Origin: Pedobacter sp.
GTDB taxonomy: Bacteria > Bacteroidota > Bacteroidia > Sphingobacteriales > Sphingobacteriaceae
Direction of reading: 5' to 3'
DNA length: 64,000 nucleotides
Assembly: GCA_008015505.1 (NCBI GenBank)
Contig: SSFR01000001.1
Coordinates: 124,001 to 188,000 of the forward strand
Made by a program: the position numbers and the translations under genes
Part shown: positions 1-64,000 of the stretch, piece by piece
Position numbering within the stretch: the stretch's first letter is position 1
Layout of the letters: every line of letters begins with the position of its first letter
Notes under the pieces: generated by a model
What the model was told of the DNA's origin: nothing
What the model saw: only the letters and a program-made list of their open reading frames with translations
Databases searched by the model: none

Positions 1-436
1 CCACATCTACTTGTGCAAATCCTTTAACATCTTTAGAGGTAATCACATCAACCGGTACCGGCGATTCAATATTGGTCCGAGGGGCTGAAGTTCTAGAACC
101 CAAAACCACTATTTCTGTCAATGTGGCACTAGATAGCGCTAAACTAAAATCTTGTGTTTTAGTCGTATTGTCTATAGCCACATCAGCTGTAATACTCTCG
201 TAGCCAATCAGTGAAATTTTTAGTTTATAATTCCCTGGTGCTGGAAATTTCAATAGATACGCTCCATCTTTATTAGAAGCAGTTCCGTTTTGTGTTCCCT
301 GAACAACAATGCTCACACCAGGCAGGGTGAGCCCAGATGGGTCTACGATTTTTCCTTTAAGCTCCTGCCCCAATACCCCCATAGAACCAAGCCCACCTAC
401 GAGCAGCAACATGAACTTCTTGTAAATAGCTTTCAT
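1..436 (-). CDS. TonB-dependent receptor, N-terminal part (runs off window)
   Basis: The first 145 codons are visible; the rest lies beyond the left edge. A signal peptide ends near a GQELKGKIVD sequence and leads into a carboxypeptidase-like regulatory beta-sandwich (PSGLTLPGVSIVVQGTQNG, then GAYLLKFPAPG). Around residue 110 comes TEIVVLGSRTS, a typical TonB-box/plug beginning, followed by SPVPVDVITSKDV, the start of a plug domain. This is an outer-membrane importer of an unknown substrate. The plug start resembles classical siderophore/cobalamin-type receptors more than SusC, but the barrel is not visible, so the subclass is uncertain. It has its own 125 bp AT-rich upstream gap. Confidence 0.85.
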   Translation of the reverse strand, partial: MKAIYKKFMLLLVGGLGSMGVLGQELKGKIVDPSGLTLPGVSIVVQGTQNGTASNKDGAYLLKFPAPGNYKLKISLIGYESITADVAIDNTTKTQDFSLALSSATLTEIVVLGSRTSAPRTNIESPVPVDVITSKDVKGFAQVDV

Positions 437-561
437 AAGGTTTCGATTGAAATGATCTGTTTTTGATTTTTATAATTAAAAAATTATAATATTAGTTAAA
501 TTAATCAAACCTATAATTTTATTTTATAAAATCAAAAATTTTGAACAATAGTATAAAGACG

Positions 562-1323
562 CTATTGGGATATTCTCAGAGAAGGCAATCGAAGCCCCGT
601 AGGGTCCTGGCGATAATATTGATAGTTCAACTTGATCCATCGGATTAGCTCATATTCGTTGGCTTTAAGCATAAATTCATAACAAGGGCGATACTGCTGC
701 ATAAAATCTACCAAATTATCCCCAAATAGCCCGGTCACTCGGCCTACCAAACTAGAGGTGTATCTACTATTAATAACTGCTTGATAATAATCTCCTTCAA
801 TAATTCGCTGCAAGTGGCGCGCATTTCTGCCCTCTTTACTGAATAGATTGTACAAACCATCTATGCCTATTCCACCTTGCTGTGTCAATATATCGTCCGT
901 ATTCCCCCGAACATAAGCATCTTTATATACCGACTTGTTTTCTTTGAGCTTTTTCTCAGGAGATTGTATGGTGTCTTTAATTAACACTTCTGGCAATTGA
1001 ATACTATTGCGCTTGAGGTAAAATAGCACAACATTATTAATACCCGTGCATTTAATTGTATCTGCCTCATACCCACTCAGTGAAGCCTCTAGAAAAGTAC
1101 CTTCTGACAAATTGACACTAAATTCCCCACGTGTATTATTATAAAATCCTCCGCCTGTTTGAAGGTTATGAAGGTAAACACGAGTCAAACGCTGTTTACT
1201 ATCGCGATCAAAAACAATACCCTGAACGCTTATTTCCTGGGCAATTAGCCTTGCTGGTATAAAGGAGAAGAAAACGAAAATCAAGAAAAGCACTAAAAAA
1301 CATTTATGCTCAAGACTGCTCAT
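562..1323 (-). CDS. secreted protein with carboxypeptidase-like regulatory domain
   Basis: 253 aa. An N-terminal hydrophobic signal segment (about residues 9-28, ending LIAQ) is followed by a beta-sandwich of the CarboxypepD_reg-like type (ISVQGIVFDRDSKQRLTRVY, NTRGEFSVNL, about residues 30-105). The remaining 150 residues are charged and resemble other uncharacterised Bacteroidota periplasmic or outer-membrane-associated proteins; I recognise no catalytic motif. Its start overlaps the end of the upstream hydrolase gene by 4 bp, so it is probably the last gene of an operon that begins with the O-methyltransferase at 3471. Function is unknown; a cell-envelope role is inferred from the signal peptide and neighbours. 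Confidence 0.75.
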   Translation of the reverse strand: MSSLEHKCFLVLFLIFVFFSFIPARLIAQEISVQGIVFDRDSKQRLTRVYLHNLQTGGGFYNNTRGEFSVNLSEGTFLEASLSGYEADTIKCTGINNVVLFYLKRNSIQLPEVLIKDTIQSPEKKLKENKSVYKDAYVRGNTDDILTQQGGIGIDGLYNLFSKEGRNARHLQRIIEGDYYQAVINSRYTSSLVGRVTGLFGDNLVDFMQQYRPCYEFMLKANEYELIRWIKLNYQYYRQDPTGLRLPSLRISQ

Positions 1324-2153
1324 TTGGATACAAGCAATAACTGTCCCAACTCTATTCCATCGTTCAGTAAACTATTAATCGTCTTTAAATCTTCCACAGA
1401 TAAACCAAAACGTTTGGCAATAGAATAGAGTGTATCGCCCTGTTTTACTTCGTAAATAGCTATTGCTACAGGTGCTTTGGCTAATGTATTTTGAGATCGA
1501 TCAGCAGATTTTTGGACGATTTCTTTTTGTATTTTCTCTTCTCGTTTATGCTTTTCAAAAGCTGTCTCTGCACGATCATATTGGTCCAAACTATAGCGCT
1601 GAATCAAACCGATTAAAAGCTCTGGATAACGAGGATTAGTGGCATATCCAGCTTGCTTTAACCCTTGAGCCCAGCCCTTATAATCGTTTTTATCCAAATC
1701 AAACAAAAAAGCATATCGCTTTCTCTGCAAAAACTCGGAATGATCTCTAAAGGACTCTTCAGGTGTTTTATAAACTCTGAAACACTCGTCCTTTTGATCA
1801 TCATCTTTAAGCATCGTTTTGCCTTTCCAAACAGCAGTACATTTAATGCCAAAATGATTATTTGCTTGGGTAGCCAAACTACTATTCCCATTTCCCGACT
1901 CCAGCAATCCCTGAGCTAGTGTAATACTTGCTGGAATACCATATGTGTTCATCTCCGCAATAGCAACGTCCTTATAACGTTCGATATAACCATTTGCACT
2001 ACCATTGTTAACTACATTAGTTTTAACCGATCCCGAAGCTGATGTAATTGTTGCATTATTATTTTTCGTTACAGCCAACTGTCTCTTCGTCCCACATGAA
2101 CTAAAAAGTACCACAAAAAGCAACGTAGACAAAATGATACATCTCATTTGCAA
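1320..2153 (-). CDS. lipoprotein glucosaminidase (GH73) with LysM
   Basis: 277 aa. The N-terminus is a lipoprotein signal with lipobox FSSC (Cys20). Residues about 58-190 form a mannosyl-glycoprotein endo-beta-N-acetylglucosaminidase (GH73-like) domain with the catalytic-Glu motif LLESGNG and the NHFGIKC segment; a LysM peptidoglycan-binding repeat (YEVKQGDTLYSIAKRFGLS) closes the protein. It should cut the glycan strand of peptidoglycan from the periplasmic face. It overlaps the upstream paralogue by 10 bp and the downstream gene by 4 bp, indicating translational coupling. Family assignment is firm; cellular role (growth, division or septum processing) is not determined by the sequence. Confidence 0.9.
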   Translation of the reverse strand: MQMRCIILSTLLFVVLFSSCGTKRQLAVTKNNNATITSASGSVKTNVVNNGSANGYIERYKDVAIAEMNTYGIPASITLAQGLLESGNGNSSLATQANNHFGIKCTAVWKGKTMLKDDDQKDECFRVYKTPEESFRDHSEFLQRKRYAFLFDLDKNDYKGWAQGLKQAGYATNPRYPELLIGLIQRYSLDQYDRAETAFEKHKREEKIQKEIVQKSADRSQNTLAKAPVAIAIYEVKQGDTLYSIAKRFGLSVEDLKTINSLLNDGIELGQLLLVSK

Positions 2154-2830
2154 GCTAATTTTATTTTCTGACCTATCTGTAATTGTGTTGTTTTTAGGTG
2201 ATTACGACTTTGAAGCTTGGCTACTGTTGTACCATATTTCTTAGCCAGAGATGAAAGAGTATCACCTTTTTTAATATGATAGTAAACTATTCTTCTATGC
2301 TTTGATCTACTGGATCTTGGAACATTATCATTATCCTGTAGTTCTACATAATCCACCGGACGATCATCATATTGATACAATTTATACTTTTTAATAAGGG
2401 CCACGACACGACTCGCCCAAGCTTTATTAGCCGCATATTGAGCCTTTTGCATGCCCCATGCCCATGCTTTATAATCATATCTATCACACCTGTCAAATAG
2501 TACCCGAAACTGTTTGCGACTTTTTAGCATCGAAGAAAAGTCAGCATAGGATAATGCAACCGAATCATAGCTTTTATAACTCGATCGGATCTTAGCACTA
2601 TAACTCCGCCCTTTCATGCCAAAATGATTGTGTTGTATCCGAGCAAGTCTACTTGTTCCATTTCCCGACTCGTGCATGGCTACTGCTAAAACAATACTAG
2701 CTGGTAAGCCGTGCTCATTCATTTGCTGAATAGCCATGTCTTTATATTGATCGATATAGACTGTTGCTGAGTTTTGTGCCCATACCAGTTCACCGATACA
2801 GACAACAAATACAGTAAATAACCATTTCAT
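2144..2830 (-). CDS. secreted glucosaminidase (GH73) with LysM
   Basis: 228 aa. The signal peptide ends at VWAQ. A GH73-like domain follows (YIDQYKDMAIQQMNEHGLPA, catalytic motif MHESGNG, NHFGMKG, about residues 27-150), then a linker and one LysM repeat (YHIKKGDTLSSLAKKYGTT). It is a tandem paralogue of the next gene, sharing the same domain order, but it lacks a lipobox and so is probably free in the periplasm or exported. The start codon is 5 bp after the O-methyltransferase stop. Two adjacent GH73/LysM enzymes with different localisation signals suggest divided tasks on the cell wall; this is inference. Confidence 0.9.
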   Translation of the reverse strand: MKWLFTVFVVCIGELVWAQNSATVYIDQYKDMAIQQMNEHGLPASIVLAVAMHESGNGTSRLARIQHNHFGMKGRSYSAKIRSSYKSYDSVALSYADFSSMLKSRKQFRVLFDRCDRYDYKAWAWGMQKAQYAANKAWASRVVALIKKYKLYQYDDRPVDYVELQDNDNVPRSSRSKHRRIVYYHIKKGDTLSSLAKKYGTTVAKLQSRNHLKTTQLQIGQKIKLACK

Positions 2831-2835
2831 TCCAT

Positions 2836-3471
2836 TTATTTTTTACGAACGATTAACAATCCATCACGCACCGGAAGCATCAGTTTCTCCACCCGAGTAT
2901 CAGCCTGAACTAGTGCATTAAACTGCTGTATTCCAAGTGTATCTTTATCTGTGGCATCACTCAGAACTTTGCCACTCCAAAGTACATTATCTACAATGAT
3001 CACTCCTCCAGAAGACATCTTATCTAGCACCAAGTGGTAATAATTCGCATTATTTCTTTTGTCAGCATCAATAAAGACAAGGTCAAATACCTCATCCAAG
3101 GTAGGGATGATCGTAAGTGCATTGCCCAGATGACAATTGATTTTAGCTTCAAAAGCAGATTTTGAAAAACTCTCACGAACCATCTCTTCTAGCTCTTGAT
3201 TGACATCGATTGTATGTATGATCCCATCGACAGCTAATCCTTCTGCCAAACAGAGTGTTGCATATCCAGTATAGGTGCCTATCTCCAGAATACGGCGCGG
3301 ACGGATCAACTTACTGAGCATACTCAATACACGACCCTGATAATGACCAGACAACATCCTAGGCATAAGTACCTTCAGGTGAGTTTCTCGATTGATGTGC
3401 TTGAGTAAATCCGTCTCCGGATCACAATGCTGATCCAAGTAACTTTCTAGTTCTTTGCTGAGCAGTGCCAT
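2836..3471 (-). CDS. class I SAM-dependent O-methyltransferase
   Basis: About 211 aa from the ATG at 3471 (MALLSKELESYLDQHC). It belongs to the catechol O-methyltransferase-like family: the SAM motif ILEIGTYTGYATLCLAEGL, the second acidic loop with IHTIDVNQE, and the metal/substrate segment VFIDADKRNNANYY with DNVLWSGKV. Family members methylate small phenolic hydroxyls with a divalent metal; the substrate is unknown here. I prefer this start over an in-frame ATG 21 bp upstream because a -7-like box lies between the two (3476-3483). It is the first gene of a minus-strand operon leading into the two GH73 hydrolases. Confidence 0.88.
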   Translation of the reverse strand: MALLSKELESYLDQHCDPETDLLKHINRETHLKVLMPRMLSGHYQGRVLSMLSKLIRPRRILEIGTYTGYATLCLAEGLAVDGIIHTIDVNQELEEMVRESFSKSAFEAKINCHLGNALTIIPTLDEVFDLVFIDADKRNNANYYHLVLDKMSSGGVIIVDNVLWSGKVLSDATDKDTLGIQQFNALVQADTRVEKLMLPVRDGLLIVRKK

Positions 3472-3475
3472 GTTG

Positions 3476-3483
3476 CAAAGATA
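3476..3483 (-). promoter_or_regulatory. -7 box (TATCTTTG) just before O-methyltransferase ATG
   Basis: The minus strand reads TATCTTTG then CAAC then ATG. TAnnTTTG is the known Bacteroidota -7 consensus. Placed 4 nt before the start codon it would put the transcript start at or next to the ATG. No convincing -33 TTG is seen at the usual spacing. Confidence 0.5.
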
Positions 3484-3601
3484 TGAAACCAATTTTTGTA
3501 TGGTTCGACAACCGAAAATGAGATAACTGTATTAATGATCTGAATCCAAAAATTACACCATAAAGAAAATAATATAGCAACACTGAAACATATTATTAAG
3601 T

Positions 3602-4417
3602 TTGCAATCAATTTATTTAAATAAATGTAATTTTTATGAGAAATTTAAGCCTTATTGTTCTGTTCTGTTCTGTTCTGTAGTTATTTTATCATCTTGTTCA
3701 AAGGCTCCTATGAAGGATCCTGTATCTTCACAACCGGAAAAAAAGATGCAATTATCATCGGTTGGAAAACTAATCTTCCCATCGGAGGTATTCAAGGAGG
3801 TCGATCCTCAATCGCTTAAAGAAAATTTGGCTCAGCTTGGAATGTCTAGGATTGATGAGAAAACGTATGTTCAAAAATTTCCAGTAAAGGGATTTGCTAT
3901 TGTTTTATCCAGTGGTAAAGTGATCGAACCAAACACAGAAGGAAACCTCTTCTTAACTGAAGATGACTTTAAAGCGATGGCCCGGCCGTTTCAACTAAAG
4001 ATCAAAGGCACACTAATCTCAGCTAAAGATTATCGCTATTCACCGACTGACCGCCAAATCACTTTTGAATCCACTATCCAAGACTATCTAGCCAAAAGAA
4101 TGGATTGCCATAAAGAGGAAAGTAAAGGCCACGCTACTACTTCAGGGTATAAGGACATGGGTAGGTGTATGGATTACAATGGATATAGTAGTGATGGGGG
4201 AAATTATCCGAAAAACAATCCAAAATCCTACACCAATTTTGTAGGAAGTGATTGCTATTTTGCTCTAAAGAGAGGTAATTGTTATCTAGATCATTACAGA
4301 GGGGGGTGTTACGCCAATCATGGAGGGCAAAGCTACTCGTCGTTAATAGGGTGTCCTAGTTATTACCATACACATTCTTCTAGCCGGATGGGGGAGTTGA
4401 TGGGATTTTCATACTAA
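3602..4417 (+). CDS. Cys-rich lipoprotein, possibly phase-variable (ATG out of frame)
   Basis: The open frame can be opened here only from a TTG at 3602. The better start, ATG at 3636, is out of frame: it gives a 14-residue peptide ending at a TAG at 3678. Removing one TGTTC unit from the repeat at 3656-3678 makes the ATG read MRNLSLIVLFCSVVILSSC then SKAPMKDP, a textbook lipoprotein signal with lipobox LSSC. The mature protein has a KLIFPSEVFKEVDP region and a C-terminal 100 residues rich in Tyr, Gly and six Cys (GRCMDYNGYSS, SDCYFALKRGNCY, GGCYANHGG). No known domain was recognised. It may be switched by repeat slippage, expressed from TTG with an unusual n-region, or carry a sequencing error. 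Confidence 0.7.
   Translation: MQSIYLNKCNFYEKFKPYCSVLFCSVVILSSCSKAPMKDPVSSQPEKKMQLSSVGKLIFPSEVFKEVDPQSLKENLAQLGMSRIDEKTYVQKFPVKGFAIVLSSGKVIEPNTEGNLFLTEDDFKAMARPFQLKIKGTLISAKDYRYSPTDRQITFESTIQDYLAKRMDCHKEESKGHATTSGYKDMGRCMDYNGYSSDGGNYPKNNPKSYTNFVGSDCYFALKRGNCYLDHYRGGCYANHGGQSYSSLIGCPSYYHTHSSSRMGELMGFSY
3656..3678 (+). repeat. pentanucleotide tandem repeat (TGTTC)4 TGT
   Basis: Four perfect TGTTC units plus a partial fifth lie inside the signal-peptide coding part of the lipoprotein. The unit length is not a multiple of three, so gain or loss of units changes the reading frame between the ATG at 3636 and the long open frame. With three or six units the ATG is in frame; with the present four it is not. 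Confidence 0.95.
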
Positions 4418-4465
4418 GTTGTAATTAAATGATCACTACTGCACATCCAATGAAATTCAAGAAAA

Positions 4466-4630
4466 ATGACAATCTTATATATTCTAATACTGTTCTTACT
4501 TATTCTAGTTGCAGGGCTAGTTTTATCCATATGGAAAAGAAATGAAGATGGAATCTATATTTTCAGCATACTTTTAGCTATACCCTTACTTGTCTTCATT
4601 TTTTTATGGTTTCATTTCGGGTCTGAATAA
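4466..4630 (+). CDS. small two-helix membrane protein
   Basis: 54 aa open frame starting MTILYILILFLLILVAG and ending HFGSE. It has two strongly hydrophobic segments (about residues 3-23 and 30-51) separated by a short charged loop KRNEDG. It lies 48 bp after the lipoprotein gene on the same strand and may be cotranscribed. No family was recognised. The clean hydrophobic pattern argues for a real gene, but its shortness keeps confidence moderate. Confidence 0.5.
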   Translation: MTILYILILFLLILVAGLVLSIWKRNEDGIYIFSILLAIPLLVFIFLWFHFGSE

Positions 4631-4676
4631 ATTAGATAGTGGTTCTAAATCTTCAATAGAGATTGCAAAAACCTTT

Positions 4677-4712
4677 CTATCCGTAGTTTAGCTTTGGCAA
4701 TTCTACGGATAG
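4677..4712. terminator. inverted repeat between convergent genes
   Basis: CTATCCGTAG and CTACGGATAG form a perfect 10-bp stem around a 16-nt loop between the plus-strand small membrane gene and the minus-strand recQ. Position suggests a bidirectional terminator. A strong T-run is missing on both sides, so it may serve another purpose. Confidence 0.5.
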
Positions 4713-4749
4713 ATTGATTAGAAAGATTCCTTTGATTTGCCTAATGATA

Positions 4750-6870
4750 CTAGCTTGCCGCCTCTTTTTCCAATACAGCCAAGGCCAATCTGATCTTATG
4801 ATAAGATACAGACTCATTGAGATACTCAAAAACGGGTTTCATCGGATTACCCTTACCCAATACCTGAATCGCTTTCTGGACCAGTGTCACTTCTTCCCAA
4901 GCCACTAAATCGTCTAAACTAGCAATCGCCCCAGTGGTATACAGATGCGCTAGATGTGAATAAATCGTTTGTAGGCTCATACTTCGCTTAGTAGCAATCT
5001 CCTCCGGACTTAAACCCTTTTGATACCATACTAAGGTTTCTCGATACGTACCTCCTCTTCCTTTAGATGACATCGCTACCCAGAAATCGGCAATTGCATT
5101 CAGAAATGCCTGCCCATAACGATTCATTTTATAGGCACTAATCCCTGAAATATCCAGCATCTCCTGAGCTGTTTTAGGTTTAGCAATGACCATCCCTTGC
5201 AATGTGGCATCACTGAAAATAATATAGGCAGGGACCTGTTCTTGCTGAGCAAAATCACGTCTAATTGTTTTCAAAATGACAAACAGTTCATCTTCTGGCA
5301 CACGCGCGCGTTGCTTTGTTTGTTCTTCCATGGACTTTTTCTTAGCAGAAATGACTGGTAAAATAGTAAGCTCAACCATTCTCTTTCCAAAAAGAATCTC
5401 TCTACCCATCGGAGTGACCTTCAAAGCAAAATTTTCGTCATAGGCAATTTCCAACAAACCTAAATTGAGCATTTGCATCAAATAGCGCTGCCAATCCAAC
5501 GCACCGATATCTGATCCAACCCCATGCGTTTTGAGCTTATCATAACCCCGCTCCATAATCTCAATTCGCCTAGATCCACGAAGCACATCAATGATTAGTT
5601 GCGCTCCTTCTTTTTCACCAGTACGTACAATAGCCGATAAGGCTTTTTGAACAAGGGTAGTCCCATCAAAATGCTGACGCGGATTCTTACAGACATCGCA
5701 ATTCCCACAATTATTGTCCAAAGTTTCCGAGAAATAGTTAAGTAAGATTTTCCGACGACAATTATCTGCCTCCGCATACTGTTGTATCCGCTTCAGTTTT
5801 TCCAAATTGATCTCTGCCTGCCCACTTTCACTGGCAAACTTGTTGAGCATCATCATATCAGCATAACTGTAATAAAGGATTGTCTCAGCAGGCAAGCCAT
5901 CACGACCGGCACGGCCTATTTCCTGGTAATAGCCCTCCATACTTTTAGGCAGATTAAAATGAATCACCCAACGAACGTTGGATTTATCAATGCCCATTCC
6001 AAAGGCAATAGTTGCACAAACAATCGGCAATTCATCATTAACAAAATCCTCCTGAACACGCGCACGCTCATCTGGATCCATACCTGCATGATAGTACCCA
6101 GCATGAATTCCCACATGATTAAGTTTCTCTGCAACTTCTTCACACTTCGATCGGCTCAAGCAGTAAATAATTCCACTTTGAGTAGGTCTTTCCTTGATAA
6201 AATCAGCAATCTCTTGAAACTTTTGCTTAGGCTTAACACCCGAACGAACCTCTAAGCTCAGATTCATTCGATTGAATGATGAGATAAATAATTTAGGGTT
6301 TCGAAGCCCTAATTGCTTACAGATATCCTTACGCGTTACTTTATCGGCTGTCGCAGTCAAGGCAATAAAAGGAATATCGGAAAAGCGGTCCCTCAAAAAG
6401 CCCATTTTGGTGTATTCTGGTCTAAAATCATGCCCCCAAGAAGAAACACAATGAGCCTCATCAATTGCAAAAAGGGCAAGTTTTATTCTTGGAATGATTA
6501 AATCTAAATCCGTCAAGAGTTTTTCGGGCGATATATACAGCAATTGAATATCCCCTCGATGGCAGGATTCCAGAATGGGCTCCTGTTCAGAAAAATGCTG
6601 CGTACTATTTAAATATGCAGCAGCAATCCCACAAGCCTTTAATGCATCAACCTGGTCCTTCATTAAAGCAATCAATGGAGACACCACCAAACATGTCCCT
6701 TCTAGCATTAAAGCAGGGATTTGAAAACACATGGACTTTCCACCACCTGTGGGCATGAGCACCAAAGCATCCTTTTTGCTCAAAATATGCTGGATGATCT
6801 CTGATTGTTGAGGCCGAAAACGATCGTAGCCAAAGTACTTCTTTAATAACTCTTGCGCCTGCGTAAACAT
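4750..6870 (-). CDS. recQ: ATP-dependent DNA helicase RecQ
   Basis: 706 aa. It unwinds 3'-tailed DNA during recombination and fork repair. Walker A (PTGGGKS, residues 40-46), DEAH box (137-140), and motif VI (QEIGRAGRDG, about 316-325) are intact. The RecQ zinc-binding cysteines are at 371, 388, 391 and 394, followed by the RQC winged helix and an HRDC domain (AQEMLDISGISAYKMNRYGQ). A further C-terminal helix-turn-helix-like segment (GLSPEEIATKRSMSLQTIY) is common in Bacteroidota RecQ. The start is 9 bp after the ruvX stop on the same strand, with a -7-like box in the gap. Confidence 0.97.
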   Translation of the reverse strand: MFTQAQELLKKYFGYDRFRPQQSEIIQHILSKKDALVLMPTGGGKSMCFQIPALMLEGTCLVVSPLIALMKDQVDALKACGIAAAYLNSTQHFSEQEPILESCHRGDIQLLYISPEKLLTDLDLIIPRIKLALFAIDEAHCVSSWGHDFRPEYTKMGFLRDRFSDIPFIALTATADKVTRKDICKQLGLRNPKLFISSFNRMNLSLEVRSGVKPKQKFQEIADFIKERPTQSGIIYCLSRSKCEEVAEKLNHVGIHAGYYHAGMDPDERARVQEDFVNDELPIVCATIAFGMGIDKSNVRWVIHFNLPKSMEGYYQEIGRAGRDGLPAETILYYSYADMMMLNKFASESGQAEINLEKLKRIQQYAEADNCRRKILLNYFSETLDNNCGNCDVCKNPRQHFDGTTLVQKALSAIVRTGEKEGAQLIIDVLRGSRRIEIMERGYDKLKTHGVGSDIGALDWQRYLMQMLNLGLLEIAYDENFALKVTPMGREILFGKRMVELTILPVISAKKKSMEEQTKQRARVPEDELFVILKTIRRDFAQQEQVPAYIIFSDATLQGMVIAKPKTAQEMLDISGISAYKMNRYGQAFLNAIADFWVAMSSKGRGGTYRETLVWYQKGLSPEEIATKRSMSLQTIYSHLAHLYTTGAIASLDDLVAWEEVTLVQKAIQVLGKGNPMKPVFEYLNESVSYHKIRLALAVLEKEAAS

Positions 6871-6874
6871 GACA

Positions 6875-6882
6875 CAAACTTA
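6875..6882 (-). promoter_or_regulatory. -7 box (TAAGTTTG) just before recQ ATG
   Basis: The minus strand reads TAAGTTTG, TGTC, ATG. The box overlaps the last codon and stop of ruvX and would give recQ its own, essentially leaderless, transcript even though the genes are adjacent. Confidence 0.45.
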
Positions 6883-7302
6883 AAAGGAATTGGCTTTCTT
6901 CTCGAGATAAGATTGCAGAATAATCGTCGCTGAAATAGTGTCTATCCGATCTTTACTTTGTCGATCCATTTTTTTTAAACCACTTTGCGTGATGGTTGCC
7001 GATGCCATTTTAGAAGTAAAACGCTCATCCACAATATCAATAGGAATAGCAGGAAAATGTTTTTTTAAACTAGCAATAAACCCTTTCACATGAACAGCTG
7101 ACTGAGATGGGCTACCATCCATCTGTTTAGGCTCGCCCACTACAAAGCACTCAACAGACTCTGTTTCCATATATTTTTTGAGATAATCTAAGATATCTTT
7201 TGGATGAACTGTTTGTAGCCCTGTAGCAATAATTTGCAAAGGATCTGTAATTGCAATACCAATTCGCTTGGTACCATAATCAAATGCCATGATGCGAGAC
7301 AT
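6880..7302 (-). CDS. ruvX: putative pre-16S rRNA nuclease / Holliday junction resolvase-like YqgF
   Basis: 140 aa from MSRIMAFDYGTKRIG. The N-terminal DYGTKRIG motif carries the first catalytic Asp of the RNase H-like fold; VGEPKQMDGSPS and VDERFTS (Glu and Arg) and a C-terminal DTISATIILQSYL match YqgF. The enzyme trims 16S rRNA 5' ends and resembles RuvC. An upstream in-frame ATG at 7404 exists, but the extra 34 residues are encoded by a dispersed repeat (7324-7535) and lack family similarity, so the start at 7302 is chosen. Length fits the family (about 135-145 aa). Confidence 0.93.
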   Translation of the reverse strand: MSRIMAFDYGTKRIGIAITDPLQIIATGLQTVHPKDILDYLKKYMETESVECFVVGEPKQMDGSPSQSAVHVKGFIASLKKHFPAIPIDIVDERFTSKMASATITQSGLKKMDRQSKDRIDTISATIILQSYLEKKANSF

Positions 7303-7323
7303 ATTCGTATTTTGATTTACTCT

Positions 7324-7535
7324 ATGAGCCGATCTAAAGTTTATTTCATTCTTTTGGTTCTTTTTGGCTGCAATTTCTTTAGATTTTTCACAATAGTCTC
7401 CCACTATTGCTCCAAACCCGAGCGAAGCGAACAGTTGAATGCCTTTGAAAAATAAATTAAAGCATAAAAAATCCGCCTTATTTTGCTCAAAAATAACCGG
7501 CAGTTATTTCTTAAAATAAGCTTTAGACAGGCTCT
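7324..7535 (-). repeat. MITE-like palindromic repeat, copy A (diverged)
   Basis: It begins near TGAGCCGATCTAAAG and ends CTTTAGACAGGCTCT, degenerate forms of the inverted ends seen in copies at 26450 and 55920, in the opposite orientation. It shares a stretch of about 20 identical bases (GGTTCTTTTTGGCTGCAATT) with the reverse complement of the 55920 copy, and a GCTCAAAAATA segment. It is some 40 bp longer than the other copies because of divergent internal sequence. Confidence 0.75.
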
Positions 7536-7678
7536 ATTTCTAAATTGATTCGATACACTAACTCAAAAAGCGTAGCTTTGGGCTCTCCTTTATCCATAAC
7601 CTATGGTAAGTTATTCAATTAAGAACAAATTTAGCGCATTAGCCAACTAGTTACTTGTTGTGCTTAAATGAACTGAGC

Positions 7679-8245
7679 ATGAATAAACAATTACAAACAT
7701 TCGCCATAAGTATTTTACTAGCATTAGTTGTGTTGTCTGGGCAAGCACAAACCACTGCTGGGACGAGTAAAGATCATAAGCCCACTGAAAAAGTGGAAAC
7801 ATCCTATGACAAACTAGCTGCAGAGTACTTTTCACAAATTATGGGCATTGCCTTATCAGCTTCTTCTAACCTAAAGCTTTATCAATTTATTTACGACTGG
7901 ATTGGCACACCTTATCGGCTAGGAGGGGACTCCAAAAAAGGTATTGACTGCTCCAAGTTTGTTTTCGAGCTATATAATAAGGTATTCAATACAGTTATCG
8001 GGAATAATTCTCAAAACATCTTCGGGATGGTTAATCCTGTAAATACAAAAAATGAGTTAAAAGAAGGAGATTTAGTTTTTTTTAAAATACGTAGTCGGTC
8101 GATTACACATGTAGGTATTTATATTGGTAATAATAAATTTGCACATGCTTCCTCAAGCAAAGGTGTGATGATCAGCAATTTGGATGACGACTACTGGAAA
8201 AAATACTACTATAAAGGTGGACGTTTGCTCGGCCATTTCCAATAA
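7679..8245 (+). CDS. NlpC/P60 family peptidoglycan endopeptidase
   Basis: 188 aa from the ATG at 7679. Signal peptide (about 1-24, ending GQAQ), linker, then an NlpC/P60 papain-like domain: GTPYRLGG, nucleophile Cys91 in GIDCSKFV, catalytic His144 in THVGIYIGNNKFAH. These enzymes hydrolyse D-Glu-meso-DAP or related links in wall peptides. An in-frame TTG 24 bp upstream gives no better signal sequence. The gene stands alone in a plus-strand island directly after repeat copy A, so its promoter must lie in the 140 bp after that repeat or inside it. Confidence 0.92.
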   Translation: MNKQLQTFAISILLALVVLSGQAQTTAGTSKDHKPTEKVETSYDKLAAEYFSQIMGIALSASSNLKLYQFIYDWIGTPYRLGGDSKKGIDCSKFVFELYNKVFNTVIGNNSQNIFGMVNPVNTKNELKEGDLVFFKIRSRSITHVGIYIGNNKFAHASSSKGVMISNLDDDYWKKYYYKGGRLLGHFQ

Positions 8246-8274
8246 ATTCACCACCGCGAAAACCACTACCAAGA

Positions 8275-8724
8275 CTAGTTCCTTAGAATTAGCATCACCC
8301 CAACCATAAGCAAACAAGCTCCGAGTATTCGCAAGCTATTGATTGGATACTGAGCAAAATCAAACAGACCATAATGGTCCAATAAAAGTGCAAAAAGCAA
8401 TTGCCCCCCAACAACAAGTGCCGTGATACTGGTTACCCCAATTCTTGGGGCCAAAAGAATGATACCCGCAATATAAAATGCCCCCATCAATCCTCCCGCA
8501 CATTTGTACCAAGAAACTGTCCGCAAGCCAGACAAGGAATTAAAACTATCTCGCTCAAAAATTAAGGCATAAATAATCAACAAAAGTGTACCAACAATAA
8601 AAGAGATAATGGCTGCCATAATGGGGCTGCCTAGAGCTGTTCGCAATTGAGTATTCAGGCCAACCTGTACAGATAAACCGATACCGATCAAAAAGGCCAA
8701 AATATAGTAAATACCAGCATTCAT
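8275..8724 (-). CDS. DMT-superfamily membrane protein, DUF606/YdcZ type
   Basis: 149 aa with five predicted membrane segments. The sequence MNAGIYYILAFLIGIGLSVQ with NTQLRTALGSP and a glycine-rich GALMG-like middle (KCAGGLMGAFYIAG) matches the DUF606 (YdcZ) half-size members of the drug/metabolite transporter superfamily, normally about 140-150 aa. Substrate is unknown. It ends 30 bp from the convergent NlpC/P60 gene. Confidence 0.82.
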   Translation of the reverse strand: MNAGIYYILAFLIGIGLSVQVGLNTQLRTALGSPIMAAIISFIVGTLLLIIYALIFERDSFNSLSGLRTVSWYKCAGGLMGAFYIAGIILLAPRIGVTSITALVVGGQLLFALLLDHYGLFDFAQYPINSLRILGACLLMVGVMLILRN

Positions 8725-8810
8725 AAGTTTAAATCAATTGAGAATAATTGATTGCTAAAAGGCGACACAAGGATATATGTCGCCCTTTAACAATTAGAGA
8801 TTTTCGAACT

Positions 8811-9419
8811 TTACTTTGCTTTAGCAAAATTATCAGCAACTGCTTGCCAATTGATCACATGCCAAAACGCAGTAATATAATCGGGGCGCTTATTCTGATA
8901 TTTCAAATAGTAAGCATGCTCCCAAACATCCATTCCCAAAATTGGAGTCCCTTTTACTTCAGCGATATCCATCAATGGATTATCTTGATTAGGCGTAGAA
9001 CTTACCTGTAATTTGCCCTGGCTATCTACACTAAGCCAAGCCCAACCAGATCCAAATCGAGTCGTACCCGCTTCCGCAAATTTAGTTTTGAAATTATCAA
9101 AAGACCCAAAGGCTGCATCAATTGCCTTAGCCAAATCGCCCGCAGGAATGCCCCCCCCGTGTGGGGACATAATAGACCAGTATAAAGCATGATTATAATG
9201 CCCACCACCATTGTTTCTAACTACCATGGGATATTTAGAGATATTCCCAATGATGTCCTCAACGGTTAATTTTTCAGCATCTGTTCCAACGATGGCTTTG
9301 TTAAGATTATCAACATAAGCCTGATGATGTTTGCCATGATGAATTTCCATGGTCATCTTGTCGATATGTGGCTCTAGAGCGTCAGTAGCGTATGGTAACG
9401 CAGGTAATTTAAATGCCAT
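8811..9419 (-). CDS. sodB: superoxide dismutase (Fe/Mn)
   Basis: 202 aa, the usual length. It converts superoxide to oxygen and hydrogen peroxide in the cytoplasm. Metal ligands are in place: His27 (MEIHHGKHH), His77 (HYNHALYW), Asp164 and His168 ([14 protein letters not shown]). The protein has no signal peptide. Fe versus Mn preference cannot be settled by eye; the symbol is used in the broad sense. A TATATTTG box lies about 40 nt upstream of the ATG. Monocistronic by spacing and flanks. Confidence 0.96.
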
Positions 9420-9527
9420 ACAGTGATGATTTAAAAGATGATATTTTTGTGCACAAATATAAAGCTATACTAAGCTTGTTTAAAAGTTTTTCCTCCCCTA
9501 TACAAGCAAAAAGGACCATATACGTCG

Positions 9528-10007
9528 CTAGAGCTTATTTCGTCTTTTTGAAAAGAAATCCTTCAGTAATGCGCCACATTCCTGGGCATTAACCCCGCCC
9601 AAAATTTGTGTCTTTGGATGTATAATACACTGATCAATCCGACCAAAGCCACGCTTATCGTCTGTGGCACCAAACACAATCCGACTAATCTGCGTCCAAT
9701 AAGATGCTCCCGCACACATAACACAGGGTTCCAGGGTAACATATAAGGTACAATCTCTTAAGTACTTCCCTCCAACAGAATCGGCTGCAGCGGTAAAGGC
9801 TTGTATCTCTGCATGTGCCGTCACGTCCTGAAGTCGTTCAGTCAGATTATACCCACGGCCAATAACCCGACCACTGTGAACAATAACAGCTCCAATAGGG
9901 ACCTCATTGAACTCCAGTGCTTTTTGCGCTTCTTTAAGTGCTTCATTCATAAAGCGTGAGTCGAGTACTGCGGCTGAAGGCTCCTCTTCAAAGTTGATAT
10001 ATTTCAT
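9528..10007 (-). CDS. tadA: tRNA-specific adenosine-34 deaminase
   Basis: 159 aa. Zinc ligands His65 in HAE (with proton-shuttle Glu67) and Cys95/Cys98 in the PCVMCAGA motif, plus the core EVPIGAVIV, match TadA, which makes inosine at the wobble base of tRNA-Arg(ACG). The first 19 residues precede the conserved MNEALKEAQKA start, so a shorter start at codon 20 is possible. A guanine deaminase is less likely given the close match to Bacteroidota TadA around TLYVTLEPCVMCAG. Confidence 0.88.
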   Translation of the reverse strand: MKYINFEEEPSAAVLDSRFMNEALKEAQKALEFNEVPIGAVIVHSGRVIGRGYNLTERLQDVTAHAEIQAFTAAADSVGGKYLRDCTLYVTLEPCVMCAGASYWTQISRIVFGATDDKRGFGRIDQCIIHPKTQILGGVNAQECGALLKDFFSKRRNKL

Positions 10008-10042
10008 TCGGTTAATATTTAAAGCCTAGTCCCATTCAATCC

Positions 10043-10384
10043 TTATGTCATCTTCGAGCCATTCGGTACATTTAAACCCAAAGAAGTTAATACGATATCT
10101 CCATTCTCGTCAGGGAAGCCCGTCAATAAAAACTCTGACATAAATGTGGCAATCTGCTTTTTAGGAAAATTAATCACACCCACAATTTGCCGACCAACTA
10201 ACTCCTCCTTGGTATAATGCTTCGTAATTTGAGCACTAGTCCATTTAGTGCCAAACGCACCAAAATCAGCTTTTACCTTGTACGCCGGCTTACGTGCTTG
10301 CGGAAAATCCAATACTTCAAGTATTGTCCCCACACGTAATTCTACTTTTTCAAAATCAGGCCATGTAATTTCGATGTGCTCCAT
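10043..10384 (-). CDS. csaA: CsaA-type tRNA-binding domain protein
   Basis: 113 aa from the ATG at 10384 (MEHIEITWPDFEKVELRVG). The whole protein is one OB-fold tRNA-binding domain: ELRVGTILEV, QARKPAYKVKADFG, SAQITKHY, IVGVINFPKKQI, and the C-terminal LTSLGLNVPNGSK. CsaA homologues act as small dimeric chaperone-like RNA-binding proteins. An upstream in-frame ATG (10435) adds 17 residues with no family support. Confidence 0.9.
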   Translation of the reverse strand: MEHIEITWPDFEKVELRVGTILEVLDFPQARKPAYKVKADFGAFGTKWTSAQITKHYTKEELVGRQIVGVINFPKKQIATFMSEFLLTGFPDENGDIVLTSLGLNVPNGSKMT

Positions 10385-10469
10385 GTGTAATTCAAAATGT
10401 GATAAGTAAATCATTTTCATTAGGAAAAAAGACATACACTCCTAACGGCGCCGAAATTACACTATTTTT

Positions 10470-10503
10470 AGAGCCCATTTAAAGTTTATTTTAAACAGAA
10501 TCT
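10470..10503. repeat. end-to-end remnant of the MITE-like repeat
   Basis: AGAGCCCATTTAAAG is followed immediately by TTTATTTTAAACAGAATCT, that is, the left and right ends of the dispersed repeat with the middle missing. The palindrome sits between csaA and the porT-menG pair and may act as a terminator for porT. Confidence 0.5.
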
Positions 10504-10507
10504 TAAT

Positions 10508-11245
10508 CTATTCCAAGTAAATACTAAATTGTATATCCTGAACAAATAATTTTTCTAAAGGAGTTGAGTAAGGATGGCTTTCTGGACGTAAAACATCATT
10601 AAAAGAATGCGAAAATTTAATTTCTGGGGATAATTTGAAAAACTCGAAGTAAAACTGCAACCCAATACCAGCCTCATACCACAAAATCCCCCTATTGTTC
10701 TTTACTTTTTTATCGATAAGTGGCTTACTGATATCGTCATTTACCTTACTTTCGGTGATCAGGTCCCAGGAATACCGTATTCCTGTAACAAAGTATGCCC
10801 TAAAATTTCTTCTCCGATCAGATCTTACCCGAATCCCTATGGGAAAACTTAAGATGGAATATGAAACTGTTTTATTTACCCGATCACTTGGATTGGCGTA
10901 ATCATAAGTAAGCGTATGATCTGAAAAAACATATCCAGGGCAAAAGCGTATATCGAAATTTTCAGCAAGTTTCAGATTAGACACAAATCCAAGGCCAAAA
11001 CCAGATGTCGGCGGACTAGTAATGGAATACAATGAAGGTTTTACGGCTAAGCCAGTCATTGGATCAATAAAAGGAACTCTCCAGTTTTCCGCTTTAATAG
11101 GAGTATACTTAGAAGAAATATATTGGAATACAAACCCAATATTAATCGGTACATCGTCCGTTCCTCCCCCCCAATTTTCTTGAGCATAAGCTCCATTGAT
11201 GCATATGATAAATATTAAGACACAAAAAAGGTATCTCTTAATCAT
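10508..11245 (-). CDS. porT: PorT-type outer membrane beta-barrel protein (T9SS)
   Basis: 245 aa. Signal peptide ending AYAQ, then alternating amphipathic strands ending in SIYLE, typical of the PorT family barrels. The start overlaps the menG stop by 4 bp; menG-porT adjacency is a recurrent arrangement in Bacteroidota. PorT (SprT) is needed for type IX secretion, and this window contains both a GldN-domain protein and T9SS-sorted substrates. The barrel family is broad, so PorT rather than another small barrel rests partly on context. Confidence 0.75.
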   Translation of the reverse strand: MIKRYLFCVLIFIICINGAYAQENWGGGTDDVPINIGFVFQYISSKYTPIKAENWRVPFIDPMTGLAVKPSLYSITSPPTSGFGLGFVSNLKLAENFDIRFCPGYVFSDHTLTYDYANPSDRVNKTVSYSILSFPIGIRVRSDRRRNFRAYFVTGIRYSWDLITESKVNDDISKPLIDKKVKNNRGILWYEAGIGLQFYFEFFKLSPEIKFSHSFNDVLRPESHPYSTPLEKLFVQDIQFSIYLE

Positions 11246-11973
11246 TTAACACCAGTATAAATTGAACAAATACCAAATGCCAAAGGGCTACAAGTCACCT
11301 CTTTAAAACCTATTTCCTTCATAATGGCCAAAAAATCGTCCCCATCAGGGAAGCTGGCAACAGAAGCAGGAAGGTAGGCATATGCCGACGAATCTTTAGA
11401 GAAGAATTTACCAATAGTTGGCACAACATAGTTAAAGTAAAAATTATAGCTCTGCTTAATCGGGAAAACTTGAGGCTTAGAAAATTCAAGAATAACTACC
11501 CGCCCCCCCAACTTCAGTACCCTCAGCATATCAGCCATACCTTGTTTCAGATTTTCAAAATTCCGAACGCCATAAGCAACCGTTACTGCATCAAACAAAT
11601 GATCATCAAAAAGTAGTCTTTCTGAATCGCCCATACGAACTTCAAAAATATCGCCCAGCTTTTTTCTAGCGATCTTTTTTTTAGCAATAGCGAGCATCCC
11701 TTCGGAAATATCCACGCCAATAATGGATTCAGGCTGCAAAATATCTATTGCTTTGAAAGCAAAATCACCTGTTCCTGTGGCCACATCAAGAATAGATTTA
11801 GGCCCGTCGGCAATGAGTTTCTCAATTGCTTTTTTACGCCACAAGGTATCGATCCCAAGTGATAACATTCGATTAAGAAAATCGTATGTATTCGAAATTG
11901 TATTGAACATGGCAGCCACCTGCTCTTTTTTAGTGGCACTAGAATTGGTATAAGGTGAAACCGATTTTAACAT
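11242..11973 (-). CDS. menG: demethylmenaquinone methyltransferase
   Basis: 243 aa from the ATG at 11973 (MLKSVSPYTNSS). UbiE/MenG family: MFNTISNTYDFLNRMLSLG signature near the N-terminus, SAM motif ILDVATGTGDFA, and VAYGVRNFENLKQGMADMLR. It performs the last C-methylation of menaquinone (ubiquinone is not expected in Bacteroidota). An upstream in-frame ATG (12024) adds 17 residues with no family support, and a TATATTTG box lies 8 nt before the chosen ATG. A UbiA-type prenyltransferase that may serve the same pathway is at 38604. Confidence 0.93.
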   Translation of the reverse strand: MLKSVSPYTNSSATKKEQVAAMFNTISNTYDFLNRMLSLGIDTLWRKKAIEKLIADGPKSILDVATGTGDFAFKAIDILQPESIIGVDISEGMLAIAKKKIARKKLGDIFEVRMGDSERLLFDDHLFDAVTVAYGVRNFENLKQGMADMLRVLKLGGRVVILEFSKPQVFPIKQSYNFYFNYVVPTIGKFFSKDSSAYAYLPASVASFPDGDDFLAIMKEIGFKEVTCSPLAFGICSIYTGVK

Positions 11974-12066
11974 ATCTGTATCAAATATAAACAGGCTGAC
12001 AGACAAATAGTACATGACAAACAAAAGTAACCGTAGTTCGCCAATTACTACGGTTTAAGTTTCACC

Positions 12067-14079
12067 TCAATACGACCATAGATCATGTTCGTAATCCATC
12101 AGCTCTTTCTTGATCCGCTCCGATTCATAAAGCCGATCAACGCCTTGCATATAGTCCTTGATACGAATATCTTCCACATTAGACTCTTTTACAATATAGC
12201 TGGAAAAAATTCGCTTCATAAATAAATCATCATAGCTCAAATGACTTGCATCATTTTTACGATTAGCGACTGCTTTAGTTGCTAGGATAGGGCGCGCTTG
12301 GGGGAAGTAGATCCAAAAAGCGGGTTGATCATCTAAAGACTGGCCAGCAGCTTTAATCCGAATCATGGGTGCTATTCCAATAACTCGTGGCTCAAAAACA
12401 GAACGCTGTTTATCGAATATCCAATCTTCTTTAATACGAAACTTGAGCACACTATCAGGATTGAATTCCCCCGGTTTGACATTCGTGCCGATAATGTTTC
12501 CACTTTTATCCAAAATAGGCACCAATACGCTGTCTGCAAGTCTAGTCATCACTTGCTGTGGGCTTAAAATAGCTGAGAATTCATCACCTCCAAGGTCCCC
12601 TTTTCTACTGATTGGGTCGTAAGCTGTTAACTCCCCCGAATTGACTGCATCTAAAAGAATATCTATTAATCTGGCTTGGGGCGCAGCAAACACCTGGTTT
12701 ATTTTTTCTCGGAGATCTATCTCGCGCCAAATACGTTTAGAATACATTACATCAGCTTCTCTCATTACAGCACGAGCTGCTACTTTCGAGCCCTGGACAA
12801 TTTCTTTTTTATAATAACCATCAATAGGCCTTAGTAACTCAGACTTAGGCTTCAACGCAACAGACGTACTAGCAGACACTGCTATCTTTTTAATCGGTCT
12901 AGTTGATGCATTTACATTACTTCCTAAGGTATCTAATACACTTTCACGACGATTTTCGGGATTCGAATTAATCACAATATTGATCGACGATGGGGGAGAC
13001 TCACACCCATTTACTGAAACAATAAGCGTATATATACCACTTAACTTTGAATTTGCATTTGTACTCACTATCGGGCTCAATTGATCGGAACTAAAACCAT
13101 TAGGGCCCGTCCACGTATAAATAGCATTAGGCACCGCAGCAGTGGTTAATTGCAATATCCCACCGACATGGATTGGTGAAGCCAAACTAACAATAGGCTT
13201 TTCTAAACCACCACCACTAACCGTAATTGTTAGTGGGCTTTTACAGTAAGCTGTTTTCCATACATATCGATACACGCCAGAAACTTTAAATCCACTGATG
13301 CTTGTTATATTGTCAGTCCCATTAGAAGCTAAATTAGCCCTCGTCTCTGATGGATTATGAGGATCTTGAAGCCATGTACCAACCCCACCCACTGGAACTT
13401 GAACTTCACTCGACAAACACGGCGCAGCTAATTGATTACTACCTATGATCCCATTATTAGCAGTAATTTCAATATCGTCAAGAAAACTCCCCATAGATTG
13501 ACGCTTGCTGACAGAATCTAGCTTTATCGTATTTAATGCCTGAAAAGTAAACCGAGTAGTTGTTTGTCCAGCCGGAACAATATAGGAGGCGTTGTAAAGC
13601 CCCCATGCCATATTTCCATCAGAGGCTTCTATAATAGTGGTTGTGGCCCCACCGGGCCGGCCGGCATAAACTCGGCAGATATCCGTGCCTAATCTTCCAC
13701 GATGGGCAAAATGGATCGTAAAAATAGTAGGACTTGGTGTACTAAAATCTTGATAAATTTTGGATATGGACATGGCATTTAGCTCAATAAACTGATTGCC
13801 GGCGTAAGCAGGCGTACGTTTATTGGTAAACTTATCAACAGTATTTGACTGCCATATTTGGACACGCGACTGTCCAGTAGCAACATGCCAACCCGGAACC
13901 CTGCTTGTATCTACTAATTCCATCGAACCCCTAATTACAGGCTCCTCAAAATTAGAATTGATAGTTGGAATAATACATCCCTGAGACGATTGCCCCCAAC
14001 AACTGTAAGAATACAAACAAAAGAGCAAGAAAAAATATATTCTCCACACAAGTTTTAAGATGCTATAATCTAAATTCAA
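12067..14079 (-). CDS. secreted fusion: adhesin-like N-terminus plus GldN/PorN domain
   Basis: 670 aa. After the signal peptide (ends CWGQ) residues about 35-205 form a galactose-binding-like/DUF642-like region (SNFEEPVIRG, PGWHVATGQ, GNQFIELNA, SFLDDIEITAN), followed by Ig/PKD-like repeats (GVYRYVWKTAYCKSPL, YTWTGPNGFSS, SGIYTLIVSVNGC). From about residue 405 the sequence is GldN-like: YSKRIWREIDLREKINQVF, LDAVNSGELTAYDP, KEDWIFDKQRSVFEPRVIGI, FWIYFPQARPIL. GldN/PorN is a periplasmic component of the T9SS ring, normally about 300 aa and encoded after gldKLM. Here it stands alone, at twice the length. It could be an accessory GldN paralogue or a T9SS-associated adapter. Confidence 0.8.
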   Translation of the reverse strand: MNLDYSILKLVWRIYFFLLFCLYSYSCWGQSSQGCIIPTINSNFEEPVIRGSMELVDTSRVPGWHVATGQSRVQIWQSNTVDKFTNKRTPAYAGNQFIELNAMSISKIYQDFSTPSPTIFTIHFAHRGRLGTDICRVYAGRPGGATTTIIEASDGNMAWGLYNASYIVPAGQTTTRFTFQALNTIKLDSVSKRQSMGSFLDDIEITANNGIIGSNQLAAPCLSSEVQVPVGGVGTWLQDPHNPSETRANLASNGTDNITSISGFKVSGVYRYVWKTAYCKSPLTITVSGGGLEKPIVSLASPIHVGGILQLTTAAVPNAIYTWTGPNGFSSDQLSPIVSTNANSKLSGIYTLIVSVNGCESPPSSINIVINSNPENRRESVLDTLGSNVNASTRPIKKIAVSASTSVALKPKSELLRPIDGYYKKEIVQGSKVAARAVMREADVMYSKRIWREIDLREKINQVFAAPQARLIDILLDAVNSGELTAYDPISRKGDLGGDEFSAILSPQQVMTRLADSVLVPILDKSGNIIGTNVKPGEFNPDSVLKFRIKEDWIFDKQRSVFEPRVIGIAPMIRIKAAGQSLDDQPAFWIYFPQARPILATKAVANRKNDASHLSYDDLFMKRIFSSYIVKESNVEDIRIKDYMQGVDRLYESERIKKELMDYEHDLWSY

Positions 14080-14250
14080 GATAAGGAGAATTACGGCATT
14101 TTGGTAAAAATATTATTTCGCCAACAAACCATTATTCAGCATCATATTTATCAAAAAATAAAATAAAGAACAATAATTAATCATTAGTTAAGTTTTATTT
14201 CAAAAAACAACACTTAAGGTAATTTTCAAGAAATTAAAACAATTAAAACT

Positions 14251-14463
14251 ATGAAAAAATTAGAGTTAGACGTTTTGGGGCTTAAGTCTTTAAGTACTCA
14301 GGAATTAATCGATCAAACAGGCGGATCATTCTTAATAATTGGTCTAGGAATATTCGTAGCAGGCTTAGCAGTGACCTCTGTAACTGCTGGAGTTGTTGGA
14401 GCAATACGTTGTCCTCAGAGAACTAATAATAATAAGTGTATTAACTTTCCTGAAACGTGCTAA
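14251..14463 (+). CDS. double-glycine leader peptide (natural-product-precursor-like) 1
   Basis: 70 aa. The leader MKKLELDVLGLKSLSTQELI followed by DQTGG matches the short Bacteroidota precursor leaders that end in GG. The putative core starts SFLIIGLGIFVAGLAV, is strongly hydrophobic, and ends with three Cys (RCPQ, KCIN, ETC), reminiscent of small bacteriocins. No processing peptidase, ABC exporter or modifying enzyme is adjacent. Divergent from the GldN fusion gene. Similar leaders occur at 30095, 30541, 36213 and 51006. Confidence 0.7.
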   Translation: MKKLELDVLGLKSLSTQELIDQTGGSFLIIGLGIFVAGLAVTSVTAGVVGAIRCPQRTNNNKCINFPETC

Positions 14464-14516
14464 AGTATCCCAATTCTTGATGGAATATCCATGAACTACA
14501 AAAATAGAAAACAAAT

Positions 14517-14562
14517 AGCGGCTCTAAAGCATTGAGCTTGAGTAGAGGGCTGCTGTTTGTTT
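14517..14562 (+). terminator. weak terminator-like hairpin
   Basis: AGCGGCTCTA and TAGAGGGCTGCT form an imperfect stem followed by TTTGTTTT, about 55 bp after the leader-peptide gene. It probably ends that transcript before engB. Confidence 0.4.
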
Positions 14563-14646
14563 TACTATAACGACAGAAAGTAAACTAAATAATTCGCCAA
14601 TAAGCCACAAAAAAACTGATACACAGTGCTTTCAATCAATCTTGTT

Positions 14647-14654
14647 TACCTTTG
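14647..14654 (+). promoter_or_regulatory. -7 box (TACCTTTG) just before engB ATG
   Basis: TACCTTTG, TAC, ATG. The box is only 3 nt from the start codon, so the transcript would begin at or inside the first codons. The start at 14658 is nevertheless supported by the conserved MIIKSAQF beginning. Confidence 0.45.
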
Positions 14655-14657
14655 TAC

Positions 14658-15266
14658 ATGATTATTAAAAGCGCCCAATTTCAATGCAGCAATACCCGTA
14701 CCGACAAACTCCCTCCTCCAACATTACCCGAGTATGCCTTTATCGGCCGATCGAATGTAGGTAAATCATCTTTAATCAATATGCTTGTGCAAAAAAAGGG
14801 CCTAGCAAAAACATCGCAGAAACCAGGAAAAACACAATTAATTAATCATTTTCTAATCAATGAAAATTGGCAACTGGTTGATTTACCAGGCTATGGTTAT
14901 GCCAAAACCTCTCAAACGAATCGGAGCGCTTGGGAAAAGTTTATCCGCTACTATTTACTTCATCGGCAAAACTTACAATGTGTCTTTGTCTTGATCGATT
15001 GCCGCCTTACTCCTCAAAAATTGGATCTAGATTTTTGTTCTTGGCTAGGTGAAACTGGTGTTCCTTTTTTGCTTGTATTTACCAAGGCTGACAAGCAGTC
15101 TAAACTTCAAACAGACAAGCATATTGCTGCATTTAGAACAGCTTTACTAAGTACTTTTGAAGAAGTGCCCATGCATTTTATCTCATCAGCCGAAACCGGG
15201 CAAGGGAGGGAAGAAATTTTAACTTTTATTCATGACCTCAATCAGCAGTTTGTTCCAAGCCTCTGA
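14658..15266 (+). CDS. engB: ribosome biogenesis GTPase EngB/YihA
   Basis: 202 aa. All GTPase motifs are visible: G1 GRSNVGKSS, G2 region KPGKTQ, G3 DLPGYGYA, G4 TKAD, G5 SSAETGQG. EngB acts in 50S subunit assembly. The ATG at 14658 gives the conserved MIIKSAQF start; a TTG two codons earlier is not needed. It is followed 20 bp later by the arginine cluster on the same strand, but its function is unrelated, so read-through rather than a common purpose is likely. Confidence 0.95.
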   Translation: MIIKSAQFQCSNTRTDKLPPPTLPEYAFIGRSNVGKSSLINMLVQKKGLAKTSQKPGKTQLINHFLINENWQLVDLPGYGYAKTSQTNRSAWEKFIRYYLLHRQNLQCVFVLIDCRLTPQKLDLDFCSWLGETGVPFLLVFTKADKQSKLQTDKHIAAFRTALLSTFEEVPMHFISSAETGQGREEILTFIHDLNQQFVPSL

Positions 15267-15286
15267 TCAAATCCAATACCACACAT

Positions 15287-16249
15287 ATGAAACTATTTTC
15301 TTCAGTAAATGATGTGCCCAGTATCCAAAACTTAGTTGAACTAGGGTTGACCTTGAAAAAGGATCCCTTAGTATACAAGCAATTAGGCAAACACAAAACC
15401 CTAGGTTTAGTTTTCCTAAATCCAAGTCTACGAACTCGCTTAAGCACACAGAAGGCCGCACTAAACCTGGGCATGCAGGTTATGGTGATGAATATGGACA
15501 AAGAAGGCTGGGCCTTAGAAACTAAAGATGGCGTAGTGATGAATGGAAGTTCAGCTGAGCATATTCGAGAGGCCGCCGCCGTAATGGGACAATATTGTGA
15601 TATTCTAGGTCTACGCTGCTTCCCCAAACTACAGAATCGTGAAGAAGATTACAGCGAAGAGCTATTCAACAAGTTCGTTCAATTTTGCGGTGTTCCTGTT
15701 ATCAGTTTAGAGAGTGCGACACGTCATCCTTTACAAAGCTTGGCCGATTTAATCACTATCCAAGAACATAAAAAATTAGCCAAACCAAAAGTCGTACTAA
15801 CCTGGGCACCACACGTGAAAGGCTTACCACAAGCCGTACCCAATTCATTTGCTGAATGGATGTGTGAGGCACAAGCTCAAGGTTTAATTCATTTCATCAT
15901 CACTCAGCCCAAGGGTTACGAACTAGCAGAAGCATTTACACGCGGTGCTCATATCGAATACGATCAGAAAGAAGCATTGCAAGAAGCCGATTTTGTATAT
16001 GTAAAAAATTGGTCAAGCTATCATCATTATGGGGGAATACTTTCTGGCGCTGAAGAATGGATGCTAAGTAATCAACACCTTGAGCTAACTAATCAAGCTG
16101 GGGTCATGCACTGTTTGCCCGTTCGTAGAGATTTAGAACTATCGTCTGAAATTTTAGATGGGCCTAATTCTCTGGTGATCCCTCAAGCTGCAAACCGGGT
16201 CTGGGCTGCACAGGCTGTATTAAAAGAACTATTACAAGCATTAGCATGA
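15287..16249 (+). CDS. argF': N-succinyl/N-acetylornithine carbamoyltransferase (ArgF')
   Basis: 320 aa. It transfers carbamoyl phosphate to an N-acylated ornithine. The carbamoyl-phosphate motif is FLNPSLRTRLS rather than the STRTR of ordinary OTC; ATRHPLQSLADL, TWAPHVKGLPQAVPNSFAEW and MHCLPVRRDLE match the Bacteroides fragilis type of N-succinylornithine transcarbamylase. In the loop that sets acyl preference (NGSSAEHIREA) this protein has Ala where the B. fragilis enzyme, as I recall it, has Pro, so succinyl versus acetyl specificity stays open. It overlaps argB by 4 bp. Confidence 0.92.
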   Translation: MKLFSSVNDVPSIQNLVELGLTLKKDPLVYKQLGKHKTLGLVFLNPSLRTRLSTQKAALNLGMQVMVMNMDKEGWALETKDGVVMNGSSAEHIREAAAVMGQYCDILGLRCFPKLQNREEDYSEELFNKFVQFCGVPVISLESATRHPLQSLADLITIQEHKKLAKPKVVLTWAPHVKGLPQAVPNSFAEWMCEAQAQGLIHFIITQPKGYELAEAFTRGAHIEYDQKEALQEADFVYVKNWSSYHHYGGILSGAEEWMLSNQHLELTNQAGVMHCLPVRRDLELSSEILDGPNSLVIPQAANRVWAAQAVLKELLQALA

Positions 16250-17052
16250 AGAATCCAGTCCACAAACAAAAACTTTATGTGATCAAGATTGGGGGCCATG
16301 TCATTGATCATTCAGAAAACTTACATCAATTCTTAAAAGCATTTGTTGGTCTGGAGGGACTAAAAATAATAGTCCATGGCGGTGGGAAAATTGCCACCCA
16401 AATTGCCCATAAACTTGGTATTGAAACCAACCTCATTCAGGGACGCCGCGTAACTGATCTAGAAAGCCTACGTGTAGTCACTATGGTTTATGCCGGTTTA
16501 ATCAACAAAAACATCGTTGCCCAGCTACAAGCGATTGGATGTAATGCCATTGGCTTAAGTGGGGCAGATAGCAATAGTATCCAGGCTATCAAACGCCCTA
16601 TTCAAGAATTTGATTATGGCTTTGTGGGCGATTTAACTAGACAATCTGTTCACCTGGAACCAATTGATCAGCTACTAAAAGTGGGCTTAGTACCTGTATT
16701 CTCGGCAATTACCCATGACGGTCAGGGACAACTGTTAAACACCAATGCCGACACCATTGCCTCGGCATTAGCTGTGGCTTTATCAGATCACTATGAAACT
16801 GCGCTAATCTATTGCTTCGACAAAAAAGGTGTATTACGCGATATAGATTCTGAAAAATCACTTATCCCGGAAATAGATGCCGCGCAATTTAAATCACTGA
16901 AAGCGCAAGGGCTCATTGCTGATGGGATGATCCCCAAACTACAAAATGCCTTTGAAGCCATTTTTAATGGCGTAAAAGTAGTTTACATTGGCCTGGCAAC
17001 TGAGCTTGACCAGGTGGGACATACTTCTTTTGGGACTAAACTAATCAAATGA
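16246..17052 (+). CDS. argB: acetylglutamate kinase (ArgB family)
   Basis: 268 aa. Amino acid kinase fold: KIGGHVIDH phosphate loop, VHGGGKIATQIAHKLGIE, GRRVTDLESLRVV (substrate-binding Arg), GLSGADSN, and NTNADTIASALAVAL. It phosphorylates N-acyl-glutamate, the second step of arginine synthesis. With an ArgF' transcarbamylase the substrate may be N-succinylglutamate, as described for Bacteroides. Start overlaps argF' stop by 4 bp, so translation is coupled. Confidence 0.95.
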   Translation: MKNPVHKQKLYVIKIGGHVIDHSENLHQFLKAFVGLEGLKIIVHGGGKIATQIAHKLGIETNLIQGRRVTDLESLRVVTMVYAGLINKNIVAQLQAIGCNAIGLSGADSNSIQAIKRPIQEFDYGFVGDLTRQSVHLEPIDQLLKVGLVPVFSAITHDGQGQLLNTNADTIASALAVALSDHYETALIYCFDKKGVLRDIDSEKSLIPEIDAAQFKSLKAQGLIADGMIPKLQNAFEAIFNGVKVVYIGLATELDQVGHTSFGTKLIK

Positions 17053-17055
17053 ACC

Positions 17056-17874
17056 ATGAAATCAACTGAAAACAAGATCGCCATATTAGGCAGTGGTAAT
17101 ATCGGTATGGCTCTGGCCAAAGGATTAGTCAAGGCAAAATATTGCAAGGCCAGTCAAATCACCCTTACACGACGCAATTTGCGTCATCTTACTGAACTTA
17201 CCGAACAAGGATATCAAGTAACGGATCAGAATATTTCAGCAGTTAAAGAAGCTTCTGTTATTATTCTTGCCGTTTTACCCCAACAATTCAATCAATTACT
17301 ACAACAGATTAAAAAAGCCATTGATCCCAAGAAACATCTTATTATTTCGGTTGTCTCAGGGGTTTCCTGTCAAGATATTGCAAATCAATTAGGGGATCAG
17401 ATACCTATCATCCGCGCCATGCCCAACACCGCTATTTCCATTGGTCAATCGATGACCTGTTTTGCAAGTGATAATGCTAGTCCAAAACATATAAAAATAG
17501 TGACTGAACTATTTGAAACCGTTGGATCTGTCATGAAGATCAATGAAGAACTGATGATCTCTGCTACCGCATTATGTGCCTGCGGTATCGCCTTCTTTTT
17601 ACGAGCGATTCGAGCGGCCTCACAAGGGGGCATTGAAATTGGCTTTCATGCCAGCGAAGCTCTTCACATGGCCGCTCAAACAGCTAAAGGTGCTGCCGAC
17701 TTATTATTACAGTTGCATAATCATCCGGAACATGAAATTGATAAAGTAACCTCTCCCAATGGCTGCACCATTGCCGGATTAAATGAAATGGAACATCACG
17801 GCTTCAGCTCTTCACTGATCAAAGGAATTAAGCTTTCGGCAACAAGAGCGGGGGGCCTATACGTAAAGGAGTAA
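17056..17874 (+). CDS. proC: pyrroline-5-carboxylate reductase
   Basis: 272 aa, standard length. N-terminal Rossmann motif GSGNIGMALAKGL, MPNTAISIGQSMT, and the C-terminal dimer/active-site helix with TSPNGCTIAGLNEME. It reduces pyrroline-5-carboxylate to proline with NAD(P)H. Placement between argB and argE, 3 and 5 bp from its neighbours, links proline and arginine synthesis in one operon; an ornithine-linked function is possible but not shown by the sequence. Confidence 0.94.
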   Translation: MKSTENKIAILGSGNIGMALAKGLVKAKYCKASQITLTRRNLRHLTELTEQGYQVTDQNISAVKEASVIILAVLPQQFNQLLQQIKKAIDPKKHLIISVVSGVSCQDIANQLGDQIPIIRAMPNTAISIGQSMTCFASDNASPKHIKIVTELFETVGSVMKINEELMISATALCACGIAFFLRAIRAASQGGIEIGFHASEALHMAAQTAKGAADLLLQLHNHPEHEIDKVTSPNGCTIAGLNEMEHHGFSSSLIKGIKLSATRAGGLYVKE

Positions 17875-17879
17875 TAACG

Positions 17880-18944
17880 ATGGATGAAACACTTGTACAG
17901 GGTAGCATCGATCTATTAAAAGAACTGATTCAAACCCCATCCTTTAGTAAAGAGGAAGGAGTAACAGCAGATCTCATCGAACAGTTTTTACAGAAAAGGG
18001 CGATCCGAACCCATCGACACAGAAACAATATTTGGGCTTATAATCGACATATTGATCCTAATAAACCCACCATTCTTTTAAACTCACATCATGATACTGT
18101 AAAGCCCAATTCTGCATATCAACGGAATCCTTTTATAGCTGATACCGAGGACGGGAAACTATATGGTCTCGGCAGTAACGATGCAGGAGGCTGTTTGGTT
18201 TCGCTCCTGGCAACTTTCCTACATTTTTATGATCGAAAAGATCTCAGATACAATCTATGTTTAGCTGCAACAGCCGAAGAAGAAATATCAGGTGAACATG
18301 GTCTAGAATCTATCCTCCCTAATCTTGGAGACCTTGATTTTGCTATCGTTGGAGAACCCACTCTAATGGATCTAGCCATCGCTGAACGCGGACTATTGGT
18401 ACTAGACTGCATTGCGCATGGCAAATCTGGTCATGCTGCCCGAGAAGAAGGAGATAATGCCATCTACCATGCCATAAAAGATATTGAATGGTTCAGAACA
18501 TATGTGTTTGCCAAGCAATCGGACTTATTTGGACGTATCAAAATGAATGTAACCATGATCGAAGGGGGATCACAACACAATGTTATTCCAGCTACTTGTA
18601 AATTCACCGTTGATGTCCGAGTAACTAATTCCTATCGGAATGAGGAAATATTAAAGATTATTCGAAATCATGTCAGGTGCGAAGTCATCCCACGATCAAC
18701 TCGCTTAAAGCCCTCATCTATTAACAAGGAGCATCCCATCGTTCAGTCAGGCATTGCCCTAGGAAGAAAAACATATGGATCGCCCACTACAAGTGATCAA
18801 GCATTATTAGACATCCCATCACTAAAAATTGGACCAGGAGATTCAGCCCGCTCACATATGGCTGATGAGTTTATTTATATAGATGAAATTAAACAAGGAA
18901 TTGATTTGTATATCAAGCTACTCACACCCGTCATTTGCACTTGA
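17880..18944 (+). CDS. argE: M20 family acyl-ornithine/citrulline deacylase
   Basis: 354 aa. M20 metallopeptidase motifs: NSHHDTVKP (first metal His/Asp), GLGSNDAGGC (bridging Asp), AEEEISGEHG (catalytic Glu pair), VGEPTLMDLAIAERG, and a dimerisation lid in the middle. ArgE-type enzymes remove the N-acyl group. In organisms with an ArgF' transcarbamylase the substrate is the acylated citrulline rather than acetylornithine. Start 5 bp after proC. It ends just before a symmetric terminator shared with infB. Confidence 0.92.
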   Translation: MDETLVQGSIDLLKELIQTPSFSKEEGVTADLIEQFLQKRAIRTHRHRNNIWAYNRHIDPNKPTILLNSHHDTVKPNSAYQRNPFIADTEDGKLYGLGSNDAGGCLVSLLATFLHFYDRKDLRYNLCLAATAEEEISGEHGLESILPNLGDLDFAIVGEPTLMDLAIAERGLLVLDCIAHGKSGHAAREEGDNAIYHAIKDIEWFRTYVFAKQSDLFGRIKMNVTMIEGGSQHNVIPATCKFTVDVRVTNSYRNEEILKIIRNHVRCEVIPRSTRLKPSSINKEHPIVQSGIALGRKTYGSPTTSDQALLDIPSLKIGPGDSARSHMADEFIYIDEIKQGIDLYIKLLTPVICT

Positions 18945-18962
18945 AATAACTAATTTTTAACA

Positions 18963-18999
18963 AAAAGAGCCTTTCCGTTAAATCCGAAGAGGCTCTTTT
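18963..18999. terminator. bidirectional terminator argE / infB
   Basis: AAAAGAGCCT and AGGCTCTTTT form a perfect 10-bp stem with a 17-nt loop between the convergent argE and infB. The A-run on one side and the T-run on the other give U-tracts in both directions. Confidence 0.9.
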
Positions 19000-19018
19000 C
19001 TACATTATCTCACAACCC

Positions 19019-21994
19019 TTATAGCTTACGCTTCACTTCGACCTGCTCGTACGACTCAATGATATCACCTACTTCAATATTATTAAAGTTCTGAATATTT
19101 AATCCACACTCATAACCAGATGAAACTTCTTTTACATCTTCCTTAAAGCGTTTCAACGAAGCCAATTCACCTGTATAAATCACTACTCCATCACGAACTA
19201 TGCGAATTTTGCTATTCCGAGTGATTTTACCATCCAATACCATACATCCAGCAACAGTGCCTACTTTAGATATCTTAAATACTTCCCTAATCTCCACATT
19301 CGATGTGATCTTTTCTTCAAACTCAGGAGCTAACATACCCTCCATCGCTGCTTTCACCTCATTAATCGCATCATAAATAATCGAGTACAAGCGGATGTCG
19401 ATCTGTTCTTGCTCAGCCAATTTACGCGCTCCTACAGATGGTCGCACTTGAAAGCCAATAATAATGGCATCGGAGGCAGAGGCTAACAAAACATCCGACT
19501 CAGAAATCTGACCAACCGATTTATGAATAATGTTAACCTGTATCTGCTCTGTTGACAGTTTAAGTAAAGAATCAGATAAGGCCTCAATCGATCCATCTAC
19601 ATCACCTTTCACAATGACGTTGAGCTCTTTAAAACTACCGATCGCCAAACGACGACCAATTTCATCCAAAGTAATATGTTTCTGCGTACGTAATCCTTGT
19701 TCACGCTGCAGCTGCAAGCGTTTATTGGCTATTTCACGTGCCTCAACCTCACTCTCTAGTACATTAAATCGATCCCCTGATGTAGGTGCACCTTGCATAC
19801 CCAACACCTGAACTGGGGTTGCAGGCCCCGCATAATCTATTTTTAGTCCACGCTCATTATGTAAAGCTTTTACTCTACCACTATAACATCCAGCTAAAAT
19901 CGGATCACCTACACGCAAGGTACCTCCCTGAATGAGCACCGTAGTTACAATACCTCGTCCTTTATCCAATGCTGCCTCGATAATCGTACCGACAGCTCGT
20001 TTGTTAGGATTCGCTTTTAATTCCAGCAAATCGGCCTCAAGTAATACCTTTTCTAGCAACATATCAACACCCAAGCCTGTTTTACCAGATATCTCCTGAC
20101 TTTGATACTTGCCCCCCCAGTCCTCCACCAAAATATTCATCGCAGATAATTGCTCACGAATTTTGTCGGTATTAGCCCCTGGTTTATCTATTTTACTAAA
20201 AGCAAAAACGATAGGAACGCCTGCAGCCTGAGCATGATTAATGGCTTCTCTGGTTTGTGGCATGACACTATCATCAGCTGCAATCACAATAATGGCAATA
20301 TCGGTTACCTTAGCCCCCCTAGCACGCATAGCCGTAAAGGCTTCGTGACCTGGGGTATCTAGAAAAGTGATTTTACGCCCATTTTCTAAACTCACTTCAT
20401 AAGCCCCAATATGCTGAGTAATTCCACCAGCTTCACCTGCAATCACATTTGTTTTGCGAATAAAATCCAGCAAAGATGTTTTACCATGGTCTACGTGCCC
20501 CATAACCGTCACAATCGGAGCTCTAGGTAATAAATCTTCTGGTTTATCTTCTCCCTCCAGTGTAGCCGATTCTTCATCTTCAGGCTTAACGAACTCCACT
20601 TCATAACCAAACTCATCAGCCACAATAGCTAGTGCTTCAGCATCCAAACGTTGATTGATTGACACAAACATCCCCAAACTCATACAAGTAGAAATCACTT
20701 GTGTAACCGACACGTTTAACATGCTTGCTAGCTCGTTTGCAGTAACAAACTCCGTCACCTTCAAAATTTTGGATTGCAATTCGCGCTCCATTGCAGCTTC
20801 TTCAGCTGTATGTGCTACATCATCTCTTTTTTGACGGCGAAGTTTTGCTCTTTGCGCAAATTTACCAGACTTACCTGCCCCACTCAAACGGGCAAGTGTG
20901 GCCTTAATTTGATCCTGTATTTCTTTATCAGTAGGTTCTACTTTAGGTGCTTCAGGAACACGTGATTTATTTCTAAAATCAGGACGATAGCCAGACTGTC
21001 CCCCTCTATTAGAAGAAAAATCATGTTTATTTCTGAAACCAGGACGAGCACCCTGAACCTGATTTGTTGCAGACTGAGACGCTGAATCCGGACGATTATC
21101 TACAGTCCCTCCTCCAGGGGGATTATCTTTTCGCTTACGCTTGCGCCTTTGATCAAGTCCACCAACATTAGACGAAGAAGCGATTGGCTGTCCTCCTTTT
21201 CGTTGTGGTGTAACCGGTAACTCTATCCGACCGACTACATTAGGGCCTGCCAAACGATTTGCCCGAGCACGGATCACCTCATTTTCTAATTTAGCTGGAG
21301 CTACTGGGGGTTCTACCGTATTCGAGGCAGGTGCTGATTCCGGAATAACAGCTGGCGCTTGTTCCTGTGGTTTTTCTGTTACTTTCTCCTGCTCCTGTTC
21401 AAATACTACAGGTTTCTCTTCCTCTTTGTGCGCAATAACTGGAACAATTGGAGACTCAATAAAAGCAGGGGGCTCAACTATCGGTTCAGGAAGTTTTTGA
21501 ACTACTTTTTTATCTGGCCTAGTTCTAGTGTTTAGTTCAGATAAATCAATCTTTCCAACTACTTTCACCCCTGGTAATTGAATATCTTCTCCTTTATATT
21601 GCTCTTCTACCACATCCTCAGTTATAAGTGCTTCCCGCGACGTTGATGTTACCGTGGTAGGAGAGGGGGGAGAGGGAAGAGGCGGGTTGACATTTTTAAT
21701 TAAAACTTCTTCTTGATCAGCTTCTTTAATATGTCGAGGTTCCTCCTTTTCAGGAAGAATAGCAGACTCTTCACGACGGATTTTTCCAATGACAATTTGC
21801 CTAGCCTCTTCCTTGACGATCTTATCTCCTTGAAATTCCTTCAATAGGACATGATACATCTCGTCCGTAAGCTTGGTAGTTGGCCGTGCCTCGATCGAGA
21901 AGCCCTTCTTTCCCAAAAAATCGACCGCGGTGGACAAGCCAATATTCAACTCCTTCGCAGCTTTAAGTAAATTCGTGTTTTTACCCTCTGACAT
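19019..21994 (-). CDS. infB: translation initiation factor IF-2
   Basis: 991 aa. Residues 1-50 form an IF2N-type domain, then a long Pro/Glu/Lys-rich linker (about 55-400) typical of Bacteroidota IF-2. A second IF2N is near 410-460, followed by the G domain with [17 protein letters not shown] and FSKID, then domains II-IV ending KVKRKL-like (EQVEVKRKL). It brings fMet-tRNA to the 30S subunit. It is the last gene of rimP-nusA-infB; the gap after nusA is 70 bp and contains a TACTTTTG box, so an extra promoter is possible. Confidence 0.97.
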
Positions 21995-22064
21995 GTATTC
22001 TTTTACCTCAATATTTAATACAAAAGTACACTATATGTTCTGATAATAGCAGCTTGCTTTCTCT

Positions 22065-23300
22065 TTATTCAAATTCTGATCGCAAGATCTCCATTACTTC
22101 CTTTACAGTGCCCTCTTCTAAATCGGTACGCTTGACCAACTCATCTACAGAAAGATCTAGCACTGATTTAGCCGTATCTAACCCAATACGTTTTAATTCA
22201 TCGATTACCCAATCTTCAATTTCATCAGAGAATTCATCGATATCTACATCTTCATCATCATTAACAGATTCACGGTATACATCAATCTCATAGCCTGTTA
22301 ATCGGCCTGCAAGCTTAATATTCTGACCGCCACGGCCAATAGCCAAAGAAACCTGGTCTGGCTTGAGATATACTGCTGCACGCTTTTCTTGATCATCCAG
22401 TTTGATAGTTGTAATTTTTGCCGGACTTAACGCGCGCTGAATATAGAGCGACGCATTATTTGTAAAATTAATGACATCAATATTTTCATTTTTCAACTCG
22501 CGAACAATCCCATGAATACGCGACCCCTTCATCCCAACACAAGCCCCCACAGGATCAATACGATCATCATAAGACTCTACAGCAATTTTAGCACGCTCCC
22601 CAGGCTCACGAACAATTTTTTTAATAGTAATCAGTCCGTCAAAAATCTCCGGAACTTCCATCTCAAACAAACGTTGTAAAAACTTAGGCGAAGTTCGCGA
22701 AATGATAATTTTTGGATTATTATTGACCATGTCTACTTTTTCAATTACTGCACGTACAGTATCTCCTTTTTTGAAGTAATCTGCAGGAATTTGCTCCGTT
22801 TTGGGTAAAAGGAGCTCATTACCTTCGTCGTCCAAAATAAGTGCCTCTTTCTTCCAAACCTGATAAACCTCACCCGTTACAATCTCTCCTTCACGGTCTT
22901 TATATTTTTTGAAGATATTGTCCTTCTCCAGCTCAAGAATTTTAGACACCAAAGTTTGACGAGCAGCTAAAATCGCTCTGCGACCAAAACTCTCTAAGGT
23001 AATCTGCTCAATAAAATCATCCCCAATCTCCAAGTCCTCATCTACCTTCCTAGCTTCGGCCAACTCTATTTCTAAATCATCATCTTCGGAAAACTCATCT
23101 GCTACCACAATTCTCGTGCGCCAAATTTCTAAGTCTCCATTATCCGGATTGACTATAATATCACAGTTTTCATCCGTGCCAAATCGCTTACGCAACATGC
23201 TTCGGAAAACCTCCTCCAAGACACTGATCACTGTAGGCCTGTCAATATTTTTAAAGTCTTTAAACTCCTGGAATGAATCGATTAAATTAATATTGCTCAT
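22065..23300 (-). CDS. nusA: transcription termination/antitermination factor NusA
   Basis: 411 aa. N-terminal RNAP-binding domain (1-130), S1 domain (GEIVTGEVYQVWKKEALI), tandem KH domains (GMKGSRIHGIVRELKNENI; LAIGRGGQNIKLAGRLTGY) and a short acidic helical tail. It modulates pausing, termination and rRNA antitermination. It overlaps rimP by 14 bp, the conserved rimP-nusA-infB order. Confidence 0.97.
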   Translation of the reverse strand: MSNINLIDSFQEFKDFKNIDRPTVISVLEEVFRSMLRKRFGTDENCDIIVNPDNGDLEIWRTRIVVADEFSEDDDLEIELAEARKVDEDLEIGDDFIEQITLESFGRRAILAARQTLVSKILELEKDNIFKKYKDREGEIVTGEVYQVWKKEALILDDEGNELLLPKTEQIPADYFKKGDTVRAVIEKVDMVNNNPKIIISRTSPKFLQRLFEMEVPEIFDGLITIKKIVREPGERAKIAVESYDDRIDPVGACVGMKGSRIHGIVRELKNENIDVINFTNNASLYIQRALSPAKITTIKLDDQEKRAAVYLKPDQVSLAIGRGGQNIKLAGRLTGYEIDVYRESVNDDEDVDIDEFSDEIEDWVIDELKRIGLDTAKSVLDLSVDELVKRTDLEEGTVKEVMEILRSEFE

Positions 23301-23769
23301 TTCTCTTAATAAATGAAATTAAAACCTTAGTTTCTGCTATTTGATCAAAAAGAATATCATGCTCAACCAGATGAGCTTTTTGTCCCTTTTTCTTGCTATT
23401 TACAACGAGTTTAATTCCCGTCTCGTTAATCGCTACTAATTTACCCTCATACCTATGCTGATCTTTTAGGCTAACACTAAGCATACGATTTAAATTCTTA
23501 TTATACTGTCTTAAAGAACTCAAAGGGGTATCAATCCCCGGTGAGGACACTTCCAGATTATATGCTTGATCAATGGCATTCTCTTCCTCAAGATGAAATC
23601 CCACATGCCTGCTTATTGCCACACAATCTTTAATATCAACCCCATTATCGCCATCAATCAAAATGATCAATCGGCCATCTGCATACATTTTAATATCTAC
23701 CAAGAACAAATCTGTTCGATCTTGTATTTTTTCTTCAACTAACCGCTGAACGCGCTCCTCGATACACAT
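23287..23769 (-). CDS. rimP: ribosome maturation factor RimP
   Basis: 160 aa, about the usual length. Two-domain RimP pattern with DLFLVDIKMYADGRLIILID and NLEVSSPGID (conserved EVSSPG). It assists 30S maturation. First gene of rimP-nusA-infB; the stop overlaps nusA by 14 bp. A strong terminator of the preceding receptor gene lies 30 bp upstream of its start, so transcription must begin in that short gap. Confidence 0.94.
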   Translation of the reverse strand: MCIEERVQRLVEEKIQDRTDLFLVDIKMYADGRLIILIDGDNGVDIKDCVAISRHVGFHLEEENAIDQAYNLEVSSPGIDTPLSSLRQYNKNLNRMLSVSLKDQHRYEGKLVAINETGIKLVVNSKKKGQKAHLVEHDILFDQIAETKVLISFIKRNEQY

Positions 23770-23800
23770 ATGTCAACCTGGTAATTTCAAAAATTAAGGT

Positions 23801-23830
23801 AAAAAAAAGAGGGAACACATTGTTCCCTCT
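23801..23830 (-). terminator. terminator of TonB receptor gene
   Basis: AGAGGGAACA and TGTTCCCTCT form a perfect 10-bp stem with a 3-nt loop. On the minus strand it is followed by a run of eight T, placed between the receptor gene (ends 23902) and rimP. Confidence 0.88.
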
Positions 23831-23901
23831 CCTATGGCCCTGCAAATGTAAGAAAAAGTTTACTTTTTTCGTAATCTATTTCAAGAACCTACACAACGAG
23901 T

Positions 23902-26244
23902 TTACCACCTCTTAATACTCAATGGCATGAATATACCAAATGTGATATTTCTACCCGGATTAAAAACGCCCAAACTAGGACGTGATATATCTAAACGACC
24001 CGGCTTAAGACGACTCAAATGATCATAATATTGCTTGTCTCCTAAATTTTTAGCTGCTATATATAGCGTTAATTGCTGTCTTTTAATTTGTATGGTCGTA
24101 CCTAAACCCATATTGATTAGACTATAGCCCTGTGTTGAGGTTTCAAAAGCGTCGTCTACTCTACTTTGATTAAAATAGCTATCCAAGCCAATCGAAATAT
24201 ATGACTTCGTTAACCCTTTAATATTAGGCTCAAACTTTAACTCATTTCGCAAAGCAGCAGCAGGAATGAATGGCAATGGCCTGTCAAGTGTTCTATTTTT
24301 TGCAAATACATATGAAAACGAATTTTCAAAGTGAATATAAGATAGTGGATGCAAAATAAGAGATGCCTCTACCCCATGCAAAGCAGCATCATTTTGAGTA
24401 AATCGATATACGGGAATAGCCACCCCATTCACCAATCTGGTTTCTTGGTTTGTATTCGCGTAATAAATATAGTTATTGATATAATTTAAAAACCCACCCA
24501 AACTAGCATTCAAGTGATCTGAATCATAGGAAAAAGAAGCGTCCGCTTGATAGCTTTGTTCTGGGATCAAGTTGGGATTGCCAATCTCATATCTAAAAGT
24601 TCCCTCATGCACACCATTAGAAGCAAGTTCTGCAATATTTGGCCCACGAAAAGCAGTTCCAGCATTTGCTTTAAAACTGAGATTTTTTCCAAATTCCCGA
24701 GTGAAGCCCAAAGCTCCGCTTAGATTATAAAAAATATTGTTGAATGCCGGGTAGATTTGAGTGCCAATTGAGTTCAAGTATTGCAGACCATCTAATGAGC
24801 GATAATCCCACCTGATACCTCCATTAACCGTCGTATTAAGCCACGTTTTTTTAAGGTAGCTAAAAACTCCTACTTCACTAGACCGATAGCTCGGGATCAC
24901 CGTAAAAGTCCCCTTCTTACTCGTATTATCTCCATATTGAAATACCCCTGAAGCCCCAATCACAGGCTCCCAGCCATTTTTTTCAGGGAAATAATATTTA
25001 AGATCATAATTATAAGTACTCAAATCAAGAAACAAATCGGGTGAAGAGACACCATTGGCTATTTCGCGACGTATATCTTGCTGATACCCTACTACTGACT
25101 TAAGCTTTCCTAGTCCCAACTGGATATTTCCATTCAGGGATATTTTCGTATGACGAACATCTTGTTGAGGAAAACCCACCACACGATTTGTAAAATCTGC
25201 ATTAGAAAAAATACCTCCAGAACCATCGGTATAAATCCCATTTGCATTAATATTTTCTGGATCATAGAAACCTATTTTCGTATGAAAAGTGGAGAAATCG
25301 ATATGCATATAGCCCCAAGGTCTAGTAACTCCTACCTGACCATCGAGATTTGTTTCTCGATAACCCGAATTGGGATAATAACCCAGTGGAGTCCTAAATG
25401 AAAATGCATTTTTATAGGTTCCATGAACACGGTAAGTAAAGTTATTCTGATTTTCATAAAGCATCAGCGAATTGGCAAAAAGCCCATTATTGGTACTATA
25501 ATTGGACACCAACTCGGCATGCATACGCCCTTCAGCATCTGGAACTGGTATAGGATCCACTATATTGATTACTCCCCCCAGCGCATCCGATCCATAGAGT
25601 AAACTAGCCGCACCACGTAATATCTCCACTCGTCCTGCACTATACTGATCAATTCCAATACCATGCTCATCCCCAAACTGATTTTCTTCTTGTTTGACTC
25701 CATTAACCACAGTAACTACTCGATTATAGCTCAATCCACGAATAACTGGCTTAGAAACAGCATTCCCCGTTGTGATCTGCGATACACCAGGAACATGTGA
25801 AATTGCATCAATAATATTTCCCGAAGGCTTAGCTACCAATTCTTCACGAGAAACGACATCCACAGAAGTACTATTCTTCTTACCAATAGAACGAAAAGGA
25901 GTGCCTATCACAATTGCTTCTTTCATCTCAATAGTACTCCGAGACAAAGCAAATTCAAAGGGAGAGGTACCGCCCAAGTCCACCATTTGGGTCAGTGTTT
26001 TATAACCCAAAAACGTCACCTCCACAAGTACGCGTCCTTTACGTGGAATACGATCAAAAATAAAGTCCCCATTTTCATCCGTTATCATCGACAAACGTAG
26101 ATCAGGAATACTCACAATAGCTCCAGTTATTCCATTTTTTGTCTGCTCATCGATGACTTTGCCGGCAAATTGAATAGTCGCTGCAGAGGCATAGACATGC
26201 ACAATGAAAACAAGTGCAATAAGAAGGCGTATTTTAAGCTTCAT
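23902..26244 (-). CDS. TonB-dependent outer membrane receptor
   Basis: 780 aa. Signal peptide (ends ASAA), carboxypeptidase-like regulatory domain (IQFAGKVIDEQTKNGITGAI to ALSRSTIEM, about 23-110), TonB-box-like EAIVIGTPFRS, plug (about 125-235, with SLLYGSDALGGVINIVDP), then a 22-strand-type barrel ending in an aromatic C-terminal strand FGIFMPLSIKRW. The sequence follows classical TonB receptors (NTD plus plug plus barrel) rather than SusC; FRGPNIAELASNGVHEGTFRYE is typical of the iron/cobalamin-receptor group. Substrate unknown; no adjacent importer or lipoprotein gene helps. Confidence 0.92.
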   Translation of the reverse strand: MKLKIRLLIALVFIVHVYASAATIQFAGKVIDEQTKNGITGAIVSIPDLRLSMITDENGDFIFDRIPRKGRVLVEVTFLGYKTLTQMVDLGGTSPFEFALSRSTIEMKEAIVIGTPFRSIGKKNSTSVDVVSREELVAKPSGNIIDAISHVPGVSQITTGNAVSKPVIRGLSYNRVVTVVNGVKQEENQFGDEHGIGIDQYSAGRVEILRGAASLLYGSDALGGVINIVDPIPVPDAEGRMHAELVSNYSTNNGLFANSLMLYENQNNFTYRVHGTYKNAFSFRTPLGYYPNSGYRETNLDGQVGVTRPWGYMHIDFSTFHTKIGFYDPENINANGIYTDGSGGIFSNADFTNRVVGFPQQDVRHTKISLNGNIQLGLGKLKSVVGYQQDIRREIANGVSSPDLFLDLSTYNYDLKYYFPEKNGWEPVIGASGVFQYGDNTSKKGTFTVIPSYRSSEVGVFSYLKKTWLNTTVNGGIRWDYRSLDGLQYLNSIGTQIYPAFNNIFYNLSGALGFTREFGKNLSFKANAGTAFRGPNIAELASNGVHEGTFRYEIGNPNLIPEQSYQADASFSYDSDHLNASLGGFLNYINNYIYYANTNQETRLVNGVAIPVYRFTQNDAALHGVEASLILHPLSYIHFENSFSYVFAKNRTLDRPLPFIPAAALRNELKFEPNIKGLTKSYISIGLDSYFNQSRVDDAFETSTQGYSLINMGLGTTIQIKRQQLTLYIAAKNLGDKQYYDHLSRLKPGRLDISRPSLGVFNPGRNITFGIFMPLSIKRW

Positions 26245-26449
26245 TTAGGATACAGATTAAGTTAGGACTGAAAAGGCCGGTATTTGGCTACGATCACAAG
26301 TTTATGAATAAATAGCATTAACTCAAAATAGATTAAATTAATTAAAAACAGGTATTTATCAAGCATTTATCCCCCCTCACATACTCCAACGACAATTAAA
26401 ATTTCTCTGTACCTTCGAATCAACGCTTTAAAAATGTGGAGCAAATTTA

Positions 26450-26615
26450 TAAGTCTGTTTAAATTTTACTTTATGAAATTATTATAGGGTATTTTTGAGC
26501 GAAACGAAGCTGATTTTGGAGCCGTGGCGCGGGGCTTCTATGGCGAAAAAATCCAACGAAGTTGGAGCCCAAAAAACACATAAGAATAAAATCAAATAAA
26601 TTTTAAACAGGCTAT
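26450..26615 (+). repeat. MITE-like palindromic repeat, copy B
   Basis: The ends AAGTCTGTTTAAATTTTAC and TAAATTTTAAACAGGCTAT are inverted relative to each other. The interior shares TTATAGGGTATTTTTGAGCG, GGGGCTTCTATGGCGAAAAA and AAGAATAAAATCAAATAAAT with the copy at 55920. Its right end lies 21 bp before the hutU start, so the promoter of hutU should be within or directly at the repeat. Confidence 0.88.
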
Positions 26616-26636
26616 ATTATTTAAGCTATAATTTTC

Positions 26637-28313
26637 ATGAAAACAAACGCGCTTAATCTATCCATTCGAAATACACCGATTGGCAATAACCTCTCTTGCA
26701 AAGGATGGATACAAGAAGCGGCCCTTCGCATGCTTTTGAATAATCTTGATCCGGCAGTTGCCGAACGTCCTGAAGAGCTCATTGTATATGGAGGTCGGGG
26801 GAAAGCAGCCCGTAATCCTGAAGCATTAGAATTAATTATTAAAGCACTTCGTGATTTAGAAAATGACGAAACCCTACTGATTCAATCGGGCAAAGCAGTG
26901 GGTATTTTGCCTACTCATATAGATGCTCCACGCGTTTTGATATCCAACTCTCAATTAGTGCCTAAATGGGCTACCCAGCAACATTTTGATGAGCTCGAGC
27001 ATAAAGGCCTGATAATGTACGGACAAATGACCGCTGGATCATGGATCTATATTGGCTCCCAAGGAATTGTTCAGGGAACTTACGAAACCTTTGCAGAGAT
27101 TGCTCGGCAACATTTTGGCGGAACTCTTAAAAGAACTCTTTCGGTAACTGCCGGCCTAGGTGGAATGGGAGGAGCTCAACCACTAGCCATTACCATGAAT
27201 GAAGGGGTGTGCTTAGCTGCTGAAGTGGAAGAGTGGCGTATTCGCAAACGGCTAGAAACACGCTACATCGACGAAATAGCATTTGATATCGATGCCGCTA
27301 TTGATAAGGCATTACAATACAAAAAAGAAGGAAAAGCACACTCAATAGGAGTAGTTTGCAATGCTGTTGAGTTGTTACAACGCCTGATCGATCGCGACGA
27401 TACTCCAGATACCTTGACAGACCAAACCTCGGCTCATGATCCACTGGTGGGTTATTTCCCTGAAGGATTAAGCGTCGAACAAGCGAAGATATTCCGTGAT
27501 CAAAATCCTGCAGATTATACCAAACGCTCGTATGCAACCATGGCTAAACATGTTCAGCAAATGCTCGAATTACAAAAACGAGGCGCTATTACATTTGATT
27601 ATGGCAATAATCTACGCGGAAGGGCCTTAGAAGCTGGTGTAACCCATGCATTCGACTTCCCTGGATTTGTTCCTGCCTACATTCGCCCACTATTTTGTGA
27701 GGGTAAGGGTCCTTTTCGCTGGGCTGCTTTAAGTGGTGACCCACAGGATATTTATGAAACGGACCAGCTCATTTTGCAACTTTTCCCAGCGGACAAAAGC
27801 TTACATCGTTGGATCAAAATGGCTCAAGAACGAATTGCATTCCAAGGGTTACCAGCTAGGATTTGCTGGCTTGGCCAAAGCGATCGTGAAAAAGCAGGAC
27901 TAGCATTCAATAAACTTGTTGCCGACAAAAAGGTAAAGGCTCCTCTTGTGATTGGTCGTGATCATTTGGATACTGGCTCTGTAGCTTCCCCCAACCGAGA
28001 AACCGAAGCCATGAAAGATGGTTCGGATGCCATTGCCGACTGGCCTATCCTCAATGCCCTGATCAATACCGCTGGAGGGGCTAGCTGGGTTTCTTTACAC
28101 CATGGAGGCGGAGTAGGAATTGGCTATTCCATCCATGCGGGGATGGTAATCGTTGCTGATGGAACAACCGAAGCCGAACATCGTATCAAACGCGTATTGC
28201 ACAATGACCCTGCCATGGGCGTCATCCGACATGCTGATGCCGGGTACGACATTGCCATAGATACAGCCAGGAAACATAAACTCGATTTAAAGCAGCGACT
28301 AGAAGAAAAATAA
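26637..28313 (+). CDS. hutU: urocanate hydratase
   Basis: 558 aa, normal length. It converts urocanate to imidazolonepropionate in histidine degradation, using tightly bound NAD+. Family motifs are clear: [66 protein letters not shown], and [15 protein letters not shown]. The other hut genes (hutH, hutI, hutG) are not adjacent, so the pathway must be scattered or partial. The immediate upstream DNA is MITE copy B. Confidence 0.97.
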
Positions 28314-28344
28314 AATTTCTTAAACCATCATAACCTAATCAACA

Positions 28345-28785
28345 ATGGCAAAAGTTTCCATATACCTCAATTTCATGGGTAATGCTGAAGAAGCATTTAA
28401 TTTCTACCGGTCTATTTTTAAAACCGATTGGTCTGCACCAATTGCTAGAATGGGTGATGCGCCCGCCCCTAAAGGCTCACCTACACTTTCAGCAGAAGAT
28501 AAAAAGAAGGTCATGCACGTGGCTTTGCCCATTGTAGGAGGCACTCAAATCATGGGAACAGATATGCTCGAAAATATGGGTCATAAGTTGGTAGTGGGCA
28601 ATAACACAACTATTAATCTGGAGCTAGACACCAAAGAAGAGGCCGACCAACTTTACAATGCGCTTTCAGAAGGTGGTAATAGCAAGGAATGTGTCGCACC
28701 ACACAATGAATTTTGGGGTTATTGGGGTGTTTGCCTAGATCGATTCGGGATTCGCTGGATGTTTAATGTTGCACCGAAGGAGTAA
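28345..28785 (+). CDS. VOC family (PhnB-like glyoxalase-fold) protein
   Basis: 146 aa. A single vicinal-oxygen-chelate domain of the PhnB/3-demethylubiquinone methyltransferase-like type: SIYLNFMGNAEEAFNFYRSI, HVALPIVGGTQIMGTD, NNTTINLELDTKEEADQLY, WGVCLDRFGIRWMFN. Homologues are common and mostly of unknown substrate. It follows hutU by 31 bp and could be cotranscribed, though a functional connection is not evident. Confidence 0.88.
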   Translation: MAKVSIYLNFMGNAEEAFNFYRSIFKTDWSAPIARMGDAPAPKGSPTLSAEDKKKVMHVALPIVGGTQIMGTDMLENMGHKLVVGNNTTINLELDTKEEADQLYNALSEGGNSKECVAPHNEFWGYWGVCLDRFGIRWMFNVAPKE

Positions 28786-28834
28786 TTTTAATCATTCAGT
28801 GGTAGACAAATCTGCTTTAAGGATTTGTAACAGG

Positions 28835-28842
28835 TATATTTG
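28835..28842 (+). promoter_or_regulatory. -7 box (TATATTTG) just before ATG at 28848
   Basis: TATATTTG, CATCA, ATG. It would start the transcript at or next to the start codon of the following hypothetical gene. Confidence 0.45.
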
Positions 28843-28847
28843 CATCA

Positions 28848-29195
28848 ATGAAACCTGCCGAGATTAATTTAAGATGGGCTGCTTTACAAAGCCATATTGC
28901 ACTTGAATTTGACCATGAAAAGCCCGATTTAAAAGTGATGCTCTTTCTCATCGGTGTGCAAGAACTGGGAAAAGGTCCAAAAAAATTTAGCAAACGTCAA
29001 AAAGAGGAATTGATGCATATCGCCAATTGTCGACTTTTCAGCGCACTTGGATTCTATGAATTAGAGGGCCTAGACCAAGATGGATGGCCACATTGGAAAC
29101 TTGTCAAACCCATCCCCGCATACACCCTTCCAGAGCAAGAGATGATTTTAAAATCATTGATTATTCATTATTTCGATGATTTGCTTACTCATTAA
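28848..29195 (+). CDS. conserved hypothetical protein (115 aa)
   Basis: Small soluble protein, mostly helical by composition, with the segments VMLFLIGVQELGKGPKKFSK, MHIANCRLFSALGFYEL and DGWPHWKLVKPIPAYTLPEQ. No known catalytic motif is visible and I do not recognise a named family. It sits 2 bp before the xth start codon, so the two are likely cotranscribed; that gives at most a hint of a DNA-repair link. It appears to have its own leaderless promoter. Confidence 0.8.
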   Translation: MKPAEINLRWAALQSHIALEFDHEKPDLKVMLFLIGVQELGKGPKKFSKRQKEELMHIANCRLFSALGFYELEGLDQDGWPHWKLVKPIPAYTLPEQEMILKSLIIHYFDDLLTH

Positions 29196-29197
29196 TT

Positions 29198-29965
29198 ATG
29201 AAAATTATCACCTACAATGTCAATGGCATCCGCTCAGCAATCAGTAAAAATTGGCTAGGCTGGCTACAAGCTACCGATGCCGATGTGGTTTGTTTACAAG
29301 AAATTAAAGCAAGCCCAGATCAATTAATTGATCTATTGCTTTTGGAGCAGATGGGTTACGAGCATTATTGGTATCCCGCGGAGAAAAAAGGCTATAGTGG
29401 TACGGCCATCCTAACCAAACATACACCCAAACATGTCGAGTATGGTTTTGGGATAAGGGATTACGACCGAGAAGGACGTATCATTCGCGCCGACTTTGAA
29501 AACCATTCGGTCATGAGTGCTTATTTCCCTTCCGGATCAAGTGGCGATGAACGCCAGGATTTCAAGTTTCGCTTCTTGGATGATTTCCAGGCCTACACTA
29601 ATAAACTGGTTGCAAACTATCCTAGGCTCATTATATCTGGCGATTACAACATTTGTCACCGCCCGATTGACATTCATAATCCAAAATCGAATGCAAACTC
29701 TTCCGGTTTTTTACCTGCTGAGCGAGAATGGATGGACGAATTTATCAACAGTGGCTTTATTGACACCTTCCGCCATTTCAATTCGGAGCCTCATCATTAT
29801 ACCTGGTGGAGCTTTAGGGCAAATTCCCGAAATAAAAATTTGGGTTGGCGCATCGATTATCATATGGCTACTACCGCACTTAGCGATCAATTAAAACGAG
29901 CAGCAATTCTGGCTGAAGCCAAACATTCGGATCATTGCCCCGTTTTGCTAGAACTGAACGTATAA
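29198..29965 (+). CDS. xth: exodeoxyribonuclease III
   Basis: 255 aa. Endonuclease/exonuclease/phosphatase fold with all ExoIII landmarks: MKIITYNVNGIRSAI, catalytic Glu in CLQEIKA, GDYNICHRPIDIHNP, WRIDYHMAT and terminal SDHCPV. It cleaves at abasic sites and degrades 3' ends in base-excision repair. Starts 2 bp after the preceding small gene. Confidence 0.97.
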   Translation: MKIITYNVNGIRSAISKNWLGWLQATDADVVCLQEIKASPDQLIDLLLLEQMGYEHYWYPAEKKGYSGTAILTKHTPKHVEYGFGIRDYDREGRIIRADFENHSVMSAYFPSGSSGDERQDFKFRFLDDFQAYTNKLVANYPRLIISGDYNICHRPIDIHNPKSNANSSGFLPAEREWMDEFINSGFIDTFRHFNSEPHHYTWWSFRANSRNKNLGWRIDYHMATTALSDQLKRAAILAEAKHSDHCPVLLELNV

Positions 29966-30094
29966 TGGCTGCCCCAAACAAATCATCTACATACCCCCGC
30001 TCTACTCATGTACTTCTTTTTCATCCGGGTAAAAAGAATCAATCTCACCCCCACACTCTAATCGATAATATACTATCAACTGCTTAACAGAGAT

Positions 30095-30292
30095 TCACCC
30101 AAAAAGAAAATTACAAACCCGATCAAGGAAAGAATATTGCTTTTGAGTACCATCTATGCCTTTTTTGAGATGCCAGCGACGTTCATCCCCCCATATAACA
30201 CCATCTATAGTCGGTTTAAAATACTGTCCCCCATCCAATTTAGTCATCTCTTGAATACTAAACTTCTGAACATTTAATTTCGATAATTCCAT
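30095..30292 (-). CDS. double-glycine leader peptide (natural-product-precursor-like) 2
   Basis: 65 aa from MELSKLNVQKFSIQEMTKL followed by DGG; an in-frame ATG two codons earlier is equally possible. The GG is followed by a polar core with QYFKPTIDGVIWGDERRWH and ends DRVCNFLFG. It has the same leader spacing as the peptides at 14251, 30541 and 51006 but an unrelated core. It lies downstream of peptide 30541 and gltX on the same strand, with a 248 bp gap. Confidence 0.65.
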   Translation of the reverse strand: MELSKLNVQKFSIQEMTKLDGGQYFKPTIDGVIWGDERRWHLKKGIDGTQKQYSFLDRVCNFLFG

Positions 30293-30540
30293 ATGCATAT
30301 AATTTAAATTATTAGCCTGTGTTATTTTAATAGTCTTCGGGTACTTACTTTCGCTATACACATAAGTTTAAATAACATTCTGAACCTAATTATTTCATTA
30401 TTATACTAACTATAGAATGTATGACAAATTATACTTTTCAAAAAAATGCTTTATCTAACCTCTCCAAAAGAAAAAAACTTCAAACACACAACTTATCATA
30501 CACTCCTATATGAAATTAAATATGTCTTTTCACTAAGTTC

Positions 30541-30747
30541 CTATATAATATGTGTATTCCTATGCCTTTTTATATACTGGTTCATCTTTATAATGTCTTC
30601 TTTTGTTATCACTAGCTTTCTATCTTTAGACAATACTGAAGCAGCAATACCAAGAGGAATAGTAGCGATGCCACCTCCTGATTGGCTATGCATTTCATTC
30701 GTTGTAAGTACTTGGACATTACAGCTTTTTAATTCTAAATTTTTCAT
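30541..30747 (-). CDS. double-glycine leader peptide (natural-product-precursor-like) 3
   Basis: 68 aa from MKNLELKSCNVQVLTTNEM then HSQSGGG. The core begins IATIPLGIAASVLSK, then becomes basic (IIKMNQYIKRHRNTHII). Start 55 bp after the gltX stop, same strand. A longer in-frame start exists 45 bp upstream but lacks leader similarity. The opposite strand carries an unrelated open frame here (30446-30778), rejected because it lacks a credible start context. Confidence 0.7.
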   Translation of the reverse strand: MKNLELKSCNVQVLTTNEMHSQSGGGIATIPLGIAASVLSKDRKLVITKEDIIKMNQYIKRHRNTHII

Positions 30748-30802
30748 GTATTTAATTTGTTGTTTTTGTTTGTACTGACTTTTTAGCAACACTCCAGGAG
30801 TG

Positions 30803-32317
30803 CTACTTTGTTAATTCGGATATTGCTCTTTTAATTCGGCTAATCATCTCTACTGCACCCAGTGTGTGGGCAATATCAAAAACGCCAGGGCCAAATTTAC
30901 CTCCTACTAACATGATACGAAGAGGAAGCATTAACTCACCTATTTTGAGCCCTTGCTCTGCTGCAATAGATTTAAACGCAGTTTCCAGCTCTTGAGCATT
31001 GGCTGACGTGCTTTTTTCTAGATAGGCTATATATTTTTCGAAAAAATCGAATTTATGGTTAGTCCAGTTTGTTTTTACTGCAGCGAAATCATAGACTTTA
31101 GGTTGTTCAAAAAAGAAAAAGCTTTGGTCCCAGAAATCTTGCAAAAAAATTAATCGATCTTGAACCAGTGTAATAACCTGTTCTAAATAATGATCCTTTG
31201 GGACTATTATTCCCTTTTCTTTCAAACAAGTTACAATTTGCGGCTTTAATTCAGACAGAGAGGCTTGTCTAATATATTGATGATTGAACCATTTGGCTTT
31301 TTCAAAATCAAATTTTGCACCAGCTTTGCTGATCCGATCAATCGAAAACTGATCAACCAGTTTTGCTAACGAATATAACTCTTGGTCACCATGACCATGC
31401 CAACCAAGTAGAGCCAACATATTGACAAATGCTTCGGGTAAAAATCCCATTTCTCGGAAACCTTTAGTAAGATCACCTGTTTTAGGGTCTTTCCAATTCA
31501 TCGCATACACGGGGAATCCCAAGCGATCACCATCACGTTTGCTTAATTTACCATGACCATCAGGTTTCAAAATTAATGGAAGATGTACCCACTCAGGCAT
31601 TTGCTCTTTCCAACCCAAATAGTCCCAGAGAAGAATATGTACAGGAGAGGATGGTAACCATTCTTCCCCCCTGAACACGTGGCTAATTTTCATCAGATAG
31701 TCATCGACAACAACAGCCAAATGATAAGTAGGCATACCATCAGCTTTAAGTAGTACTTTATCGTCTACCAAATTGGTCTCAAAACTTACTTTCCCACGAA
31801 TCAAATCATGAAAAGTAACGGTTTCATCACTAGGCATTTTGATGCGTATAACATGAGGAGAACCCTGCTTCAGAAGCTGCTCTACTTCATCAACAGACAA
31901 ACTCAATGAATTTCTCAGTGTCTGACGATTTTCATGACCATATCGAAAATTTGGGATCTGCTCACGCTGCGCTTCCAAATCAGCAGCGGTATCAAAGGCA
32001 TAGTAAGCATAGCCATCCTTCACCAACTGCTCTGCATAGCGACGATAAATTGCTTTACGTTCACTTTGCCGATAAGGAACAAAGTCCCCTCCCTGAACTG
32101 GTCCTTCACTAGGATTAAGTCCACACCACTGAAGACAATCGATGATATATTGTTCGGCACCAGCTACATATCGAGATTGATCGGTGTCCTCAATACGTAA
32201 TATGAAATCACCCTGATGTTTTTTGGCAAATAAATAATTAAACAACGCCGTCCGAACTCCTCCAAGATGCAAGCCCCCAGTTGGGCTTGGTGCAAATCGT
32301 ACTCTAACTTTTGACAT
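30803..32317 (-). CDS. gltX: glutamate--tRNA ligase
   Basis: 504 aa. Class I aminoacyl-tRNA synthetase: the HIGH-type motif is HLGG in FAPSPTGGLHLGGVRTALFN and the KMSKS-type loop is KLSKRDG. Zinc-binding cysteines of the E. coli type are not obvious. It charges tRNA-Glu and probably, as in many Bacteroidota, only that tRNA if a separate GlnRS exists. The ATG is 4 nt after a TACCTTTG box. Confidence 0.97.
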   Translation of the reverse strand: MSKVRVRFAPSPTGGLHLGGVRTALFNYLFAKKHQGDFILRIEDTDQSRYVAGAEQYIIDCLQWCGLNPSEGPVQGGDFVPYRQSERKAIYRRYAEQLVKDGYAYYAFDTAADLEAQREQIPNFRYGHENRQTLRNSLSLSVDEVEQLLKQGSPHVIRIKMPSDETVTFHDLIRGKVSFETNLVDDKVLLKADGMPTYHLAVVVDDYLMKISHVFRGEEWLPSSPVHILLWDYLGWKEQMPEWVHLPLILKPDGHGKLSKRDGDRLGFPVYAMNWKDPKTGDLTKGFREMGFLPEAFVNMLALLGWHGHGDQELYSLAKLVDQFSIDRISKAGAKFDFEKAKWFNHQYIRQASLSELKPQIVTCLKEKGIIVPKDHYLEQVITLVQDRLIFLQDFWDQSFFFFEQPKVYDFAAVKTNWTNHKFDFFEKYIAYLEKSTSANAQELETAFKSIAAEQGLKIGELMLPLRIMLVGGKFGPGVFDIAHTLGAVEMISRIKRAISELTK

Positions 32318-32321
32318 GCGA

Positions 32322-32329
32322 CAAAGGTA
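32322..32329 (-). promoter_or_regulatory. -7 box (TACCTTTG) just before gltX ATG
   Basis: The minus strand reads TACCTTTG, TCGC, ATG, again predicting an almost leaderless mRNA. Confidence 0.45.
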
Positions 32330-32408
32330 GCAATAACGTGTTTTTTTAATACCAATCCATCGTAAAATTAAGATTGATTTTGAACTAAAAAATACTTAAA
32401 TTGTATAT

Positions 32409-33245
32409 ATGGGAAGAGGAATAATTATGACAATTACAGGGGTTTTTGTTTTTATTTCTGCCAGCTTAGCTCAAGATCTAATCATCAGCCCAAAGAAAAT
32501 CATTTACAGACGAGATGAAACCATCATACAAGATCCAATTATTGAAGATGGGGATGCTGCAGCAAATGATTGGGAGGCTGTTACAGTCATTTATCCACAT
32601 GTAAAAGGATTGTTGGATACTCTCTTAGCTCAAAAAATAGAAGCTACTTTAGATCGCTATTATTTACAAGATAGCTTAGGTGGGACACCCCTCCCTTACC
32701 TTGAGCTCCTTGCTAGAAAAGGCCAGGGCCTACACGACTATAGAATCAACTATAACAAAAATGATTTCTTGGATGTCACTTTTCACTGGAAATTGATACT
32801 CGGGCACCTGTATGAGGAATTTCATACATTTGTTATTGATTTAACCACGGGGGAACGCGTGAAACCCAGTGACGTTTTTATGAATACATCTGGGCTAGTA
32901 GCAAAGCTGAAGAAAATGCAAAAGTTGGAGGTCAAAGAAAAGCTTGCCCTTATTAATGAATATCCAACCTGTTCTTTTGTAAAAAGAGAGCTTGGCGGGA
33001 GATTCTCAACCCGAAACCTAACTAATTTTTCCATCAGTGATCTGGGAATCACATTCATTTACGACTACAATAGAGAACATATCTGCGCAAATGTTTATCC
33101 TACAGGAAAATACTTTCTTACTTGGGGGCAAGCAAAACCCTTTATTAAACCTACGGGACTATTTGGGAACTTCATCCCATCAAACACTGTAAATCAACAG
33201 GTTAGCGAATTAAATAGCAATAAACCCAGAGAAGATACGCGCTAA
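32409..33245 (+). CDS. secreted protein, possibly DUF3298/RsiV-like
   Basis: 278 aa. Signal peptide (ends SASLAQ; a start at the second Met, 32427, is also possible). The order of features, a YRINYNKNDFLDVTFHW strand, FHTFVIDLTTGERVKPSDVF, then FSISDLGITFIYDYN and YFLTWGQAKPFI, resembles DUF3298 proteins, in which a periplasmic beta-rich domain follows a ligand-binding segment. Similarity is by pattern only. No sigma factor is adjacent, so an anti-sigma role is not supported. Confidence 0.6.
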   Translation: MGRGIIMTITGVFVFISASLAQDLIISPKKIIYRRDETIIQDPIIEDGDAAANDWEAVTVIYPHVKGLLDTLLAQKIEATLDRYYLQDSLGGTPLPYLELLARKGQGLHDYRINYNKNDFLDVTFHWKLILGHLYEEFHTFVIDLTTGERVKPSDVFMNTSGLVAKLKKMQKLEVKEKLALINEYPTCSFVKRELGGRFSTRNLTNFSISDLGITFIYDYNREHICANVYPTGKYFLTWGQAKPFIKPTGLFGNFIPSNTVNQQVSELNSNKPREDTR

Positions 33246-33403
33246 TTTTTTTGGATTCCTAATATGGATCTTGTTTAGATTTTATGGAATGCCAAACATA
33301 ATGTACTTCTTCATATCAGTGTACTTAAAAAATATGCTGTTTTTGGCGTTTGAAATATAACTGTCTGGGGATACCAGCTGAATTTCCTTAATTTGGCAAA
33401 CTT

Positions 33404-34615
33404 ATGAATCCCTATAAACAGAAGCGCCGCTGGAAGTTCATCTTATTCTTCTTTGCCTTATTGATTACTGGAGGATCACTTTGGTATACTCATTATCTGG
33501 TGAAAAACATATCTAAAGCTGAACACACACGGGCTGAAGTTTGGGCAAAAAGTACAAGTAATATTGCCGCACTATCTAATTTGGACGATGATTATGTGAC
33601 CTTTATTTATGGTATACGCGATAGCTTAGCTGTTCCTGCCATTGTTGCTGACCAAAACGACAGTATTATCTATTATAGAGGATTAGATTCCACAAAGACA
33701 AATATTCGTACCGAGGAAAGCAAAAAAAAGAAATACGATCCAGCTTATTTCAAGGATCAGTTACGTGAAATGAAAATGCAGCATCAGCCTATTATACTGG
33801 AAGGGAAAAAGAGATGGTACGTGTATTACAAAGATTCCCTATTGTTAACTCAGCTGCGTATCTTCCCCTATGTACAGCTCTCCGTAATTGCTATTTTTCT
33901 GATCATTTCTTATTCGGTATTCAGTTCTTCCAGACGCTCAGAACAGAACCTTGTTTGGGTAGGCATGGCAAAAGAAACAGCACATCAGCTGGGTACACCC
34001 ATATCGTCTCTAATGGCCTGGGTAGAGCTCCTCAAATCTAAATTCAACGCTGAAAAGGAGCCCTTAGTTCTAGAAATGGAAAACGATATCAAGCGTCTGG
34101 AAATGGTAGCTGATCGGTTTTCTAAAATAGGGTCAGAGCCCGTTCTAAAAAATCATCTGGTATACGATGTAGTTACTGATTTTGTTAACTACTTCAAGGT
34201 AAGAGCAAGCGATAAGATCAAATTTTTGGTCTCTGGGGATGCACGTGTAGAAGCACTTATCAATATCCCCTTATTTGACTGGGTCTTAGAGAACCTACTA
34301 AAAAATGCAGCCAATGCAATTAATGGATATGGCAAAATCGATATACGAATTATTAATAATCCCACTAAAAAACAAGTTCTTATTGATGTAATTGATACTG
34401 GAAAGGGAATACCTAGATCGAAATTTGATACGGTATTTCAACCTGGTTATACAACTAGAAAACGCGGTTGGGGTTTGGGATTATCTTTAACTAAACGTAT
34501 AGTCGAAAATTACCATCGGGGCCATATTTTTGTTAAAGATTCTGAGCTAGGGAAGGGCACTACCTTTAGAGTGGTTTTAAAGAGTAATCACAAGGATGAA
34601 GAAGGTGTCGTATAA
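33404..34615 (+). CDS. sensor histidine kinase (orphan)
   Basis: 403 aa. Two membrane helices (about 11-30 and 152-173) enclose a 120-residue extracytoplasmic sensor region. Phospho-acceptor box KETAHQLGTPISSL with His194, N box ENLLKNAANAI, G1 DTGKGIP, and GLGLSLTKRIVE. The residue after the His is Gln rather than Glu, and the box resembles the H-[EQ]-LGTP subgroup of Bacteroidota kinases; in HisKA kinases this position takes part in phosphatase or kinase chemistry. No response regulator gene is next to it, so its partner is elsewhere. Ligand unknown. Confidence 0.9.
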   Translation: MNPYKQKRRWKFILFFFALLITGGSLWYTHYLVKNISKAEHTRAEVWAKSTSNIAALSNLDDDYVTFIYGIRDSLAVPAIVADQNDSIIYYRGLDSTKTNIRTEESKKKKYDPAYFKDQLREMKMQHQPIILEGKKRWYVYYKDSLLLTQLRIFPYVQLSVIAIFLIISYSVFSSSRRSEQNLVWVGMAKETAHQLGTPISSLMAWVELLKSKFNAEKEPLVLEMENDIKRLEMVADRFSKIGSEPVLKNHLVYDVVTDFVNYFKVRASDKIKFLVSGDARVEALINIPLFDWVLENLLKNAANAINGYGKIDIRIINNPTKKQVLIDVIDTGKGIPRSKFDTVFQPGYTTRKRGWGLGLSLTKRIVENYHRGHIFVKDSELGKGTTFRVVLKSNHKDEEGVV

Positions 34616-34654
34616 AGCACAGCACTTATTTGATTTTTTGCCCCCAAGAGTAAG

Positions 34655-34819
34655 CTAAAAAGGTGATCTTCCTTTAATTATTCGAAGTAGTACTGCAATA
34701 ATTGCTATGACAATTAGTATATGAATAAGCCCTCTAAGATGAAAGCCAAAACCAACAAAACCAATCAGCCAACCTATTACTAGAATGATTGCAATAACAT
34801 AAAGTAGTTTCCCTATCAT
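34655..34819 (-). CDS. small membrane protein, lmo0937 family
   Basis: 54 aa from MIGKLLYVIAIILVIGWLIG. Two hydrophobic helices flanking GFGFHLRGLIHILIVIAIIA and a basic tail LLRIIKGRSPF match the widespread lmo0937-type tiny membrane proteins of unknown function, often stress-related. A longer in-frame start exists (34897) but the family begins at this Met. Confidence 0.8.
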   Translation of the reverse strand: MIGKLLYVIAIILVIGWLIGFVGFGFHLRGLIHILIVIAIIAVLLRIIKGRSPF

Positions 34820-35033
34820 ATTTAGTTTTAATTTAACAAACAAGTAATCAAATACCACGTAAGATACTAAAGAAGAAGCAATAACTAACAGGGTCAATCT
34901 AGGTCAGCATACACCCATATCCCCGGCAAGCTTTATTGATCATCTACTTCTACTGCTGAAATTTAGTACCTTTGCACTCTTTAAACTAGCCTAATAGTTA
35001 ATATTTATTTTCGGCAATTAAATTTAAGTAATC

Positions 35034-35402
35034 ATGGAAAGCAAAAGACAGCAAAAATTTGCCGGAGTCATTCAAAAAGACTTGGCCGAGATTTTCCAGA
35101 GAGAGGCTGCAAGCCTATTGCCTAATATTTTGGTAACAATTACCAAAGTAAAAGTGAGCCCAGATTTTGGTTTAGCTCGTGTGTATCTTAGTTTTTTTAA
35201 TAGTGATAATACCACACTTGCCCTGAATACCATAAAAACACACGCTAGTGAGATTCGCTATAAGCTCGGCACCAAAATTAAAGATCAAGCCAGAAGCGTT
35301 CCTCAACTCGAATTTTTTTTGGATGATACTAGCGATTATGTCGCTCGTTTAGACAAAATCTTTGATAAAATAAGCCAAGAACCCCGTCAAGAGGAAAATT
35401 AA
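35034..35402 (+). CDS. rbfA: ribosome-binding factor A
   Basis: 122 aa. RbfA KH-like fold: QQKFAGVIQKDLAEIFQREA, TITKVKVSPDFGLARVYLSF, IRYKLGTKIKDQARSVPQLE, FFLDDTSDYVARLDKI. It binds 16S rRNA during 30S maturation and cold adaptation. A TACCTTTG box lies about 60 nt upstream. It is followed 7 bp later by the hemolysin III-like gene, a probable operon. Confidence 0.95.
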   Translation: MESKRQQKFAGVIQKDLAEIFQREAASLLPNILVTITKVKVSPDFGLARVYLSFFNSDNTTLALNTIKTHASEIRYKLGTKIKDQARSVPQLEFFLDDTSDYVARLDKIFDKISQEPRQEEN

Positions 35403-35409
35403 TACAAAG

Positions 35410-36039
35410 ATGAGAACCCCAAGAGAACCATTAAACTTTTATACCCATGCCATTCCTGCACTATTAGCTATACCAGCAGCAGCTGTCTTGTTCTACCAAT
35501 CAAACACAAACATTCAATTCACAGCAGCGATAGTGTATGGCTTATGTACATTTGTACTGTTCAGCATGAGCGCCATTTATCACAGCTATCCCCAGACACC
35601 AAAGCAGATTCGTGCCTGGCAAAAAGCTGATCATTGTTCCATTTATTTGATGATAGCAGGCTCCTATACACCCACCATACTTTTAGTCTTCAATGGTTGG
35701 ATACGATGGACTTTACTAGCCACCATTTGGACCATCGCCTTGCTTGGATGTTCTTTCAAGATCGCTAATCGACTTCGGCATAAAGGCATTTCCTTAAGTA
35801 TTTACATTGCCATGGGTGCACTTATCGCCCCGCTAATAGACCAAGTAGCCATAAAACTTTCTTTATCAGCCATTATGTGGCTACTGATAGGGGGTGTATT
35901 TTATATTGCTGGGACCATCTTTTATTACAAAGACAAAGAACTAAACAAATACCTGCACACACACGAGGTTTGGCACTTATTCGTCATTGCAGGTGCTACG
36001 TCACATTATTTTTATAACTATCAATATTTATTTGTTTGA
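35410..36039 (+). CDS. trhA: hemolysin III / TrhA (PAQR family) membrane protein
   Basis: 209 aa with seven predicted helices. Diagnostic PAQR residues: FYTHAIPALLAIPA, MSAIYHSYP, KADHCSIYLMIAGSYTP and HTHEVWHLFVIAGATSHY, which carry the putative zinc-binding His/Asp set. Bacterial members are linked to membrane fluidity homeostasis; the haemolytic label is historical. Cotranscribed with rbfA by spacing. Confidence 0.9.
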   Translation: MRTPREPLNFYTHAIPALLAIPAAAVLFYQSNTNIQFTAAIVYGLCTFVLFSMSAIYHSYPQTPKQIRAWQKADHCSIYLMIAGSYTPTILLVFNGWIRWTLLATIWTIALLGCSFKIANRLRHKGISLSIYIAMGALIAPLIDQVAIKLSLSAIMWLLIGGVFYIAGTIFYYKDKELNKYLHTHEVWHLFVIAGATSHYFYNYQYLFV

Positions 36040-36212
36040 ATTCGAGGATTGTTAGTGTGACCCCTCTATTTTCTAATCTCACATAATCTTCACTTTATTC
36101 CAAAGAGCGCGTTTTTAATGAGCAAAAAAATCACTCATATTTTTTGATTCTTCCGATTGCTTAAAGCGTTTCGTTTAAAAATAGATTTATAGGTTTGCTA
36201 ATTTTTGCAAAA

Positions 36213-36371
36213 ATGAAAAAACTGACTTTGAAAGCATATCAAGTTCAAGAGCTAAATGCTAAGCAAATGCAAGAACAAGGTAGAGTAATAGACCCCTGCA
36301 CTGTAATTATCGGCAGCATTGCAGTAACCGTCGCTGTTAGAGGTTGCCGCCATGTATCACCACCTATATAA
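36213..36371 (+). CDS. leader-type small peptide 4 (52 aa)
   Basis: MKKLTLKAYQVQELNAKQMQ then EQGRVIDPCTV. The leader half matches the other precursor-like peptides in the window, with the hydrophobic positions and the E/Q-M pair aligned, but the GG is reduced to one G. The second half is short and hydrophobic with two Cys (residues 29 and 45) and ends SPPI. It lies alone in the 550 bp between trhA and the convergent nagB gene and is followed by structured, gene-free DNA. Confidence 0.6.
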   Translation: MKKLTLKAYQVQELNAKQMQEQGRVIDPCTVIIGSIAVTVAVRGCRHVSPPI

Positions 36372-36387
36372 TCTGACAGTGAGTAAT

Positions 36388-36489
36388 ATCACACTGCTCC
36401 CCCTACTCCTTTTATGCCGGTTGCTATTGACGATGGTATTATACCAGCAGCAATATTGCGTCAACGATACAGAGCAGTAGGTGCGTGAT
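36388..36489 (+). other. structured non-coding stretch after peptide 4
   Basis: Outer arms ATCAC+ACTGCTC (36388-36399) and GAGCAGT (36472-36478) / GTGAT (36485-36489) pair with a 6-nt bulge; inside are TTGACG / CGTCAA arms and a GGTATTATACC palindrome. This could be a structured RNA, a folded 3' end of the peptide transcript, or the remnant of an element. No other feature explains the stretch. Confidence 0.35.
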
Positions 36490-36526
36490 GATCTCATAGT
36501 AGAGAAATTTTCTCAAAAGTCTTTTT

Positions 36527-36556
36527 GTCCGCAGAGCTCTGAAAAGCTCTGCGGAC
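36527..36556 (+). terminator. strong hairpin terminator
   Basis: GTCCGCAGAGCT and AGCTCTGCGGAC form a perfect 12-bp stem with a 6-nt loop, followed by TCTTTATT. It ends transcription from the peptide-4 side toward convergent nagB. Confidence 0.8.
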
Positions 36557-36581
36557 TCTTTATTGGGCTTACCCCTTATAA

Positions 36582-36603
36582 AGAGCCTGTTTAGAATTTA
36601 TAA
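36582..36603. repeat. single end of the MITE-like repeat at the nagB stop
   Basis: AGAGCCTGTTTAGAATTTAT matches the repeat end AGAGCCTGTTTAAAATTTAT with one difference. It overlaps the last codons and stop of nagB, read on the opposite strand. No matching second end is seen nearby. Confidence 0.5.
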
Positions 36604-38510
36604 CGTACAAATGCCTCCATTGCTTCATATTCCGCCAAGCCTAATCTATCGTATGCTTTAGCTGTCTCTCGAGTTCTCTCTTCAGCCCGAACCCAAAACT
36701 CTCGAGAATCATCCCCCGGAAATACTGGCCGATCTTTCTGAGACTGATGCTTAAAAATGGCAAAACGTTTTTTCTCCACTTCTTGAGGCGAAAGTGGAAC
36801 AGCCATTTCTATTTCATACGTTTCAAACTCATGCCATGCACCACGATACATCCATAGCCAGCAGTCTTGAGTCCATTTTTCTGTTTTTTGTAGGCGTTTC
36901 AAAGCATGTAGAATGATATCGAAACAACGCTTATGTGTCCCATGAGGATCCGCAAAATCACCCGCTGCAAATACCTGATGAGGCTTTATTTGTTGCAACA
37001 AGTCCATCGTCATACAAATATCATCTTCTAAATCAGCACTTCGTTTGATCTTGCCAACCTCATAAAAAGGCAGATTCATAAAATGAATATGATCATCAGA
37101 AAGCCCTGCAAAACGTGCCCCAGAAATAGCTTCACCTTTTCGAATTAAACCTTTTACTGTTTGTATCTCTCTCGTATCTACCTCATTAGGCTGCTTACCT
37201 TCTAAGAAGGTACGCATATCGTCATACACCGCATCTAATTTAGATGTATCCAGATCAAGGGTCTGGCTAAAATCTTTCACAAACTCAACGAAACGCAAGG
37301 CATCGTCATCCCAAACAGCTGTATTTCCTGATGTTTGATAAGCCACATGCACCTCATGTCCTTGATCAACCAAACGAATAAAAGTGCCTCCCATCGAAAT
37401 CACATCATCATCTGGATGGGGAGAAAAAATAATCACTCTCTTTTTATCGGGCATAGCACGCTCTGGTCGCTGGCTATCATCAGCGTTTCCCTTGCCTCCC
37501 GGCCAACCTGTAATAGTATGCTGAAGTTTGCTGAAGATGTCAATATTAATATGATAAACAGGACCTTTTTGGGTAGCCAATTGGGCCATACCGTGGTTAT
37601 TATAATCTTCCTCGGTTAGTTTCAACACAGGCTTTTTCACCGTACCAGCAAGCCAAATTACGGCCTTCTTGATCATCTGATCGTCCCAAGTACAATCTTT
37701 TACTAACCAAGGTGTATTAAATCGCGTTAGTTCAGATGCAGCATCCTCATCCAAAATAAATTCAACCTGGTCAGAAAGCTGTAAATAGGTTGCCGGAACA
37801 TCCGAAGAGATGTCGCCCTCAACTGCCTTTTTAATGATCGAGGCTTTCTTGGTATTCCAAGCCATCAGAATAACTTCTCGGGCCTTAAAAATAGTGCCAA
37901 TACCCATGGTGATTGCCTTGGTCGGCACATTGGCTTTGCCTCCAAAATCACGTGATGCATCCCGACGTGTCAAATCATCAAGGGTAACCAAACGTGTGCC
38001 TGAGTTAGGCGCAGATCCCGGTTCATTAAACCCGATATGTCCCGTACGCCCTATACCCAGTATTTGTAAATCGATACCCCCAAGTGCTGTGATCTGACGC
38101 TCATATTCCAAACAAAAAGCAGGAATATCTTTCAGAGCTAATGTCCCATCAGGAATATGCACATCGTTCATATCAATGTCGATATGGTCGAACAGATGTT
38201 GCTTCATAAAACTGACATAACTTTGTGCTGAAGCTGGTTTCATCGGATAGTACTCGTCTAAGTTAAACGTGATTACTTGTTTAAAGCTCAACCCTTCTTC
38301 TCGGTGCAACCGGACCAATTCTTGATATACACTAATGGGCGTTGCTCCAGTTGCCAAACCAAGTACTGTTTTTTCGTTATTCTTTTGTTTTCTGATAATT
38401 AAATCAGCAATACGACGGGCCACTTTTTTCGAGGCTACATGTTCATTGGAGTAAACCGTTACAGGTAGCTTTTCAAAACGTGTTTCTTCTAAAAGATTGA
38501 GACGGGCCAT
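36591..38510 (-). CDS. nagB: glucosamine-6-phosphate deaminase fused to PIG-L/LmbE deacetylase-like domain
   Basis: 639 aa. Residues about 1-265 are NagB: LATGATPISVYQEL, NLDEYYPM, GIGRTGHIGFNEPGS. It converts glucosamine-6-P to fructose-6-P and ammonia. From about 345 a PIG-L/LmbE-type N-deacetylase-like domain follows: IFSPHPDDDVISMGG (metal-binding HPDDD) and ADPHGTHKRC. The fusion is a known Bacteroidota form; the C-terminal domain may deacetylate a GlcNAc derivative to feed the N-terminal one, which is inference. A TACTTTTG box lies about 33 nt upstream of the ATG. Confidence 0.94.
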   Translation of the reverse strand: MARLNLLEETRFEKLPVTVYSNEHVASKKVARRIADLIIRKQKNNEKTVLGLATGATPISVYQELVRLHREEGLSFKQVITFNLDEYYPMKPASAQSYVSFMKQHLFDHIDIDMNDVHIPDGTLALKDIPAFCLEYERQITALGGIDLQILGIGRTGHIGFNEPGSAPNSGTRLVTLDDLTRRDASRDFGGKANVPTKAITMGIGTIFKAREVILMAWNTKKASIIKKAVEGDISSDVPATYLQLSDQVEFILDEDAASELTRFNTPWLVKDCTWDDQMIKKAVIWLAGTVKKPVLKLTEEDYNNHGMAQLATQKGPVYHINIDIFSKLQHTITGWPGGKGNADDSQRPERAMPDKKRVIIFSPHPDDDVISMGGTFIRLVDQGHEVHVAYQTSGNTAVWDDDALRFVEFVKDFSQTLDLDTSKLDAVYDDMRTFLEGKQPNEVDTREIQTVKGLIRKGEAISGARFAGLSDDHIHFMNLPFYEVGKIKRSADLEDDICMTMDLLQQIKPHQVFAAGDFADPHGTHKRCFDIILHALKRLQKTEKWTQDCWLWMYRGAWHEFETYEIEMAVPLSPQEVEKKRFAIFKHQSQKDRPVFPGDDSREFWVRAEERTRETAKAYDRLGLAEYEAMEAFVRYKF

Positions 38511-38603
38511 TTTAGATTAGAATTAAGATGTGCTTTATTTTGTCAAAAGTAAAAACTTTAAACAAGCTCTATATACCTTTGGCACTTGACTGTTTTCATC
38601 TTT

Positions 38604-39458
38604 ATGAAAAAATATTTTTCACTTGTACTTTTTGCACATACGCTATTTGCCATGCCTTTTGCCTTTATTGGCTTTTTTTTGGCCGTTACAAGCACACCAC
38701 ACCCATTTAGTTGGTACAAACTGATTTTGATGATTTTATGTATGATTTTTGCACGCAATGCAGCTATGGCGTTCAATCGTTATTTGGATCGGTATATTGA
38801 TGCTAAAAACCCACGAACAGCTAATCGCGATATTCCAACTGGGCGAATCTCCGCTAATGGTGCTTTGTTATTTACACTGGCTAATAGCCTCCTTCTAATC
38901 GGATGCACTGCATTAATTAATCGTTTGTGCTTTTATCTTTCACCCATTGCGCTAATGGTTGTATTGGGCTATAGCTATACTAAACGTTTTACACCATTAT
39001 GCCACCTGATTTTAGGTTTGGGTCTATCTCTTGCCCCAATTGGAGCCTACTTAGTGATTGCCGAACAATTTGCTTTGCCCCCCATCTTTTTTTCATTGAC
39101 CGTTTTATGCTGGGTAAGTGGATTTGATATTATTTATGCTTTACAAGACGAAGAATTTGATAAACAAAATAAACTTCAGTCAATCCCCGCATGGGTGGGT
39201 AAAAAGAAAGCACTACGGATTTCTAGCTTTTTACACGGTCTATCTGCCTTATTTATAATCTTGCCTCTGTTTTTTATCCCTTTGGGGACATTTTATGTTT
39301 GCGGCGTAGTACTTTTCATCATCTTATTGGTTTACCAACACTATTTAGTTGCACCAGACGATTTATCTCGAGTGAATCGTGCTTTTTTCACAACCAATGG
39401 AATCGCATCAGTCATATTTGCTTTGTTCTTTCTTTTGGATAACTATTTGAGATTATAA
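38604..39458 (+). CDS. UbiA-family polyprenyltransferase (MqnP/UbiA-like)
   Basis: 284 aa from the ATG at 38604. Eight to nine membrane helices and the two Asp-rich motifs: NRYLDRYIDAKNPRTANRDI and YALQDEEFDK. NPRTxxRxIPxG is characteristic of the 4-hydroxybenzoate/MqnP branch. As menG is in this window, a role in menaquinone prenylation (possibly the futalosine pathway MqnP) is the most likely one; MenA proper usually has a different first motif. A start 18 bp earlier is less likely because it is a weak TTG. Confidence 0.8.
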   Translation: MKKYFSLVLFAHTLFAMPFAFIGFFLAVTSTPHPFSWYKLILMILCMIFARNAAMAFNRYLDRYIDAKNPRTANRDIPTGRISANGALLFTLANSLLLIGCTALINRLCFYLSPIALMVVLGYSYTKRFTPLCHLILGLGLSLAPIGAYLVIAEQFALPPIFFSLTVLCWVSGFDIIYALQDEEFDKQNKLQSIPAWVGKKKALRISSFLHGLSALFIILPLFFIPLGTFYVCGVVLFIILLVYQHYLVAPDDLSRVNRAFFTTNGIASVIFALFFLLDNYLRL

Positions 39459-39481
39459 TCCATCCTTTTTCAAACCCATAA

Positions 39482-39943
39482 TTACTCAGAATCCCCCTCA
39501 TGGTGCTTCACAGCATGCATAATATGATCTGGCCATTTTTCTTTTTCCCCATGTGCCAACATTTCAGACTTTGATATTCCCATTTTCAATACTTCATTCT
39601 TGAAGTATCTTCCATTGTCCGTTACAATATTATATGTCTTAGAACCCGCTAACTTTGATTGTTCTAGATAAATCGTATTTCCATCTTTCGAATAAAACTT
39701 TACCCCGTCTACTAAACCATATTTCGTCTCAAACCGGCCCTTATAAAAATGGCCATTCCTCTTTAGTTGATTAGCTGGTGGTTGTTTTTTATCAGCTTGT
39801 TTTTCCCCTTTAAATCCGGCATTCCCAGAAGTAGAAACCATAGGTATCTTCTTCTCTATTGAAGGTTGCGTTACCTCTTTTTTACAAGCAGCCACCATAA
39901 TCAAAGCTGCTCTTAGTACAAATATTAAACTAGTTTTCACCAT
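39482..39943 (-). CDS. small lipoprotein L3 of the giant-protein block
   Basis: 153 aa. Lipobox VAAC (Cys20) followed by KKE. A basic, Gln/Lys-rich linker (GNAGFKGEKQADKKQPPANQ) leads to a compact domain: GVKFYSKDGNTIYLEQSKL, NIVTDNGRYFKNEVLK and KEKWPDHIMHAVKHHE. It is a paralogue of the lipoprotein at 44448: both share C-K-K-[ED], GNAG[FW]K, [IV]YLE and the WPxHI motif near the C-terminus. It lies downstream of the 1434-aa giant gene on the same strand after a 135 bp gap. Function unknown. Confidence 0.75.
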   Translation of the reverse strand: MVKTSLIFVLRAALIMVAACKKEVTQPSIEKKIPMVSTSGNAGFKGEKQADKKQPPANQLKRNGHFYKGRFETKYGLVDGVKFYSKDGNTIYLEQSKLAGSKTYNIVTDNGRYFKNEVLKMGISKSEMLAHGEKEKWPDHIMHAVKHHEGDSE

Positions 39944-40078
39944 TTGATTTATCTATAAAGTAAAAGGCTTGAGACAATATCATTTTAACTAGCCACAATA
40001 GATACAAAAAACAAAACTTCCCATTCGAGTGATTTATTACAATACCGATATTCTAATAGCCATTAAAAACAAAATATC

Positions 40079-43000
40079 TTACTCTTTCTCAAATTTTTGT
40101 TGGATGACATGCCCACTGGGGCATACCATACGCAAAACATAGAAGCCCTTGCTCAGATTTTTATGAATAGTGATCACCTCATTGGTCGAGCTAATTATTC
40201 TTTTTTCCAATAACTCTTGCTTACCAGACAAAAGGTTAACCAAATCAATTTGAGCTTCCCCCAAGGCAGCATTCTTAACGGAAAATATAATCTGGTCTCC
40301 CAAAATAGGAGTAGGGTGAATCAACAAAGTTGGTACAATATAAGTGGTCGGTGTATTATTCAGCTTTTTACTATCAACACCAATAAACCCAGAAAAAGAA
40401 CTTACAGTGGTCTGATTTGATATTGATAAAGCTTTAGGAGCACAGCCTAAAAACTCTTTCTCAAGAAAAGATTTTCCCCATGCTCTTGAATCGGTCGTAC
40501 ATCTTGCAAATACACGAACTATATAAACATCACCCTTGTAAAATGTTTTATCAGCAATAACATATCGTAAAGAAGCCCCAGGCGGCCTAGAAAGCGTAAT
40601 CCTGTAATATAATCCATTATCCCACGATTGGCCTTTTTCTATAATCTTCATCAAATATTGATCATGTAAGAAATCGCTTTCCCATTCAAGGGTTAATTGG
40701 TTCTGATCATTAAAATAAGATTCAATTTGGTCACCATCTTCGTCAATAGGCGGGCATGAGGTCTGAACCTCGCCCATGGTTTTCGACTCGCCAAGACTAC
40801 TAACTGTTCCCGATTCACTAAAGTTAAAAGCCTTAACTGTTTCTATCCCTCTCATACCATTACACTGAGGAGTAACTTTAAATAAAAATGAACCACTTCC
40901 TGAAGTATAAACAAAGCTTGGAATTGGCCTTAACACATCAAATGGGTTAGTTTTCCCAGGGCCAGGAGATAGCCGTTGACGTGCATCAACAAGCCCTTCT
41001 TTCTGATCAGCATACTCCAGATAATAGCCTGAAGTATTATCCCCACCATCCCACGTAATTATATAAGAATTTACAGAATCCTGAACTTTGGTCGCTGTGA
41101 TACTACCAATATCTACCCGGCACTGTCCCCTGGCATAAGTAAATTTTATTGTATCAGAATAAGCTGACCATGCTGAAGTGACACCACATTTCAGTCGAAA
41201 CCGAGCTTTATAGGTACTGGATATCGCATAAGGGGTGCGTGCGTCTTCAAATACCACCTCTGATAGAGGCTGATTATGGCTAGGATTATAAATTCTCGGA
41301 ATGGAATAAAGAAAAGACCTATCTTCCCAATTTTTATCCTCCTTTTGAATTTGAAACTGAAATTCAGTTGCACTCGCCGGCGCGTTCCATGAGAACCTAG
41401 AAGCAACTCTACCAAGATCCGAAGTAATAAATTGATGATGAGGTTTATCATTAATAGGGCTCGCACAGTCTTCAGGATGAGTTTCACAAACAAAAATTTC
41501 ATGGTATGGAACTTCAAAATTTATTGGCACTATTGAAACCTCATCAGCAACTTCAATGCGATTTAACGAGAAGGATTTATGTTGATCTAAATAGTCACTT
41601 ATAGTATTATAAATTTTCGATAGATTGGCTTTTTCAATCTGTTCAAACATATTCACATAACGATTTAATCTTCCTTGACGTTTACTGGTTAAATTTTGAG
41701 GTTTAAATTGATCCGTTTCCATAATCAATTGAATACACTCTTTTATAGTTATAGGTTTCTTTCCTACCAATGAAGTAAAATGGTTATAATCAACATAGTT
41801 TTCTATAAGAGCCATTTGATCACTGTCTAAAGAACAAGCAATGAATGGTTCGATATAAGCATACACTTTTTGGAAATAGGGAACAAGCGCCCCAATTTGT
41901 CTTATATTCTCTTTATGACGGCTCAGTTTATTAAAATTATCTGTTTGTGTAAATGACGATCCTTTCCATGAGTTACTATTCCAACTAACTGAATGATTAT
42001 ACATTTTACTTGTATTAATTATCGAACTAATACTTTGAGAAGCTCTTTGAGCATAACTTGCTGAAGTACTCGCCATCAGCTTTGGAAAATCAAACCTAAC
42101 CTCAACAAACTTATCTTGCCCCTCCGTCCTGCTACGTTCATCAGTGGAAGAAGAGCTATCTTGGTTTTGATCTACATGCCCACTATCCCGACTATTTCCC
42201 CTTGAGTGTTGGTTACTATTAGAGTTACTATTAGACTCTTCTTGCTCGATATCCGTTTGCAATGATTCATTATAACGTAATATCCTGTTTTTTCCCAGTC
42301 TATATTGAGAGATCGTGGTAAGTTTAAAGGGATTATTTTTTTTCAAAGGAATCCAAAAGTATACTGACTCCGCCGAGGACCTGTAATCATCAATCTTATT
42401 TATCGAGATATACTTTGTTATATTTTTCTTTCTTTCAGTACCATTTATAGCCAATTTACACTTGACAAAAAAACCACTTAACGCTTGATCTGATACCGCT
42501 TTTATTCTTTTTATTGAATCGAAATCAACAAAGCCATTCTTAACTACGATTTTAGGCGTTGGAGGAAACTTGAATACGTTATAATTTACTTCCTGGATTT
42601 CATATTTGCCACTTTTGAGGAATATGTCTAGAACTGCTTTACTATCTAAAAATGCAACCCCTATCCTGAATTGCTTGGGCTCCTCAACCTCAAGACTTGT
42701 TCTGGTTTTAATCACAAATGAAACTTCATCTCTAATACCATTAACTACTACTGTAGATGGCCCCGTGATTAACTCAGATCCAGGCCCTGTATAAGAAAGC
42801 TGAAGTATTGTCCTGGTTAATGCTGTTAATTTGGAATACTTAGGGTCAAACTTTAATGTGATTGTTAACGAACCACCTGTCATCATCGACAAACTATCAG
42901 CACTCAATGCTATATTTTCCCCACTTATTAAAGAGCCAGATGAATGCGGAATAAATCTAAGTTCTGAGCTAGACGCTATCCACTCACTATTCGTGCCACA

Positions 43001-44383
43001 CTTATGGGAAATCCTAGCCACATACGCTGACCTTAAATTATAACTGCTCTTGGTATCCTTAACAAACCCGCTGGAATGCCACCGCTCAATAGGTCTAGAA
43101 ATTGTTTGAGAAGTACTACCTATTGAATTCCAAGACTCCCCTTCTTTTTTTATCTCCAATAAAAAATCAGTAGCACTTACTGGAGCATCCCAAGAAAACT
43201 GTGGATAACCATCACTTGAAAAAGTTTGTTCCATTGGTTTTGTAATAACAGAACAATCAACCGGTCGATTAACCCCAGGTACTATAATTGGATTGTTATA
43301 ATTTATTTCACAGTTAAGCAAAGCAAGAGCACATTCATTGATTCGAACATTTCTTACCTGATTACCAAGAAAACCCTTTGTTATACTATCATAGCTCTCT
43401 AAAAGATCTTTATTCACTTTCAATACATCAGGAAATTTTTTTATGTACCAATAAAAGAAGTCTTTATCATATTTTATTTTGTCTACAAAATAACCTTCCT
43501 CATTTTTTACATAAAAAATGTGAGCGATAAAGTGTTCTATACTTGATCTATAGCCATAGCCCTGATTGTATCTGTAACAGAACTCAGGATCATTTTTATG
43601 ATCATAATCAATATACTCTCCAATGTCTATGGGCTGATTTGTACCGGGTAACACACCTAGCGTATAGCTTACCTTCGGACTCACGATCGCATAATCTTTT
43701 ACAAAACCTGGTGTATTGGGGCCTTGTACTATTAAAGAATGCGTAACTACTTCACTTTTTTTAGCAATACCATTGGGTTCTGCCTCCGTAGATTTGAAAC
43801 CGAAGAACTCAGCATTTTTCAGTTTCGAATCTAGTCCGGGGCTACTTGCCGCATAAAGACCCCTGATGTCCAACTGTTGAAGTTTGGCTTTAAGGAGATC
43901 CTCTCCAGCAATACGATATCCACTTTTTTGTTTATTCGCCTCATTCAGCTCCGACAGATTTAAAGTATATCCAGATACCAGTTGAACATTTCTTATTACT
44001 GATTGATTATAACCTACACTTACCTCATCTAGCTTGGTATATGCTGCTGTAGCCGTATAACGTAGTGGATTATCTTTTTTTAATGGGATCCACAAATACA
44101 ACGAATCGGGAACAGTGCACGTAACCCAGTTACCAAAAAAGCCACTATCTATCTCCCTGCTTAATCTGCACAAAATCCAAAACCCTGATACCCTTTCAAC
44201 TGCTTGCGATTTTTTCTTTAAAGCCAAATTTGAATCAAATCCGACGCCTATTTTAGGTAATTCCGGCAAGGCCAAAAAACCATCTGTTAAAATAGATTGT
44301 GCTTGTACATTTATAATGCTTGCACAGAATAATAGACTACATAAAAGGACTAAGAGTAGTCTTTTGGTAAAAGATATTTTCAT
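40079..44383 (-). CDS. giant T9SS-sorted modular surface protein G2 (1434 aa)
   Basis: Signal peptide (ends VQAQ). Two copies of an unnamed module marked by WIPLKK (residues about 98-103 and 676-681): a beta-rich start (LPELPKIGV / FPPTPKIVV), a CKL-type strand, WIPLKK, then a coiled, Ser/Asn/Gln-rich part and a helical QGPNTPGFVKDY / QIGALVPYFQKVY part with YVDYN/IDYDH. Fibronectin III-like modules follow each copy (FSWDAPVSATDF, HKCGTNSEW; FSWNAPASATEF, LKCGVTSAW), with a Calx-beta-like module in between. A C-terminal type A sorting domain (LLIHPTPILGDQ, LSKGFYVLRMVCPSG) implies secretion by T9SS. Function unknown; adhesion is possible. Confidence 0.85.
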   Translation of the reverse strand: MKISFTKRLLLVLLCSLLFCASIINVQAQSILTDGFLALPELPKIGVGFDSNLALKKKSQAVERVSGFWILCRLSREIDSGFFGNWVTCTVPDSLYLWIPLKKDNPLRYTATAAYTKLDEVSVGYNQSVIRNVQLVSGYTLNLSELNEANKQKSGYRIAGEDLLKAKLQQLDIRGLYAASSPGLDSKLKNAEFFGFKSTEAEPNGIAKKSEVVTHSLIVQGPNTPGFVKDYAIVSPKVSYTLGVLPGTNQPIDIGEYIDYDHKNDPEFCYRYNQGYGYRSSIEHFIAHIFYVKNEEGYFVDKIKYDKDFFYWYIKKFPDVLKVNKDLLESYDSITKGFLGNQVRNVRINECALALLNCEINYNNPIIVPGVNRPVDCSVITKPMEQTFSSDGYPQFSWDAPVSATDFLLEIKKEGESWNSIGSTSQTISRPIERWHSSGFVKDTKSSYNLRSAYVARISHKCGTNSEWIASSSELRFIPHSSGSLISGENIALSADSLSMMTGGSLTITLKFDPKYSKLTALTRTILQLSYTGPGSELITGPSTVVVNGIRDEVSFVIKTRTSLEVEEPKQFRIGVAFLDSKAVLDIFLKSGKYEIQEVNYNVFKFPPTPKIVVKNGFVDFDSIKRIKAVSDQALSGFFVKCKLAINGTERKKNITKYISINKIDDYRSSAESVYFWIPLKKNNPFKLTTISQYRLGKNRILRYNESLQTDIEQEESNSNSNSNQHSRGNSRDSGHVDQNQDSSSSTDERSRTEGQDKFVEVRFDFPKLMASTSASYAQRASQSISSIINTSKMYNHSVSWNSNSWKGSSFTQTDNFNKLSRHKENIRQIGALVPYFQKVYAYIEPFIACSLDSDQMALIENYVDYNHFTSLVGKKPITIKECIQLIMETDQFKPQNLTSKRQGRLNRYVNMFEQIEKANLSKIYNTISDYLDQHKSFSLNRIEVADEVSIVPINFEVPYHEIFVCETHPEDCASPINDKPHHQFITSDLGRVASRFSWNAPASATEFQFQIQKEDKNWEDRSFLYSIPRIYNPSHNQPLSEVVFEDARTPYAISSTYKARFRLKCGVTSAWSAYSDTIKFTYARGQCRVDIGSITATKVQDSVNSYIITWDGGDNTSGYYLEYADQKEGLVDARQRLSPGPGKTNPFDVLRPIPSFVYTSGSGSFLFKVTPQCNGMRGIETVKAFNFSESGTVSSLGESKTMGEVQTSCPPIDEDGDQIESYFNDQNQLTLEWESDFLHDQYLMKIIEKGQSWDNGLYYRITLSRPPGASLRYVIADKTFYKGDVYIVRVFARCTTDSRAWGKSFLEKEFLGCAPKALSISNQTTVSSFSGFIGVDSKKLNNTPTTYIVPTLLIHPTPILGDQIIFSVKNAALGEAQIDLVNLLSGKQELLEKRIISSTNEVITIHKNLSKGFYVLRMVCPSGHVIQQKFEKE

Positions 44384-44447
44384 AAATTTTTTCGATTACT
44401 TCACCATCAATAATGAAGCTAAAAATGACCAGTAAAGTCCATTACAA

Positions 44448-44930
44448 CTAGTAATAATCCTCATTGTTAAGATCTCGCTGTATATGAGCAGGCCAATGAT
44501 CGGTTCTTGACTTTTCAACCATTTCTCTTGAGGACCAGCTTTTCATAGTATCTACAAATTGGCCATTCTTATCTAGTATGACCCCGTTATATTTTCCTGA
44601 GTCCAATTTCTCAAGATAAACTCTTTGACCATTTTGTTGTTGAAATACCTTGCCGTCAAGGATACCTCTATTTATCACATCATAGACCTCATCACTGGCT
44701 AACTTGCCTCCTTTAGGACCAGAAGGCTTATTCACATTTTGGTTCCTATTGGTTTTACCTTGCTGGTTGGTTGTTGGTTTCTGGTTCTTCCAGCCCGCAT
44801 TACCGACTAAATACATTGTGGCTGCTGTATTTTGTGTTATAACAGGCTCCACAATAGCGTCTTTTTTACACCCCATATTTACGAGCGTAACAAGTGCCAT
44901 ACCCAATACAAACTTTAAATTGCTTTTCAT
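44448..44930 (-). CDS. small lipoprotein L2 of the giant-protein block
   Basis: 160 aa. Lipobox VNMGC (Cys21) followed by KKD. A linker with Asn/Gln/Lys (NQQGKTNRNQNVNKPSG) and a compact end domain: DGKVFQQQNGQRVYLEKLD, GVILDKNGQFVDTMKSW and DHWPAHIQRDLNN. Paralogue of the lipoprotein at 39482. It lies between the two giant genes, 64 bp before G2 starts and 145 bp after G1 stops, so G1-L2-G2 can form one transcript. Confidence 0.75.
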   Translation of the reverse strand: MKSNLKFVLGMALVTLVNMGCKKDAIVEPVITQNTAATMYLVGNAGWKNQKPTTNQQGKTNRNQNVNKPSGPKGGKLASDEVYDVINRGILDGKVFQQQNGQRVYLEKLDSGKYNGVILDKNGQFVDTMKSWSSREMVEKSRTDHWPAHIQRDLNNEDYY

Positions 44931-45075
44931 CTCTTAATTGGTTTAGTTTTTAGGACATGAACGACAAGTAATCTTTAATTGTATTTATGAAGAGTTAAAT
45001 TTCTACAGCCATTATAAAATTAAAGGGTTTTAGAAGCCGATTACTCCACATCTTTAATCCGCCTTAGTAGATAAG

Positions 45076-48000
45076 TTATTCTTTAATCAGTTGTTTAGTT
45101 AATCGACATTGGTCATCTAATACTACCTCCAATATATATTGCCCCTGTAATAGACTCTCGTTAATAACTACTGATTCTCCTTTTTGAATAATATGAGGCC
45201 ATTTTTTGGAATACACTACCCTTCCTGTATTAACATTATGGACTTGAATAAGTGCTTTTCCTTTCTCTATTGGCTTTTCTATATTCTTAATTGAAAAGCA
45301 GATATAATTACTCACGGGGTTTGGAGCAATAAGTAGCTCCGGTGAAAGTCTAGCACTTTCCGTTTCCGAAGATGCTGAGGCACTGGTCGATAAACTATGA
45401 TCAACCATTGAAAGAGAGGCTTCGATTGGTCGCTCAGGTCCATTATTAGTATTCCTTTGCGGATCGTTTATCGATGTCACACTAAAACTTTCCCATACAG
45501 TAAGTGGACACCAAGTACCTGGATTCTCTCTACATCTAACTAGTACTCGAGCTTCATAAGAACCAACACCATAGGGGATACTATCATTATATATCTGTGT
45601 TAGATCCTCCGGATCGATATTAGACTCAAATTGAATATTGGGATTAGTTCTAAATATTTTTTTTGAGCTTTTTTTTCTAACATCTATTTTATAAAAAATA
45701 GAATTAACCCCCTGTTCCCATTCAAACTCAGCTTTATTTTCATGATCAATATTGATTGTCAGAGAACTGGTAGCCGATGCACATACCCTTCCCCCTACAT
45801 GATCAAATTCAAATGGTACATCTCCAAAGGGGTAGTCTATTCCTCCACTAAAAACGGTGTTTCCTTTACCGAGACTAATACTATTCCCCAGAGAGAAAGG
45901 GAAATTTCCACCACCACCAACTGAGCTATTTCCAACACCACTACTTTTACAATATGTTACTAATCGAAATACATACTTGCTTGCTCTATCGTAATTTGTA
46001 AATACATCCACAACTTCTGATGGAAGAGGAACACCTGGATCTTTAGTCACCGTCACGGCAAGTATTCCCTTTTCACTAGACCAAGACTCCCCTGTTTTTT
46101 TAATTAGGATAACTACTTTCTCAGTTACAGGACTTACTTTCCAAGAAAATACAGGATTCTGATCCTGATTAATACGTACTGTTGGCTTTTCCAAAACAGC
46201 CGGACAAACAGGGAAAGTCCCGCTTTCTGTCATTGGTCCTTTATGGTTATGGCAAACAGCACTAACCCTGATCCGAAAATCCTCACCACTTCGATGAATA
46301 AATGTAGTTCCCTTTGGACCATTATATCTCTTTTCATCAAAAGGGTGCCCTTGTCCAAAAGCATTTATACGCACTCTAGCTTCTTCAAAGGTCTCACTTG
46401 TGGTAGCATATTGGACATTATAGCCCTGGGCACCCGGAACAGGATCCCATGTGATAACATAGCTACCATCTGCTTGCTGCTCTCCCTTAATATTATTTAC
46501 CGAATACGTCGATTTAGGCAATGGGACAAATGTTACTATAGGAGAATACTGTGATAACCATTCACCAGATGCCCCACATTTCACTTGAATACGGGCTTCA
46601 TACACTTCATCAATACCATATGCAGATTTATCATCCTTATAAATCGGTGGGGTTGGCTCATTTTGACTGTTATAGGTTCGCATAATCACTTCATTAAGAA
46701 TCAATGTTGTCCAATCACCCCCTTTCTTCTGAACCTGCAGCTTAAACTCAGTTGCACTTGACGATGCTTCCCATGTAAATGATGGCTCACCACTCCCAAT
46801 ACTAACTGTGGGAGTTATTGCAATTGAAGTACAACTTATAGGATAAGTCTCACAGAGAAATACAGCACCATAAGGAGCTCTAAAATCAGTGATATTAAAA
46901 GAATAGCTATCCACTTCAATACTATTTAACGTATACGCAGTAACAGATTTATTTTTTTTGATATCATCATAAATATTTGAAAGTGATTTATTTACAGTTA
47001 CAACCTGCGGATACTTCACCAAATAATGATTCAACGTTTCATTAATATGATTAGGAGCAGGTGGCCTCATAATTTCCTGAACATATTCTTTTATATTCTT
47101 AGGTCTGACAGATCCTAAAAAATCCATACCATCGTAATCAATATATTTCTCGATACTTTCCAGTTTTAACTCTGAGTCTTCATCACTTGGATCAATCAAT
47201 GCGTACGTGACCGAGGGTTGTACAAAGCCATACACTTTTACAAAATGTGGAACCAACGGACCTATTTTACTGATGTTACTACTATGCTGAACGGCTACAT
47301 CACTGCCCTCACTCTCTGTGAATGTTTGTCCTTGCCTGTTATTAACGCGATATCCAAGTTTACTATCCATCCATGCTCTAGCAATACTGCTATTAAAATG
47401 AGTAATGGATTTAGTTTGATTTCTATGATTATTCCTCGAGGAGTTTGTCCAAAAATCCCCACTAAAAGGGACTCCATAGCCAGGGAAATTAAAATTTATT
47501 GCCGTTCCTGTAACCTGTCCTCCGGATTTCCCCTCATTGATCTCATCCAGCATAGAAATTGAACTAGTTGTCAAGCGCTCACCTCCAGACCCATTTTCTC
47601 TATGGATTTCTTGAAACTGTTCATCAAATCGATTATTGGACGTCTGATAATTTGTTCTAGTGCTGTATGAATTTTGCACATTCAAGCCCTCTTGATATCT
47701 TAAAACATCTGTATTGCCTAGCTTATATTCACACGCTGCACGATACCTAAATGAATTGGTGTTTTTTAGTGGGACCCAGAAATATATTGGTTTGACATCA
47801 ACAGCATAACCATATAGTCCATCAGTGGATAAATACTTGTGCATCGTTTGTCCATCTTTAGTAAACCTGGCTTTCAGCTTACACTCCACAAAAACTCCAT
47901 CCGGTACTTTTTTAGACATGGAAACTATCCTCTCTCTAGAAGTAAGCTCAACCATATTTTTTTCAAAATGTAACTTGGGTAACTCGGGGAAAGCAAGCTC

Positions 48001-50148
48001 ATCGCTAACCATTTCCCGGATGGTATACTGATCACTTTTCAGTGTAAAAACCAATTCTCCCAAACGCTCTACTCGATTATCTTGTCCCAAAGTCTTGGCA
48101 ACGATTTTCACCTTCTTATGATCTGAAAGATTATAGTTGGACTTAACATTAATGGCAAATGGGACTGCTATGCCCCCATCTACTTTATTTCTTGTATCAA
48201 TCTCTACAACTCCGGGACCTTCAACCAGATGAGCCTGAGAGCCTTCGTAGCCTAATCTGATTCTTACTTTACCTACCGCCCTAGAATCAGTCGGGTTATA
48301 TGTTAATGTAACTGTTGTTGAGCTTCCTGCTGTTAGCTCTGTCCGAGTAGCTGTCAGTGACACTGTGGGTTGAGATGTGGGTTTAAGTGCAATAGGTAGA
48401 GTATATAAATTGATAACTGATTGATCCTTCTCTTCAACAAGTGAGAACTCCTTTTCTACATTATATTTATCTAGATCACCATAGTTTACTCTGCAATCAT
48501 ATAGAGCAATAGCATAACTGTGCACAGAAATGCCATGCTTCTCATTCATTACCTCCCAAATATTTCTATTTGTTCCATCATCCCAGACCTTATGCGGAGC
48601 AACTGGAACAGTACATTTTCTATCATTAAAACCATTATTGAGTTCATCTACCAAGGGATATTTTTTCAGGTACTCCATTAAACTAGTGGAACTACTAAGT
48701 ACACTCCGGATATAACTACTAATTTTATCAGCTGATATATATGATTTTATATCTATGTTTTCCAGTTTCCCATTTGCATCTCCCAAATGATAAAAAATTT
48801 GAGGCGAAAAATGAGCTATTGCTTTTCTATAGCCCGCCGTACTTGGCCCTTGTGCAAGTCTTTCCCTATCAATAAACTCGGTGCTACTTGTAATCAAATC
48901 ATTCACCGAAGTAGAAACATTAGTCATATCTACTTGCCTTGCATCACCTAAGCGAAATCCAAAATAATTCGTTATATCAGTTCCCGTTGGACTAAGTCCA
49001 CCAATGGCTGCTAATCCTAGTTTAGCATTATCCAAATGTTCATACAACTCTCTTTCTAAAGTATTAAAATAAATGTTTGGCTTATTCTGGGCTAAATTTG
49101 GCCGCTTTTTTAGCGCATACCCTTTTTTATCACCAAACTTTATATTTTTCTGCTCATTATTTGTTAAAAGGTAACCTCCATAACCATCCATTTTATAGCT
49201 CGCATAAGCATGATACCTAAGGCCACAATTATCTAACGGCACCCAAAAGAAAAATGGCCGGCCATCGAAAATGTATCTATCAACAGCCAACTTGCAGGCT
49301 ATCCACACCCCCTTTAACTCATTAGAAGACCTTGCTTTGGTTGTTTGACTTAAATGAGCAACTACTTTCCCATTTTCAACTTTTATTTGAGGAAGATCTG
49401 GGAAGGATAGTATTCCTGTTGAAGATTTAATTTCTGTCCTTAGTAGTTTAATATCTAACGTATTTGAATACTGGCTATATCCATTAGCCTTAGCTGATAT
49501 TGTCAATTTTTTATCACTCTCTCCCACGATATCATTTATATAAATTTGAAATTCAACTTCATCGCGACCTGGCTGTATCAGTACTGAAGTATGCTTAGGC
49601 CAATACCCAGTATCACGAATAAATGAGGCTCCATCACCACTATAATAAAGCATTACTTGAATGGGATCAAAACCTTGATTAACTTCTGGAATCTTCACCT
49701 TAATGCTAATTTTCTGGTCATCCAGCATCTTGTAACTAGTAGTTGATAGTGTAATGGCCTTCGATGGCTGAATATTCCTCACCAATGTAGCTGATACAGC
49801 ACTTGAGGCTGCGTAATTCACAGCACTCGCCGTTATATTTAAGACTCTATCGCTACTTGGAACATTTATCACATCAATAACAAAATCAACTTTTAGCTCT
49901 CCTGCAGGGATCACTACTTTTATCGGTGGCTTGTTCAATAAAGATGCACCAGTACCACTATAAGAAAGATCTACTGTTACAGATGTGCTGCTCGATGCAG
50001 GGATAGCTACATTCCCAGAGATCCAAGTATCGCCTATTACCTTCGTGGCATTCAGACTTAACTTTAGTTGTGCTTGTGCCTTTAATCCACTGATAAAAAA
50101 TACACTACAAATAAAAAAGAGCACAATGCCCCTGGAAAACATGTTCAT
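45076..50148 (-). CDS. giant T9SS-sorted modular surface protein G1 (1690 aa)
   Basis: Signal peptide (ends LKAQA). Two Calx-beta-like modules (about 25-235) precede two copies of the same WxPL module seen in G2: LPQIKV with FFFWVPLDNCGLRYHAYASY (about residue 299) and LPKLHF with IYFWVPLKNTNSFRYRAACEY shortened here to WVPLKNTN (about 793). A third Calx-beta-like module lies between them; several fibronectin III-like modules follow (FTWEASSSATEF, VKCGASGEW). The end LLIAPNPVSNYICFSIKN with LLQGQYILEVVLDD is a type A T9SS sorting domain. A paralogue of G2 with extra N-terminal and Fn3 modules. Codon/base composition looks no different from neighbours by eye. Confidence 0.85.
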   Translation of the reverse strand: MNMFSRGIVLFFICSVFFISGLKAQAQLKLSLNATKVIGDTWISGNVAIPASSSTSVTVDLSYSGTGASLLNKPPIKVVIPAGELKVDFVIDVINVPSSDRVLNITASAVNYAASSAVSATLVRNIQPSKAITLSTTSYKMLDDQKISIKVKIPEVNQGFDPIQVMLYYSGDGASFIRDTGYWPKHTSVLIQPGRDEVEFQIYINDIVGESDKKLTISAKANGYSQYSNTLDIKLLRTEIKSSTGILSFPDLPQIKVENGKVVAHLSQTTKARSSNELKGVWIACKLAVDRYIFDGRPFFFWVPLDNCGLRYHAYASYKMDGYGGYLLTNNEQKNIKFGDKKGYALKKRPNLAQNKPNIYFNTLERELYEHLDNAKLGLAAIGGLSPTGTDITNYFGFRLGDARQVDMTNVSTSVNDLITSSTEFIDRERLAQGPSTAGYRKAIAHFSPQIFYHLGDANGKLENIDIKSYISADKISSYIRSVLSSSTSLMEYLKKYPLVDELNNGFNDRKCTVPVAPHKVWDDGTNRNIWEVMNEKHGISVHSYAIALYDCRVNYGDLDKYNVEKEFSLVEEKDQSVINLYTLPIALKPTSQPTVSLTATRTELTAGSSTTVTLTYNPTDSRAVGKVRIRLGYEGSQAHLVEGPGVVEIDTRNKVDGGIAVPFAINVKSNYNLSDHKKVKIVAKTLGQDNRVERLGELVFTLKSDQYTIREMVSDELAFPELPKLHFEKNMVELTSRERIVSMSKKVPDGVFVECKLKARFTKDGQTMHKYLSTDGLYGYAVDVKPIYFWVPLKNTNSFRYRAACEYKLGNTDVLRYQEGLNVQNSYSTRTNYQTSNNRFDEQFQEIHRENGSGGERLTTSSISMLDEINEGKSGGQVTGTAINFNFPGYGVPFSGDFWTNSSRNNHRNQTKSITHFNSSIARAWMDSKLGYRVNNRQGQTFTESEGSDVAVQHSSNISKIGPLVPHFVKVYGFVQPSVTYALIDPSDEDSELKLESIEKYIDYDGMDFLGSVRPKNIKEYVQEIMRPPAPNHINETLNHYLVKYPQVVTVNKSLSNIYDDIKKNKSVTAYTLNSIEVDSYSFNITDFRAPYGAVFLCETYPISCTSIAITPTVSIGSGEPSFTWEASSSATEFKLQVQKKGGDWTTLILNEVIMRTYNSQNEPTPPIYKDDKSAYGIDEVYEARIQVKCGASGEWLSQYSPIVTFVPLPKSTYSVNNIKGEQQADGSYVITWDPVPGAQGYNVQYATTSETFEEARVRINAFGQGHPFDEKRYNGPKGTTFIHRSGEDFRIRVSAVCHNHKGPMTESGTFPVCPAVLEKPTVRINQDQNPVFSWKVSPVTEKVVILIKKTGESWSSEKGILAVTVTKDPGVPLPSEVVDVFTNYDRASKYVFRLVTYCKSSGVGNSSVGGGGNFPFSLGNSISLGKGNTVFSGGIDYPFGDVPFEFDHVGGRVCASATSSLTINIDHENKAEFEWEQGVNSIFYKIDVRKKSSKKIFRTNPNIQFESNIDPEDLTQIYNDSIPYGVGSYEARVLVRCRENPGTWCPLTVWESFSVTSINDPQRNTNNGPERPIEASLSMVDHSLSTSASASSETESARLSPELLIAPNPVSNYICFSIKNIEKPIEKGKALIQVHNVNTGRVVYSKKWPHIIQKGESVVINESLLQGQYILEVVLDDQCRLTKQLIKE

Positions 50149-50289
50149 AAATTTGTTTTTGGATTTTTCTGACTAAAACAGTTTGCGGAAAGGGATAGCT
50201 TAATTTTTAGATCCTACGGGAGAAAATTGTTCTGAAAATAGTATCAACACGTTGAGTAGTTCGACCCAAACCGGCCGAATGACGATGAG

Positions 50290-50832
50290 TCAGTTTCGAC
50301 TCTCACCCAAGTATCTATTATATGTAGCCCAATATGATGGGCTTTTTTGATAATCATTAACTCCCCAAACCGTTTTCACATCGAATACTTTTCCTGTTCT
50401 TAGATTTATAAAGTAATGCAGTTCCACTTTCCAACCATTAAGATTAGCGCCTTGATCATACACTTTTCTGAAGTTTATCGCTTCATTCCCAAAATAAGTT
50501 TGTAAATCCCTTTTCAACCCATTATCCTTAATCTGGGCCATTTTTACTGATCCGTGGCTATAAAAATAAACACCATTCGCATACAGCACATGGCCAAGAG
50601 ATGGCTTAAGCAATATGTTCCCACATTTTTTAGCCCCTACTACTTTTGCACAGTCTTTCCAATTGGTTTCACTTGGATTACGTCCTATATATCCCCCAGT
50701 TACAGCGCTAAGCTTCCCAGAATCCACAGGGCTGTTCATTCTAATAGGCACTGCTACTTCCTTTTGACACCCCATCTCTAGCAAAGCAGTTAAACCAATA
50801 CCTAGTAGAACCCTCAAAATATCACTTAGCAT
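50290..50832 (-). CDS. small lipoprotein L1 of the giant-protein block
   Basis: 180 aa. Lipobox LEMGC (Cys22) followed by QKE, parallel to L2 and L3. The body differs: GGYIGRNPSETNWKDC, VVGAKKCGNILLKPSLG, VLYANGVYFYSHGSVK and WKVELHYFINLRTGKVFDVK. The lack of the WPxHI end suggests a distant or independent member. It is the first gene of the minus-strand block (141 bp before G1) and diverges from the leader peptide at 51006. Confidence 0.7.
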   Translation of the reverse strand: MLSDILRVLLGIGLTALLEMGCQKEVAVPIRMNSPVDSGKLSAVTGGYIGRNPSETNWKDCAKVVGAKKCGNILLKPSLGHVLYANGVYFYSHGSVKMAQIKDNGLKRDLQTYFGNEAINFRKVYDQGANLNGWKVELHYFINLRTGKVFDVKTVWGVNDYQKSPSYWATYNRYLGESRN

Positions 50833-50909
50833 AGAGACCCTTCATTTTAAAAGCGACAATTATATAAATAATCTTTGTTAATTAAAAAAGATCAATTCTC
50901 TGTTTTAAC

Positions 50910-50939
50910 TTGATTTTAACAACGTTAAAAATATCTTTG
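50910..50939 (+). promoter_or_regulatory. promoter of leader peptide 5
   Basis: A TTG at 50910 and TATCTTTG at 50932-50939 are separated by 19 bp, matching the Bacteroidota -33/-7 arrangement. They lie about 66 bp upstream of the ATG at 51006. Confidence 0.6.
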
Positions 50940-51005
50940 CGCCTCAAAATTGTCCCAGCACATAATTAATTGGGTCAAAGCACATTAACTAAATTTTTAA
51001 TAACA

Positions 51006-51233
51006 ATGAAATTAACAAATCAACTCGTACAAGAAATGAATCTAATGGAAATGCGTAAAACAATAGGAGGGGGAGCCACGGGAGGCCGTGTCTTTACTGA
51101 AAGAGCTGTTGTGAATGTTGTACGTGCAGTAGATTATACATACAAAGGGTATGAATTTTATCAAAAATATCAAAATCAGGCACACAAACCGAATATGCCG
51201 TACAAACACACTTTTAATGGCCACCCTCATTAA
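51006..51233 (+). CDS. double-glycine leader peptide (natural-product-precursor-like) 5
   Basis: 75 aa. Leader MKLTNQLVQEMNLMEMRKTI then GGGATGG; the core RVFTERAVVNVVRAVDYTY is followed by an aromatic, basic, His/Pro-rich tail (YQKYQNQAHKPNMPYKH). It has its own promoter and a very strong terminator, so it is a single-gene unit. It diverges from the lipoprotein/giant-protein block. No protease, exporter or modification enzyme is adjacent. Confidence 0.7.
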   Translation: MKLTNQLVQEMNLMEMRKTIGGGATGGRVFTERAVVNVVRAVDYTYKGYEFYQKYQNQAHKPNMPYKHTFNGHPH

Positions 51234-51260
51234 TTTTTCCTAACTAAGTGGAATGTAAAT

Positions 51261-51301
51261 AAACAAAAGAAGCTGCCCTAAAAGGGCAGCTTCTTTTGTT
51301 T
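51261..51301 (+). terminator. very strong terminator after peptide 5
   Basis: AAACAAAAGAAGCTGCCC and GGGCAGCTTCTTTTGTTT form a perfect 18-bp stem around TAAAA, with the T-rich arm last on the plus strand. Confidence 0.93.
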
Positions 51302-51377
51302 ATTATGCCCTGGCATATTATAACATCAAAAAGTACTCAAAAGCCTAACTTTGAGCGCAACAATTGAATACTTACAC

Positions 51378-53093
51378 ATGGAAAATCTAAAAACTCGAAC
51401 AAAACAACGCAACTATCTCCCTGAATATCTAGAAATCAAATGGGAAACTATCGAACCCTTATTTAATGAACTAAAAAGCCGAAATATCCAGTCTGTAAAT
51501 GAACTTGAAAAATGGCTAAGTGATATTAGCGAGCTAGATGCTGCTTTGGAGGAGGACTTCGCATGGCGTTACATCCACATGACGTGCGATACCACTGACC
51601 CCAAGCGCCTAGAAGACTTTCAGTATTTCGCCACTGAAATAGAACCTAAAGTAGCGCCTATCCACAATGAACTAAATAAAAAATTTATCAATAGCCCCTA
51701 CGCTGAAGAATTAGACTCAAGCAAATATTTCGTTTTCAGACGAAGCATCCAAAAAGCATTAGAGCTCTTTAGAGAAGAAAATGTTCCAATACAAACTCAA
51801 ATTCAAGTAGAACAACAGCAATACCAATCCATCACAGGATCTATGTCGGTCGTTATCAATGAAAAAGAATATACACTAGAACAGGCTTCAGTATTCCTAA
51901 AAGACACCAAAAGAACTATCAGAGAGCAAACATGGAAAGCAATAACCACACGTCGTTTACAAGACAAAGAAAAATTAAATACACTCTTTAATAGCTTATT
52001 GAAACTACGCCACCAAATAGCACTAAATGCAGGATTTGATAATTTCAGGGATTATGCATTCCAAGCACTGGGGCGCTTCGATTATACACCTCAAGACTGT
52101 TTTAACTTCCATGAGGCAATCCGCACAGAAATTGTACCCATCCTTGCTGAACAAGCCCAACAACGTAAGCAGGCTCTACATCTAGATCATTTAAATCCCT
52201 GGGATATGGATGTCGATATTTCTGGAAAACCTGCACTAAAACCATTCCAAAATGGGCAAGACCTGATCGACAAAACCATCGCTTGCTTTCAAAAAATAGA
52301 CCCTTCTTTAGGAGAAAAGCTAAAATTTATGAAAATTGAAGGGCTCTTCGATGTAGATAGCAGAAAAGGCAAAGCACCCGGTGGATACAACTATCCGCTT
52401 GCCGAAATGGGAGCTCCTTTCATCTTCATGAACTCGGCTAATACGTTTCGTGATCTAACCACGATCGTTCATGAAGGGGGACACGCCATCCATACTTTTG
52501 TTTCCGCTACGCTAGCATTGAATGCATTTAAGCACGTACCCTCCGAGGTAGCTGAACTAGCTTCGATGAGTATGGAATTAATATCAATGGATCAATGGGA
52601 TGTATTCTTCAATCATTCTGAAGATTTGAAACGTGCCAAACGCGAACAGCTTAAAGATGTTTTAAAAACTCTGCCCTGGGTTGCAGTAGTAGACCAATTC
52701 CAACACTGGATTTACACGCATCCTAATCATACTATTGAAGAACGAAACGAAACCTGGGAAAAGATATTTACCCAATTTGGAAGCAATTTCGCCGATTGGA
52801 CTGATCATCAGGAAGCACTCCAAAACTTATGGCAAAAACAGCTACACATTTTTGAGATCCCCTTCTACTACATCGAATACGCTATGGCTCAATTAGGCGC
52901 TATCGCTGTTTGGAAACACTACAAAGAAAATCCACAAAAAGGACTTCAAGACTATTTAGAAGCACTGAAACTAGGTTATACTAAAACCATACCTGAAATC
53001 TACCAAACAGCAGGAATAGCATTTGACTTCAGTCCTGAATACATTCGTAGTCTGGCAACATTTGTAAAAGAAGAACTCAATAAATTGGATTAA
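51378..53093 (+). CDS. pepF: M3 family oligoendopeptidase
   Basis: 571 aa from the ATG at 51378 (MENLKTRTKQRNYLPEYLE). Zinc motif HEGGH (about residues 365-369) in TTIVHEGGHAIHTFVS, with a third-ligand Glu in ASMSMELISMD, characteristic of M3 (PepF) enzymes that degrade peptides of about 7-20 residues in the cytoplasm. No signal peptide. An in-frame TTG at 51351 is less likely as start. A TAACTTTG box lies about 35 nt upstream. Confidence 0.93.
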   Translation: MENLKTRTKQRNYLPEYLEIKWETIEPLFNELKSRNIQSVNELEKWLSDISELDAALEEDFAWRYIHMTCDTTDPKRLEDFQYFATEIEPKVAPIHNELNKKFINSPYAEELDSSKYFVFRRSIQKALELFREENVPIQTQIQVEQQQYQSITGSMSVVINEKEYTLEQASVFLKDTKRTIREQTWKAITTRRLQDKEKLNTLFNSLLKLRHQIALNAGFDNFRDYAFQALGRFDYTPQDCFNFHEAIRTEIVPILAEQAQQRKQALHLDHLNPWDMDVDISGKPALKPFQNGQDLIDKTIACFQKIDPSLGEKLKFMKIEGLFDVDSRKGKAPGGYNYPLAEMGAPFIFMNSANTFRDLTTIVHEGGHAIHTFVSATLALNAFKHVPSEVAELASMSMELISMDQWDVFFNHSEDLKRAKREQLKDVLKTLPWVAVVDQFQHWIYTHPNHTIEERNETWEKIFTQFGSNFADWTDHQEALQNLWQKQLHIFEIPFYYIEYAMAQLGAIAVWKHYKENPQKGLQDYLEALKLGYTKTIPEIYQTAGIAFDFSPEYIRSLATFVKEELNKLD

Positions 53094-53192
53094 GGGCACA
53101 CCCTTTCTCCTCTTATTTTGTAACCTCCTTCGCCTCACAGTGGGGGAGGGGTCAGTTATTCACCCTTTTTAAACTACCTGTTAGAACCTGCA

Positions 53193-53834
53193 CTAAAACA
53201 GTTTACCATTTAATTTGGAAGAGTGATACCACTTGGTATTCTCTAACCACCAGATCATTTGAAGGGTCAAAACAGTACCTAAAATGGATCCAACCATCAC
53301 ATCTTGCAGAAAATGCTGTGCCAAATAAATTCGAGAAAAAATTACAATCAAGGCCAAGGGAAAAATAATCCAAGCACGATACTTGTAGGGAATAATATGC
53401 ATTAACACCACAGCTAAAGTAAAAACTGAAGTACTATGCCCCGATGGAAAACTGTTCCACTCATGAACTTCACAGCCTGGTACAGTCCTTATGGCCTGTT
53501 TCCCTTCAAAGAATATAATTGGTCGAGGTGCATGAAAAATCCGCTTAAGCACTTGAGTAACTACTGAAGAATAAGCAAATGAAGCCAACATCAACAAACT
53601 ATATCGGTATTTGACCATACACAAACACAGGCCCACCAAAAGCACCATTTTGCCATCCCCCAGCCAAGTAATGGCCATAAAGAATCGATCCCAAAAAGGA
53701 GAATGATACTGATTCGTCAACAAAAAGCATTCAGTCTTGGAGAAAAAAACCTCCACACCAAAAGCAAAAACCAAAAAAATTAAAAATGGAATTACAAATG
53801 AACGATGCTGACGCAGTAGACTAATGAAGCTCAT
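53193..53834 (-). CDS. PAP2 superfamily phosphatase
   Basis: 213 aa from the ATG at 53834. Membrane protein with six predicted helices and the full PAP2 signature: KRIFHAPRP, PSGHST, and SRIYLAQHFLQD. Such enzymes dephosphorylate lipid phosphates such as undecaprenyl diphosphate or phosphatidic acid/PGP, with the active site on the outer side. Specificity is open. An upstream in-frame ATG (53873) adds 13 residues without similarity. Confidence 0.9.
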   Translation of the reverse strand: MSFISLLRQHRSFVIPFLIFLVFAFGVEVFFSKTECFLLTNQYHSPFWDRFFMAITWLGDGKMVLLVGLCLCMVKYRYSLLMLASFAYSSVVTQVLKRIFHAPRPIIFFEGKQAIRTVPGCEVHEWNSFPSGHSTSVFTLAVVLMHIIPYKYRAWIIFPLALIVIFSRIYLAQHFLQDVMVGSILGTVLTLQMIWWLENTKWYHSSKLNGKLF

Positions 53835-54011
53835 ATCGATAACGTTAAGTGCCCCTAAAGATAAATCAAACAACGCAAAATACGATACTTACCCTGCCAA
53901 CACAGCGGCAGTCTTACTCATCAATTTTGATGCGTAGAACCTCCGCAACTTAATAAGAGAAGGAATAAGAAACGTATATTTGCACCCAACTAAGTTGATC
54001 ATTAGTACACA

Positions 54012-54998
54012 ATGAGAGAAATACAATTCAGAGAGGCGCTTCGGGAAGCCTTGTGCGAGGAAATGCGCAAGGACGAGAAGATATTTTTGATGGGCGAAGA
54101 AGTAGCCGAATATAATGGAGCCTATAAAGTTAGCCAGGGTATGTTGGATGAGTTTGGAGCTAAGCGAGTGATTGATTCGCCAATAGCTGAGCTGGGCTTC
54201 GCTGGGATAGGTATTGGAGCGGCTATGAATGGGCTCAAGCCAATTATTGAATTCATGACGTTTAACTTCTCACTTGTAGCTATTGATCAAGTGATTAACT
54301 CTGCTGCTAAAATGCTTTCGATGAGTGGCGGGCAATTCCCCATTCCCATTGTATTTCGTGGACCAACGGGAAATGCAGGTCAATTAGCGGCACAACATTC
54401 TCAAAATTTTGAAAATTGGTATGCAAACTGTCCAGGTTTAAAGGTAGTTGTACCTTCTACTCCGTATGAAGCTAAGGGCTTGTTAAAACAATCGATCCTT
54501 GATCCTGATCCAGTTATTTTCATGGAGTCGGAGGTGATGTATGGAGATAAGGGTGAAGTTCAAGAGGGAGAATATTACATCCCATTGGGTAAAGCCAATG
54601 TGGTTAAAAAAGGGGATCAGGTAACCATTGTCACTTTTGGTAAAATGCTTAGCCGGGTGGTGCTTCCCGCCGCTGATGAATTAGCCAAAGAAGGAATCCA
54701 TGCAGAAGTGATTGATTTGCGTACGGTTCGTCCAATTGATTATACTACGGTTATTCAGTCGGTGACAAAAACCAATCGCTTGGTTTTTGTTGAAGAAGCG
54801 TGGCCATTGGGGTCAATTGCGACTGAGGTGACATTTAAGGTCCAAAAAGAAGCATTTGATTTCTTGGATGCGCCAATTCTACGTGTAGTTTGTGCAGATG
54901 TACCACTTCCTTATGCACCTACCTTGATTAAGGAGGCATTGCCTAGTGTGGAACGCGTGGTAAAGGCTGTTAAAGAGGTGATGTATTTGGAAAAATAG
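54012..54998 (+). CDS. pdhB: pyruvate dehydrogenase E1 component, beta subunit
   Basis: 328 aa. Transketolase-like pyrimidine-binding domain (REIQFREALREALCEEMRKD, GEEVAEYNGAYKVSQGM) and C-terminal domain (VTIVTFGKMLSRVV, RTVRPIDYTT, VEEAWPLGSI). Together with E1 alpha it decarboxylates pyruvate onto the lipoyl arm of E2. E1 alpha and E2 genes are not adjacent. A TATATTTG box lies about 30 nt upstream, and a terminator follows. Confidence 0.95.
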   Translation: MREIQFREALREALCEEMRKDEKIFLMGEEVAEYNGAYKVSQGMLDEFGAKRVIDSPIAELGFAGIGIGAAMNGLKPIIEFMTFNFSLVAIDQVINSAAKMLSMSGGQFPIPIVFRGPTGNAGQLAAQHSQNFENWYANCPGLKVVVPSTPYEAKGLLKQSILDPDPVIFMESEVMYGDKGEVQEGEYYIPLGKANVVKKGDQVTIVTFGKMLSRVVLPAADELAKEGIHAEVIDLRTVRPIDYTTVIQSVTKTNRLVFVEEAWPLGSIATEVTFKVQKEAFDFLDAPILRVVCADVPLPYAPTLIKEALPSVERVVKAVKEVMYLEK

Positions 54999-55042
54999 GG
55001 TTGGATTTTAGAGTCAATTATATTTATAAGTAGATTAGGTGG

Positions 55043-55077
55043 ATGGTCAGGCAAGGCATTGTCTGGCCATTTTTTTG
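55043..55077 (+). terminator. terminator of pdhB
   Basis: ATGGTCAG and CTGGCCAT (one G-U pair) form an 8-bp stem with a 12-nt loop, followed by seven T. Confidence 0.88.
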
Positions 55078-55122
55078 ATTCGATCCTCATACTTTATGAT
55101 TAATTCTATTGAGGTCAGTTAA

Positions 55123-55596
55123 TTAATCTAGGCTGATTTGTCGCTTAATACTTTCTTCTAGTGAGATAAATGTTTCTGTGCGTTGAATGCCCTCAATTTC
55201 TTGAATATGCTCATTTAGTACCTGGCGTAAATGATTGGTGTCTCTGCAGATAATCTTGGCGAACATGCTGTAGGCCCCTGTACAATAATGTAGTTCGACG
55301 ACTTCTTTCACTTGTTCCAATTGTTTTAAGGCATCTTTATACTGAGAGCCCTTTTCTAGAAAAATCCCTAGAAAAGCACATATATCGTAGCCAACTTTTT
55401 GTGGATTTATTGTCAGGGATGATCCTGAAATCACACCATGATCTTGCATTTTTTTCATCCGGACGTGAATTGTTCCTCCAGAAACAATTAATCGCTTGGC
55501 AATTTCGGTATAGGGAATTGTTGCATCCTGCATGAGAATGCGAAGAATTTGAATGTCTAGATTATCAAGTTCAAATTCTGAGTCGATGTTGTTCAT
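55123..55596 (-). CDS. Lrp/AsnC family transcriptional regulator
   Basis: 157 aa. N-terminal winged helix-turn-helix (DNLDIQILRILMQDATIPYT, VSGGTIHVRMKKMQDHGVI) and a C-terminal RAM/ACT-like ligand domain (VGYDICAFLGIFLEKGSQYK, GAYSMFAKIICRD). It likely senses an amino acid. The tRNA-like gene and MITE copy C lie upstream; the ilv operon, a typical Lrp-family target, is 4 kb away, but no direct link is shown. Confidence 0.92.
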   Translation of the reverse strand: MNNIDSEFELDNLDIQILRILMQDATIPYTEIAKRLIVSGGTIHVRMKKMQDHGVISGSSLTINPQKVGYDICAFLGIFLEKGSQYKDALKQLEQVKEVVELHYCTGAYSMFAKIICRDTNHLRQVLNEHIQEIEGIQRTETFISLEESIKRQISLD

Positions 55597-55790
55597 ATAT
55601 TTTTATTAATTTTTCATCAAATATATTGTTATAATATCAAATTTATAAAAATTTCAATATTTTATTATTTATTTTTGATTTAATATTCATTTTTATTACG
55701 TTTGTATTAATCAAATCTGATATCTAATCAGATAAAGTAGTTACACCGCTGGCTGAATATAATTGAATAGTCACGACCAGTGATACGAAT

Positions 55791-55903
55791 TGTAGGGTGG
55801 TGAAATTTGGCAGACACACCTCCTTGTCTCGGTGGCGAAGGCTTAGAAAAACCTGGAAACAGGGAATAACTACTTCGTGAAGGTTCGACTCCTTCCCCTA
55901 CAG
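55791..55903 (+). tRNA. unusual type II tRNA-like gene, Leu-like body, GUC anticodon position
   Basis: 113 nt fold as a tRNA: acceptor TGTAGGG/CCCTACA (7 perfect pairs), T8, D-stem GTG/CAC with loop AAATTTGGCAGA, T-stem GAAGG/CCTTC with loop TTCGACT, discriminator G then CA. The D-arm resembles tRNA-Leu. The anticodon stem CCTCC/GGTGG has a central T-T mismatch and the loop TTGTCTC reads GTC (Asp). The variable region is 43 nt: a CGAAG/CTTCG stem enclosing 33 nt that include a perfect CCTG-GAAA-CAGG tetraloop hairpin. No CCA end is encoded. It may be a divergent tRNA, a tRNA pseudogene or a tRNA-derived structured RNA. Confidence 0.65.
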
Positions 55904-55919
55904 CAAATCTATCTGATTA

Positions 55920-56093
55920 AGAGCCTATTTAAATTTTATTTCATGAAATTATTATAGGGTATTTTTGAGCGAAATGAGGCAGATTTTTTCGTCATAGCGG
56001 GGCTTCTATGGCGAAAAAATCTAATAAAATTGCAGCCAAAAAGAACCATAAGAATAAAATCAAATAAATTTTAAACAGGCTCTAAGTCTTTTC
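55920..56093 (+). repeat. MITE-like palindromic repeat, copy C
   Basis: 174 bp. Its ends AGAGCCTATTTAAATTTTAT and AAATTTTAAACAGGCTCT are inverted repeats of about 18 bp. Inside, TTTTTTCGTCATAG and CTATGGCGAAAAAA form a second nested palindrome. It shares most of its sequence with copy B. No open frame. It separates the tRNA-like gene from the rmlD-like gene, ending 9 bp before that gene's stop. Confidence 0.9.
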
Positions 56094-56102
56094 GGAAAGT
56101 GT

Positions 56103-57011
56103 TTAGCCCTGTGCTTGTAGCTGACTATCGACAATAGCCAGACCTTCTTTGAATGAATGGGGCCTGTAGCCAAGATTATTCATGCTCTTATCCAACACGA
56201 AGCCGGTGCGTTTAGGTCTCTTTGCAGCTTGATTCAGGCTAATAGAAACAATCGGTCGGATCAGGGATTTATCTAACTGCCAAAAATCAGCTACTTGCTC
56301 TACAAGTTCAAATATGCTCATCATATCTTTTCCCGATACATGATAAATACCCCGAGCTTGTTGTTCAATAGCTAAAAGGCAGCAGGAAGCAATATCTTCT
56401 GCTAGAGTTGGCATTCTCCATTGGTCAGTAACCACATCGATTGGCGTCCCTTTCTCTAGTGCGGCTTTAGCCCAAAGGACAATGTTGCTTCGACTCAAAT
56501 CTTTGACAATCCCGTAGATAATAATCGTACGTAAAATGACCCAATGGCAAGATGAGGCCTTTAGTATTTCTTCCGCTTCTAGTTTGGTCTTGCCGTAAAA
56601 GCTAAGGGGATTAGGTTTATCCAATTCACTGTAAGGCCCATCCTCTCCATCAAAGATAAAATCGGTAGATAAGTGAATGAGCTGGCTATCTATTTCCTTA
56701 CAAATCTGGGCTAAGTTTTTGACAACATCCACATTTAATGCTCGGCATAGGGCCTGACTAGTTTCACAGGTATCTACGTTAGTCATGGCCGCAGTATGAA
56801 TGACTGCTTTGGGGCGGTATTTTTTTAATATTTTCTTAACTTTTGTCTCATCACAAACATCCAAATCGAGATAGACATAACCTGTTTGCTGGGGGTGTCT
56901 GTTTTCTCCTTTAGATGTAGCAATTAGTTCGAAATTGGATGTGGATAAGATTAGATCGGTTAATTTTTGTCCAACTAAACCATTACTGCCAGTGACTAGA
57001 ATTGTTTTCAT
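56103..57011 (-). CDS. NAD(P)-dependent sugar nucleotide reductase, RmlD-like
   Basis: 302 aa. Extended short-chain dehydrogenase: GSNGLVGQKLTDL nucleotide motif, HTAAMTNVDTCE, LSTDFIFDGEDGPYSE, and YGKTKLEAE with the catalytic Tyr-x-x-x-Lys. Length and motifs fit dTDP-4-dehydrorhamnose reductase, the last step of dTDP-rhamnose synthesis, but rmlABC are not adjacent; other RmlD-fold reductases, e.g. regulatory subunit-like ones, remain possible. Its 3' end is next to MITE copy C. Confidence 0.8.
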   Translation of the reverse strand: MKTILVTGSNGLVGQKLTDLILSTSNFELIATSKGENRHPQQTGYVYLDLDVCDETKVKKILKKYRPKAVIHTAAMTNVDTCETSQALCRALNVDVVKNLAQICKEIDSQLIHLSTDFIFDGEDGPYSELDKPNPLSFYGKTKLEAEEILKASSCHWVILRTIIIYGIVKDLSRSNIVLWAKAALEKGTPIDVVTDQWRMPTLAEDIASCCLLAIEQQARGIYHVSGKDMMSIFELVEQVADFWQLDKSLIRPIVSISLNQAAKRPKRTGFVLDKSMNNLGYRPHSFKEGLAIVDSQLQAQG

Positions 57012-57200
57012 ATTTCAAAGAAGCAGATTTTAATTGGGTCGAACAATACGATATGTTCTATTCAATAAAATATTTTAATGCTATGGTGTGTTGGGAGTAG
57101 CGTGACGAGCTCATTGTATGAGTGATACTCACTTGACGATTTTTTTATGTAAGATTTATATTTTCAGGGATTAAAGCGTACTTTTGCAGACTAAAAATAG

Positions 57201-58757
<1,557 letters not shown>

Positions 58758-58806
58758 AACTGGGTGTCGGACGATATGTCTGCACCGACTACTTGATGCC
58801 CAACAC

Positions 58807-59058
58807 ATGAAATTAGAAATTTTAACCCCCGACAAAATAGTTTATGATGGTCCTGTTGCTGCTGTAACGGTGCCTGGAACGCTGGGTACTTTTCAGATAC
58901 TCCCTGAGCATGCACCTATTGTTTCTACTTTAGAAGCGGGTAATGTAGTTGTACGTAGTGCTTCAAAAGGTGATGGTATTGATACCTTTTTAATCAAAGG
59001 TGGTGTAGTAGAAGTTTTGGATAACAAAGTCATGATTTTAGTAGAAGCATTAGCTTAA
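58807..59058 (+). CDS. atpC: F1F0 ATP synthase subunit epsilon (N-terminal domain only)
   Basis: 83 aa. Beta-sandwich domain: LEILTPDKIVYDGPVAAVTV, GTFQILPEHAPIVSTLEAG, LIKGGVVEVLDNKVMILVE. The C-terminal inhibitory helix pair of longer epsilon subunits (about 130-140 aa) is absent, which is usual for Bacteroidota. It follows atpD by 49 bp and is ended by a strong terminator. Confidence 0.93.
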   Translation: MKLEILTPDKIVYDGPVAAVTVPGTLGTFQILPEHAPIVSTLEAGNVVVRSASKGDGIDTFLIKGGVVEVLDNKVMILVEALA

Positions 59059-59092
59059 CCAAGCTAGTTTGCCACGCTTTAAATATGTTAAG

Positions 59093-59121
59093 ACCTGCCT
59101 ATTGCTGGCAGGTTTTTTTTT
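59093..59121 (+). terminator. terminator of atpDC
   Basis: ACCTGCC and GGCAGGT form a perfect 7-bp stem with a 7-nt loop, followed by a run of nine T. Confidence 0.92.
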
Positions 59122-59259
59122 GGGATCCCCCATGCCATTATTTTTAAGATCAGAGAGTGATTAAATAAAGGACTAAAATGAACCATTGGGCTCATATGGT
59201 CTTTTTTAAAATATTTATTGACAATCAGATTAGAATTCATTAAATTGCAATTCGCACAA

Positions 59260-59409
59260 ATGATACTTGTCATGGATCGAAATAAAAACACCAGATTAAC
59301 CTCGGAAGAACATAGGCAGCAGCCTACTAACCTATTTCTTTCTCTCCTATCTACTGTAGACCTGCTAGCAAGCCTTAGCCTCATTCTGGTCATTATTATC
59401 CTGATTTAA
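59260..59409 (+). CDS. ilv operon leader peptide rich in Leu/Ile/Val
   Basis: 49 aa (or 45 aa from the second ATG at 59272). The last 16 residues are DLLASLSLILVIIILI, of which 12 are branched-chain amino acids, encoded directly before the stop. It lies between the atpC terminator and ilvD, 140 bp upstream of the ilvD start. This is the classical layout of an attenuation leader such as E. coli ilvL: low Leu/Ile/Val-tRNA would stall the ribosome at the end of the peptide. No protein function is expected. Confidence 0.75.
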   Translation: MILVMDRNKNTRLTSEEHRQQPTNLFLSLLSTVDLLASLSLILVIIILI

Positions 59410-59452
59410 TCAGGCCCATTCCCCCTTCTTCTTTCCTGGAATCTTTGATTAA
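59400..59452 (+). promoter_or_regulatory. attenuator-like hairpins overlapping the leader stop
   Basis: CCTGATT and AATCAGG form a perfect 7-bp stem with a 1-nt centre spanning the last codons and stop of the leader peptide. The TTAATCA within it can alternatively pair with TGATTAA at 59446-59452, so the two foldings exclude each other. A ribosome on the Leu/Ile/Val codons would block the first. No long T-run follows, so termination may be Rho-dependent or the control may act on translation. Confidence 0.5.
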
Positions 59453-59548
59453 CCGTATGATGGTTGCAATAAAATTGTGCCAAATTGGTTGAGATGCATT
59501 TAGCTGAAATAAAAACGATAAAAAGATATTTAATAACGTTTTATAAAC

Positions 59549-61228
59549 ATGGAATTGAACCGATATAGTAAAACAATCACTGCCGATCCGACACAACCTG
59601 CAGCACAAGCCATGCTATATGGTATTGGACTTAGCTCGGAGGATCTCAAAAAAGCACAAATTGGAATTGTCAGTATGGGTTATGAAGGGAATACCTGTAA
59701 TATGCACTTGAATGATTTGGCTTTACTCATAAAATCTGGTGTATGGAAGCAGAACTTGGTTGGGCTCATTTTTCATACCATTGGCGTAAGTGACGGAATT
59801 TCGAATGGAACGGATGGAATGCGCTACTCGTTGGTTTCTAGAGATGTGATTGCTGATTCGATCGAAACTGTTTGTGGTGCACAATATTACGATGGATTGA
59901 TTGCCATTCCTGGTTGTGATAAAAATATGCCAGGCTCAATTATGGCTATGGGACGATTAAACCGTCCGGCGATAATGGTTTATGGAGGAAGCATTCATTC
60001 GGGGCAATATAAAGGTCGCTCGCTCAATATTGTGTCTGCTTTTGAAGCCTTGGGTGAAAGACTGGCTGGCAAACTCAGTAAGGAAGATTTTGAAGGTATC
60101 ATTCGACATGCTTGCCCTGGTGCGGGTGCTTGTGGGGGGATGTATACGGCCAATACCATGGCTTCAGCTATTGAGGCATTGGGCATGAGTCTTCCTTATA
60201 GCTCATCTCATCCAGCTTTAAGTGACGAGAAAAAGCAGGAATGTGTCCAAGCTGGAGCAGCTATGCGCATTTTGCTCGAAAAAAACATTTTGCCTTCCGA
60301 CATTATGACTCCAAAAGCGTTTCATAATGCTATGGTAATGGTGATGGTTTTAGGGGGGTCGACCAATGCAGTATTACATTTGATAGCGATGGCTAAATCG
60401 GTTAGCTTGAATCTGAAATTGGCTGATTTTCAGCGAGTGAGTGATCAAACACCGGTCTTAGCGGATTTAAAGCCAAGTGGGAAATATTTGATGGAAGATG
60501 TGTATAACATTGGTGGGGTTCCAGCGATTATGAAATATCTATTGAAAAAGGGGCTTATTCACGGCGATTGTTTAACGGTTACAGGAAAAACATTGGCTGA
60601 AAATGTAGCTCATGCTATTGATTTGGACTTTAATAAGCAAAGGGTTATCCTTCCCATAGAAAAACCCCTGAAAGCAACTGGACACCTACAGATTCTTTAT
60701 GGGAACCTAGCTCCATTGGGCTCAGTTGCTAAAATCAGTGGAAAAGAGGGTGAACATTTCCAGGGACCTGCTCGTGTATTCGATGGAGAACATGCACTAA
60801 TCCAAGGCATTCAAAGTGGAAAAGTTAAAGCAGGTGATGTAATAGTGATTCGTTACGTGGGTCCCAAGGGGGCACCGGGTATGCCCGAGATGCTTAAACC
60901 TACTTCGGCCATTATTGGTGCAGGCTTGGGTGATTCGGTGGCTTTAATTACAGATGGTCGTTTTTCTGGGGGCACGCATGGTTTTGTGGTGGGGCATATC
61001 ACACCTGAAGCTTGGGAGGGTGGTCCCATTGCTTTAGTAGAAGAAAATGATCTGATTTCGATTGATATCATTCAAAAGACGATTCGTTTAAACATCAGTG
61101 AAGAAGAGCTAAACCAGCGAAAAAATCACTGGACCCAGCCAGTAGCAGCCGTGAATAAGGGGGTTTTGTATAAATATTTAAAACAGGTAAAAAATGCGAG
61201 TGAAGGATGTGTTACAGATGAAGAATAA
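59549..61228 (+). CDS. ilvD: dihydroxy-acid dehydratase
   Basis: 559 aa. Iron-sulfur enzyme of valine/isoleucine synthesis. Motifs: GCDKNMPG and [17 protein letters not shown] with the cluster cysteines, [16 protein letters not shown], and [15 protein letters not shown]. First structural gene of ilvD-ilvB-ilvN-ilvC, 139 bp after the leader peptide stop. Confidence 0.97.
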
Positions 61229-62930
61229 ATTTTCAAGATCAGCAGGATCGATGTACGTGGGATCAGAAATATTGGTTCGTTCTTTAATTGCCGAGGGGGT
61301 AAGTACACTATTTGGCTATCCTGGAGGGGCGATTATGCCTGTATACGATTCTTTGTATCATTTCTCAGACCAGCTCAATCATATTTTAGTTCGGCATGAA
61401 CAGGGGGCCATTCATGCCGCACAAGGTTTTGCTAGGGCTTCGGGAGAGGTAGGCGTAGTAATGGCCACTTCTGGTCCGGGCGCAACTAATCTGGTTACTG
61501 GTCTAGCCGATGCCATGATTGATTCTACTCCAGTGATTTGTATTACGGGTCAAGTAGCTTCACATTTGCTAGGTACAGATGCATTTCAGGAAACAGATAT
61601 TGTTAATATTTCTTTGCCCGTGACCAAGTGGAGCGTACAAATAACCAGGGCTGAGGATATTGCTTCGGCAGTTGCTAAAGCATTTTATGTAGCTTGTTCT
61701 GGACGACCTGGGCCAGTATTGATTGATATCACTAAGGATGCACAATTTGAAAAGACATACTTTCACTATGTACCCTGTCATTATGTGAAAAGCTATCGCC
61801 CTAAACCCACGATGAATCAACATGTATTGATAAGAGCAGTCGAATTAATCAATGCTTCGAAACGTCCATATATTTTGGCTGGTCAAGGGGTTTTGCTAGC
61901 TGATGCTTCTGTTGAACTCATTCGCTTGTCTGAGAAAGGAAATATTCCTGTTGCTTCTACCATCTTGGGGCTAGGTGCTATTCCAGCTGATCACCCCAAC
62001 TACGTAGGTATGCTCGGGATGCATGGGAACTATAGCCCCAATATCAATACCAATCAATGTGATGTACTCATTGCTGTGGGTATGCGTTTTGATGATCGTG
62101 TTACGGGAGATATTCAAAAGTATGCTCCCCAGGCCCGAGTGATCCATATTGACATTGATAAAGCGGAGATCAATAAAATTATTCATGCTGAAGTAGCTGT
62201 ACATGCAGATGCCAAAGAAGCATTGGCTTTTTTGAGTGATACAATTGATCAAAATGAGCATATGGATTGGCTTGAATCATTCAAAAAGTTGGATGAGGAT
62301 GAAAAGAAGATCATTTTCGATGATTGTCACCCAGTAGATGGGTTACCCAAAATGGGGGAAGTAATTCGCTGCTTGGCTGATCTGACTGGAGGGGATGCTG
62401 TTGTCGTAACAGATGTAGGGCAACACCAGATGGTTACCTCACGTTACTATCCATTTAAACATCCGCGCACAAATATTACCTCTGGAGGGTTAGGGACGAT
62501 GGGGTTTGCTTTGCCAGCAGCAATGGGCGCCAAATTAGGTGTTCCAGAAAAGCAGGTGATTGCCATTATTGGAGACGGAGGTTTTCAGATGACATTGCAG
62601 GAATTGGGCACGATAATGCAATACCAGATTCCAGTTAAGATTATTGTACTTAATAACAATTTCTTGGGTATGGTCAGGCAATGGCAGGCTTTATTCTTTG
62701 AGAAAAGGTATTCGTTTACCGAGATGAAGAATCCAGATTTCGCGGGTATCGTTAAGGCTTTTTCAATACCGGCTCGTAAAGTGGAGGATCGTAAAGACTT
62801 GGCGAATGCATTAAAAGAACTATTAGCTGAGCCTGGTCCTAGTTTTCTTGAGGTGGTTGTTGAGAAAGAAGAAAATGTATTTCCGATGGTGCCGGCAGGG
62901 GCTGGTATTGCAGAGATACGGTTAAAGTAA
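61218..62930 (+). CDS. ilvB: acetolactate synthase large subunit
   Basis: About 570 aa from the ATG at 61218, overlapping ilvD by 11 bp; alternative ATGs are at 61194 and 61251. ThDP enzyme: [33 protein letters not shown] (catalytic Glu), [10 protein letters not shown], and the ThDP motif [20 protein letters not shown] with [12 protein letters not shown]. It makes acetolactate and acetohydroxybutyrate. The overlap implies translational coupling. Confidence 0.97.
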
Positions 62931-62936
62931 AATAAA

Positions 62937-63179
62937 ATGAAAAACGATTTCACATTGGAAGTTTATAGCGAGAATGCCTTTTCGGTGCTCAATCGCATGA
63001 TTAATATTTTTAATCGTCGTCGTATTCGTATCCGGAGCTTACTGGCCACAGAACTCGAGGCGGACTATAAGCATGGAATGGCCAGCTTTAAACTGCATAC
63101 TACCGCTGAACAATTAGAACGGGCGATGCATCAGTTAGAGAAACTCATAGAAGTGGAGCGCGTGGTGCGGATTAATTAG
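62937..63179 (+). CDS. ilvN: acetolactate synthase small subunit, ACT domain only
   Basis: 80 aa. A single ACT domain (FTLEVYSENAFSVLNRMINI, FNRRRIRIRSLLA, HQLEKLIEVERVVRIN). Most small subunits also have a C-terminal domain and reach about 160 aa; here it is absent, as in ilvM-like short forms. It would mediate regulation and activation of IlvB; feedback by valine cannot be assumed. Six bp after ilvB. Confidence 0.88.
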   Translation: MKNDFTLEVYSENAFSVLNRMINIFNRRRIRIRSLLATELEADYKHGMASFKLHTTAEQLERAMHQLEKLIEVERVVRIN

Positions 63180-63228
63180 CACAAGCTCAATAAATAATCA
63201 GGATATACAAATCTTAAATACAGAACAA

Positions 63229-64000
63229 ATGGCAAAACTAAACTTTGGTGGACAAGAAGAAAATGTAGTTACTCGTGAAGAATTCCCTCTGGCAAAGGCT
63301 CAGCAGGTGCTTAAAAATGAAACTGTGGCGGTAATTGGCTATGGTGTTCAGGGACCAGGTCAGGCATTGAATCAAAAAGACAATGGGATCAATGTTATTG
63401 TAGGGCAGCGTAAGAATTCTGAAAGCTGGAATAAGGCGATTGCTGATGGATTTGTTCCAGGTAAAACCTTGTTTGAAATTGAAGAAGCTTTAGCAAAAGG
63501 GACGATCATCTGCTATTTGCTGAGTGATGCAGCCCAGATTGAGTTATGGCCAACGGTTAAAAAGCACCTCACCCCGGGTAAAGCGCTGTATTTCTCTCAT
63601 GGTTTTGGGATCACTTTTAATGAACAAACAGGCATCATCCCCCCTACTGATGTGGATGTTTTCTTGGTTGCGCCTAAAGGCTCTGGAACTTCGCTAAGAC
63701 GTATGTTTTTGCAGGGACGGGGTCTAAACTCGAGTTATGCCATTTTTCAAGATGCTACCGGACGTGCCTTTGAGCGAGTGATTGCCTTGGGTATTGCTGT
63801 GGGCAGTGGATATTTATTTGAAACGACTTTCAAAAAAGAAGTATACAGCGATTTAACTGGCGAACGTGGAACTTTAATGGGGTGCGTACAAGGCATATTT
63901 GCTGCACAGTATGAGGTTTTGCGAAGCAAAGGACACTCTCCTTCCGAAGCTTTTAATGAAACAGTGGAAGAGCTCACCCAGTCTTTGATGCCACTAGTGG
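63229..64000 (+). CDS. ilvC: ketol-acid reductoisomerase (runs off window)
   Basis: The first 257 codons are visible. It starts MAKLNFGGQEENVVTREEF, with the NADPH motif VIGYGVQGPGQALNQ and the conserved YFSHGFGITF and VAPKGSGTSLRRMF. It isomerises and reduces acetolactate to dihydroxyisovalerate. The LRRMFLQGRGLNSSYA insertion and ETTFKKEVYSDLTGERGTLM segment fit the longer Bacteroidota form. The 3' end is beyond the window. Confidence 0.96.
   Translation, partial: MAKLNFGGQEENVVTREEFPLAKAQQVLKNETVAVIGYGVQGPGQALNQKDNGINVIVGQRKNSESWNKAIADGFVPGKTLFEIEEALAKGTIICYLLSDAAQIELWPTVKKHLTPGKALYFSHGFGITFNEQTGIIPPTDVDVFLVAPKGSGTSLRRMFLQGRGLNSSYAIFQDATGRAFERVIALGIAVGSGYLFETTFKKEVYSDLTGERGTLMGCVQGIFAAQYEVLRSKGHSPSEAFNETVEELTQSLMPLV

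What the first reader, a model, noticed from the sequence alone, without database searches (positions are those of the whole stretch)
39482..50832. Alternating block of two giant T9SS-sorted paralogues and three small lipoproteins
Five same-strand genes in the order L1-G1-L2-G2-L3. G1 (1690 aa) and G2 (1434 aa) share a duplicated module, marked by W[IV]PL[KD], that I cannot assign to a known family, plus Calx-beta-like and Fn3-like modules and a type A T9SS sorting domain. L2 and L3 are clear paralogues (CKK[ED], GNAG[FW]K, YLE, WPxHI); L1 shares only the Cys-x-K-E start. The one-to-one alternation suggests each lipoprotein serves a giant protein, for example as surface anchor, chaperone or partner. 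This is the best candidate in the window for an undescribed system.
Basis: partly seen in the sequence, partly recalled or inferred. Interest (0 to 1): 0.75.

Follow-up and report, generated by a model that had tools for sequence, protein, structure and literature searches.

The report
Private giant surface proteins with lipoprotein neighbours
One Sphingobacteriaceae species carries four giant proteins, very probably exported to its surface, built around a module that matches no known protein family and was not found in any relative searched; small lipoproteins often sit beside their genes but are not fixed one-to-one partners.

Summary
The five genes are real, at the stated coordinates. G1 and G2 are paralogues (28% identity over 861 columns). 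Each carries two copies of a roughly 350-aa WxPL module with no match at or above cut-off in Pfam, NCBIfam or PHROGs, and none among solved structures. Both end in diverged type A T9SS sorting domains, and the window encodes GldN. Elsewhere in the genome are two more paralogues: G3 (one module, no lipoprotein neighbour) and G4 (one module, two lipoproteins downstream, a terminator-like hairpin between them). The module was not found in overlapping samples of 400 same-family, 395 same-class and 395 same-phylum genomes.

L2 and L3 are paralogues; L1 belongs to another class. All share only a lipoprotein leader that also occurs on unrelated lipoproteins. Of eight L-type genes, five lie in G clusters and three are solitary. 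The clustering is real; one-to-one partnership is not supported.

Congeners show the empty sites: ubiA and pepF adjoin in 12 of 14, thrA and rsgA in 9 of 12. Best reading: a lineage-private, dispersed family of T9SS-exported surface proteins, probably adhesin-like, with loosely associated lipoproteins. Toxin readings are weakly hinted, not excluded and not shown.

The parts
50290..50832 (-). L1, small lipoprotein, class B (mature part matches solitary L6 on contig C11)
   Evidence: ORF; leader ending in CQKE; mature part vs L6 E 4e-5
45076..50148 (-). G1, 1690-aa secreted multidomain protein
   Evidence: paralogue of G2
49435..50070 (-).
   Evidence: repeat alignment; no significant family or PDB match
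48379..49431 (-). G1 WxPL module 1 (residues 240-590)
   Evidence: alignment A2
48025..48375 (-). G1 Ig-like repeat between the two WxPL modules
46579..47991 (-). G1 WxPL module 2 and start of the first Fn3-like module (residues 720-1190)
   Evidence: 508 bits
45391..46593 (-). G1 Fn3-like modules
   Evidence: profile A7, best PDB matches are Fn3 domains
45076..45390 (-). G1 type A T9SS C-terminal sorting domain
   Evidence: TIGR04183 23.4 bits (cut-off 23)
44448..44930 (-). L2, small lipoprotein, class A; its nearest relative is the solitary L5 on C16 (46%)
40079..44383 (-). G2, 1434-aa secreted multidomain protein
43199..44287 (-). G2 WxPL module 1 (residues 33-395)
   Evidence: AF2 model of residues 33-389, mean pLDDT 52
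42614..42931 (-). G2 Ig-like repeat
41339..42562 (-). G2 WxPL module 2 and start of an Fn3-like module (residues 608-1015)
40079..40414 (-). G2 type A T9SS C-terminal sorting domain (diverged)
   Evidence: TIGR04183 21.3 bits, E 2e-4, just below cut-off
39482..39943 (-). L3, small lipoprotein, class A
38586..39458 (+). ubiA-type prenyltransferase, left edge of the insertion site
   Evidence: adjacent to pepF in 12 of 14 congeners
51351..53093 (+). M3-family peptidase (pepF), right edge of the insertion site

Best explanation
A species-private, duplicated and dispersed family of giant multidomain proteins (G1-G4). They cross the inner membrane by the Sec pathway and are exported by the type IX secretion system through a diverged type A sorting domain, to be displayed on or shed from the outer surface. 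Fn3-like and Ig-like repeats form the stalk. The WxPL module (predicted antiparallel sheet plus a hypervariable polar insert of 90-140 aa) is the functional head, most likely a ligand-binding or adhesion domain. The small L lipoproteins carry a leader resembling the Bacteroidota surface-export signal and probably sit on the same outer surface. They are co-located with G genes and may be co-transcribed with them in the window, but they are not obligate one-to-one partners. Shown: gene anatomy, paralogy, sorting-domain and Fn3 similarity, the presence of a T9SS ring subunit, absence from the relatives sampled, empty sites in congeners. Inferred: display on the surface, adhesion, the role of the insert, any contact between L and G.
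For: Paralogues G1-G4 in one genome. Sorting domain TIGR04183 in G1-G3; GldN encoded in the window at 12067-14079 (E 1e-57). Fn3 support. The profile of six modules hits only this genome in overlapping samples of 400 same-family, 395 same-class and 395 same-phylum genomes. The block lies between ubiA and pepF, which adjoin in 12 of 14 congeners; G3 lies between thrA and rsgA, which adjoin in 9 of 12. The L leader C-[KQ]-K-[DE] partly fits the published surface lipoprotein signal C-X-K-(D/E)2-X (PMC5080379). L genes lie in two separate G clusters but also alone.
Against: No direct evidence of adhesion. The sorting domains score near or below the curated cut-off and G4's is not detected. The L leader has one acidic residue where the published minimal signal has two. 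The AF2 model of the module is low-confidence (mean pLDDT 52). Composition gives no sign of recent transfer, so how the genes came to these sites is unexplained.
Confidence: 0.5

Rival explanations
1. Each L lipoprotein is a dedicated partner (anchor, chaperone or assembly factor) of the neighbouring G protein.
For: Alternating order in the window; L genes beside G genes at two separate loci; no terminator-like site on the minus strand in the intergenic gaps of the window block.
Against: G3 has no L neighbour. Solitary L5, L6 and L8. L1 and L2/L3 belong to different classes and the class C mature parts are unrelated or low-complexity. Terminator-like hairpin between L7a and L7b.
Confidence: 0.15
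2. The WxPL module is a beta pore-forming domain: a sheet with a polar insert that would form a membrane hairpin. G proteins are secreted antagonists and the L lipoproteins confer self-immunity.
For: Predicted core of long antiparallel strands interrupted by a 90-140-aa polar insert. The best VIA rows are aerolysin-like proteins but at Z 2.4. The G3 insert is more beta-amphipathic than its shuffles (p 0.01). Solitary L genes would resemble orphan immunity genes.
Against: Z 2.4 is noise; no Foldseek match with E below 1. The other five inserts do not pass the amphipathicity test. No aerolysin, ETX/MTX2 or MACPF profile hit. AF2 also places helices in the insert.
Confidence: 0.1
3. The L proteins carry the active part: small toxin-like domains behind a shared leader, working with G as carrier, in the manner of TANFOR-type polymorphic toxins that lie near T9SS substrates.
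For: Shared leader with divergent mature parts in three classes. The model of the L2 C-terminal domain (core pLDDT about 81) lists colicin D tRNase entries and a CDI toxin among its tied best rows (Z 3.8-4.6). A TANFOR-like N-terminus lies at the edge of contig C24. T9SS-substrate and Fn3 domains are enriched near TANFOR genes (PMC7073777).
Against: Those Z values are within noise and tied with unrelated folds such as Pur-alpha. G proteins show no TANFOR domain. No separate immunity gene is seen. The mature parts of L7a, L7b and L8 are low-complexity.
Confidence: 0.1

Closest known systems
Type A T9SS cargo with Fn3/Ig-like stalks (large adhesin-like surface proteins of Bacteroidota)
   Same: Signal peptide, repeat stalk, type A C-terminal sorting domain, large size, T9SS ring subunit in the genome
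   Different: The head module (WxPL) matches no family and was not found in other genomes; sorting domains are diverged
TANFOR polymorphic toxins and their T9SS neighbours (PMC7073777)
   Same: Large secreted proteins of Bacteroidota linked to Fn3 and T9SS sorting domains, sometimes with small adjacent genes
   Different: G proteins have no TANFOR domain and end in a sorting domain rather than a toxin domain
Aerolysin-like and MACPF/CDC-like pore-forming proteins
   Same: Only a general resemblance: long antiparallel strands with a polar insert
   Different: No significant sequence or fold match; the helical segment after the insert is not typical of aerolysins (own knowledge)
Surface-exposed lipoproteins with an export signal (PMC5080379)
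   Same: Lys at +3 and acidic residue at +4 after the lipid-bearing cysteine
   Different: A single acidic residue instead of two; mature domains unassigned

Membership tests
T9SS type A cargo | C-terminal sorting domain (TIGR04183) at or above cut-off | tested here: inconclusive
   G1 23.4 and G3 24.4 bits (cut-off 23); G2 21.3, below; G4 not detected
T9SS type A cargo | T9SS present in the genome | tested here: met
   GldN in the window, E 1e-57; other proteins with TIGR04183 above cut-off
T9SS type A cargo | Export and cleavage dependent on T9SS | not testable with these tools
   needs experiment
Fibronectin type III domain | Profile match | tested here: inconclusive
   best PDB matches of the profile are Fn3 domains, E 0.03; one module matches Pfam fn3 at 0.008
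Calx-beta domain | Profile match to Calx-beta | tested here: not met
   no Calx-beta match by Pfam or PDB profile
TANFOR polymorphic toxin | N-terminal TANFOR domain (TIGR02542) | tested here: not met
   no match in G1/G2; the only weak match in the genome is on contig C24
TANFOR polymorphic toxin | C-terminal toxin domain in the large protein | tested here: not met
   G1-G3 end in a sorting domain; no toxin family hit or 5
Aerolysin-like beta pore-forming proteins | Fold match over the pore-forming domain | tested here: inconclusive
   low-confidence model (pLDDT 52); best Z 2.4 to 6lhz
Aerolysin-like beta pore-forming proteins | Sequence profile match | tested here: not met
   no such hit for any module at E up to 10, within HMMER's speed filters
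BECR-type RNase toxins (colicin D-like) | Fold match of the L2 C-terminal domain | tested here: inconclusive
   Z 3.8-4.3 to colicin D and 4.6 to a CDI toxin, tied with unrelated folds
Surface lipoprotein export signal | C-X-K-(D/E)2-X after the lipid cysteine | tested here: not met
   L1 CQKEV, L2 CKKDA, L3 CKKEV: one acidic residue only (sequence; PMC5080379)

The most novel reading that the evidence does not exclude
The WxPL module is a new beta pore-forming (or otherwise membrane-active) domain delivered by T9SS, with surface lipoproteins acting as cognate immunity or toxin-like partners: a T9SS-based antagonism system of a kind not yet described.
Probability: 0.08. Interest if true: 0.75.

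Novelty: new variant of a known kind. Interest (0 to 1): 0.38.

Why it matters
It is a clear case of a large, multi-copy, T9SS-linked protein family that appears private to one species, with empty insertion sites in its congeners. It bears on how Bacteroidota acquire or invent giant surface proteins. If the module proved membrane-active, it would bear on the open question, raised in PMC7073777, of whether T9SS takes part in competition between bacteria.

Tried and rejected
Pfam, NCBIfam, PHROGs, PADLOC and PDB sequence searches with the G and L proteins: nothing significant. tblastn of G3 in the plasmid and phage collections: no match. Scan of the GTDB genome collection with G2: none. Weak profile hits in two relatives (E 0.002-0.003) fall in unrelated genes that read as ScpB and an NAD-dependent epimerase: chance. 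One hit (E 0.008) was not followed. Foldseek of the G2 module model: nothing with E below 1; VIA best Z 2.4. Foldseek of the L2 domain in PDB and viral libraries: no E at or below 0.001. Shared terminal repeats at the two insertion sites: none. Base composition as a sign of transfer: none. Overlap between the ends of contigs C24 and C25, as a link between the TANFOR fragment and G4: no overlap found. Tandem repeats at the block and tRNAs in the window: none.

Full report
What is there. The five genes stand at the stated coordinates on the minus strand. G1 and G2 align over 861 columns at 28% identity, and each holds two WxPL modules. Their residue layouts are: G1, signal peptide, two Ig-like repeats, module (240-590), Ig-like repeat, module (720 to about 1185), Fn3-like modules, sorting domain; G2, signal peptide, module (33-395), Fn3-like, Ig-like, module (608-1015), Fn3-like modules, sorting domain. 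The sorting domain matches TIGR04183 at 23.4 bits in G1 and 21.3 in G2 against a cut-off of 23. A T9SS ring subunit, GldN, is encoded in the same window (12067-14079), and seven loci besides G1 match the sorting-domain model at E up to 0.01 in a whole-genome search. The Fn3-like label is supported by profile; Calx-beta is not.

Paralogues. The 2.34-Mb genome has two more G genes. G3 on contig C16 (767 aa) is the minimal form: one module, two Fn3-like modules, sorting domain. G4 on C25 is cut at its 5' end by the contig edge (at least 1465 aa) and has several Ig-like repeats before one module. No other genome in overlapping samples of 400 (family), 395 (class) and 395 (phylum) genomes has the module, and 19 congeners have no G2 relative. 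The family is therefore private to this species as far as sampled.

Insertion sites. In 12 of 14 congeners ubiA and pepF adjoin; in one a 1.8-kb stretch with an OmpA-like gene and in another 9.5 kb of other genes lie between them. In this genome the L/G block fills that gap. In 9 of 12 congeners thrA and rsgA adjoin; here G3 lies between them. The flanks share no repeats and the composition is ordinary, so the route by which the genes arrived is open.

The lipoproteins. Ten lipoproteins compared here share, more or less closely, a leader of the form MKxxLKxxL...C[KQ]K[DE], including two PEBP-like proteins that are otherwise unrelated. The leader is therefore not evidence of a common function. 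By their mature parts the L genes form class A (L2, L3, solitary L5; L2/L5 46%), class B (L1, solitary L6; E 4e-5) and class C (L7a and L7b behind G4, solitary L8), the last sharing only about 40 N-terminal residues. Five of eight lie in G clusters. A rough estimate of my own (about 2000 genes, two independent clusters) puts such co-location at about 5e-4 by chance, so the association is real, but local duplication explains part of it. G3 has no L neighbour, and a terminator-like hairpin lies between L7a and L7b. In the window, gaps of 64-145 bases without minus-strand terminators allow a single transcript. Class A was not found in 331 genomes of the family; the two weak hits there cover chiefly the leader end of the profile.

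How it most likely works. By established knowledge of Sec and T9SS, the signal peptide and the sorting domain route G proteins across both membranes; the repeats then present the WxPL head. The head model has a core of long antiparallel strands with block pLDDT up to 84, an uncertain polar insert, and a helical segment. The insert varies from 90 to 139 residues and in composition between paralogues, as expected of a fast-evolving contact surface. Adhesion or ligand binding is the least demanding reading; it is an inference. The L leaders partly fit the published surface-export signal, which would put them on the same face of the membrane.

Toxin readings. The pore-forming idea came from the strand and insert pattern. 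It has one weak positive (the G3 insert, p 0.01) and otherwise noise-level fold matches. The RNase-like idea for the L2 domain has colicin D and CDI toxin rows at Z 3.8-4.6, tied with unrelated folds. Both remain open.

Verdict. The solid novelty is a species-private module family on T9SS-linked giant proteins.

Noticed in passing
window 50970-51233 (+), likely start 51007: Small peptide with a double-glycine-type leader (LTNQLVQEMNLMEMRKTIGGG), divergent from L1 and followed by a strong bidirectional terminator-like hairpin at 51260-51302.
   Followed up: partly
window 12067-14079 (-): GldN with an unusual N-terminal extension of about 420 residues that weakly matches a choice-of-anchor C domain. 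Not compared with congeners.
   Followed up: no
L162 1-438 (-), contig C24 edge: N-terminus of a TANFOR-like protein (146 aa, running off the contig), weak TIGR02542 match E 0.002; no sequence overlap with the truncated start of G4 on C25.
   Followed up: partly
L036 83-1872 and 2157-2549: Solitary L8 lies near a DNA adenine methylase-like gene and a gene that reads like a phage tail-fibre protein.
   Followed up: no
L138 4830-14362, L134, L040: The ubiA-pepF junction holds different inserted genes in different relatives (TonB receptor and PepSY genes, OmpA-like gene, others), so it is a variable site.
   Followed up: partly
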